Made by a program: the position numbers and the translations under genes. 32,356 nt of DNA. It comes from Dehalococcoidia bacterium (GTDB lineage: Bacteria; Chloroflexota; Dehalococcoidia; DSTF01; JACRBR01). The DNA lies in NCBI GenBank assembly GCA_021462855.1, contig JAJTXQ010000010.1, positions 1 through 32,356 of the forward strand, in the 5' to 3' direction. Within the stretch, counting starts at the first letter, position 1. Every line of letters starts with the position of its first letter. The notes under the pieces were generated by a model that searched no databases, was not told the origin of the DNA, and was given only the letters and a program-made list of their open reading frames with translations. This document shows, in pieces, positions 1-32,356 of this stretch.

Positions 1-2
1 CA

Positions 3-1250
3 ACGCTCCAGGTCGGCCTGGTGCTCGAGAACAACACCGGCGAGACGTCACCGCCCGCGGCAACATCGATCCGGATCGCGTCGCTTGGGTTCAACGTGCT
101 CGCGAGCACGACCGGCGCCTCGATCGATGCGCCCGCCGGCGCCGACACGGACAAGAACGCGAACCCCAACTTCGACGAGGGGTTGCTGGTGCTTGTGAGC
201 GGCGTGCCGAACGTGCCGTCGTGGAACTGCAACCTGATCCCGTCGGACCCCGACGCTGACGCGAGCCCAACGGCCACCGACTCGCAGTTGAGTTGCTTCG
301 CGACGCTGTTCGATGGCGGCGTGAACGCATTCCCGCAGTTCGCCGCGGGTACCAACACGCCGCTCGCGACCGTGTCGTACAACAACGTCGCGAACGGCCA
401 GATCAGCTTCTCCACGGTGAACCTCGTGATGGGCGACCCGGACGGGATCGAGATCATGAGCTGCAACCCGGTGGGTGTCAGCGAGGGCACGTGCCGCACC
501 GCGACCGTCTGTGTCGGCGTTGCCGGCTGCAGCTCGGCGACCAACACGCCTACGAGCACCGCGACCAACACGGCGACTAGCACGCCGACCAAGACCAACA
601 CGCCGACGAGCACGCCAACGACGCCGCCGACGAACACGCCGACGGCGACAGCGACCAACACACCGACAGCGACAAACACGGTGGCGGCGACGAACACGCC
701 GACGGCGACAGCAACCAACACGGCTACCGCGACAAACACGGCGACGGCCACGCCGACGGCCGTGGGGCCGACGAATACGCCGACCAACACCTCGACGGCG
801 ACGAACACGGCGACGGCGACGAACACGCCGACCAGCACGCCGACGACGGTGGGCCCGACGAACACGCCGACGAACACGGCGACGGCGACGAACACGGCGA
901 CCAATACGCCGACGGCGACGAACACCCCGACCAACACACCGACGACGGTCGGCGCAACGAACACGCCGACGAATACGCCGACCAACACACCGACGACGGC
1001 GCCGCCGACCAACACGCCGACGAAGACCTCGACGCCCACGAGCACGCCGGTCAGCGGCGACAAGTGCGACCGGGCCGACGTCAACGGTGACGGGCGCGTC
1101 GACGCGCGCGACATCGTCATCACGGCGGTCCGGCTGGCGCTGCACCGGCGCTTCGGTGGCGGGATCGATGTCAATGGCGATGGTAAGATCAACGTGAAGG
1201 ACCTGCTCTTCGTGGTGAAGGCGCGCAGGGACTGCCGCCTGATCGATTAG
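3..1250 (+). CDS. Cohesin-like surface protein with Thr/Pro linker and C-terminal dockerin-like tail (5' partial)
   Basis: The frame is open from base 3, so the true start and signal peptide lie outside the window; the GTG at 21 is internal. The first ~170 visible residues form a beta-rich domain (VSYNN.., paired cysteines in SWNCN and LSCF). It aligns by eye with the domain of the protein at 1522-2583, so the two are paralogues of a cohesin-like type. A ~170-residue Thr/Pro/Asn linker follows. The last ~50 residues hold two EF-hand-like loops, [12 protein letters not shown] and [12 protein letters not shown], typical of type I dockerin repeats. Calcium binding and extracellular location are expected from the family. 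A strong terminator follows the stop. Cohesin-like and dockerin-like parts in one chain could allow self-assembly, but this is inference; no glycosidase is seen. Confidence 0.72.
540..1050 (+). repeat. Low-complexity Thr-Pro-Asn-Thr coding repeat
   Basis: About 510 bases of imperfect tandem units built from ACC AAC ACG CCG ACG and GCG ACG steps encode TNTPT/TATNT motifs. It forms the stalk-like linker between the beta domain and the dockerin-like tail of the left-edge protein. Shorter versions occur in the proteins at 1522-2583 and 7592-8395. Such tracts change length by slippage and are hard to assemble, so the exact copy number should be treated with caution. Confidence 0.85.
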
Positions 1251-1271
1251 CAGCCACCCGACGCGGATAGC

Positions 1272-1308
1272 GCAGGGACGGGGCCGGCGAGGCCCCGTCC
1301 CTGCTTTT
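1272..1308 (+). terminator. Rho-independent terminator after the dockerin-like gene
   Basis: A perfect 14-bp GC-rich stem (1272-1285 with 1291-1304) with a five-base loop GGCGA is followed by TTTT at 1305-1308. It lies 21 bases after the stop of the left-edge gene and separates it from the following anchored protein. Confidence 0.88.
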
Positions 1309-1521
1309 CGCGGGGCTGAGGTCGCCGGCGCCAGGCGGCCACGCTGGCCGCGACGGGATACTGCCGGGTAGCCGCTGCAAGAGATATGGCGCCTGCGCTC
1401 GTCGGTGCCCGCCGTGGCAGCAGCCTATTCATCCGCTTACGTTAAGCCGGGTATTGCTCCCAAGCGCGAACAGGGGTATCGTCGCTGCACGTCTGGTTCC
1501 GAGAGGGTACGGAGGAGGAAG

Positions 1522-2583
1522 ATGCACTTGATGCGAAGATGGCACGCCGTGCCATTGGCGGCGCTCGTCGCGCTAGCGGTCGGCGCCGGCTTGATCGGCG
1601 CGATCGCGCCCGGGGGCGTCGAAGCGGGAGGTCCCGTCGACTTCACCTTTGCCGTCGACTGCGACACCTCAGATACGGTGGTCGACTCGGTGTGCGACAA
1701 CGTCCCGCCCGGCGCGCATTCGGTGAACATCGCGCTGTTCAATGACAGCGGGGCGCCGAACACGATCTCGGCGTTTTCGTTCATCTTGCTGGGCGACAAT
1801 ACCGGCAGCCTGAGCGTGAGCGCCCCGCCGAGCCCCAACGGCGCGGTATTCCCCTCGACCCCACCCCTGTCGTTCAACTGCACGCTCGTCCCGCCGGTGC
1901 AGGACAGCGATCCGAGTCCGACGGGGACGAACTCATCGCTCGACTGCTTCTCCGGGTCTGGATTGCCTGTGTCCATCGCGGACGGGGAAACGATCGTCCT
2001 CGGTACGGTGAGCTACACAGCGGCTGCCGGCGGCGCGACGTTCTCGCTGGCGGAGGGTCTCGTCGGCGACGAAGCTGGCGGGAACGTCGTTGTGTGCAGC
2101 GACCCGCAGCAGACGACTTTCACGATACTCTGCAACGGCGCGCTTGTCGGCTACGGCCAGGTCGCGCCTGCGGACACGCCGACGCCGACGAGCACGCCGA
2201 CGAACACGGCGACCCCGACGGCGACGCAGCCGCTGCCCACACCGTGCCAGACCAACTGCCCGACATCGACGTCGCTGGCGTTCGTCACGGTGACGCCGAC
2301 TCCCGGCACGCCAACGGCAGTGGCCGGCAGCGAGACGCCCGCGCCCGCGCCGACCGAGCCCGGTGGCACCACGCCGCCCGGCGGCGGCCAGCAGCCGGGT
2401 GGCGGCACGGGCCCCGGCGGCGGGCGCCCGATCACCCTTCCGGACACCGGCGCCGGTGACGGCGGCGGCCTCGACTGGTCGGCGACGGCGCTCATGGCGC
2501 TCGCCGCCATCGCAGCCGGGCTCATGGCCGGTGGCGTGTACTACGCCGCCGTCCGCCGCATCGAGCGGAACAAGGGAGAGTGA
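1522..2583 (+). CDS. Sortase-anchored cohesin-like surface protein with LPDTG motif
   Basis: ATG at 1522 is preceded by GGAGGAGGAAG, a clear ribosome site; more upstream in-frame starts lack one. Product is 353 aa. Residues 1-35 are a signal peptide (Met-His-Leu-Met-Arg-Arg, then a hydrophobic core ending near GGVEAGG). Residues ~38-215 are a beta-rich domain similar to the first domain of the left-edge gene, with several cysteines and LGTVSYTAA. A short Thr/Pro segment and a Gly/Pro-rich stretch follow. LPDTGAGDGG (motif at 2437-2451), a hydrophobic helix of about 22 residues and the tail RRIERNKGE complete a textbook cell-wall sorting signal. Its stop overlaps the next gene's leader, so the two are probably co-transcribed. 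Three sortases downstream are the likely partners. The binding role is unknown. Confidence 0.85.
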   Translation: MHLMRRWHAVPLAALVALAVGAGLIGAIAPGGVEAGGPVDFTFAVDCDTSDTVVDSVCDNVPPGAHSVNIALFNDSGAPNTISAFSFILLGDNTGSLSVSAPPSPNGAVFPSTPPLSFNCTLVPPVQDSDPSPTGTNSSLDCFSGSGLPVSIADGETIVLGTVSYTAAAGGATFSLAEGLVGDEAGGNVVVCSDPQQTTFTILCNGALVGYGQVAPADTPTPTSTPTNTATPTATQPLPTPCQTNCPTSTSLAFVTVTPTPGTPTAVAGSETPAPAPTEPGGTTPPGGGQQPGGGTGPGGGRPITLPDTGAGDGGGLDWSATALMALAAIAAGLMAGGVYYAAVRRIERNKGE

Positions 2584-2585
2584 GG

Positions 2586-4289
2586 ATGATGCTGAGGAAG
2601 TTCACACGAGCGCTCCGCGTCACGGCCCTGGTTGCCATCCTGGCGGCCACGCTTGGCGGGGCGGCGCTGGTCGGCAGCGGCAGCAGCGTCGAGCCGAAGG
2701 CCGCTGAAGCTGGCCCCACCGCGATGCTCGGGCTCAACAAGGACATGTGCGTCGCGATGGCCGTCGCCTTCGCCGGCCTGGCCGACCTCGACGCGCTGTC
2801 CGCATGCGGCGTGATGATGGTGCAAGACGCGGAGTCCAGCTTCCAGAAGCTGGTCCGCTGCCTGCGCGGCGCCGACAAGGATCTGTCGACCGAAGAGCGC
2901 GACTCGAATGTCACCTGCCTTCTCACGGGCCCGACGCCGCTGCGGCCCGATCCGAGTGAGTTTGCGGTCATCGACCGCGACAAGAACTACGTGCACGGGA
3001 GCCAGCAGTTGATCGTCATGGCCTTCGTGAACGATGACGCGCCGGTGCGGTTTCACACCGATACCGGCGTCCTGCTCAACAACCCGCTGTACCTCGGCAC
3101 GCGCACGCCGGGCAAGGATTTCTACTGCGAGACCGCGAGCCCGCTCACCAACGGCGACCCGGACTGCGACGGCGATCCGGCGACGGTCGGCGATGGCGTC
3201 GTCGTCGGCGTGATCGAATTCGACCTCATCCCGGACGAGGATGAGCTCGGCGACTTCGAAGTGATGGCGATCCAGGAAGGCATCGCCTTCCCGATGACGT
3301 TCCGGGTGCAGGACGTGCCGGAAACCATGTCGCTGGACTACCTCTTCGGCAAGGGCACGATCCAGACGGGCGCCACCGACCCGCCGGAGCCGGGCGAACC
3401 GGTCGAGGCGACGGACTGCGTGTTTGCCGGTTCGACGGCCGGCGTGCTCGGCGCCATTAACTCGCCGTACAAGGCGATCATCCTCATCAAGTCGCTGACA
3501 CAGGACGGCGAGGAGGTCATCGGCACGCTCTTCAACTGGGAGCCGTTGTTCAAGACGGCGTCAGGCGACGACGAGAGCAAGATCGGCGGTGTCGCGCTTC
3601 CGTCGACACCGACGCTCGACACCGGGGCGATCGGCATCGGCTTCCCGCAGTTCGTCTGCGGAAAGGAAGAGCCGGGGACGCTGACGCTCAAGGTGGAAGT
3701 GAACACGCTGCTCTCGGGCAACGCCGAGTTCGAGCAGGACGAGATCGACGTCACGGTCGTCGGTCCGCCGGCGACGATGGAGCTGACCGCCGATCCGAAG
3801 GCGATCGCCTGCGATGGCACGCAGACGTCGAAGGTTACGGCGACGCTCAAGAGAGCCGATGGCGGTAACCCGGCGAACGGCGCCGACGTGGCGTTCAGCG
3901 CCGTCGCGCTCGGCTCGGTGAACCCGCTCGTCGCCGACACGACCGATGGCGTGGCAACGACGACCGTCTCGCCGCTCAGCAACGTGGGCCGCGGCGTCAC
4001 CGTGCTGGCCGAGGTCGACGACGCGTCGCTCGACGACCCGATCAAGGGGTCGATCCTGGTCGAGTGCTTGCCCGGCGGCGCGGCGCCACCGCCCGCGGGC
4101 CAGCCGGCGCCCGGAGGCGGCGCGGCGCCCGGCAGCGGGCGCCCGGGTGGCACGATCACCGGCCCTGACACCGGCTCCGGCGGCGACCTCGACGGCCGCG
4201 GCGCGCTGAGCGCCTGGCCGGCGGTGGCGCTGTTCGTCGGCGCGATGGGCCTCGCCGGCGCGCGCTTCGCGCTCCGGCGCACGGACTGA
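2586..4289 (+). CDS. Sortase-anchored Ig-like surface protein with GPDTG motif
   Basis: The ATG at 2586, behind GGGAGAG, starts two bases after the upstream stop; ATG 2589 is equally possible. Product is 567 aa. A basic N-terminus and hydrophobic core form a signal peptide ending near residue 42. The middle region (residues ~45-390) is cysteine-containing, beta-rich and unrecognised. Residues ~395-500 are a bacterial Ig-like domain of the Big/invasin type (ADPKAIACDGTQTSKVTATL) closely similar to one in the protein at 4851-6416. A Gly/Pro/Ala-rich spacer leads to ITGPDTGSGG (GPDTG at 4161-4175), a hydrophobic helix and the tail RFALRRTD. The arrangement is a sorting signal in which Gly replaces the usual Leu. 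It is likely anchored by a sortase at 6611-9121. Surface-layer or adhesion roles are possible but not shown. Confidence 0.83.
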   Translation: MMLRKFTRALRVTALVAILAATLGGAALVGSGSSVEPKAAEAGPTAMLGLNKDMCVAMAVAFAGLADLDALSACGVMMVQDAESSFQKLVRCLRGADKDLSTEERDSNVTCLLTGPTPLRPDPSEFAVIDRDKNYVHGSQQLIVMAFVNDDAPVRFHTDTGVLLNNPLYLGTRTPGKDFYCETASPLTNGDPDCDGDPATVGDGVVVGVIEFDLIPDEDELGDFEVMAIQEGIAFPMTFRVQDVPETMSLDYLFGKGTIQTGATDPPEPGEPVEATDCVFAGSTAGVLGAINSPYKAIILIKSLTQDGEEVIGTLFNWEPLFKTASGDDESKIGGVALPSTPTLDTGAIGIGFPQFVCGKEEPGTLTLKVEVNTLLSGNAEFEQDEIDVTVVGPPATMELTADPKAIACDGTQTSKVTATLKRADGGNPANGADVAFSAVALGSVNPLVADTTDGVATTTVSPLSNVGRGVTVLAEVDDASLDDPIKGSILVECLPGGAAPPPAGQPAPGGGAAPGSGRPGGTITGPDTGSGGDLDGRGALSAWPAVALFVGAMGLAGARFALRRTD

Positions 4290-4314
4290 CCGCGGCGCAG
4301 CGATACGCACGAAG

Positions 4315-4346
4315 AGGGGGCTCGCGCATGCGAGCCCCCTTTGTGT
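4315..4346 (+). terminator. Rho-independent terminator after the GPDTG protein
   Basis: A perfect 11-bp stem (4315-4325 with 4330-4340) closed by the GCAT loop is followed by TTTGTGT. It lies 25 bases past the stop at 4289. It ends the first two-gene surface operon and implies a separate promoter for the gene starting at 4851. Confidence 0.9.
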
Positions 4347-4850
4347 CGTGCTGGCCGCTGGCGAACCCGACGGCGGCCGCGTGGCCGCGAGCGCGGGCCG
4401 ACGGCCCTTGGCGGAACATAAGGGTACGAACAAATGATCTGCCTTCGCCCCGCAACGGCGCGCCCGGAGCGCGCGGGGCGGCAAGTCCGCAAGGCAAAGC
4501 AGGGAAATCCCTAATGAAATCAGGCGCGCGGGCGGTTAACCTTTCGCCCGCGCGGGGCGTTCTACGGACGGCGCCCGAGAAGGGTGCCAATCGCGTGTTT
4601 AGGTCCCGCATGGATGCGGTTGGATTGCCCCGCGGAGGAGGAAAGGAGGGCAGGACGCCCGGCAGCGGAATCTCGGACGGCACCACAGGATCGCGTCGCG
4701 GTAACTCGGCCGAGGGCGACGCGGGCCGCAGGACGGCAAAGCCTCCACTGCCAGGCGAAGCCAGCACAGTACAAAAACAGACGATTCGGCCGGAACGTGC
4801 GGCGCTTGAGGAAAGCCCCGCACATCCCAATCCCAGGAGGAGACAGTCAA
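4347..4850 (+). promoter_or_regulatory. Long hairpin-rich leader, candidate regulatory RNA, upstream of the TTG-started surface gene
   Basis: This 504-base gap carries no convincing gene. It is dense in hairpins: a strong stem of GCGCGGGCG with its complement enclosing GTTAACCTT (about 4526-4553), GGCGCCC with GGGTGCC closing a GAGAA loop (4570-4588), CCGCA/TGCGG (4606-4619), and CGCGTCGC with GCGACGCG (about 4691-4723). Purine-rich single-stranded pieces such as GGCAAAGCC (4735-4743) sit between them. The AGGAGGAG ribosome site at 4834-4841 closes the leader. These are features of a structured 5' untranslated region or separate small RNA. I could not match it to a known riboswitch. A promoter must lie inside it, because a terminator sits at its start, but no clear -35/-10 pair was found. 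Confidence 0.5.
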
Positions 4851-6416
4851 TTGAGTAAGTTTGGTATTGGCGCCATCGCGCTGGTCGCGGCCGTACTGCT
4901 CGGCTTCGGCGCGCGCATTGGCACCCAGACCGCTCACGCCGAGGTCGACGGCACCGTCGCCATCGGTTGTGAGTTCCTCGCCCGGTACATCGATGGCGAC
5001 CCGGACGACCCGACCGCCGCTGGTGACTACACCTCTGCCTGCGACGGCATCACGGGCGGCGCTCCGGGCGCTGGTGAAGTTGGCGCCCTCGGCGACGCCC
5101 TCGGCGACGAGGACGGCACGCTCGAAGCGTCGGACTTCGACGACATCGACATGGACGCGAACCAGATCCAGGACGGCGGCGCGAGCTGGCTCGACGAGAT
5201 CCTGGTCTTCGCGTTCGTCGACAACGACGAGACGGTCCTGTTTGACGCGGGTTCTGGTCTCACGGTCGACATTCACCTGGACACCACCGGCGCTTCGGCC
5301 GGCGCGGGCACCGACCTGAACGCCGAGACCTGCGACGCGACCGACTCGATCGACCTCGACTGCGAGACGGCGACGCTGGACGACGGCGACGGCGTGGTGG
5401 TTGCCACCCTCACCGACGGCACCGGCGACCCCGGCGACGACGTCGACGTTGACGTCGAGCAGGCGGACGACCCGGACACGGTCAGCACGCAGACGATCTC
5501 GGTCGTCGGCGCGCCTGACGAGATCACGCTCGAGGCGCTCAAGGGCACGATCGAGGCGACTGGCTCGACCAGCGACTTCGATGACTGCCTCGAGGAGTCT
5601 GATGTCTCCGACGCCGGCACGATCGGCGACGTCGACAAGACGATCCTCAAGGCGGTCGTGGTCGACGACGACGGTGTCGAGCTGACCCGCATCGCCGTCG
5701 ACTGGGATGTCGACGACAGCGACGTGGCCGACTGGGACAGCGACAGCGGCGAAGACGCTGACGAGCCGAAGGCGGACACGGGCATCACGGTCGACACCGG
5801 CGACCTGGCCGGCATCGGCCAGTTCCTGGTCCTCTGCGGCGGCACCGAGACCGGCACGGCCACGGTCACCGCTGACGAGCCCACCTCGAACGAGGACGCG
5901 AGCGTGGATGTGAACGTTGTCGGCGCGCCGGCGACGATCGCCCTCACGGCGTCCCCGGCGGCGATTGCCTGCGACGGCACGCAGACCTCGTCGGTGACGG
6001 CGAAGGTCACGGACTCTGGCGGCAACAACGTCGCCAATGGCACGAGCGTTGAGTTCAGCGTGGTTGCGCTGGGCACGGCGAACCCGATCACGACCACGAC
6101 CGCGGATGGCTCCGCCTCCTCGACGATCACCCCGCTCTCCGGCGCGACCGCCGGTGTGGTGGTGCTCGTGACGGCGGGCGACGCCCAGGCTTCGATCCGC
6201 ATCGACTGCTCGCTCCCGATCCCGACGGCGACGTCGACGGGCCCGCAGCCGACGCCGACGCGCCCGGGTGGCATCGTCGGTCCGGACACCGGTAACGGTG
6301 GCTACCTCGGCCAGGACGGCTCGGCTGGCTTCCCGATGTGGACGCTGGTCGCGCTGGCCCTCGGCAGCGTGGCTCTCGTCGCCGGCGGCATGGTTACGCG
6401 CAAGGTGAGCAAGTAA
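4851..6416 (+). CDS. Acidic sortase-anchored Ig-like surface protein with GPDTG motif, TTG start
   Basis: The start is TTG at 4851, about ten bases after AGGAGGAG. It gives a short N-terminus (SKFGIGAIALVAAVLLGF..) and a signal peptide ending QTAHA-EVDG, whereas upstream in-frame starts would bury that signal. Product is 521 aa. The mature chain is extremely rich in Asp and Glu through ~residue 350, with beta-strand-like segments spaced by DD/DVD runs. Residues ~360-460 are an Ig-like domain (ASPAAIACDGTQTSSVTAKV) paralogous to that of the protein at 2586-4289. IVGPDTGNGG (GPDTG at 6279-6293), a hydrophobic helix and the tail RKVSK form the sorting signal. The hairpin-rich leader and strong ribosome site suggest high, controlled expression, as for an S-layer or other abundant surface protein; that is inference. 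Confidence 0.82.
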   Translation: MSKFGIGAIALVAAVLLGFGARIGTQTAHAEVDGTVAIGCEFLARYIDGDPDDPTAAGDYTSACDGITGGAPGAGEVGALGDALGDEDGTLEASDFDDIDMDANQIQDGGASWLDEILVFAFVDNDETVLFDAGSGLTVDIHLDTTGASAGAGTDLNAETCDATDSIDLDCETATLDDGDGVVVATLTDGTGDPGDDVDVDVEQADDPDTVSTQTISVVGAPDEITLEALKGTIEATGSTSDFDDCLEESDVSDAGTIGDVDKTILKAVVVDDDGVELTRIAVDWDVDDSDVADWDSDSGEDADEPKADTGITVDTGDLAGIGQFLVLCGGTETGTATVTADEPTSNEDASVDVNVVGAPATIALTASPAAIACDGTQTSSVTAKVTDSGGNNVANGTSVEFSVVALGTANPITTTTADGSASSTITPLSGATAGVVVLVTAGDAQASIRIDCSLPIPTATSTGPQPTPTRPGGIVGPDTGNGGYLGQDGSAGFPMWTLVALALGSVALVAGGMVTRKVSK

Positions 6417-6441
6417 TCACGCCCAACGGTTGAACTGGGAC

Positions 6442-6474
6442 TCGGGGCCGGCCGCCCTTCGCGGCCGGCCCCGA
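6442..6474 (+). terminator. GC-rich hairpin after the acidic surface gene
   Basis: A perfect 14-bp stem (6442-6455 with 6461-6474) with a CCTTC loop lies 25 bases after the stop. It has no T-run (AACCACA follows). It may be a weak terminator or a 3'-end-protecting hairpin that allows partial read-through into the sortase genes. Confidence 0.55.
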
Positions 6475-6610
6475 ACCACATCCGGGCCGCGCCGCGCGGC
6501 GTACTCGTTGCGGCGCGGGGAGCCAGCGGCGATCCCGTATGGCACACTATGGCGGGGGCGGATGAGGCCGCGCGCGGACGGTGCGCGCGGAGGACAGGGG
6601 ACAAGGCGAC

Positions 6611-7426
6611 ATGATGGACCAGGAGAACGGGGGCGGCGGCTTCCTCTCGCGGCTGCGGGAGAATGAGACGCTGCGCAAGATCACCGGCGGCCGGCCAGAT
6701 ATCGCCATCTTCGGGCTGCCGGTGCTGCTCATCGGCGTGATCATCGCGGGCGTGGTGCTGGGTCTGACGCTCGGCGGCGGCTCGGGCGAAGGCGATGACC
6801 AGCAGGTCGCCGGCTCGCCGACGGCGACGGCCGCGGCATCGAAGACGGCCGAACCGACGAAGACCCAGGTGCACGCCGGCATCCTGACGCCGATCCCGGT
6901 GAGCCCGGGCGACCGGCTGGCGCTGTCGGACCTGGCGGCCCGGGGCGCCGGCCCGGCGCCGCGCGGCGACTTCAACGGCCAGCGCCTGCTCATCCCGAGC
7001 ATCGGCGTCGATGCGGAGTTCTCGTTCAAGCAGGTCCCGCCCTCCGGCCAGATGCCAAACCCCAACGGCCCGACCGATGTCGCGTACTACGACTTCGGGC
7101 AGTGGCCCGGCATGGGCGGTGTGCCGGGGCTCGGCGGCAATGTCGTGCTTGCCGGCCATGTCGACTACATCCGATACGGCCCGGCCGTGTTCTGGGACCT
7201 CGCCCAGGTGAAGGCCGGCGACCGCATCCAGATCCGGATGAAGGACGGCGCGGTCATCGAGTACCAGGTGGAGTTCAACAAGACGTTCGAGGTCGGCAAC
7301 GCGGACTGGAGCTCCATCGTGGCCGCGACGGGCGATGAGTCGGTGACGCTCATCACCTGCGGCGGCGAGTTCGAGGCCGGGCACTACAGCGACCGCCGCA
7401 TCGTCTGGGGACGGCGCATTACCTAG
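6611..7426 (+). CDS. Membrane-anchored class F-like sortase 1
   Basis: ATG pair at 6611/6614; AAGGCG is the nearest ribosome-site-like sequence. Product is 271 aa. Residues 1-30 are cytoplasmic, ~31-54 a membrane helix (IAIFGLPVLLIGVIIAGVVL), then a Thr/Ala linker and a sortase domain from ~124 (QRLLIPSIGVDAEF). Catalytic residues are visible: His183 in LAGHVDY, Cys250 in VTLITCGG and Arg262/263 in YSDRRIV. The motif LITCGG with a C-terminal YxDRxVV is typical of class F-type sortases of actinobacteria and Chloroflexota. It should cleave the Thr-Gly bond of LPDTG/GPDTG proteins and transfer them to a cell-wall or surface acceptor outside the membrane. It is the first of three adjacent sortases, directly downstream of three putative substrates. 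Confidence 0.9.
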   Translation: MMDQENGGGGFLSRLRENETLRKITGGRPDIAIFGLPVLLIGVIIAGVVLGLTLGGGSGEGDDQQVAGSPTATAAASKTAEPTKTQVHAGILTPIPVSPGDRLALSDLAARGAGPAPRGDFNGQRLLIPSIGVDAEFSFKQVPPSGQMPNPNGPTDVAYYDFGQWPGMGGVPGLGGNVVLAGHVDYIRYGPAVFWDLAQVKAGDRIQIRMKDGAVIEYQVEFNKTFEVGNADWSSIVAATGDESVTLITCGGEFEAGHYSDRRIVWGRRIT

Positions 7427-7591
7427 CGTGTACGGCGCCCGGAATGCGTGGCGCGGCTCCGGGCGCGCGTTGTCATCGGGCCAGCGGCAGGCGCGCGGAT
7501 GTCCAATCCGTGCGTATGCTGAGCGCCCGTACTGGATTATCCTGATGTGCGTTGCCCCGCCGGCAGCCGTAGACATCGATAAGGGGGAAGC

Positions 7592-8395
7592 ATGCCGGCT
7601 CCGATCCGCAATCTCTGGAACGACGCGAGCGCGCTGAAGCGCGCGCTGCTCGTGGGCGGCCCGCTCGCGGTGGTCGCCATCATCGCCACGGTGGCGGTGG
7701 TGGCAGCGACGGGCGATGGCGGCGAGCCGCCGGCCGAGGCCGTCGCGCCGACGGCGACGGCGACCGCGACCGCGACGGCGACAGCGATGCCGACCGACAC
7801 GCCGCTCCCGACGGCGACGCCGGCGCCGGCGCCTCCGCCCAGCTCGGGCGGCAGCAGCGGCGGCGGCGGGACGTACCGGCCGCCGAGCGGCGGCGGGCAG
7901 GTCGTACAGCCGCAAGCCGGCACGGGCCCCGGCCCGGTGCAGAGCACCGGCATGTCCATGAGCATCCCGAAGATCGGCGTCAACGGCGCGGTGTCCTCGC
8001 GGACGGTGGGCACGAATGGCCGCATGGGTGACCCGATCGGCGCGTGGATGGTCCTCTGGTATGACTTCTCGACGTACTCGCCGGGCTACGGCGGCTACCC
8101 GGGCGAGCCGGGCGCGAACGCCGTATTCTCGGGCCACGTCGACTACATCAACGTCGGTCCGGCGGTGTTCTGGAGCATCCGGAGCCTTGCGCCTGGCGAC
8201 CAGGTGACCGTGAATACGCCGAACGGGCCGATCACCTATGCGATAGAGTGGAGTACGTGGGCGGGACCGCGCGACGACTTCACCGGCTACGTGGCGCAGA
8301 CAGGCCAGGATGTGATCACGCTGGTGACGTGCATTGGCACATTCAGCGGCGGGCACTACAGCGACCGGCTGATCGTGCGTGGCGTGCGCATCTAG
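7592..8395 (+). CDS. Membrane-anchored class F-like sortase 2
   Basis: ATG at 7592 follows AAGGGGGAAGC. Product is 267 aa. A membrane helix covers ~18-40, followed by a TATATAT/Pro/Gly linker to residue ~118, longer than in its neighbours. The sortase domain spans ~120-267: His182 (FSGHVDY), Cys247 (ITLVTCIG) and Arg259 (YSDRLIV). The TCIG sequence differs from the TCGG and TCSG of its neighbours, which may reflect a different substrate or acceptor. It is paralogous to the proteins at 6611 and 8453, from which it is separated by 165 and 57 bases. The long linker would place the active site further from the membrane. Division of labour among the three is inference. Confidence 0.9.
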   Translation: MPAPIRNLWNDASALKRALLVGGPLAVVAIIATVAVVAATGDGGEPPAEAVAPTATATATATATAMPTDTPLPTATPAPAPPPSSGGSSGGGGTYRPPSGGGQVVQPQAGTGPGPVQSTGMSMSIPKIGVNGAVSSRTVGTNGRMGDPIGAWMVLWYDFSTYSPGYGGYPGEPGANAVFSGHVDYINVGPAVFWSIRSLAPGDQVTVNTPNGPITYAIEWSTWAGPRDDFTGYVAQTGQDVITLVTCIGTFSGGHYSDRLIVRGVRI

Positions 8396-8452
8396 CCCGA
8401 TACATCGCCCGGCCGCCTGCGTTCGTATCGATGCAGAGGTAATCGCGCCCGG

Positions 8453-9121
8453 ATGGTCAAGGTGAATTCGAACAGGCTTTCGTACGCGCTGATCACGCTC
8501 GGGACGGCGCTGATCGTCGTCGCCGTCACGCTGATGGCGCTCGTCGCCACGGACGTCATCGACGACGGGTCGACGGGCAACAGTGACCTCGAGACGGTCA
8601 CGACGTTCGGCGACCCGATCGACATCACGCCCCAGGCGAGCGTCACTCCGTCAAGCAAGTTCCCGCCGCCGTCGAACGCGCCGATCACGCGGCTGGTCAT
8701 CCCGCGCGCCGAGATCGATGCGCCGGTTGTCGTCCGCGGCGTCGACGAGGCGCGGGTGATGCAGACGCCGGACAACGCGTGGGACACCGCGTGGTACGAC
8801 TTCAGCGCGGTCCCCGGATACGGCGGGAACGCCGTGTTCTCGGGCCACGTCGACTACATCAACGTCGGCAAGGCGGTGTTCTGGAACCTGAAAGACCTCG
8901 TCGAGGGCGACGTTGTCGAAGTGCGGCTCGAAGACGGCACGACGTACACGTACGCCGTCACGTCGAAGCAGCAATACGACGCGACGACGGCGCCGGTCGA
9001 CCAGATCGTCGGGCCGACAGCGAACGAAGTGGTGACACTGATCACGTGCAGCGGCACGTTCAGCAGCGCCACGCACCAGTACGACAAACGCCTCGTCATC
9101 CGCGCCGAGCGCATCGCGTAG
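8453..9121 (+). CDS. Membrane-anchored class F-like sortase 3
   Basis: ATG at 8453; AGAGGTAA lies about twelve bases upstream, so translation may partly depend on the preceding gene. Product is 222 aa, the shortest of the three. A membrane helix spans ~10-33 and the linker is short. The sortase domain starts at ~78 (ITRLVIPRAEIDAPVVV) with His132 (FSGHVDY), Cys199 (VTLITCSG) and Arg213 (YDKRLVI). The pieces SGHVDYINVG and AVFW are nearly identical to sortase 2, pointing to local duplication. The same reaction as its neighbours is expected: transpeptidation of PDTG-bearing surface proteins. Confidence 0.9.
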   Translation: MVKVNSNRLSYALITLGTALIVVAVTLMALVATDVIDDGSTGNSDLETVTTFGDPIDITPQASVTPSSKFPPPSNAPITRLVIPRAEIDAPVVVRGVDEARVMQTPDNAWDTAWYDFSAVPGYGGNAVFSGHVDYINVGKAVFWNLKDLVEGDVVEVRLEDGTTYTYAVTSKQQYDATTAPVDQIVGPTANEVVTLITCSGTFSSATHQYDKRLVIRAERIA

Positions 9122-9187
9122 CGCCGCCGCTCGCCTCTCCCGCGCCGCTTCGGGCGGTGCTACGCTGCCCGGCGGGAGGAGGGGACG

Positions 9188-9772
9188 ATGAACATCGCGA
9201 TCGTGCTGTTTCCCCAGGTTGAGGAACTCGATTTCGCCGGGCCGTACGAGGTCTTTGGCATGGCCGCCAAGCGCTACAAGGACTGGCGCGTCTTCACCGT
9301 CGCCGAGGAGCGCGTGGTGAAGGGCTCGTGCGGCCTGAGCGTCAACGTCGACTACACGTTCGCCGAGGCGCCGGCCGCGGACATCGTCGTGGTGCCGGGC
9401 GGGTTCGGCACGCGGCCGGGCATGGAGAACGCCGCGCTCATCGGCTACATCCAGCGGGCGGGCGAGGGCGCGCGGTACGTGACATCGGTGTGCACGGGCG
9501 CGTACCTGCTGCACCGGGCGGGGTTCCTGCGCGGCCGCCGCGCGACGACCTACTGGTCCGAGCGCAACGCGCTGGCCGCCATGGGCGACGTGACGGTGGT
9601 CGAGGAGCGCTGGGTGCACGACGGCAACGTGATCAGCGCCGCGGGCGTGTCGGCGGGCATCGACATGGCGCTGTACGTGGTGGGCTTGCTGACATCGCCG
9701 CTGGAGGCGCGCCAGCTGCAGAAGCTCATCGAATACGACCCCTCGCCGCCGTACGCCGAGGTGGCGCTGTAG
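9188..9772 (+). CDS. DJ-1/PfpI-family protein, isonitrile-hydratase-like
   Basis: ATG at 9188 behind GGGAGGAGGGG. Product is 194 aa, one DJ-1/PfpI domain of the class I glutamine amidotransferase-like fold. Cys102 in TSVCTGAYLL is the nucleophile-elbow cysteine, and Asp15 in EELDFAGPYEVF matches the acidic residue that pairs with cysteine in isonitrile hydratases. GGFGTRPGM and GRRATTYWSERNAL are further signatures of that subfamily and of the N-terminal half of DJ-1-type AraC regulators. There is no DNA-binding domain here, so it is a stand-alone cytoplasmic enzyme or stress protein. Its substrate is uncertain: isonitrile hydratase, glyoxalase-like and chaperone activities all occur in the superfamily. 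It stands alone between the sortases and gyrA. Confidence 0.78.
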   Translation: MNIAIVLFPQVEELDFAGPYEVFGMAAKRYKDWRVFTVAEERVVKGSCGLSVNVDYTFAEAPAADIVVVPGGFGTRPGMENAALIGYIQRAGEGARYVTSVCTGAYLLHRAGFLRGRRATTYWSERNALAAMGDVTVVEERWVHDGNVISAAGVSAGIDMALYVVGLLTSPLEARQLQKLIEYDPSPPYAEVAL

Positions 9773-9806
9773 CTTCGGTTTCGGCCCCGTGAACGGCGCG
9801 CCGGCG

Positions 9807-9835
9807 TTGTAGGGAAGCGCCGGAATTGTTAAACT
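9807..9835 (+). promoter_or_regulatory. Possible gyrA promoter
   Basis: TTGTAG (9807-9812) and TAAACT (9830-9835) are 17 bases apart, about 110 bases before the gyrA ATG. The match is moderate in both boxes. The area is the only A/T-rich spot in the 172-base gap between the DJ-1 gene and gyrA. Confidence 0.33.
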
Positions 9836-9944
9836 TGCTTAGTTGGATCGCCGGGCTTCGGCCGGCGCGCAGGCAAGCAACCCCAGGCCCCGGCGAACGG
9901 CCGGAGCGCCCCGCCGGGACCCCACCGGCCGAGACGATGGACGG

Positions 9945-12593
<2,649 letters not shown>

Positions 12594-12599
12594 CCCGCG

Positions 12600-12980
12600 C
12601 TATTCCTGCGTATGCACGCAGGGACGGTCGTCGGCGGCGGCGCGGACCGTCGCCGTCCAGTTGTCCGCGCGGACCTGCTCCATGGGGAATGTGCGGAAGA
12701 TCGCCATGGTCGATTCCGCCTTCATGTACTGGTACGTCGCCAGCTCGGGGTCGGTCAGCGTCTCGGTGGCGTTCGGGGCGATGCGCATCCGCGGGTAGCC
12801 GTTATCGAAGCGCACGTTGATCACGCACGGCGTCTCGTTGACGACGGTGATCGTCGGCGCATTGCCGGTGGTCGCGCCGCCGCTGGACGGCTCGCCGCCG
12901 CCGCAGGCGGCAACCAGCAGCGCCATGCCCGCGAGCATCGCGCCGGCGGTCCGCCCGCGAGTCCATCGATTCATGCGCAT
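12600..12980 (-). CDS. Small secreted lipoprotein, function unknown
   Basis: Start at 12980 (MRMNRW) or 12974 (MNRW); no strong ribosome site for either. Product is ~126 aa. A twin-Arg-free lipoprotein signal ends in LLVAAC-GGGE (Cys26), so the mature protein should be lipid-anchored on the outer face of the membrane after a Ser/Gly/Thr spacer. The remaining ~90 residues look like one beta-rich domain (TITVVNETPCVINVRFDNG.., ..NWTATVRAA) with two cysteines, near residues 57 and 121, that could form a disulfide. I do not recognise the family. It lies 35 bases downstream of the hydrolase gene on the same strand, so the two probably share a transcript. Confidence 0.68.
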   Translation of the reverse strand: MRMNRWTRGRTAGAMLAGMALLVAACGGGEPSSGGATTGNAPTITVVNETPCVINVRFDNGYPRMRIAPNATETLTDPELATYQYMKAESTMAIFRTFPMEQVRADNWTATVRAAADDRPCVHTQE

Positions 12981-13015
12981 TGGCGATCCAATTGTAGCGG
13001 CTGTCCGCGCATCAG

Positions 13016-14062
13016 TTACGGGGCGCCGCTGACCCACGCGACCACGGCGTCGACGATGCGCTGCTGCGCGTCTGACGCGTCGTCGAGCGTCTTGTGGCCG
13101 ACGCGCGCCATGCCGCCGCCGCCATCGCTCGGCGCCACGGGCGCGAACGCGGCAGATTCGTCGTGGTCGGCGGCGTTGGGGATGTCCAGCGGCACGCCGT
13201 GCCACCCCTCGTTCGTCTGGAAGACGTTGACGAGCTTCGTGCGCTGCGGAAGCCCGGTCGGATGGCGGTCGTAGAGCGCGTCGCTGCGGTCGATGAGCAC
13301 GCCGAGCATGCGCGGCGCATTCGCGGCGGACTCGGCCTCGAGCGCCGCCGTGACCGAGGTGACGGTCACCCCGCCGTGGCTGTGGCCGAGGATCACGGCG
13401 CGCAGGCATGGCATCTCGGCGAGGCGTTCGCGCAGGCGGAGCGTGAGCCAGCGCTCCATGTTCGTCTGCGGCAGGTCCGCCGCGCCGAACAGCGCCGCCG
13501 TGGAGAGGATCACCGCGGATGCGACGCCTTCGCCGCGGAGCCGCGCCTGCACACCGTTCGTGATATCGAGCAGGCCCAGGCTCTCGCCCTCGCGCGGCTG
13601 CAGCAGGTCGCTGCCCGCGCTACCGACGGCGACGAGGAGCACCGGCGGGCGCGGCGAGCCGCATGTATACGCAGCGGGGTCATCGGGCGCGCCGGTCCAC
13701 CAGTCGGCGTGCGACGCCGGGTCGGCGCACGCGCCGTCGCCCAGCGGCACGTCGAGGCTGGCGGCGAACGTGCCGTCGGCGGCGTTCAGGCGGCGATCGC
13801 GGTTGACGTCGAGACACGAGAGCAGCAGCGGCTTCACGTCGCCGTGCGGCGCGCGGAGCGCCTGGATCCAGGTCGCTGCCACCGGCGTGGCCGTCGCCGC
13901 CGTGACGGAGTCGGGCGTCGCCGTGAGGTGCGCGATGACGTCCTCGGGTGCGTCGGTGCGGTCGGTGAACGCGAGCCCGAGCGCGGCCGCGGCCACGGCG
14001 GCGACCGCGATGATGGCGACCGTAGCGGCGATGCGACCGGCGCGGCCGTTCATGCGGGACAT
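13016..14062 (-). CDS. Membrane-anchored/secreted alpha/beta-hydrolase-like protein
   Basis: Start at 14062 (MSRMNGR) or 14053. Product is 348 aa. Residues ~11-31 are a strongly hydrophobic signal anchor; the rest is predicted extracytoplasmic. Residues 85-99 (DVNRDRRLNAADGTF) look like a single dockerin/EF-hand-type loop. The hydrolase part carries VLLVAVGSAG and the nucleophile elbow GHSHGG (Ser228), with candidate acid and His residues toward the end (ADHDESA, RVGHKTLDD). This is the layout of a lipase/esterase-like serine hydrolase, but the substrate is unknown and catalytic-triad assignment beyond Ser is inference. It is followed by the lipoprotein gene and is divergent from the two-component system, with the 321-base regulatory gap between. 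Confidence 0.68.
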   Translation of the reverse strand: MSRMNGRAGRIAATVAIIAVAAVAAAALGLAFTDRTDAPEDVIAHLTATPDSVTAATATPVAATWIQALRAPHGDVKPLLLSCLDVNRDRRLNAADGTFAASLDVPLGDGACADPASHADWWTGAPDDPAAYTCGSPRPPVLLVAVGSAGSDLLQPREGESLGLLDITNGVQARLRGEGVASAVILSTAALFGAADLPQTNMERWLTLRLRERLAEMPCLRAVILGHSHGGVTVTSVTAALEAESAANAPRMLGVLIDRSDALYDRHPTGLPQRTKLVNVFQTNEGWHGVPLDIPNAADHDESAAFAPVAPSDGGGGMARVGHKTLDDASDAQQRIVDAVVAWVSGAP

Positions 14063-14201
14063 CTTCGTCGTTTCATCGGACGGAGTATACGGCGGGCGGT
14101 GGCGGCGCGCCGCGTGGCGGCCGGCGGGCGCCGATGCCCCGTCCGCGGGTTCCAGCGGCGCGCCGCCCGGCAGCGTTAGCGAACGTTACAGGCGCGGGCG
14201 G

Positions 14202-14240
14202 TTTACATCTGATTAACACTTCGATACCAGTTCGTTGACA
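14202..14240 (+). promoter_or_regulatory. Four 11-bp-phased hexamers, PHO-box-like operator
   Basis: TTTACA (14202), TTAACA (14213), ATACCA (14224) and TTGACA (14235) start exactly 11 bases apart, with five-base spacers. Direct repeats at 11-bp pitch are the binding pattern of PhoP/PhoB-type regulators; the Bacillus PHO box consensus is TT(A/T/C)ACA. The gene it precedes encodes such a regulator, so autoregulation is a reasonable inference. The rest of the 321-base gap toward the hydrolase gene is GC-rich and shows nothing else clear. Confidence 0.5.
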
Positions 14241-14263
14241 CGGGGCGCTTATCGTCAATTCGA

Positions 14264-14337
14264 GGGCGGGTCGCTTGTGCGTCGTAAGGCGTAGGGTGTG
14301 ACAATCTTGAGGCAGGGAGTGAACAAGCGACCCGCCC
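14264..14337. repeat. Perfect 15-bp inverted repeat in the two-component promoter region
   Basis: GGGCGGGTCGCTTGT at 14264-14278 is repeated as its exact reverse complement at 14323-14337, 44 bases apart. The right arm covers the -35 position of the TATAAT box at 14346. It could be an operator bound by a dimer, or a stem in a leader transcribed from further upstream. No T-run follows, so it is not a standard terminator. Confidence 0.7.
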
Positions 14338-14345
14338 GCTACCCC

Positions 14346-14351
14346 TATAAT
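14346..14351 (+). promoter_or_regulatory. -10 box for the response regulator
   Basis: Perfect TATAAT, 32 bases before the ATG. The -35 position (about 14323-14328, ACAAGC) is poor and lies inside the inverted repeat, as expected of a promoter needing an activator. GAGAGAGG at 14366-14373 is the ribosome site. Confidence 0.6.
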
Positions 14352-14383
14352 GACCCCGGCGAACTGAGAGAGGTCCCTCACCG

Positions 14384-15076
14384 ATGCCGGGCACGATCCT
14401 CGTCGTAGACGACGAAAAGAACATCGTTAACCTCGCGCGGCTCTACCTCAACAACGAGGGGTTTCGCGTCGAATCCGCCTCCGACGGCAAGCAGGGGCTG
14501 GAGAAGGCGCGCGCCATCAAGCCGGACCTCATCGTCCTCGACATCATGATGCCGGAGATGGACGGGCTCACCGTCTGCAAGGAGCTCCGGAAGACGAGCA
14601 ACGTGCCGGTCATCATCCTCACCGCGCGCGGAGATGACATCGACCGGATCGTCGGGCTGGAGATCGGCGCCGACGACTACATGCCCAAGCCGTTCAACCC
14701 GCGGGAGCTCGTCGCCCGCGTGAAGGCCGTGCTCCGCCGCGCCCAGGGCGAGCGCGAGGTGCCGGAGGTCGTCGAGGTCGACGGCCTGCGCATCGACTCC
14801 GCGAGCCGCGAGGTGACGCTGAACGGGCAGCCGCTGCAGCTTCGTGCCAAGGAATTCGACCTGCTGACCGCCTTCGCCCAGCACAAGGGCACCGTGCTCG
14901 ACCGGGAGCGCCTGCTGCGCATGGTCTGGGGCGCCGACTATTTCGGTGACTCACGGACGATCGATGTGCACGTGGCGTGGCTCCGCGACAAGCTCGGGGA
15001 CTCCGCGGTCAAGATCCAGACCGTCTGGGGGGTCGGGTACAAGCTGGTAGTGGAAAGCGATGCTGGGGAGTCTTAG
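14384..15076 (+). CDS. OmpR/PhoB-family response regulator (PhoP/PhoB-like)
   Basis: ATG at 14384 with GAGAGAGG upstream. Product is 230 aa, typical length. The receiver domain has the acidic pocket Asp9/Asp10 (VVDDEK), phosphoacceptor Asp53 (LIVLDIMMPEMDG), Thr80 (IILTARG) and Lys102 (YMPKPFNPRELVARV). A winged-helix DNA-binding domain covers ~130-228 and includes RAKEFDLL, VLDRERLL and VHVAWLRDKLGD. It should be phosphorylated by the kinase encoded next and act at promoters as a tandem dimer. Its stop lies 17 bases inside the kinase gene, so translation is coupled. Phosphate control is suggested by the phased repeats upstream, but the signal cannot be read from the protein itself. Confidence 0.93.
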   Translation: MPGTILVVDDEKNIVNLARLYLNNEGFRVESASDGKQGLEKARAIKPDLIVLDIMMPEMDGLTVCKELRKTSNVPVIILTARGDDIDRIVGLEIGADDYMPKPFNPRELVARVKAVLRRAQGEREVPEVVEVDGLRIDSASREVTLNGQPLQLRAKEFDLLTAFAQHKGTVLDRERLLRMVWGADYFGDSRTIDVHVAWLRDKLGDSAVKIQTVWGVGYKLVVESDAGES

Positions 15077-16577
15077 GGCCAGGCTCATTGTCTCGTTCGC
15101 GGTGGTGGTGGCGCTGGCCGTGTTCCTCGCCGGCGCCGGCGCGTTGTTCCTGTTGCGCGACCAGCAACAGGAGTCGGCGCGCGAGCGGTACGGCCGCCAC
15201 GCCGAGCCCGTCAACGAACGCGTGGGCGCGATGCTGGCGCTCGGCGCGAGCGTCAACGACATCAAGGACGCGCTCGCCGAGCGGGCGGGGGAACTTGGCA
15301 TCCGCATTGTGCTGGTGGACGAGGACCTGCTCGTCGTCTTCGACAGCGACGCGGATCAGCGGCTGCTCGGCCACTACATCCTGTCATTCGAGAACCGCGA
15401 CCTGGCGCTGATCAACGAGAACGGCGCGCGCTACCGCTGGACGAACTACGACGGCGGCGACGCGCACCTGACATTGTTCGCGCCGCCGCCCGCCGAGTCC
15501 GAGGCGACGGGCACGTTCACGCCGCCGCGGTACGAGGCGATCGTCGCGATCCCGCAGAACGAGCTGTCGTCGGCGTGGCTGGAGCTTGCCCCGAGGCTCG
15601 CGCTGGCGGGAAGCATCGCGCTGGCGGTCTCGTTCGCGGTCGCGTGGTTCATCTCGCGCTCGATCTCCGGGCCGCTGGCGCGCATCACGCAGGCGTCGGT
15701 GCAGATGGCGCGCGGCAACTACGACGTGCACATCCCGATCCGCGGCCAGGACGAGGTCGGGCGCCTGTCGGAGGCGTTCAACCACATGGCGCGCGAGGTC
15801 AGCGGGTCACAGCGCATGATGCGCGACCTGCTCGCCAATGTCTCGCACGAGCTGAAGACGCCGCTGACATCGATCCAGGGGTTTTCGCAGGCGATGCTCG
15901 ATGGCGCGATCACGGACGAGGAGCAATTCCGCGAGTCGTGCAACATCATCAACGAAGAAGCGAACCGCATGCGGGCGCTGGTCGATGACCTGCTGCTGCT
16001 GTCGCAGCTCGAATCGGGGCAGGTGGAGATGCAGCACGCGCACGTGGACCTGGTGCTGGTGCTGCAGCACACGCTGGAGCGCTTCATGTGGACGCTGCGC
16101 GACGCCGGCATCGAATCGCGCCTGCGTCTCGGCCACCTGCCCGAGGTGCACGGCGACGAGCGGCGGTTGGAGCAGGTGTTCTCGAACCTCATCGAGAACG
16201 CGGTGCGGCACACGCCGCGCGGTGGCGCGATCACCCTCACAGCGCAAGGGCAGCGCAACGGCGAGATCAGTATCGGCGTGCACAACACCGGGTCATACAT
16301 CCCGCCGGAGGATCTGCCGCGCGTGTTCGAGCGGTTCTTCCAGGTGGACCGCGCGCGGGCGCGCAAGGGCGGCAGCAGCGGCCTCGGCCTGTCGATCGTC
16401 TCGGAGATCGTCGAGGCGCACGGCGGCACGGTGCGCGCGGCGAGCGACCGCGACAACGGCACGGAGTTCATCGTCACGCTGCCGTCGGCGCCGATGACCG
16501 AGCGCGCCGGGCGGACGCTCGGCTCCGACGCCCGGAAGCCGCGCCGCCCCGCGAGCAAGCGCGAAGCGCCCGCGTGA
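15060..16577 (+). CDS. Membrane sensor histidine kinase
   Basis: ATG at 15060 overlaps the regulator gene by 17 bases. Product is 505 aa. Membrane helix 1 covers ~9-31. An extracytoplasmic sensor domain covers ~32-175 (PAS/Cache-like; includes RIVLVDEDLLVVFDSD). Membrane helix 2 spans ~177-200, then a HAMP linker (SISGPLARITQASVQMARGNY). The HisKA domain carries His263 in LANVSHELKTPLTSI. The HATPase domain has the N box (NLIENAVRHTP), F box (FERFFQVDRARA) and G box (GLGLSIVSEIVEAHGG). This is the cognate kinase of the preceding regulator. The C-terminal ~25 residues are Arg/Lys-rich. The sensor domain type resembles PhoR/ResE-like kinases; the ligand is unknown. Confidence 0.93.
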   Translation: MLGSLRARLIVSFAVVVALAVFLAGAGALFLLRDQQQESARERYGRHAEPVNERVGAMLALGASVNDIKDALAERAGELGIRIVLVDEDLLVVFDSDADQRLLGHYILSFENRDLALINENGARYRWTNYDGGDAHLTLFAPPPAESEATGTFTPPRYEAIVAIPQNELSSAWLELAPRLALAGSIALAVSFAVAWFISRSISGPLARITQASVQMARGNYDVHIPIRGQDEVGRLSEAFNHMAREVSGSQRMMRDLLANVSHELKTPLTSIQGFSQAMLDGAITDEEQFRESCNIINEEANRMRALVDDLLLLSQLESGQVEMQHAHVDLVLVLQHTLERFMWTLRDAGIESRLRLGHLPEVHGDERRLEQVFSNLIENAVRHTPRGGAITLTAQGQRNGEISIGVHNTGSYIPPEDLPRVFERFFQVDRARARKGGSSGLGLSIVSEIVEAHGGTVRAASDRDNGTEFIVTLPSAPMTERAGRTLGSDARKPRRPASKREAPA

Positions 16578-16638
16578 CACGCAGCGCGCCCTGAGCGCTG
16601 CATCCCGCCGCCCACTCGCACTCCTCCTGCCGGCGCGT

Positions 16639-16644
16639 TAGTAT
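16639..16644 (+). promoter_or_regulatory. -10-like box, probable leaderless start
   Basis: TAGTAT ends seven bases before the ATG at 16652 and no ribosome site is present. Transcription would start at or next to the ATG. Confidence 0.4.
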
Positions 16645-16651
16645 CGCGTCG

Positions 16652-17749
16652 ATGTATGCAGTGATCCTCGCGGGGGGCGCTGGCACGCGGCTGCGGCCGC
16701 TGACGTACGCCAGGCGCAAGGAGCTCGTGCCGCTGCTGAACCGGCCGCTGCTCGAGTACCGGCTGCTGAACCTGCGCGGCCATGGCGTCACGCGCATCAT
16801 CCTCGCTTGCTCGCAGGGCATGGGCGAGGTCGAGCAGCATTTCGGCGACGGCTCGTCGCTCGGCGTCTCGCTCAGCTACCACTACGAAGAGCGGCCCCTC
16901 GGCTCCGGGCGCGCGGTGAAGGAGGCGGCGCGCGCGTTCGGCGCGGCGGGCACGCTCGTCGTGTGCAACGGCGACATCCTCACGGACGTCGACCTGACGG
17001 CGATGATCGGCCGGCACCGCACCACGGGCGCGACGCTCAGCATCTCGCTCGCGCCCGTCGATGACCCGTGGCATTTCGGCGTCGTCGCCGTTGACGACGA
17101 GTTGCGCATCGGCCACTTCGTCGAGAAGCCGCCACAGGGCGAGGAGCCGAGCAACCTGATCAATGCCGGCACGTGGCTGTGGGAGCCGCAGGTGCTCGAC
17201 CGCATCCCCGACGACGAGAGCGCGGTGCGCGACGGCTTTTCGGAGCGTGTGCTGTTTCCGGGCATCATCGGCGACGGGCTGCGGGTGCAGGGGTTCATCG
17301 AGGACCTGTGGGTCGACGTGGGCGCGCCGGACCGGTACCTGCGCGCGACGCGCCTGCTGCTCGCGCGCGAAACGCTCCGGCGTGGCGCCGATGTCATTGC
17401 CGAGGAGGGTGCGGCGATCGCGGACGGTGCGCGGATGGAGGGCCACGTGCACCTCGGCGCCGGCGCCACGGTCGCCGCCGGCGCGGAGGTGCGCGGGCCA
17501 ACCGTGCTCGGCGAGCGCGCTTCGCTCGGCGAGCGGGCGGTCGTGCACGGCAGCGTGCTGTGGGAGGATGCGCGGGTCGGCGCCGGGGCGCGCGTCTCGG
17601 GCAGCATCATCGCCGCGGGCGCGCAGGTCGGCGCCGGCGCGGTCGTCGAGGATGCGATCCTGGCGGACGGCGCGATCGTGGCGCCGGACCACACCCTGCC
17701 GCCGGGCGCGCGCCTGATGCCCGGCGAGGTGTCGTCGGTCGGCGACTGA
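16652..17749 (+). CDS. Sugar-1-phosphate nucleotidyltransferase with beta-helix domain
   Basis: ATG at 16652. Product is 365 aa. The N-terminal Rossmann-like domain (1-~235) begins MYAVILAGGAGTRLRPLT, the nucleotide-binding signature of NDP-sugar pyrophosphorylases, followed by KELVPLLNRPLLEY, VVCNGDILTDVDL (metal-binding Asp) and FVEKP. Residues ~240-365 form a left-handed beta-helix of hexapeptide repeats (GAGATVAAGAEVRGPTVLG). It makes an activated sugar (NDP-glucose or -mannose type) from NTP and sugar-1-phosphate, for cell-surface polysaccharide or glycosylation. The nucleotide and sugar cannot be fixed from sequence alone; it lacks the acyl/acetyltransferase histidine pattern needed to call it GlmU. 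It may share a transcript with the amidohydrolase gene after it. Confidence 0.88.
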   Translation: MYAVILAGGAGTRLRPLTYARRKELVPLLNRPLLEYRLLNLRGHGVTRIILACSQGMGEVEQHFGDGSSLGVSLSYHYEERPLGSGRAVKEAARAFGAAGTLVVCNGDILTDVDLTAMIGRHRTTGATLSISLAPVDDPWHFGVVAVDDELRIGHFVEKPPQGEEPSNLINAGTWLWEPQVLDRIPDDESAVRDGFSERVLFPGIIGDGLRVQGFIEDLWVDVGAPDRYLRATRLLLARETLRRGADVIAEEGAAIADGARMEGHVHLGAGATVAAGAEVRGPTVLGERASLGERAVVHGSVLWEDARVGAGARVSGSIIAAGAQVGAGAVVEDAILADGAIVAPDHTLPPGARLMPGEVSSVGD

Positions 17750-17768
17750 CCGGGCGAGCGCCATGCGG

Positions 17769-17774
17769 TATGCT
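17769..17774 (+). promoter_or_regulatory. -10-like box, probable leaderless start
   Basis: TATGCT ends eight bases before ATG 17783 with no ribosome site between. This is the same arrangement as upstream of 16652. Confidence 0.38.
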
Positions 17775-17782
17775 CACACCCC

Positions 17783-18985
17783 ATGACGGCCTCCGCTCGA
17801 ACCGACACGCTTCCCGAGCCGCGCCCGAGCATCGCCGCGCTTGCCGGCGATGCGATCGCGCTGCGCCGCGACCTGCACGAGCACGCCGAGCTGTCGACAC
17901 AGGAGCATCGCACGCAGGCGACGATCGTCGAGCAGTTGCGGGCAGCCGGGCTTGACGGCGTGCGCCCATGCGCCGACACGGGGGTCACCGCCATCGTGCG
18001 CGGCGCGCTGCCCGGCCCAAACCTGCTGTGGCGCGCCGACATCGACGCGCTGCCGCTCGACGAGCAGACAGGCCTGCCGTTCGCGTCACGCCAAACGGCG
18101 ATGCACGCCTGCGGGCACGACGGCCACGTCGCCATCGCGCTGACGCTCGCGCGCGCGCTGCAATCGTCGGCCGGGACGCTGGCGGGGACCGTGCGGTTCG
18201 CCTTTCAGCCGGCCGAGGAGCACGTCGGCGGCGCGCGGCGCATGGTCGAGGAAGGCGTGATGAGCGACCCGCAGGTCGACCGCGTGTTCGGGCTGCACAT
18301 CTGGGCGGCGGCGCCGCTCGGCCACGTGCTCGTCAACCCGCGCACGATCTTTGCCGCCGCGACGCACTTCCGCATCATCGTGCGCGGGCGGGGCGGGCAC
18401 GCCGCCGCGCCGCACGAGACGATCGACCCGATCGTGGTGTCCGCGCACGTCGTGACGGCGCTTCAGACGGTGGTGAGCCGCGCCGTTGACTCGGCGCAGA
18501 ACGCCGTCCTCACGATCGGGCGCATCCAGGGCGGCGTCCGCGGCAACATCATCCCGAACGAAGTGATGATGTCCGGGACCGTCCGCACGTTCGATGCCGG
18601 GGTGCTCGACCGCGTGCTCCGCGGCATGGACGAGATCATCCGCGGCGTGACCTCGGCGTGGCGGGCGGAATACGAGTTCGACCACTCGACGCTCGGCGCC
18701 TGCGTCAATGATCCGGAGTCCACGGCGCTGGTCGCGGGCGTCGCCGCGGCGTTCCTCGGGCCGGAGCGTGTGGGCGAGACGAGCGTCAGCGGCGCGGATG
18801 ACATGTCGTACTTCCTGGCGGCGGCGCCGGGCTCCTACTTCCTCCTCGGCGGCGCGCACGCCGGCGACGGGCGCGTGTACCCGCACCACCATCCGAAATT
18901 CGACTTCGACGAGGCGTGCATCCCGCTCGGCGCCGAGCTGGCGACGCGCATCATCGAGGCCGCTTCGGGGTCGCGCATCGCATGA
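17783..18985 (+). CDS. M20-family amidohydrolase (M20D)
   Basis: ATG at 17783. Product is 400 aa, the usual length of M20D amidohydrolases (hippurate, N-acyl-amino-acid and indole-acetyl-amino-acid hydrolases). The start of the domain reads LRRDLHEHAELSTQE. Metal ligands are visible: Cys110 and His112 (HACGHDGH), Glu145/146 (FQPAEEHVGG), His172 (FGLHIW) and the His cluster near 368-370 (PHHHPKFDF). The dimerisation/lid domain covers ~187-300 (RGRGGHAAAPHE). It removes an acyl group from an N-acylated amino acid or similar amide in the cytoplasm; the substrate is unknown. Its stop overlaps the next start as ATGA, so the two are translationally coupled. Confidence 0.92.
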   Translation: MTASARTDTLPEPRPSIAALAGDAIALRRDLHEHAELSTQEHRTQATIVEQLRAAGLDGVRPCADTGVTAIVRGALPGPNLLWRADIDALPLDEQTGLPFASRQTAMHACGHDGHVAIALTLARALQSSAGTLAGTVRFAFQPAEEHVGGARRMVEEGVMSDPQVDRVFGLHIWAAAPLGHVLVNPRTIFAAATHFRIIVRGRGGHAAAPHETIDPIVVSAHVVTALQTVVSRAVDSAQNAVLTIGRIQGGVRGNIIPNEVMMSGTVRTFDAGVLDRVLRGMDEIIRGVTSAWRAEYEFDHSTLGACVNDPESTALVAGVAAAFLGPERVGETSVSGADDMSYFLAAAPGSYFLLGGAHAGDGRVYPHHHPKFDFDEACIPLGAELATRIIEAASGSRIA

Positions 18986-20076
18986 ACCCCGGCAGGACGA
19001 TCGTCATCGCCGACTACGACGCGTCGTGGCCGCGCCGGTTCGAGGAGGAGCGCGCGATGATCCTCCGCGCGTGCGGCGCGGGCGCATTCACGCGCATCGA
19101 GCACGTGGGCAGCACAGCCGTGCCCGGCCTCGGCGCGAAGCCGGTGATCGACATCATGCCCGGCGTGCGCTCGCTCGACGCGTTCATGCCGTACGTCGAG
19201 CGCATCGAGACGCTCGGATACCAGTACGCGCCCGAGACCGAGGGCTTCATCCCCGGTGAGGGCGAGGGGATTCCGGAACGCCGCTACTTCCGCAAGGAAG
19301 TCGATGGCGTGCGCGCCTTCCACCTGCACGTCGTCGAGCACGGCGGCGACTTCTGGACGCGGCACCTTCGCTTCCGCAACGAGCTGCGCATGCGGCGCGA
19401 AGACCGTCGCGCGTACGATGCGCTGAAGCGCCGGCTTGCGGCCGAGTACAACGCGTCGCTGGCCGGCAGAGGCGTGAGCACCACGGCGGGATACACGGAC
19501 CACAAGACCAAGCTCATCGAGGGCGTGCTCGCGCGGGCGCAGGCGCGCATCGACCGCTCGGCGCCCGTCGTCATCGCTCCGTACGACGCGGCGTGGCCGG
19601 CGCTGTACGAGCGTGAGCGCGCCCTCGTAGCGGCGGCGGCGGGCGATGCCGCGGTCGCGATCGAACACGTGGGCAGCACGTCGGTGCCGGGGCTCGATGC
19701 GAAGCCGGTGATCGACATCGCGCTGGGGGCGCGCACGCTCGACGCCGCGCGCGCTCGCGTCGATGCGCTGTGCGAGGCCGGCTGGACGCGCGAAACGTAC
19801 GACGAGACGGAGCCCGACTGGATCTACATCGGCAAGCGGCGGCGGGACACGGGACGCAGCGAGGCGCACCTGCACATGGTGCCGTTCGGCGGCGACCGGT
19901 GGAACCGCTACCTGTTGTTCCGCGATCGGCTGCGCGCGCACCCCGGGGAGGCGGCGGCGTACGCGGCGCTCAAGCGCGACCTGGCAGCGGAGTTCGGCGC
20001 GGACCGCACCGGCTATGCGGAGGCGAAGTCGGACTTCGTGAACTGGATCGGCGTGAACGCGCGCCGCGCGCCGTGA
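18982..20076 (+). CDS. Tandem GrpB-domain (UPF0157) protein
   Basis: ATG at 18982 overlaps the previous stop (ATGA). Product is 364 aa, twice the usual GrpB length. Domain 1 covers ~1-180 (IEHVGSTAVPGLGAKPVIDI at 40-59) and domain 2 ~190-364 (IEHVGSTSVPGLDAKPVIDI near 227-246). Each has the Gly-Ser and Asp-x-x motif of the nucleotidyltransferase-like fold, a HLH(V/M) segment and a C-terminal helix. The family is thought to contain nucleotidyltransferases of unknown substrate; it is not the chaperone cofactor GrpE. Domain 1 has a GEGEGIPERRYF insertion absent from domain 2. The gene overlaps both the amidohydrolase and HAD genes, so a shared pathway is possible but unproven. Confidence 0.87.
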   Translation: MNPGRTIVIADYDASWPRRFEEERAMILRACGAGAFTRIEHVGSTAVPGLGAKPVIDIMPGVRSLDAFMPYVERIETLGYQYAPETEGFIPGEGEGIPERRYFRKEVDGVRAFHLHVVEHGGDFWTRHLRFRNELRMRREDRRAYDALKRRLAAEYNASLAGRGVSTTAGYTDHKTKLIEGVLARAQARIDRSAPVVIAPYDAAWPALYERERALVAAAAGDAAVAIEHVGSTSVPGLDAKPVIDIALGARTLDAARARVDALCEAGWTRETYDETEPDWIYIGKRRRDTGRSEAHLHMVPFGGDRWNRYLLFRDRLRAHPGEAAAYAALKRDLAAEFGADRTGYAEAKSDFVNWIGVNARRAP

Positions 20077-20795
20077 TCCGGGCGATCTTCTACGACGCCG
20101 GCCACACGCTCGTCCGCCCACGCGCGGAGATCGACGAAGTGTGGGACTTCCTGGCGCACCAGTTGGGCATGCACATCCCGGAGGAGCGCCGCACCGCGTT
20201 TCCCGATGTCGCAGCCTTCTTCTACTCGCGCCTGGGCGAGGACGGGCTCGGCTCCTACGCGTCGGACCGCGCGGCGCGGGCGTTCTGGTCGGAGTACTAC
20301 GCGTACGCGCTGCAGCCCGTCGCGCCGGGCCTGCCGCGCGAGGAGATCCTCTCGGCGGGTAACGCGCTGTACGACTGGTACGCCGAGCCGGCGCAGTGGG
20401 AGCCGTTCCCGGAAACGATCGACGCGCTGGAGCGCGGGCGGGCGCGCGGGCTGGTGCAGGGCGTGGTTTCGGACTGGGGCAGCGACCTGCTGCCGATCCT
20501 GCACGCGCACGAGATCACGCGGCTGATGGACTTCGTGGTGGCGTCGGCGGTGGTCGGTTCGTCGAAGCCGCACCGGGAGATCTTCCTGTACGCGCTCGCG
20601 CGCGCTGGCGTCGGCGCCGGGGAGACGGTCTACGTCGGCGACTCATATCTGGCCGACGTGCTGGGCTCGCGCGCCGCGGGCTTGCACCCCGTGCTCATCG
20701 ACCGTGAGGGCAAGGCGCCGCCCATCGACGCTCCCGTCGTCCGTGCGCTGACGGACGTGCTCGACGTCGTCGGCCGGATCGATGCCGCCGGGTGA
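20073..20795 (+). CDS. HAD-superfamily hydrolase
   Basis: GTG at 20073 overlaps the preceding stop (GTGA); a start here begins exactly at the HAD motif. Product is 240 aa. Motif I is FYDAGHTLV: the nucleophile Asp is present but the second Asp of the usual DxD is Gly, as in the FDAxGTL subgroup. A helical cap covers ~20-95. Motif II is VVSDWGS, motif III Lys in SSKPHREIF, motif IV VGDSYLADVLG. It is likely a phosphatase for a small phosphorylated metabolite; with the second Asp missing, phosphatase rather than phosphomutase chemistry could be slow or altered. It is the third gene of the amidohydrolase–GrpB–HAD overlapping set. Confidence 0.85.
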   Translation: MIRAIFYDAGHTLVRPRAEIDEVWDFLAHQLGMHIPEERRTAFPDVAAFFYSRLGEDGLGSYASDRAARAFWSEYYAYALQPVAPGLPREEILSAGNALYDWYAEPAQWEPFPETIDALERGRARGLVQGVVSDWGSDLLPILHAHEITRLMDFVVASAVVGSSKPHREIFLYALARAGVGAGETVYVGDSYLADVLGSRAAGLHPVLIDREGKAPPIDAPVVRALTDVLDVVGRIDAAG

Positions 20796-20849
20796 GCGGT
20801 CTTGACAACGGACTGGCGACGGGAGTTACTGGTGCCGAGGTGGTGGTCC

Positions 20850-21317
20850 ATGTGCTTCGCCGAATCGATCGTCATGAAGGTGGCGCCGCAGCGGGCGTTC
20901 GCGTACCTCGCCGATCCCGCGACCGCGCCGATCATTGAGCCCGCGGTGATCTCCTACACGCCCGATACGTTGCCGATGCACGCCGGTGGCACGAACACCA
21001 TCCGCGTCCGGATGCTCGGCCTGCGCGCCACGCTCGTCACCCGGACAGTGGAGTGGGAAGAAGGACGCCGCATGGTGCTGGAGTCGGTGCGCCCGTCACG
21101 CCCGGTGCGTGGTCGTGCGACGCACCTGTTCGAGCCGCACCCGGACGGCGTGCGGTATACGTGGTCGATGGAGATGCTGCCGGCCGGATTCGGCGGCGGG
21201 ATCGCCGCGCGGGCCATGACGTGGCTCATGCGACGCAACGCGCGGCGTCAGCAGGCGCGCTTCAAGCGCGAGGTCGAGCGCGGCGCGGTCACGCGGCCAA
21301 CGGACGCGCGCAGTTGA
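20850..21317 (+). CDS. SRPBCC (START-like) family protein
   Basis: ATG at 20850 is preceded by GAGGTGG at eight bases and begins MCFAESIVMKVAPQRAFAYL, the typical first strand of the fold. A TTG at 20802 would add 16 residues (MTTDWRRELLVPRWWS). Product is 155 aa. The SRPBCC fold, a beta-helix-grip around a hydrophobic cavity, is suggested by APQRAFAYLADP, a central beta run (TNTIRVRMLGLRATLVTRTV) and the C-terminal helix (MTWLMRRNARRQQARF). The ligand is not predictable; such proteins act as polyketide cyclases, lipid carriers or stress proteins. The C-terminus is Arg-rich. It starts 54 bases after the HAD gene stop. Confidence 0.72.
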   Translation: MCFAESIVMKVAPQRAFAYLADPATAPIIEPAVISYTPDTLPMHAGGTNTIRVRMLGLRATLVTRTVEWEEGRRMVLESVRPSRPVRGRATHLFEPHPDGVRYTWSMEMLPAGFGGGIAARAMTWLMRRNARRQQARFKREVERGAVTRPTDARS

Positions 21318-21432
21318 CGGCGGCGAATGCGCGCAGGCACACCATCGCGCATCCGCGACGGGATCTGCCGGAGTCGCGGCCTCGTCGCCCGATCGCGCGT
21401 GAGGGCGCGGAGCGCAGGAGGATGCTTACGGG

Positions 21433-22071
21433 ATGGATGTGGCACCGCAGCTGACGTTCAGGCCCGCGCGCCCCGACGAGTCTGATCTGCTCGCCGACCT
21501 CGTGCTGGGCGATGCGGAGCAGGAGAGCACGCGCGTGGCGATGCGGCAGTATGCGCTGACCGACTTGGAAACCGTGCGGAAGCTCGTCCGCGTGGCGTGG
21601 CGCGGCGGCGGGAACTGGCGGACGAGCGTCTTGGCGCTGCATGAGGGCGAGGGCGTGGGTGTGTTGCAGACGGGGCACTCATCGTTCGGCGTGTCCCGCG
21701 AGTTGATCATCACCGTGTTGCGGACGCTGGGCGTGCGGCGGGCGCTGGGCCTCCCGGGACGCATGCGGCTTCGCGCCGCCGTGTCGCCCGCGAGACGCCC
21801 CGGCAGCTTCTACGTGTCGGAGTTGCACGTGGCGCCGGGCATGCGCGGCCGCGGATTCGGGCACGAGATGCTCGTGGAGGCGGAGCGCATGGCGCGGCAG
21901 GCGGGGTATCGTTCGATGGCGCTCCACACGTACACGACGAACCCGGCGCAGCGCCTGTACACGCGCTTCGGGTTCGTCATCATCGAGCGCCGGACGTCGG
22001 AGGCGTTCGAGCGTCTCACGGGCGCCGCCGGCCAGGTGCTCATGGTCAAGGAACTCGAATCGTCCGTGTGA
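21433..22071 (+). CDS. GNAT-family N-acetyltransferase
   Basis: ATG at 21433; AGGAGG lies about eleven bases upstream, slightly far, and an out-of-frame ATG at 21422 sits between. Product is 212 aa. Acetyl-CoA-binding motif A is clear at ~134-180: LHVAPGMRGRGFGHEMLVEA, with the Arg/Gly-x-x-Gly/Ala loop, then NPAQRLYTRFGFVIIER (motif B). The first ~110 residues are less conserved and contain a possible substrate-binding insert. It transfers an acetyl group from acetyl-CoA to an amine of an unknown acceptor, in the cytoplasm. It stands alone, 92 bases before the tRNA gene. Confidence 0.85.
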   Translation: MDVAPQLTFRPARPDESDLLADLVLGDAEQESTRVAMRQYALTDLETVRKLVRVAWRGGGNWRTSVLALHEGEGVGVLQTGHSSFGVSRELIITVLRTLGVRRALGLPGRMRLRAAVSPARRPGSFYVSELHVAPGMRGRGFGHEMLVEAERMARQAGYRSMALHTYTTNPAQRLYTRFGFVIIERRTSEAFERLTGAAGQVLMVKELESSV

Positions 22072-22125
22072 AGGCGCAACCAGTCCCCTGGCGCCGGTCA
22101 TCTGTGGCAGGGGGCGCAGGTCGGC

Positions 22126-22131
22126 TATACT
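22126..22131 (+). promoter_or_regulatory. -10 box of the tRNA-Thr gene
   Basis: TATACT lies 33 bases before the tRNA 5' end. The -35 is weak (TGTGGC at 17 bases). Confidence 0.5.
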
Positions 22132-22163
22132 GCGCCGTCCGCCGCTGCGGCGGGCGCGGCCAC

Positions 22164-22238
22164 GCCGGCGTAGCTCAGTGGTAGAGCAGCTGTTTCGTAA
22201 ACAGCAGGTCATCAGTTCGAATCTGATCGCCGGCTCCA
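22164..22238 (+). tRNA. tRNA-Thr (anticodon CGT)
   Basis: A complete cloverleaf can be drawn. The acceptor stem is GCCGGCG (22164-22170) with CGCCGGC (22228-22234). The D arm is GCTCAGTGGTAGAGC. The anticodon arm is GCTGT-TTCGTAA-ACAGC with anticodon CGT for codon ACG. The T arm carries GTTCGAATC. Discriminator T and an encoded CCA end the gene at 22238. ACG is heavily used in the Thr/Pro-rich linkers of the left-hand surface genes. Confidence 0.97.
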
Positions 22239-22250
22239 GAGATGACGTGA

Positions 22251-22280
22251 AGAAGGGGGTGCCCGCGGGCCCCCCCTTCT
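22251..22280 (+). terminator. Terminator after tRNA-Thr
   Basis: AGAAGGGGG (22251-22259) pairs with CCCCCTTCT (22272-22280) around an inner GCCCGCGGGC palindrome, 13 bases after the tRNA. T-richness is low (TTCTGTC). Confidence 0.72.
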
Positions 22281-22299
22281 GTCATGCCACGATCATCCG

Positions 22300-22435
22300 C
22301 TACGGGCAGGGACCCGCGTGCTGCGCGACGAATTGCAGGTCGAGCACGTTGATCGAGCCATCCTTGGTCACGTCGAAGTCGACGATGTACCCGGCCGGGC
22401 CAGAGGGCGAGACGCTCAACGCGATCTGCTGCAGG
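22300..22435 (-). pseudogene. Broken dockerin-like C-terminus
   Basis: On the minus strand, about 44 codons ending in a stop at 22300-22302 read ..GYIVDFDVTKDGSINVLDLQFVAQ.., a single dockerin/EF-hand-type loop with a Cys near the end. This resembles the tail of the left-edge protein and the tail cut by the right edge. Upstream the reading runs straight into a CRISPR-like repeat with no start codon or protein context, so the rest of the gene appears to be missing. Most likely it is the surviving 3' end of a surface-protein gene, truncated by the event that brought in the repeats. Confidence 0.55.
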
Positions 22436-22598
22436 GGGACTGAAACCTGACCTACCTCGCTAGTGGTGCGGTAGCCGACGACGCCACGAAGTTGCAGACC
22501 ACGAATCCCCTTCGGGGGACTGAAACTTGGGCAGCGGGTACTCGTCGTCCTCGACCTGATAGGTTGCAGACCACGAATCCCCTTCGGGGGACTGAGCA
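22430..22598 (+). CRISPR. Minimal CRISPR array, three repeats and two spacers, no cas genes
   Basis: Repeat 2 (22491-22526, 36 bases) and repeat 3 (22563-22598) agree over 33 bases, starting GTTGCAGACCACGAATCCCC and containing the palindrome CCCCTTCGGGG. Repeat 2 ends ACTGAAAC, a typical 8-base 3' handle; repeat 3 ends ACTGAGCA, the degenerate last repeat expected at the trailing end. Repeat 1 (22430-22446) keeps only TGCA plus GGGGGACTGAAAC and looks internally deleted. Spacers are 44 and 36 bases (22447-22490, 22527-22562). Orientation is plus, with the leader side at left. No cas gene lies in the window. Confidence 0.78.
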
Positions 22599-22720
22599 CA
22601 AGTGGAGCAGGCGCCCGCGGGCGCGGCGCCGGCCGCTGAGCCACGATCCCTCGTCTGAATGACGCCTCCGATCGGACCGCGCCCCCCAGGCCGGGCGCGC
22701 GGGGTGCGTCAGAATGAAGC

Positions 22721-23560
22721 ATGGGCACGCGAGACATTGTCGGGGCGGTGGCGCTGCTGGCGCTGGGCGCCGCGTGCGCGGGCGGCGATGGCGGCGATGG
22801 CGCGGCGACGCCGGCGGCGGCGCGCGCCAGCGTGACGGCGAGTGTGACGGCGATCGCTGCTACGCCGGCGCTCCCTTCCATGACCGCAACGCCGGAACCC
22901 ACGCAGGAACTGCGTCCGACGCCGGCGACGCCCGCAAGCCCGGCGCGCATCCTCCGCCGCGGCGACCCCTCGCGCCGCGCGGTGGCGCTGACGTTCGACG
23001 CGGGCAGCGACGCCGGGCATGCGATGGCGATCCTCGCGACGCTGCGCGACTACGGCGTGCGCGCGGCGTTCGGCATCACCGGGACGTGGGCCGAAGCGAA
23101 CCCGGACGCGCTGTTGTCGATCGCGGCGGAGGGCCACATGCTGCTCAACCACGGATACAGCCACGTGTCATTCACCGGCGCCTCAACCGGCGCGCCCGCG
23201 CTGACGCCGGCCGAACGCGCGCTCGAGCTGCGGCGCACCGAGACGACCGTCTATCGCATCACGGGCCGAAGCACGAGGCCGTACATGCGGCCGCCGTACG
23301 GCGACATCGACGCGGCGATGCCGGCGGACGTCGCGGCGGCGGGGTACAGCGTGATCGCGATGTGGACGGTGGATTCGTTCGGCTGGCGGCGCATCCCCGC
23401 CGATGAGGTCGTCGAGCGGTCGTTGGCGCTCGCGGAGCCGGGCGCGATCTACATCATGCACGTCGGGTCGGAGTCGCAGGACGCTGCGGCGCTGCCGCGG
23501 GTCATCGAAGGGCTGCGCGCCGCCGGTTACGCGATCGTGCCGGTCGACGAGATCGAGTAG
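22721..23560 (+). CDS. Secreted/lipid-anchored polysaccharide deacetylase-like protein
   Basis: ATG at 22721. Product is 279 aa. The signal ends ALGAACAGG, a near-lipobox (Cys19) but with Gly at -3, so lipidation is possible rather than certain. A Thr/Pro/Ala linker runs to ~78. A NodB-type catalytic domain follows: motif 1 is TFDAGSD (Asp93 present; the second Asp of TFDD is Ala94, seen in some subfamilies), motif 2 NHGYSH (His144, His148), motif 3 RPPYG (190-194), motif 4 MWTVDSFGW, motif 5 IYIMHVGS. It should remove N-acetyl groups from a surface or peptidoglycan polysaccharide outside the membrane. Its stop abuts the DUF4097 gene stop (convergent, no gap). Confidence 0.88.
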   Translation: MGTRDIVGAVALLALGAACAGGDGGDGAATPAAARASVTASVTAIAATPALPSMTATPEPTQELRPTPATPASPARILRRGDPSRRAVALTFDAGSDAGHAMAILATLRDYGVRAAFGITGTWAEANPDALLSIAAEGHMLLNHGYSHVSFTGASTGAPALTPAERALELRRTETTVYRITGRSTRPYMRPPYGDIDAAMPADVAAAGYSVIAMWTVDSFGWRRIPADEVVERSLALAEPGAIYIMHVGSESQDAAALPRVIEGLRAAGYAIVPVDEIE

Positions 23561-24466
23561 CTACCGCTGCGTGACACGGATGGAGCCGGCGTGCGAGCGC
23601 AGGCGTACCTTCGGGCCGCCCGACGGTGGCGGGCCGCCGCCGTGCCGCGGCTCGAGGTCAGACTTCACGCTTCCGACGCTCGCCTCGGCCTCGAGGAAGA
23701 ACGGGTGCGCCGGGTCCACGGCGAAGGTGATGCTCCCCGCGTGCGCCTCGATATCGACGTCGGCGCAGACGCGGCCGCGGAAGCGCACGCTGCCCGCTTT
23801 GGCGCGCGCGTGCCCCCGCCCGCCAGGGTCGTCGATGTTCAGCGAGCCGCTGGCCGCCGACGCCTGCAGGTCGCCGCGCACGCGCTCGATGTCGAGCGTG
23901 CCGCTGCGCGCTTCGACGCGGGCGCTGCCTTCGATCTCACGCATACGCACGCGCCCGCTGCGCGCCTCCGCCGTGACGTTGCCGCTGATACGCTCGATCA
24001 ACACGGTGCCGCTGCGTGAGACGGCCGTGACGTCGCCGCGGATGTCCTCGACGCCGAGCTTGCCGCTCAACGCTTCCGTATGGACGACGCCCTCGATGTG
24101 GGTGATCTGCACGCCGCCGCTGCGCGAGAGCACGCGCACCGCGCTGTGCACCGGGACGACCACGCGATAGTCGACGCGGGCGCGCCCGCCGAACAGGCCG
24201 GACCAGCCGGCCCGGTTCTGGAGCGACGGCGCCCGCACGATCACGCGGTGCTGGTCCTGCTCCATGTTGCGCGCGACGAGCGCCGCCGCGTCGTCGGCCT
24301 CGGCGGCGAGGTCGGTCCAGACGCGCACGACCGCATCGACCAGCACCGATCCGCGGCCGGCGCGGCCCTCGACGATCACGTCGCCGGAGCGCGCTTCCAG
24401 GTGCAGCACCGCCTTCTCGCCCGTACCGAACTCGCGCGTGATGGTGCGCACGTGCTCCATGGTCAT
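23561..24466 (-). CDS. DUF4097-type beta-strand-repeat protein
   Basis: Start at 24466, overlapping the thioredoxin-like stop as ATGA; ATG 24460 is an alternative. Product is 301 aa. No signal peptide or membrane helix. From ~120 to the end it is built of short repeated units of the form SGxVxIExIxGxVxAxA (SRSGTVLIERISGNVTAEAR, ARSGRVRMREIEGSARVEAR), which predict a right-handed beta-solenoid, as in DUF4097/DUF4098 proteins. The N-terminal ~110 residues (GEKAVLHLEARSGDVIVEGR) are a distinct beta domain. It is the last gene of the RHH-led operon. The family's role is unknown; adhesin-like or membrane-stress roles have been proposed for relatives. Confidence 0.82.
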   Translation of the reverse strand: MTMEHVRTITREFGTGEKAVLHLEARSGDVIVEGRAGRGSVLVDAVVRVWTDLAAEADDAAALVARNMEQDQHRVIVRAPSLQNRAGWSGLFGGRARVDYRVVVPVHSAVRVLSRSGGVQITHIEGVVHTEALSGKLGVEDIRGDVTAVSRSGTVLIERISGNVTAEARSGRVRMREIEGSARVEARSGTLDIERVRGDLQASAASGSLNIDDPGGRGHARAKAGSVRFRGRVCADVDIEAHAGSITFAVDPAHPFFLEAEASVGSVKSDLEPRHGGGPPPSGGPKVRLRSHAGSIRVTQR

Positions 24467-24879
24467 CCGCCCACCGAGAATCCCCAGAGGCGCGTCGTGA
24501 AGTCGTTCCACAGGCCCCGCGGCTGCGGCGTGTCGTGCGCCAGCACGACGTCAGGGCCGAGCGCGCGGCGCAGCGCCGCGGCCAGCTCGCGCCGCGAGTG
24601 CGGCCCGACAAGCCGGGCGACCTCGGAGGAATGGTGCAGCACGACGAACGTGGGCAGGAATTCGATGCGGAAGCGCCGGCGCAGGTCGGGTGACGCGTCG
24701 ACGTCGACGGCGCGCACGGGCAGGCGGCCGATGCCGCGCAGCTCGATGCCGCCGGCGCGCGCGGCGATCGGCCGCTGCTTGCAGCGCGACGACGTGAACT
24801 CGATGACGAGGGGCACGCCGGCGACGGTTGGCGCCGATTCGTTGGTGTACGCGCGTTCGGGCGCGATGTTCATGGTCAT
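24463..24879 (-). CDS. Thioredoxin-fold protein with a single active-site cysteine
   Basis: Start at 24879 (MTMNIAPE). Product is 138 aa. The fold is suggested by LVIEFTSSRCKQRPI, VRAVDVDASPDLRRRF, the cis-Pro motif FLPTFVV (Pro77) and the last strand/helix ARLVGPHSRRELAAALRRAL. The WCxxC site is SRCKQR: the first Cys (Cys33) is kept and the second is Arg, so it cannot form the usual internal disulfide; monothiol or non-redox function is likely. The C-terminal ~30 residues (PQPRGLWNDFTTRLWGFSVGG) extend past the domain. No signal peptide. It overlaps the DUF4097 start by four bases and starts 11 bases after the membrane protein gene. Confidence 0.72.
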   Translation of the reverse strand: MTMNIAPERAYTNESAPTVAGVPLVIEFTSSRCKQRPIAARAGGIELRGIGRLPVRAVDVDASPDLRRRFRIEFLPTFVVLHHSSEVARLVGPHSRRELAAALRRALGPDVVLAHDTPQPRGLWNDFTTRLWGFSVGG

Positions 24880-24890
24880 GGCGGCAGCTG

Positions 24891-25259
24891 TTACTCCCAG
24901 CGGCGGGCGACGTTGCCCCATTCATGCGATTCCGGCCATTCGCGCCAGCGGCGGTGGCGGCGGTGTTCGCCGCCGTCGAGCGACACGACGCGCGGCATGA
25001 ACGCGGCGAGGCCGCTGACGACGGACATCGCGATCAGCCAGTCGCGGGTGGCATCGACCGTCCCGGCGAGCAGCAGCACGGCGAGCGCGAACGAGGCGAG
25101 GCGCAGGTCGAGCGCCGGCCGCAGGCGGAGCGGCGCCCACGGGCGGAGGCGCATGGCAACGGCGCCGGTGAGCGCGACGAGCGCGATCAGCCAGCCGCGC
25201 GTCGGGTCGGCGGCGCCGCCAAGCAACACGAGCGAGATGACGAACGCGGCGATGGCCAT
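24891..25259 (-). CDS. Small membrane protein made of two duplicated helical hairpins
   Basis: ATG at 25259 behind AAAGGAGCG. Product is 122 aa. Four hydrophobic segments lie near 2-16, 21-37, 53-68 and 72-90. The first half (VLLGGAADPTRGWLIALVAL) and second half (VLLLAGTVDATRDWLIAMSV) are clearly related, so the protein arose by duplication of a ~40-residue helical hairpin with a (D)xTRxWLIA turn. The last ~30 residues are soluble, His/Arg/Trp-rich. I do not recognise the family. It is the third gene in the RHH-led operon and may be the membrane partner of the DUF4097 or thioredoxin-like protein. Confidence 0.7.
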   Translation of the reverse strand: MAIAAFVISLVLLGGAADPTRGWLIALVALTGAVAMRLRPWAPLRLRPALDLRLASFALAVLLLAGTVDATRDWLIAMSVVSGLAAFMPRVVSLDGGEHRRHRRWREWPESHEWGNVARRWE

Positions 25260-25276
25260 CGGTGGCGCTCCTTTCG

Positions 25277-25486
25277 TCAGCGTGCGGCGGCGAGCGTGTT
25301 GCGCGCCGCGCCGGCATCGATGTGCAGGCCGATGCGCACGAGCGCGGCGGCGATCGCCGGGCGGACGCCGATGTGCGCGTCCGCGCGCATGCCGGCGATC
25401 TCGGCGGCTCGCGCCAGGTCGACGCGGGCGGTTTCGTGCGCGCGCGCCTCGGCGAGGATCTCGATCACGATGGGGTTGTCGAGCAT
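25277..25486 (-). CDS. Small helical protein of unknown function
   Basis: ATG at 25486 is preceded by AGGAGGAGAAGGAC, one of the best ribosome sites in the window, so this start is preferred over 25504. Product is 69 aa, mostly helical, with alternating Ala/Arg-rich and acidic stretches (EILAEARAHETARVDLARAA) and no membrane helix. I do not recognise it. It lies 36 bases after the RHH gene and 17 before the membrane protein gene, inside the same operon. An antitoxin- or toxin-like partner of the RHH protein is conceivable but nothing in the sequence shows it. Confidence 0.6.
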   Translation of the reverse strand: MLDNPIVIEILAEARAHETARVDLARAAEIAGMRADAHIGVRPAIAAALVRIGLHIDAGAARNTLAAAR

Positions 25487-25522
25487 GTCCTTCTCCTCCT
25501 GCACCCCGGCCGGGTGCGGACG

Positions 25523-26029
25523 TCAGTCTTCGTCGCCGCCGACCCAGCCGGAGATGCGGTTGCGGCGCCTGCCGCGTTCCTCGCGCCAGCCCTGTGGCTG
25601 CGAGGACGGTTCGGAGCTGCGGATCGCGCGGGCGAGCGCCTTCACGAACCAGGAGTTGGCGGAGGTGCCGGCGCGGGCGGCGGCCTGCTGCGCCAGGTCC
25701 TTCAGTTCGGCGGGGATGCGGATGGTGATCTTCTCTACGTCGCCTTCGAGGGTGGTCCAGCGGGCGGCCTCGCCGTCCTGCACCTTCTCCTCGACATCGA
25801 GCGCGAGCGCGCCGGGGCGGTAGGCGAGCCGCACGCGGTAGTGGTCGCCGACGCGCTCGTCGACGGCCTGCGCGAGCTGCGACATCAGGTCGAAGACGGC
25901 GCGCTCGACGTGCAGGCGGGCGGCCTCGATGAAGGCCTCGGCCTGGCGGCGGCGCTGGTCATCGTCGATGAGCGCGAGTGGCTGCTTGATCGCGTCGATG
26001 ACGGATTCGGTGCGGAGCTCGACTGCCAT
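25523..26029 (-). CDS. Ribbon-helix-helix (HicB/Arc-type) regulator
   Basis: ATG at 26029 behind GGAGGGG; the frame is open much further upstream but that part overlaps the methyltransferase antisense. Product is 168 aa. Residues 1-95 are an unrecognised alpha/beta domain (RRRQAEAFIEAARLHVERAV, YRVRLAYRPGALALDVEE). Residues ~99-136 are a ribbon-helix-helix motif: KITIRIPAELKDLAQQAAAR followed by SANSWFVKALARAI, matching the C-terminal DNA-binding half of HicB-like antitoxins. The tail is Arg-rich then acidic. No HicA-like toxin is nearby. It heads a five-gene minus-strand operon, and phased repeats overlap its promoter, so it is probably an autorepressor of the operon. Confidence 0.75.
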   Translation of the reverse strand: MAVELRTESVIDAIKQPLALIDDDQRRRQAEAFIEAARLHVERAVFDLMSQLAQAVDERVGDHYRVRLAYRPGALALDVEEKVQDGEAARWTTLEGDVEKITIRIPAELKDLAQQAAARAGTSANSWFVKALARAIRSSEPSSQPQGWREERGRRRNRISGWVGGDED

Positions 26030-26059
26030 TGCCCCTCCAGCGCTGTGATTGCGCCTGTC

Positions 26060-26095
26060 TGGCATGATGATGGCATAATGCTGGCACCGTGTCAA
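26060..26095 (-). promoter_or_regulatory. Promoter with three 11-bp-phased repeats, probable RHH operator
   Basis: On the plus strand TGGCA starts at 26060, 26071 and 26082, exactly 11 bases apart (TGGCATGATGA, TGGCATAATGC, TGGCAC). On the minus strand TTGACA (26095-26090) and CATCAT (26072-26067) are 17 bases apart and frame the repeats. A protein bound to the repeats would cover the spacer and -10 box. RHH proteins bind such tandem sites as dimers. Confidence 0.6.
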
Positions 26096-26139
26096 TAGGC
26101 CGGGCGGAAATTGCTCAGATATTTTCGTCGGGCGCCGGG

Positions 26140-26700
26140 CTAGGGTTTCCGGGCGCGGAAGGAGAACCCCCGTGCGGCGGACCGCACCTGTACGTCCGCG
26201 AGGCCGGCAGCTTCGAGACGGGCGGCGAGCGTCGCCGGGTCGACGGGATTTCGGTCGTCGAACAGGTGGTACAGGTTCCAGAGGAGATTCGGCGTGCTGT
26301 CCATGCCGGCGAATACGCCGCCCGGCCGCAGCACGCGGGCGACCTCGGCGAACAGGCGATCCTGCGAGGCGTAGGGCACGTGGTGCAGCATGGTGAAGCT
26401 GAGCGCGCTGCTGAAGGCGGCGTCCGGGAGCGGCATCGCGCTGGCATCGGCTTCGACGCCCGTGACGTTGGCGCCGGCGAGCCGCTGCCGCAGCGCCCGG
26501 GCCAGCCGCGCGTCGATCTCGACCGACGTCACGCGCGCGACCCGCGAGCGGAGCCAGTCCGTGCTGCGGCCGGGCCCGGGGCCGATCTCGAGCACGTCGT
26601 CGCCCAGGTCGACACCTCGCAGCACCGACGGCATGACCGTGCCCTGCAGCTGCGCCGCCCAGCGACCGGAGTTGCAGTACCAGCGATGGAATGCGTTCAT
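26140..26700 (-). CDS. Class I SAM-dependent methyltransferase
   Basis: ATG at 26700 (MNAFHRWYCNSGRWAAQ) is preceded directly by a TACAAT box with no ribosome site, suggesting a leaderless start. Product is 186 aa. The SAM-binding motif I is VLEIGPGPGRSTDWL, followed by VTSVEIDARLARALRQR (acidic motif II), GVEADASAMPLPDAAFSSAL (motif III) and FTMLHHVPYASQDRLFAEVARVLRPGG (motif IV/V). The substrate-facing C-terminal part (NLLWNLYHLFDDRNPVDP) is divergent. The methyl acceptor is unknown: small-molecule or ubiquinone/menaquinone-type methyltransferases share this build. It is adjacent to, but separate from, the RHH operon. Confidence 0.85.
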   Translation of the reverse strand: MNAFHRWYCNSGRWAAQLQGTVMPSVLRGVDLGDDVLEIGPGPGRSTDWLRSRVARVTSVEIDARLARALRQRLAGANVTGVEADASAMPLPDAAFSSALSFTMLHHVPYASQDRLFAEVARVLRPGGVFAGMDSTPNLLWNLYHLFDDRNPVDPATLAARLEAAGLADVQVRSAARGFSFRARKP

Positions 26701-26707
26701 CGCAACA

Positions 26708-26713
26708 ATTGTA
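26708..26713 (-). promoter_or_regulatory. -10 box of a probable leaderless methyltransferase mRNA
   Basis: TACAAT on the minus strand ends seven bases before the ATG at 26700; there is no purine-rich ribosome site. Confidence 0.5.
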
Positions 26714-26819
26714 GACGAACATCTGAAGACGGACATTTCGTACGGGCGCCGTGCGCGGATTGCGGCGCGCTGGCAAAGAGGCGTAGCCTGATGCAGCCGC
26801 CGGGGCGGAGGGAGCCGCT

Positions 26820-27575
26820 ATGAAGATCGTCCTCATCATCATCGGCGTCATCGTCGCGATCGCAGGCGCGGGCTGCGCGCTGGGCGGCGGCGCGCTCGCC
26901 GTGATCGCCGGCAGCGACGGCTGGATCGACACGGGCACGCATCGCTTCGACACGTCGACGCGCGCGCTCGTCTCGGAGTCGGCGGAGATCGAAGACGCCG
27001 ACCCGGGCATCTCGGCGTTCGGCGACGTGCGGGTGCGCATCCGGGCGCGCTCGGCCGACCCGGAGCGCGAGGTGTTCATCGGCATTGCGCGCTCGGCCGA
27101 TGTCGAGCGGTATCTCGCGGGCGTCGAGCACGATGTGATCACGGACATCGAGTTCGGCGACTTCAACCTCGACAAGCGCCTGGAGGCCGGCAGCCGCACG
27201 CCCGGCGAGCCCGCCGGGGAGACGTTCTGGAGCGCGTGGCAGTCCGGGCCGGGTCAGCAAGAGGTCGACTGGGAGGTCGAGGACGGCGAGTATCGCGCCG
27301 TGATCATGAACGCCGACGCATCGCGCGGGATCGATGTGCGGGGGTCGTTCGGGGTGAAGATCCCCTACGCGCTGGCGATCGGCATCGGGCTGGCGGCGGC
27401 GGGGCTGATCGTGCTGGCGATCGGCGTGCTGATCATCGTGCTCGCCGCGCGCTCGGCGACGAAGCCCCGCGCCGCGCCGCCGCCCGCGCCGGACGCGCCG
27501 CCCGCCGCGGCGGGACCGCCGCTCGCACCGGAACCGCCGCCGGCGGTGGCGGAACCGCCGCCACCCGACGCGTGA
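26820..27575 (+). CDS. Two-helix membrane protein with Pro/Ala-rich tail, function unknown
   Basis: ATG at 26820 with GGAGGGAG upstream. Product is 251 aa. Membrane helix 1 spans ~3-30 (IIIGVIVAIAGAGCALGGGA). An extracytoplasmic beta-rich domain covers ~33-178 (FIGIARSADVERYLAGVEHD, YRAVIMNADASRGIDVRGSF). Membrane helix 2 covers ~183-208. A cytoplasmic Pro/Ala-rich tail with many PPP runs ends the protein. From memory, unnamed actinobacterial membrane proteins share the FIGI..YLAGV and VIMNAD..G segments, so it belongs to a conserved but uncharacterised family. The tail looks like a disordered protein-interaction segment. It stands alone between the methyltransferase and the ketosynthase. Confidence 0.75.
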   Translation: MKIVLIIIGVIVAIAGAGCALGGGALAVIAGSDGWIDTGTHRFDTSTRALVSESAEIEDADPGISAFGDVRVRIRARSADPEREVFIGIARSADVERYLAGVEHDVITDIEFGDFNLDKRLEAGSRTPGEPAGETFWSAWQSGPGQQEVDWEVEDGEYRAVIMNADASRGIDVRGSFGVKIPYALAIGIGLAAAGLIVLAIGVLIIVLAARSATKPRAAPPPAPDAPPAAAGPPLAPEPPPAVAEPPPPDA

Positions 27576-27608
27576 TGCGCGCGCTGTCGCGCCGGGGCGG
27601 CGCTCGCC

Positions 27609-28805
27609 ATGTTCGACGGAGGCAGATCATCGCCTGGGCGCGCGCCCGTGGCTGACGCGAAGCGCGTGTGCGTGACGGGCGTCGGCGCGGTGTCGCCGTA
27701 CGGGCGCGACGCCGCCGCGTTCTGGTCCGGCGTGCTCGAAGGCCGCAGCGCGCTCGGCCCGATCACGTTGTTCGACGCATCGAACGGGCCGGTGCGGCTC
27801 GCCGGCGAAGCGCGAGGATACGCGCCGCGCGACGACATGGACGCGGCCGCCGCCGCGGCGATGGACCGGCGGGCGCTGCTGGCGTCGGACGCCGCGATCC
27901 AGGCGATCATGCACGCCGATGTACCGATCACCGGCGAGAGCGTCGCGCAGATCGGCGTCATCGTCGGCACGGAGTTGCCCGACGGCTACGCGACGACGGC
28001 GACGATGGTCGCGCGTACGCTCAGCGCCGCCGGGCCGGTGACCCAGCTGTCGAACGGCGCCGCCGGCGGGCTGATGGCGGTCGGCGAGGCGGCCGAGTGG
28101 ATCCGGCGTGAGGAGTGCTCCATCGTGATTGCCGGCGGCGCGGAGGCGCCGGTCACGGCCGCGGCCGTCGCGCACTACGACGGCGCGGGCATGCTGACGC
28201 ACAGCGCCGCCGCCGCGCGCGCCATCCGCCCGTACGATGCCGCGCGCGACGGCTTCGCGCTGAGCGAGGGCGCGGCGATGCTCGTGGTGGAGGACGAGGA
28301 AGTGGCGATCCGGCGCGGGGCGTTCATCCTCGCGTACGTCGACGGTTATGGAGCGACGTTCAGCCGCGCTCCCGTCGCGCAGCCCGCGCCGAACCAGTAC
28401 GACGCCGGCCGGGCGATGCAGGCGGCGCTGCTCAAATGGGACGTGACGCTGCAGGGCGAGATCGACGTGATCTTCGGCACGGCGGGCGGCGGCGCGGTCG
28501 ATGTCGTTGAGGCGCAGGCGATCCGGCGCATCTGGGGGCCGAACGCCGACAAGCTGTGGGTGACGGCGATCAAAGGCGCGCTCGGGCACACGCTCGGCGC
28601 GTCGGGCGCGTTCAACGCGCTGGCGGCGATCTACTGCCTGCAGGCGGGCATGATCCCGCCGGTGACCAACCTTGAAACGCTCGACCCGGCGTGCGGCGAG
28701 CTCGAAGTGCCGCGCGGCGAGGCGCGGCGGCTGCACGGCGGCAAGGCGCTGGTCAACGCGTTCGGCATCGGCCACAACGCGAGCGTGATCTTCTCGCGCC
28801 CGTAG
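27609..28805 (+). CDS. Beta-ketoacyl synthase homologue lacking catalytic Cys and one His (chain-length-factor-like)
   Basis: Start at ATG 27609 or GTG 27651 (VADAKRVCVTGVGAVSP); the second fits the family N-terminus better. Product is up to 398 aa. It has the thiolase fold of FabF-type enzymes: VCVTGVGAVSP, IGVIVGTELPDG, VIAGGAEAP, RPYDAARDGFALSEGAAMLV. The site usually holding the acyl-binding Cys (xSTACAxG) reads LSNGAAGG, with Ala151 in place of Cys (codon 28059-28061). The HGTST motif is FGTAGGG (Phe289 for His). Only Lys322 and the third catalytic His327 (IKGALGH) remain. It is therefore unlikely to condense by itself; a role as a KSbeta/chain-length-factor-type partner or decarboxylase is possible. 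No acyl carrier or KSalpha is nearby. Confidence 0.82.
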   Translation: MFDGGRSSPGRAPVADAKRVCVTGVGAVSPYGRDAAAFWSGVLEGRSALGPITLFDASNGPVRLAGEARGYAPRDDMDAAAAAAMDRRALLASDAAIQAIMHADVPITGESVAQIGVIVGTELPDGYATTATMVARTLSAAGPVTQLSNGAAGGLMAVGEAAEWIRREECSIVIAGGAEAPVTAAAVAHYDGAGMLTHSAAAARAIRPYDAARDGFALSEGAAMLVVEDEEVAIRRGAFILAYVDGYGATFSRAPVAQPAPNQYDAGRAMQAALLKWDVTLQGEIDVIFGTAGGGAVDVVEAQAIRRIWGPNADKLWVTAIKGALGHTLGASGAFNALAAIYCLQAGMIPPVTNLETLDPACGELEVPRGEARRLHGGKALVNAFGIGHNASVIFSRP

Positions 28806-28812
28806 CCGGCGG

Positions 28813-30066
28813 TTAGCGGGCGTTCGCTTGTTCGCTCACGTCGTCGCCGTAGGTGGCGGCCCTGGTGCTCTTCTCGGCGTGGTTGTCGAGCGCGTAGCGC
28901 AGGTCGGCGAGGAACTCGTCGACGTTCAGCTTGTGCCGCGGCGATGCCATCAGGTGCAGCGCCGCCGGGTTCTCTTGCCGGTCGAAGTGCCAGTTGCGAT
29001 CGTTGAGCGTGTCGCCGACGGCGAGGATGTCGTGCACGCGTGATCCTATCGCCACGACCGACATGTCGGGTTCGCCCCAGATGTGCGCGTCGGGCATGGC
29101 GTTGACGCCGGCGATCAGGCGCTTGGCGGCATCCATCGTCTCGGCCGCGAGCCGCAGGTAGCCCTCCTCGCCGAGGAAGTGCAGGACGGCCCAGGCGGCG
29201 GCGATCGGCGCGGCCGGCTTCGTGCCGAGGAAGCCCTGCGTGCCGTAGAGCCCGCCCGGCCAGTCGGTGTAGATGAAGATCTGGTAGCGCACGTTCGCCT
29301 TCGGGCGGTGCAGCACGACCGACGCGCCCTTGATCGCGTAGCCGTACTTGTGCACGTCGGCAGACATGGACACGACGCCGGGGACGCGGAAGTCCCACGG
29401 CGGGATGTCGTAGCCGAGGCGCTCGAGCCACGGCAGCATGAACCCGCCGAGGCAGGCATCGACGTGCAGCCCGACGCCGCGGCTCTGCGCGACCGCCGCC
29501 ATCTCCTCGATCGGGTCGACCATGCCGTGCGGGTACGCCGGCGCCGACGCGACGCACAGCACCGTGTCATCGGTGAGCAGCGGTTCGAGGTCGGCGGCGC
29601 GGGTGCGCAGGTCTTCGCCGAGCGGCATGTACACCAGGTCGAGGTCGAGCAGGTGCGCCGCCTTCACGAACGCCGGGTGCGCCGTGCGCGGGATGACGAG
29701 CCGCCCCTTCGCGATGCCCTTCTCCGCGCGGACGCGGTCGCGCGCCGTCTTGACGGCGAGGAAGATCGACTCTGTGCCGCCCGACGACATGGCGCCGGTG
29801 ACCTCGTCGCCGCCGTGCAGCATGTGTCCGGTCATCGCTACGACGTCCTGCTGCATCTGCCGCAGGCTCGGGAAGGCGAAGGGGTTGAGCGCGTTTTCGA
29901 GGATCACGTCGCTCGCGGCGGCCTGGACCATCGCATCGACCTCGGGCCCGGCGTTGTAGATGAGGCCCCAGGTGCGCGCGTTGTGGTAGTCGGCGTCGTC
30001 GACCTGCAGCGCCTTGAGGCGCGCCATCACGTCATCGAGCGATGAGCCTTGTTTCGGGATCTGCAT
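28813..30066 (-). CDS. PLP-dependent sphingosine-1-phosphate-lyase-like enzyme
   Basis: ATG at 30066 with GGAGG six bases upstream. Product is 417 aa. Fold type I PLP enzyme of the group II decarboxylase/S1P lyase set: SSGGTESIFLAVKTARD (phosphate-cup region), VDACLGGFMLPWLE (Asp that contacts the pyridine ring), and Lys240 in SADVHKYGYAIKGASVVLHR, the Schiff-base lysine. The pieces PHGMVDPIEEMA and GTQGFLGTKPAAPIAAAW match eukaryotic and bacterial sphingosine-1-phosphate lyases better than glutamate decarboxylases. It would cleave a phosphorylated long-chain base or analogous amino alcohol to an aldehyde and phosphoethanolamine. It lacks the membrane helix of the animal enzyme. It is convergent with the ketosynthase (7 bases between stops). 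Confidence 0.85.
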   Translation of the reverse strand: MQIPKQGSSLDDVMARLKALQVDDADYHNARTWGLIYNAGPEVDAMVQAAASDVILENALNPFAFPSLRQMQQDVVAMTGHMLHGGDEVTGAMSSGGTESIFLAVKTARDRVRAEKGIAKGRLVIPRTAHPAFVKAAHLLDLDLVYMPLGEDLRTRAADLEPLLTDDTVLCVASAPAYPHGMVDPIEEMAAVAQSRGVGLHVDACLGGFMLPWLERLGYDIPPWDFRVPGVVSMSADVHKYGYAIKGASVVLHRPKANVRYQIFIYTDWPGGLYGTQGFLGTKPAAPIAAAWAVLHFLGEEGYLRLAAETMDAAKRLIAGVNAMPDAHIWGEPDMSVVAIGSRVHDILAVGDTLNDRNWHFDRQENPAALHLMASPRHKLNVDEFLADLRYALDNHAEKSTRAATYGDDVSEQANAR

Positions 30067-30224
30067 GCGGCCTCCAGCGCGGGGTGCGTCGTAAGGCTAC
30101 GGTAGGTGCGCGGCCAGCGGCGGTCAAGGCGAGCGGTCGTGGTGGTGCGGCGCGCATACCGCCATCCTCGCGCTCGCCGGCGTCGTGTCGCCGTGCTGAT
30201 CCGGTTGTTATACGTTTCTTGGGA

Positions 30225-30253
30225 TTGCCACGGCGATTGCGTGCGCGTACACT
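30225..30253 (+). promoter_or_regulatory. Promoter of the metallo-hydrolase gene
   Basis: TTGCCA (30225-30230) and TACACT (30248-30253) are exactly 17 bases apart, about 70 bases before the ATG at 30321. This is the best -35/-10 pair in the window. It sits in the 254-base divergent gap with the PLP enzyme gene, which otherwise shows nothing clear. Confidence 0.6.
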
Positions 30254-30320
30254 CGGCCTTACCGCGACGATACGCCGGTTACGTCGCGGTGCCGCTATGC
30301 CGCAGCAGGGGAGGGTCCGC

Positions 30321-31205
30321 ATGTCCGCGACGAATTCCGCGTTCGCGCCGCTCAAGCCCGATGTCCACCATCCGCCGCTGAAGGTCACCGACGACGTCTG
30401 GCTCATCCAGCAGATGCAGCGGGCGGCGATCGGGCCGCTCTACGTGTACCTGCACTCGCTCGTCATCAACGGGCCGGAGCCGATCATCGTCGACACCGGT
30501 ACGCCCGCCAACCGCGAGCAGTGGATGAAGGACGTGTTCTCCATCGTTGACCCGGGCGATGTACGCTGGATCTTCCTCTCGCACGATGACGTCGACCATG
30601 CGGGAAACCTGGCGCAGGTGATGGAGGCGTGCCCGAACGCGACGCTTGTCGTGACGTGGTTCCTCACCGAGCGCCATGGCTGCGACTTCAACTTTCCGAT
30701 CGAGCGCATGCGCTGGGTGAACGATGGCGACTCGTGGCGCGCCGGCAACCGCACGCTCACCGCGATTACGCCGCCGCTGTTCGACTCGCCGGTCACGCGC
30801 GGCCTGTACGACGACCGCACGGGCGTGCTGTGGGCTGTCGACACGTTCGCGACGCCGCTGCCGCGGCCGATGAGCGACATCAGCGAGCTCCCCGCGGAGG
30901 AGTGGCGCGGCGGCCTCGAGCTGTTCAACTGCATGAACAGCCCGTGGTTCAAGCTGCTCGACCCGGACAAGTTCGAGCGTCACGTCGACCGCGTGCAATC
31001 GCTGGAGATCGAAGTCGTCACGGCGTGTCACACGCCGGTGATCCGCAAGCCGCAGATCGCGCAGGCGTTCAACACGATCCGCGCGATCCCGTCGCTGGAG
31101 CCGCCGCCGCAGCCGACGCAGGTCGACCTGGAGGCGCTGATGCATGCCGTCGCGACCGGGCAGGAGTACGTCTGGGAGCCGCCCGCGCCGCTGGTTCAGG
31201 CGTAG
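30321..31205 (+). CDS. Metallo-beta-lactamase-fold protein (flavodiiron-like oxygen domain)
   Basis: ATG at 30321 with GGGGAGGG upstream; the frame is open further but the leader is AT/GC-mixed and non-coding. Product is 294 aa. The metal motif is SHDDVDHAGN: His88, Asp90, Asp92, His93 (H-x-D-x-D-H, close to the H-x-E-x-D-H of flavodiiron proteins rather than the lactamase H-x-H-x-D-H). Asp in AVDTFAT and His in TACHTPVI complete a di-metal site. There is no flavodoxin domain, so it is a stand-alone lactamase-like domain. Known relatives include oxygen/NO-reducing or sensing domains (ODP). Cytoplasmic. Electron donor and substrate unknown. A VOC fragment follows in the same frame after its stop. 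Confidence 0.82.
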   Translation: MSATNSAFAPLKPDVHHPPLKVTDDVWLIQQMQRAAIGPLYVYLHSLVINGPEPIIVDTGTPANREQWMKDVFSIVDPGDVRWIFLSHDDVDHAGNLAQVMEACPNATLVVTWFLTERHGCDFNFPIERMRWVNDGDSWRAGNRTLTAITPPLFDSPVTRGLYDDRTGVLWAVDTFATPLPRPMSDISELPAEEWRGGLELFNCMNSPWFKLLDPDKFERHVDRVQSLEIEVVTACHTPVIRKPQIAQAFNTIRAIPSLEPPPQPTQVDLEALMHAVATGQEYVWEPPAPLVQA

Positions 31206-31229
31206 GGCTCGGCCCGGCCGATCGCCGTC

Positions 31230-31499
31230 ATGCTCCTGCCGCCCAAGTCGCCGGGACGCCTCGGCGCCACGTCGGTGTCGTTCTGCGTGTACGTCGAGGA
31301 CGTGGACGGCGCGTTCCAGCGCGCGCTCGATGCGGGCGGCCGCGCGCTGCAGCCGGTCGAGGACAAGTTCTACGGCGACCGCATGGGCACGCTCGTCGAC
31401 CCGTGGGGCCACGAGTGGTCGCTGGCGACGCACATCGAAGACGTGAGCCCGGAGGAGATGGAGAAGCGCGCTTCGGCCGCCGCCGCGCAGCTGGCGTAA
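31230..31499 (+). CDS. C-terminal half of a VOC/glyoxalase-like protein (probably truncated)
   Basis: ATG at 31230 lacks a ribosome site. Product is 89 aa. It carries the second half of a VOC module: VSFCVYVEDVDGAFQRALDA, QPVEDKFYGDRMGTLVDPWG, HEWSLATHIEDVSPEEMEKR. This matches PhnB/YdeI-type VOC proteins, whose first beta-alpha-beta-beta-beta module (with its metal ligands) is absent. The frame is the same as the metallo-hydrolase gene, and the two are separated only by its TAG and 24 bases. Either a deletion removed the first half, or the fragment is a relic left by recombination. If expressed it would not fold as a normal VOC dimer; confidence that it is a functional gene is low. Confidence 0.55.
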   Translation: MLLPPKSPGRLGATSVSFCVYVEDVDGAFQRALDAGGRALQPVEDKFYGDRMGTLVDPWGHEWSLATHIEDVSPEEMEKRASAAAAQLA

Positions 31500-31503
31500 G
31501 CGC

Positions 31504-32142
31504 TCAGTCGATGAAGCGGAAGCTCGCGACGATTGCGTCGTACTCGGCGCGGTGCTGCCGCATGGCCTCCAGCGACTGCGGTATCATCGAGATCGAGTAC
31601 ATACGTCCTGCGTCTGGGACGTAGGTGATCACGCTGTGTCTGGGCTCGCCAGATGCCACAGTGACCTCGTACGCATCGGCGCCCGCAACGATGAGCGCCC
31701 GCCCACCCGTGACTGTCGCAAGCGGCCCCGTCTCGGTGCGATGCTCCTTGGCCCACACCTCGGCGGTGTAGTTGGATGGGTTCTGTTCCATGCGCACCAG
31801 CAGCGAGACCTCACCCGGTTTGAGCATGATCGGCTCCGCCGTACCGGCGCTCGACCAGCCTGTTTCGTACGAGGGTGCGTTGAATTGCGGATGCTTGGTG
31901 TACGACGAGGGATAGAGGAGACGATAGCCATACTCAGGCTCGATGAACTCCGTCGTCGCCCAGGCGGGCGGCGTGGCCGTCGCGACCGCGCCCGGCGTGG
32001 GTGAAGGCGACATGGTGGCGGTCGCCGAAGGCGCTGAAGTCGGTGGTACAGGCGTTGCGTCAGCGCCGCCGCCCCCGTCGCACGCGGCCGCGCCGGCGAA
32101 GACAAGCGCCGTGGCCGCACAAATCGCAGCGCGGCGAATCAT
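31504..32142 (-). CDS. Lipoprotein, PsbP/DUF1795-like
   Basis: Start at 32142 (MIRRAAIC); the ATG overlaps the upstream stop as ATGA, so it is preferred over the in-frame ATG at 32157. Product is 212 aa. The signal ends ALVFAGAAACDGGGG, a relaxed lipobox, so the protein is likely lipid-anchored outside the membrane. A Thr/Pro/Ala-rich spacer (~25-60) leads to a globular domain: YGYRLLYPSSYTKHPQF, EVSLLVRMEQNPSNYTAEVW, RALIVAGADAYEVTVASG, and the final helix AMRQHRAEYDAIVASFRFID. This pattern fits PsbP-like/DUF1795-type domains, which bind or sort proteins or metals; I am not sure of the family. It is coupled to the dockerin-tailed gene. Confidence 0.72.
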   Translation of the reverse strand: MIRRAAICAATALVFAGAAACDGGGGADATPVPPTSAPSATATMSPSPTPGAVATATPPAWATTEFIEPEYGYRLLYPSSYTKHPQFNAPSYETGWSSAGTAEPIMLKPGEVSLLVRMEQNPSNYTAEVWAKEHRTETGPLATVTGGRALIVAGADAYEVTVASGEPRHSVITYVPDAGRMYSISMIPQSLEAMRQHRAEYDAIVASFRFID

Positions 32143-32356
32143 AGCTCCGGCCCGCATGTACCGAACCGCACGACAATCTGCGAAAGGTCGACCACATTTA
32201 TCATCGTGTCGGCGTAGCCCGGAATGCCAGCGCCCACGAAGTCGTACAGCCGATCATAGAGCGGCTCCCCGTCGCGATCCTGGTGGGATGCTACAGCCCG
32301 GAGGTCGATCAGAGAGTAGCGCGAACATACTCCGTCCCCCCCCCCCCCCCCCCCCC
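32139..32356 (-). CDS. 3' end of a dockerin-tailed protein, cut by the right edge
   Basis: On the minus strand an open frame runs from the right edge to the stop at 32139-32141. Its last ~65 codons read ..YSLIDLRAVASHQDRDGEPL.., then ..GYADTMINVVDLSQIVVRFG.. and end TCGPEL. The second loop looks like a degenerate dockerin repeat, similar to the tails at 1250 and 22300. The first is weaker, and the calcium-binding Asp/Asn residues are only partly kept. Its stop overlaps the next start as ATGA, so the two genes are coupled. The edge-side residues are read from a C run and would be poly-Gly, which is not credible. It is a probable secreted protein; its main domain lies outside the window. Confidence 0.6.
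   Translation of the reverse strand, partial: GGGGGGDGVCSRYSLIDLRAVASHQDRDGEPLYDRLYDFVGAGIPGYADTMINVVDLSQIVVRFGTCGPEL
32336..32356. repeat. Terminal poly-C run of 21 bases
   Basis: The window ends in 21 C residues (poly-G on the other strand). It ends a coding frame and looks like a sequencing or assembly artefact (poly-G tails are common in two-colour chemistry), though a phase-variable homopolymer tract cannot be excluded from this window. Confidence 0.7.

Follow-up and report, generated by a model that had tools for sequence, protein, structure and literature searches.

The class Dehalococcoidia is best known for members that lack a murein wall. In the genome of one bacterium of this class, three secreted proteins with sortase-type C-termini lie upstream of three sortase genes, which raises the question of what these enzymes attach to the cell surface and to which acceptor. 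The genome itself has seven Mur-ligase and three transpeptidase matches. The window that we analysed is the entire contig C2 (32,356 bases), and the features given with coordinates below lie on its plus strand.

S1 (1522..2583) comprises a signal sequence, a predicted cohesin-fold domain, a Thr/Pro/Gly linker and a sorting tail with the motif LPDTG (2437..2451); it starts with ATG 1522, preceded by AGGAGGAAG. S2 (2586..4289) carries an Ig-like domain of the Invasin_D3/Big_1 type and a GPDTG tail (4161..4175). The acidic secreted protein S3 (4851..6416) contains a Big_1/Invasin_D3-type region and likewise a GPDTG tail (6279..6293); its putative start is most likely TTG 4851, with AGGAGGAG upstream. 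Judged by eye, the N-termini of all three proteins are hydrophobic and signal-like. Each tail closes a stop-terminated ORF, and in each a hydrophobic segment and basic terminal residues follow the motif. The substrate motifs named in the original prediction were recovered at these positions. All three tails have the make-up of an LPXTG-type sorting signal, with Leu in first place in S1 only, and the curated anchor models of Pfam and NCBIfam gave no match to S1, S2 or S3 at E 0.01. Within positions 1200-9500, scans returned no promoter-like site (shuffle mean 0.5) and two terminator-like sites (shuffle mean 2.6). No operon boundaries were therefore assigned.

SrtA (6611..7426, in an ORF from 6581; ATG 6611 is perhaps its start), SrtB (7592..8395) and SrtC (8453..9121) scored 65.0, 57.3 and 87.0 bits against the sortase family PF04203 (cut-off 26.6 bits) and are the only PF04203 matches in the genome at E ≤ 0.001. 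All three contain GHVDY, (L/V)(I/V)TC and a downstream Arg. The catalytic His, Cys and Arg are encoded at 7157-7159, 7358-7360 and 7394-7396 in SrtA, at 8135-8137, 8330-8332 and 8366-8368 in SrtB, and at 8846-8848, 9047-9049 and 9089-9091 in SrtC, where the residues (H132, C199, R213) are invariant across 11 orthologues. The expectation that three sortases with an intact catalytic triad follow the substrates was thus borne out. The structural model of SrtC, the only sortase modelled, has a pLDDT of 92.2 and shows the sortase beta-barrel; among the matches listed by VIA-align, all 50 are sortases (Z 17.0-14.4). Because classes A, C, D and E and a C. diphtheriae 'SrtF' differ by no more than about 2.5 Z, no class can be assigned from the fold. 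By sequence score, class F ranks first for each of the three enzymes, with 85.1, 53.2 and 115.1 bits for SrtA, SrtB and SrtC against model NF033748. The description of the enzymes as class F-like consequently names the nearest class correctly, but all three remain below the curated class F cut-off of 166 bits. A phage or other mobile origin was set aside; a single viral scan with SrtC gave no relative.

The abundance of the tails was assessed with a rule that demands.P.TG, a hydrophobic segment after it and basic residues at the end, applied to stop-terminated ORFs of at least 100 aa. It selected 3 of the 173 such ORFs in the window and one of 1,941 ORFs in 19 other stretches of this genome that total 380 kb, the latter reading like a channel protein. 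These stretches were chosen on round coordinates when the unlinked tails had already been identified, and none of these tails lies in them; the seven verified unlinked tails in 3.02 Mb are therefore the fairer measure of background. These seven proteins were recognised with a tail profile that yielded 19 matches in this genome at E ≤ 1, of which ten were read: the three linked and the seven unlinked ones. A one-to-one set of enzymes and substrates, as originally proposed, does not agree with at least ten tails for three sortases. The shared PDTGxG holds for the three linked substrates but is too narrow, since relatives mostly have [L/A/P/G]PxTGxG; the putative recognition motif is better written in this form. 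The training set of the tail profile (A2) comprised 26 tails, some from the order and others from named genomes of the class. The latter genomes may be of the same species as some test genomes, so that high scores of the profile are partly a matter of construction. More can be learned from the unlinked matches, from the genomes that lack a sortase and from the residue that opens the motif in the 70 tails outside the training set, a few of which are false positives (e.g., L238).

S1, S2, S3 and the sortases recur together in three genomes of the same family (G003, G004, G005) and in part in two others (G001, G008), and SrtA, SrtB and SrtC form orthologous groups with the same order in relatives. 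The putative attachment module with a non-canonical motif, as envisaged from the sequence, is conserved in relatives. Related genomes were also examined for an enrichment of the tails near or alongside such sortases, and it was found. The test covered 34 of the 43 genomes outside the set first searched with the profile, namely all 19 without a sortase, all five with a sortase but no murein genes, and 10 of the 19 with both. At E ≤ 0.01, tails occurred in 9 of the 10 genomes with sortase and murein, in one of the five with sortase only and in one of the 19 sortase-less genomes; the corresponding numbers at E ≤ 0.001 were 7, 0 and 1. Among the first 60 genomes, a sortase was present in 36 of 37 murein-bearing genomes versus 5 of 23 others. 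In a class sample of 294 genomes it was found in 78 of 84 murein-bearing genomes versus 55 of 206 without a transpeptidase match; four genomes with one such match were left out of both groups (G051 and G271 contain a sortase, G188 and G284 do not). A strict tie between sortases and murein, nearly strict in the first 60 genomes, is weakened by the larger sample. Two or more sortases were counted in 67 of the 78 sortase-bearing murein genomes versus one of the 55 without murein, the other 54 having exactly one; copy numbers in this sample are slightly low, as G003 and G009 were undercounted relative to the 60-genome count.

What the putatively anchored proteins might carry is indicated by their domains. 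S2 matches Invasin_D3 with 34.7 bits (cut-off 33), Big_1 remaining below its cut-off, and S3 reaches 26.4 bits with Big_1 and 26 bits with Invasin_D3, both below their cut-offs; the S3 tail is conserved in orthologues. S1 matched no Pfam family at E 0.01, and its assignment as a Pfam cohesin (PF00963, cut-off 24.1 bits) was rejected at the same threshold. The best VIA-align match of the S1 model, which is weak (pLDDT 57.2), is however a cohesin (Z 10.6, rmsd 2.8, 125 residues aligned), and ranks 1-45 are all cohesin-module entries with Z values from 10.6 to 7.6, the first non-cohesin row having Z 7.6. Because Foldseek gave no match at E 0.001 (best E 2.9e-3), the predicted cohesin fold leans on VIA-align. 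Compared singly with a cohesin profile of the lineage, the S1, S2 and S3 stretches gave no significant match, and neither did the S1 counterpart of G003; that of G004 reached E 0.008 with a probability of 5%. A phmmer search with the domain of the upstream protein P0 retrieved S1 at E 2.8e-6, whereas P0 was not among the matches at 1e-3 when S1 was the query; a BLAST comparison of the pair gave E 6e-14 without composition correction or low-complexity filter.

P0 (3..1250) is a 5'-truncated secreted protein with a cohesin-like domain, a Thr/Pro linker and a C-terminal type I dockerin (Dockerin_1, 39.1 bits, cut-off 22.9). As the window is an entire contig, P0 is cut by an assembly break, and its missing start was found on contig C21, which overlaps the start of C2 by 87 identical bases. 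An overlap of this kind could also come from a repeat. Upstream of the locus, C21 carries dockerin-type genes, among them a 502-aa ORF with a dockerin-like end (E 3e-11), as well as a cohesin gene. Contrary to what had been supposed, the module is therefore not self-contained. A PF00963 cohesin gene lies upstream in this genome (on C21), in G003 and in G004, which represent three genera; of three other family members whose sequence extends upstream, two possess it. In G004 the gene adjoining S1 encodes a dockerin, the gene upstream of S1 in G005 has no Pfam match, and no cohesin match was found on the locus contig of G008. Across the 60 genomes, 20 have both cohesin and dockerin, two cohesin only, four dockerin only and 34 neither. 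Sortases occur without either domain in G009 and G011, and cohesins occur without a sortase in G022, G025, G055 and G056, accompanied by dockerins in G022 and G056. The anchoring and the cohesin-dockerin layers are thus separable. The cohesin ORFs L188, L189 and L200 end with LPDTG, LPDTG and LPRTG, respectively, and L190 with LPGAG; among the matches listed, no other complete cohesin ORF has a PxTG tail. L194/L195 were discarded as anchored cohesin proteins, as the LPNTG tail belongs to an ORF that is read in a different frame from the overlapping cohesin ORF. A cellulosome would combine a scaffoldin of several cohesins with glycoside hydrolases that bear dockerins. This genome also encodes a three-cohesin ORF (L182). 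Two dockerin proteins encoded away from the locus were scanned; a Glucose/Sorbosone dehydrogenase domain was found in one and only TSP3 repeats in the other. Among the locus proteins scanned, none showed a carbohydrate-binding module.

Sorting signals, intact sortases, gene order, the correlations across genomes and the neighbouring cohesin and dockerin domains are observed. From these data we propose, with a probability of roughly 0.6, that proteins with a cohesin fold or Ig-like domains are fixed to murein by the sortases and form the base on which a cohesin-dockerin assembly is built at the cell surface. Signal sequences would direct the export of S1, S2 and S3, and the C-terminal helix and basic tail would retain each protein in the membrane. 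The three sortases would act as membrane-bound transpeptidases that cut between T and G of [L/A/P/G]PxTGxG, transfer the proteins to a murein precursor and also serve the unlinked tail proteins. S1 would display its cohesin-fold domain at the wall. As the upstream genes appear to encode a membrane-held cohesin protein and dockerin-ended proteins, the latter probably plug into wall- and membrane-held cohesins. Cleavage, the murein acceptor, the choice of substrate by each sortase and cohesin-dockerin binding are the four steps that we infer.

Alternatively, the sortases might merely anchor unrelated adhesin-like proteins to murein, with the cohesin and dockerin neighbours there for other reasons and S1 being a structural jelly-roll. 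The Ig-like regions of S2 and S3 are in line with this explanation, as are the failure of S1 in the Pfam cohesin and single-sequence profile comparisons and the genomes in which one layer occurs without the other. We nevertheless regard it as unlikely: a Pfam cohesin gene precedes S1 in three genera, P0 fuses an S1-homologous domain to a dockerin, and the cohesin match of the S1 model lies about 3 Z above the first non-cohesin row. That the acceptor is not murein, e.g., a surface glycan or another protein, is quite improbable. The 55 sortase-bearing genomes without a transpeptidase, 54 of them with a single sortase, indicate that PF04203 proteins exist in the class without murein, but genomes with several sortases almost all bear murein, hardly any such tails occur in the five genomes tested that have a sortase and no murein, and murein genes are present in this genome.

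Pilus islands typically comprise several substrates beside several sortases, and class C (pilus) sortases are recognised by a C-terminal membrane helix. The present locus resembles such islands, and one Lys of S2 is invariant in five orthologues, as would fit a pilus with S1, S2 or S3 as the pilin, one sortase serving for polymerisation and a second for anchoring. S1, however, has no Lys between signal region and motif, and no Lys is invariant in four S1 or in five S3 orthologues. The three sortases have an N-terminal membrane helix and end soon after the catalytic domain, no C-terminal membrane helix being found in any of them. Class F outranks class C for all three, with class C scores of 31.1, 34.5 and 29.2 bits far below the curated cut-off of 160. 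With neither this helix nor a pilin lysine shared by S1 and S3, the locus differs from Gram-positive sortase-built pili, and a pilus is highly improbable.

The proposed anchoring of a cohesin-dockerin assembly has a counterpart in Ruminococcus flavefaciens, whose ScaE is described in two reports as a sortase-anchored cohesin scaffoldin; the common features are a cohesin-fold module, predicted in the case of S1, with an LPxTG-type tail near dockerin proteins (PMC12484212, PMC11557425). The structural search with the S1 model (pLDDT 57.2) also recovered the ScaE cohesin (2zf9_B, Z 8.0). The present locus differs in that S1 is no Pfam cohesin, that the proteins scanned showed no carbohydrate-binding module and that the phylum is another. 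A sorting signal without Leu in first place is also used by Clostridioides difficile SrtB, a class B sortase. This enzyme is reported to take (S/P)PXTG signals and not LPXTG; PPxTG tails occur in the present lineage too, but here LPDTG, GPDTG and the APxTG and PPxTG of relatives share a neighbourhood or genome (PMC5118464). Class F sortases, such as Cutibacterium acnes SrtF and those of Actinoplanes missouriensis, resemble SrtA, SrtB and SrtC as the best-scoring class (NF033748) and in the N-terminal membrane helix, the difference being the scores below 166 bits. The four class F paralogues of A. missouriensis are reported to be encoded at separate loci, unlike the tandem genes with linked substrates found here, and the roles of class F sortases are said to be unknown (PMC13251363).

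In a long review, sortases and teichoic acids are treated as common to Actinobacteria and Bacillia/Clostridiales, with Chloroflexi set apart (PMC7203096), and among the matches listed from the open-access literature (titles and abstract openings) none describes sortases or sortase-anchored cohesins in Chloroflexota. In the class sample, sortases are nevertheless present in 78 of the 84 genomes with murein, and the shared signal of the tails allows Leu, Ala, Pro or Gly in first place. A published search list consists of LPXTG, NPXTG, SPXTG, PPXTG, LPXTA and LAXTG, which the forms with A and G would escape (PMC13251363). The class F-like enzymes gain linked substrates for testing. The cohesin-dockerin neighbourhood suggests a non-covalent layer atop the covalent one. 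As a tentative extension, to which we give slightly less than even odds, murein-bearing Dehalococcoidia may possess a non-cellulosomal cohesin-dockerin wall coat, in which tandem class F-like sortases of relaxed [L/A/P/G]PxTGxG specificity would lock base proteins with a cohesin fold into murein and dockerin-ended proteins, some with a cohesin-like domain, would stack upon them, their Thr/Pro linkers possibly being glycosylated by a transferase of the cluster.

The genome containing the window comprises 3.02 Mb and is 97.5% complete, with the window being its contig C2. The genes for the three secreted proteins S1 (1522-2583), S2 (2586-4289) and S3 (4851-6416) are followed by those for the sortases SrtA (6611-7426), SrtB (7592-8395) and SrtC (8453-9121), a DJ-1/PfpI gene and then gyrA, all on the plus strand. 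The LPDTG, GPDTG and GPDTG motifs of S1, S2 and S3 were found exactly where originally predicted (2437-2451, 4161-4175 and 6279-6293). S1 is without a Pfam match, S2 contains an Invasin_D3 domain above the Pfam cut-off, and the Big_1 and Invasin_D3 matches of S3 are both under theirs. Upstream of S1 on the same strand, P0 (3-1250) is cut by the contig end and carries a type I dockerin at its end according to Pfam. A second dockerin-like repeat (lineage profile, E 2e-9) forms the C-terminus of an ORF at 22303-23049 on the minus strand, most of which had no Pfam match at 0.001.

All three sortases scored above the Pfam sortase cut-off. Class F was ranked first by NCBIfam for each of them, with scores below the class F cut-off of 166. 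The SrtC model (mean pLDDT 92.2) was compared with known structures by VIA structure alignment, and all 50 matches listed were sortases (Z 17.0 to 14.4). Because they span several sortase classes, the fold assigns no class. The membrane helices, as read by eye, are N-terminal, and the closest named SrtC relatives are metagenome-assembled genomes titled Chloroflexi, Chloroflexota or Dehalococcoidia.

The gene order S1, S2, S3, sortases also occurs in the related genomes G003 (tails PPSTG, PPDTG and PPDTG, respectively), G005 (LPDTG, PPDTG and PPDTG) and G004 (LPNTG, GPNTG and PPVTG), the cluster of the last having SrtB and SrtC but no SrtA. A short contig of G001 encodes a GPDTG-tailed S3 and three sortases, G008, from another family of the same order, has APPTG and PPPTG proteins with three sortases, and G006 and G007 possess three sortases and, on other short contigs, S3-like tails (APNTG). 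In a tree of 42 sortases, built by a quick method with SH-aLRT support only, SrtA, SrtB and SrtC formed separate groups matching the gene order; the SrtC side comprised all four families of the order and the SrtA/SrtB side three. SrtC is probably the general sortase; the S1-S3 genes probably brought SrtA and SrtB with them.

A rule for the complete tail (PxTG motif, hydrophobic stretch and basic end) was satisfied by 3 of 173 ORFs in the window vs 1 of 1,941 in 380 kb taken as control from this genome, and this sole control ORF reads like a channel protein. The control stretches were picked on round numbers once the unlinked tails were known, and include none of these. Across the whole genome, we verified seven unlinked tails, on contigs C30 (GPDTG), C23 (LPDTG twice), C6 (LPDTG), C64 (APNTG), C9 (LPKTG) and C44 (LPPTG). 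The three tails at this locus form a real cluster, but are not the complete set of substrates. Among 70 unique tails, none used in building our tail profile and a few being false positives, the first motif residue was L (23), A (18), P (16), G (5), V (3), F (2), S (1), T (1) or Y (1), and Gly was the second residue after TG in 53. Judged from these sequences, [L/A/P/G]PxTGxG is the better notation for the motif. The S3 tail beyond the motif (GGYLGQD..GFPMWTLVALALGS; window 6279-6416 and orthologues, alignment A5) is more conserved than the S3 N-terminal domain. A generic membrane helix would have no need of such conservation; the tail might serve as a specific feature by which a sortase recognises its substrate.

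Across 34 genomes of the class, the tail profile matched at E ≤ 0.01 in 9 of the 10 genomes that have both sortase and murein genes, 1 of the 5 that have a sortase but lack the murein set, and 1 of the 19 lacking a sortase (7/10, 0/5 and 1/19 at E ≤ 0.001). The tail type of this locus is nearly absent from the five sortase-positive genomes without the murein set. All 17 genomes searched in the order gave matches, partly by construction. Among 60 relatives, sortases were present in 36 of the 37 that had three or more Mur-ligase matches vs 5 of 23 with fewer, a split with which transpeptidase matches agree except in G051 (one match). In a sample of 294 genomes, each at least 90% complete, sortases occurred in 78 of 84 with at least two transpeptidase matches vs 55 of 206 with none, four genomes with one match having been set aside; species in these counts share ancestry and are not independent events. 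At least two sortases were found in 67 of the 78, and exactly one in 54 of the 55. The 55 are apparently murein-less bacteria with sortases (e.g., G023, G044, G103 and G167). We conclude that tails follow sortases and that sortases mostly follow murein.

The missing P0 start lies at the end of contig C21, which shares an overlap of 87 identical bases with the window. Upstream of P0, C21 encodes an ORF (at most 502 aa) that has no Pfam match but ends in a dockerin-like sequence (lineage profile, E 3e-11), a 419-aa cohesin protein (PF00963 over the cut-off) with a C-terminal hydrophobic stretch, a 561-aa ORF with an S1/P0-type domain, and a TMEM260-like O-mannosyltransferase (L257:4690-6234), which might glycosylate the Thr/Pro linkers. 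Going upstream from S1, G004 shows first a dockerin gene and next a cohesin gene; in G003, a 962-aa ORF with no Pfam match comes first and a cohesin gene second. The G005 contig begins, upstream of S1, with an LPNSG protein of 486 aa that has no Pfam match; the contig with the G008 sortase locus gave no cohesin match. A Pfam cohesin gene lies upstream in three of five genomes with upstream sequence (three of four within the family). Cohesin and dockerin tend to co-occur: both modules were detected in 20 of 60 genomes, cohesin only in 2, dockerin only in 4 and neither in 34. Since these modules are also present without sortase (G022, G025, G055 and G056) and sortases occur without either module (G009 and G011, among others), the association belongs to this lineage and not to either system.

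S1 and P0 share a domain (phmmer with P0 as query, E 2.8e-6; with S1 as query, P0 was unlisted at 1e-3); the pair reached E 6e-14 in BLAST run without composition correction or low-complexity filter. The S1 model, which is weak (pLDDT 57.2), aligned with cohesins over 125 residues (Z 10.6, rmsd 2.8); VIA ranks 1-45 were all entries with cohesin modules, and the first other row had a Z of 7.6. By sequence, the S1/P0 family matched the lineage cohesins with 57% probability (E 1e-4), and S1 alone gave no significant match to the lineage cohesin profile. Sequence support for S1 as a cohesin is thin. The lineage's own Pfam cohesins are sound by sequence and match a scaffoldin cohesin from the PDB with E 5e-11.

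In each of five genomes of family f4 (G012, G013, G014, G016 and G017), dockerin matches number 28 to 65 and cohesin matches 4 to 23, far above the 8 and 6 of the window's genome. One ORF of the latter (L186:347-2266, contig C52) combines a Glucose/Sorbosone dehydrogenase domain with a type I dockerin, and its predicted product could be an enzyme able to dock. Large cohesin ORFs of G012 (L188), G014 (L189) and G003 (L200), of about 2,025, 1,839 and 2,205 aa, carry C-terminal LPDTG, LPDTG and LPRTG tails and are candidate sortase-anchored scaffoldins. Among the locus proteins scanned, none had a reported carbohydrate-binding module, and we therefore do not claim a cellulosome.

R. flavefaciens ScaE is described as a scaffoldin anchored by sortase (PMC12484212, PMC11557425), and C. 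difficile SrtB as accepting (S/P)PXTG, not LPXTG (PMC5118464). The motifs sought in a 2026 A. missouriensis study are LPXTG, NPXTG, SPXTG, PPXTG, LPXTA and LAXTG (PMC13251363); A or G before PxTG, as in this lineage, falls outside that list. Among the papers listed in our open-access literature searches, none dealt with Chloroflexota sortases or with cohesins anchored by sortase in this phylum, and a word search for 'Chloroflex' in a 2024 survey of cellulosome-displaying bacteria gave no hit (PMC11557425). The parts are of known kinds; what is new is their combination, the range of the motif and the lineage.

By analogy with the known sortase pathway and R. flavefaciens ScaE, S1-S3 would be exported via their signal sequences and retained by the helix and basic tail. 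An acyl-enzyme would form at the motif Thr, and a murein precursor would accept the protein through one of its amines. The wall would come to carry S1-S3 as well as seven or more unlinked proteins, and dockerin-ended proteins would then dock on a wall-held cohesin (S1) and a membrane-held cohesin (that of C21).

Follow-up and report, generated by a model that had tools for sequence, protein, structure and literature searches.

Operons that join an RHH regulator, a Toastrack (DUF4097) protein and an ABC transporter have already been described in Actinobacteria, in work that also proposes Toastrack as a submembrane docking domain and that reports dyads of PspA and thioredoxin in Actinobacteria and Cyanobacteria, with the thioredoxin described there as active (Ravi et al. 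2024, mSystems, PMC11237479). Toastrack proteins are widespread, and their role has mostly been guessed. The operon analyzed here is a variant of the published kind, because RHH-Toastrack-ABC operons were already on record; new is a Toastrack-RHH operon variant that has no exporter and belongs to a genome in which neither PspA nor PspC was found.

The operon and its persistence within one family

The window, by which we mean the whole stretch of 32,356 nucleotides analyzed, contains five minus-strand genes, 26029-23561. The first encodes an RHH regulator, and behind it come genes for a small protein of 69 aa, a membrane protein with a duplicated hairpin, a protein with a thioredoxin fold and a DUF4097/Toastrack protein. 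The features are as follows.

26060-26095, minus strand: promoter with embedded candidate operator; -35 element TTGACA at 26095-26090, -10 element CATCAT at 26072-26067
25523-26029, minus strand: RHH regulator, 168 aa; N-terminal alpha3-beta2 domain at residues 2-81, RHH domain at about 98-139, conserved tail ending SGWVG
25277-25486, minus strand: small protein, 69 aa; conserved C-terminal amphipathic helix RxxLAxALVRLGLxLD
24891-25259, minus strand: membrane protein, 122 aa; duplicated short TM hairpin with DPTRGW and DATRDW turns, Arg/Trp-rich C-terminal tail
24463-24879, minus strand: thioredoxin-fold protein, 138 aa; without CxxC, PF00085 at 5.6e-6, conserved GPHSRREL and C-terminal WNDFTTRLWGF
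23561-24460, minus strand: DUF4097/Toastrack beta-solenoid protein, 299 aa; PF13349 at 2.6e-7, NCBIfam LiaG at 3.9e-13, without TM segment or signal peptide

The five genes form one operon, the existence of which is confirmed. As the sequence-only reading had it, all five are present on the minus strand with short gaps (36, 17, 11 and 2 nt from RHH toward DUF4097), and the shared promoter region that it posited corresponds to a single sigma-70-like promoter just 5' of the RHH gene, the sole one in 23.4-26.4 kb. The ATGA overlaps claimed in the same reading fared less evenly: one is possible at the thioredoxin/DUF4097 junction (24466-24463), and only with a start two codons further upstream, and the other junctions have none. 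For the small protein, the ATG at 25486 (69 aa, with AGGAGG upstream) is preferred over the GTG at 25504 (75 aa). The surroundings of the operon, 22.7-26.7 kb, contain no ABC ATPase or permease gene.

The same five protein families, in the same order, are found across the eight genomes analyzed from the window's own taxonomic family, which belongs to Dehalococcoidia-like Chloroflexota, according to search models derived from the window together with its first relatives, and with two loci cut by contig ends included in the count: in G119, the contig ends just after the thioredoxin gene, with Toastrack beyond view, and in G120, another contig end carries the RHH start and the promoter, and the hairpin protein is left out of the scoring. 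The thioredoxin profile yields one strong match in each of these eight genomes, and, in the 10 further genomes from the order, only weak matches to ordinary thioredoxins. The thioredoxin-fold proteins of the first three genera compared are 62-75% identical to that of the window, the RHH proteins 58-68% and the Toastrack proteins 53-62%. For three other genera, the 18 kb surrounding the operon contain none of the nine neighboring window proteins tested (0/9). The flanking genes differ while the five genes persist; therefore, the set stays together as its surroundings change. The idea of a non-random neighborhood, which was to be abandoned if the genes lay scattered in relatives, has thus come through the co-occurrence check proposed along with it, the order being kept in the eight genomes and the flanks changing in three genera.

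Several other features of the window deserve mention. Three consecutive plus-strand ORFs (6581-9121) resemble, by eye, class E/F sortase-type proteins, with TLITC motifs, an N-terminal TM segment and a low-complexity linker, and before them, at 1405-6416, are ORFs with C-terminal motifs that look LPDTG/GPDTG-like, also by eye. A response regulator and a HAMP-type sensor kinase, judged by eye from the translations, are paired at 14384-16577, about 7 kb from the operon and unlinked to it. At 22430-22597, a 33-nt direct repeat, GTTGCAGACCACGAATCCCCTTCGGGGGACTGA, is present in two identical copies 72 bp apart, and a third, incomplete copy ends with GGGGGACTGAAAC at about 22434-22446. When up to three mismatches are allowed, the genome contains no full copies besides these two. 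The arrangement looks like a relic CRISPR array with two spacers.

The promoter and its candidate operator

The sequence 5' of the RHH gene reads TTGACA CGG TGCCA GCATTA TGCCA TCATCA TGCCA. It thus combines a sigma-70-like promoter, TTGACA-17-CATCAT, with TG two bases before the -10 element, and a tandem array of three TGCCA boxes (26086-26082, 26075-26071 and 26064-26060) with a period of 11 bp, located within the promoter. Within the window, the three-box motif occurs once, in 100 shuffles it does not occur at all, and the candidate operator site at zero mismatches is unique in the window's genome. When promoters are aligned on TTGACA, the boxes stand at offsets 9, 20 and 31 in both operon types, that is, in 11 window-type loci, where TGCCA identity at these offsets is 0.73, 0.91 and 0.82, and in 12 ABC-type loci, where it is 0.58, 0.95 and 0.75; at nearly every other offset in the same loci, it is at or below 0.40. 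The upstream sequences from Streptomyces plasmids appear, by eye, to keep the same box register, for example, TTGCGATGG CGCCA AAACGG TGCCA CTATGG CGTCA. As an exception, the box words are present in another arrangement in L013, and in L022 and L023, no operator site was found in the 150 bp upstream of the RHH start chosen there. In the ABC-type loci L047-L060, the third box shares bases with the ATG start codon (TGCCATG), a sign that the mRNAs of these operons may be leaderless.

A blind search of 400 genomes of the phylum for the -35 element plus three boxes recovered three exact matches and a single match with one mismatch, all four of them 5' of RHH operons (genomes G000, G085, G479 and G051). 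At two mismatches in the same search, RHH loci account for about half of the further matches; the matches at two to three mismatches include clear non-RHH sites and are more numerous than those of the reversed control. A regulon search in the eight genomes of the family, at up to two mismatches, placed the exact or near-exact site at this operon and otherwise gave weaker matches at about the reversed-control rate. The two-mismatch matches in G122 and, across a contig break, in G120 are the operon's own site as well; the one in G120, which had looked odd, is the operon's promoter on a contig that is broken there.

RHH proteins, such as Arc, MetJ and CopG, bind tandem short boxes cooperatively. 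Because they do, local autorepression of the operon by promoter occlusion is the straightforward reading, and the anatomy of the promoter argues strongly for it.

The encoded proteins and their layered variants

The DNA-binding RHH regulator leads the operon, as proposed from the sequence alone. Its matches to Pfam HicB (PF05534, E=0.0017) and NCBIfam YlcI/YnfO (E=1e-6) are both just below the cut-off and involve the C-terminal half only. The N-terminal alpha3-beta2 domain has a confident structure model (pLDDT about 90), and the RHH part is modeled as a monomer with lower confidence; searched against the PDB, the model gave no confident match, the N-terminal domain included, with Arc and other RHH proteins as weak ones. 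The RHH domain with its SGWVG tail is homologous to the RHH domain and TGWVR tail of the exporter-type regulators of Toastrack-ABC operons (98.5% probability, E=1.7e-15). For the N-terminal domains of the two types of regulators, hhalign and HMMER did not demonstrate homology, and the layout is similar by eye. We found no paper on HicB-family RHH together with DUF4097.

The small protein and the hairpin protein have no match in Pfam or NCBIfam. The hairpin duplication reported in the sequence-only reading can be seen as MAIAAFVISLVLLGGAADPTRGWLIALVALTG and LRLASFALAVLLLAGTVDATRDWLIAMSVVSG: by eye and by hydropathy, the membrane protein has four short hydrophobic stretches arranged in two hairpins, each made up of a pair of short helices with DPTRGW or DATRDW at the turn, and has Arg-rich segments between the hairpins and at the C-terminus, a pattern suggesting that both of these segments face the cytoplasm.

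The thioredoxin fold of the fourth protein is supported by PF00085 (E=5.6e-6, over the cut-off) and by Foldseek matches to thioredoxins (E=8e-6 to 2ppt, TM-score about 0.5), with a query model of mean pLDDT only 63 and of low confidence outside the thioredoxin core. The stretch at the active site is SSRCKQRP in the window, with one Cys and no CxxC, and the Cys is replaced by V or A in six of the eight orthologues. The earlier picture of a one-Cys thiol protein that cannot cycle normally gives way, accordingly, to that of a fold that is, by its active-site residues, redox-dead; because the Cys is V or A in 6/8 genomes, a docking role appears likely. Among the orthologues, GPHSRREL is invariant and the C-terminal WNDFTTRLWGF near-invariant, which suggests that they form a binding surface.

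The Toastrack protein has no TM segment (highest 19-residue hydropathy 0.95), is not membrane-anchored and is taken as cytosolic. Its gene and that of the RHH regulator are neighbors in the sense of sharing an operon, with three genes between them. A second DUF4097-like protein is encoded elsewhere in the window's genome (G000:C52:56168-56602, L099), with no RHH model match in the surrounding stretch L002; a Pfam-based genome count of DUF4097 was set aside because it missed the window's own copy.

Relatives present the operon in various compositions. In G070, in L022 (the locus of G128) and in the very similar L023, all from the same order, it runs from RHH through the small protein and a single-hairpin membrane protein to Toastrack; L020, not assigned to an order, has the same arrangement; and G056 (L012/L024), from another family of the class, has RHH, then the small protein and then Toastrack. 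The operons in these relatives lack ABC genes. Loci from other classes of the phylum have genes for Toastrack and a DrrA-like ABC ATPase after the RHH gene, and no small protein, and those of family f109 mostly have the ABC genes there, with Toastrack missing. At three loci of this family (L047, L050 and L053), ABC exporter genes stand behind the same RHH regulator and a similar operator, without Toastrack between them, and because regulator, operator and exporter coexist there without Toastrack, the main role of the RHH protein may be to regulate an exporter. RHH-DUF4097 pairs are present on three Streptomyces plasmids, which confirms the link between the two families in actinobacteria that the sequence-only reading had drawn; it is also published (PMC11237479). 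The hairpin duplication and the thioredoxin were seen in the window's family only, where the exporter is absent. Altogether, this looks like stepwise layering onto a regulator-Toastrack core, with the order of gains and losses read from the distribution and not from a rooted tree.

Possible roles and relation to known systems

The reading that we prefer, and to which we assign an even chance, is that of an autoregulated, membrane-linked Toastrack operon comprising a promoter-occluding repressor and a submembrane complex, where repression is deduced from promoter anatomy, and docking, sensing and feedback are proposed by analogy only. RHH dimers would bind the three TGCCA boxes, one helical turn (11 bp) apart, from -35 to -10, and block RNA polymerase at the single promoter; sequestration or release of the repressor would then let the other four proteins be made. 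The four-helix hairpin protein would reside in the membrane with its Arg-rich loops toward the cytoplasm. From the cytosol, the Toastrack solenoid and the redox-dead thioredoxin would bind to it, serving as scaffold or adaptor, and with help from the small amphipathic protein, a submembrane complex would form that could report or buffer envelope disturbance and act back on the RHH protein. In related operons, a DrrA-type ABC exporter would be under the control of this regulator and operator instead. The submembrane complex and envelope sensing, which follow the Toastrack proposal (PMC11237479), are put forward by analogy with moderate confidence, and an envelope-stress role, judging from other Toastrack operons, is plausible. 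We advance more tentatively, as possible rather than probable, a Toastrack module of membrane response, free of PspA, PspC, kinase and exporter, in which the small duplicated-hairpin protein as sensor and the redox-dead thioredoxin, purely as adaptor, would relay the state of the membrane to the RHH repressor, with the 11-bp promoter operator common to two phyla.

It is rather unlikely that the operon responds, instead, to drugs or lipids, with the N-terminal domain of the RHH protein binding a small hydrophobic ligand and thereby causing derepression, which is what one would expect of its exporter-linked relatives, and with the hairpin, thioredoxin-fold and Toastrack proteins binding or buffering the ligand or membrane damage and not serving as stress sensors. 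Relatives with the same operator do encode DrrA/DrrB-type exporters, and the confidently modeled alpha3-beta2 domain that precedes the RHH domain might be a ligand-binding one, but the exporter is absent from the window operon and the N-terminal domain has no confident structural match, so that the ligand pocket is hypothetical. Neutral co-transcription of a conserved but functionally unconnected gene string would fit the absence of the thioredoxin outside the family and of the hairpin protein outside close relatives, but is improbable when the order persists in several genera, with 53-75% identity of the RHH, thioredoxin-fold and Toastrack proteins, while the neighbors change, and when genes seem to have been added stepwise to the same regulator-Toastrack core. 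A toxin-antitoxin-like module, with RHH as antitoxin and autorepressor and the small amphipathic or the hairpin protein as a membrane-acting toxin, is highly improbable, even if the DNA-binding half of RHH is related to HicB/YlcI-YnfO, a Streptomyces relative is labeled 'HicB family antitoxin' by NCBI, and a putative autoregulatory operator is coupled with a small hydrophobic partner, since none of the five proteins has a match to HicA or another known toxin in Pfam, NCBIfam or PADLOC, in other classes, the same regulator and operator stand before genes for Toastrack and an ABC exporter and the small protein is absent, and the operon is single-copy and family-wide, not patchy. The toxin-antitoxin ancestry ascribed to the regulator in the sequence-only reading adds little, given an operon with no toxin gene and no PADLOC model match. 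A defense-system reading found no support either, no PADLOC model having been matched.

The autoregulated, membrane-linked operon that we favor would bear on Toastrack biology in several ways. A defined putative regulator-operator pair common to Chloroflexota and Streptomyces makes the releasing signal of Toastrack operons searchable by reporter; the absence of the exporter, PspA and PspC isolates what Toastrack and its partners do; and here is a thioredoxin fold without its chemistry, the surface of which is still conserved.

Compared with HicAB and other RHH toxin-antitoxin operons, the window shares an RHH autoregulator, as far as can be judged from its promoter, at the head of a small operon, but the N-terminal domain differs, the partner genes are unrelated and there is no toxin. 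Like the Lia and PSP systems (LiaG/LiaF Toastrack, PspA, PspC), it has a LiaG-matching Toastrack (3.9e-13) beside a multi-TM protein; unlike them, it has no two-component system in the operon. Set against the four-helix LiaI-LiaF-TM membrane domain, the hairpin protein shows four short hydrophobic stretches and no LiaF-type family match in Pfam or NCBIfam. Neither PspA (PF04012; controls positive in 9) nor PspC (PF04024; controls positive in 7) was found in the window's 97% complete genome, and therefore, the operon is not an obvious partner of the classical PSP system. As in the PspA-thioredoxin dyads, a thioredoxin-fold protein is encoded with an envelope-stress-type partner, but the window protein lacks CxxC and PspA was not found. 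The RHH-Toastrack-ABC operons share with the window the RHH and Toastrack/DUF4097 neighbors, the homologous RHH domain and GWV tail, and the same three-box promoter operator. In contrast to these operons, the window has no ABC ATPase or permease, its Toastrack is not membrane-anchored, and in place of the transporter genes it has those for a small protein, a membrane protein with a duplicated hairpin and an apparently redox-dead thioredoxin fold.
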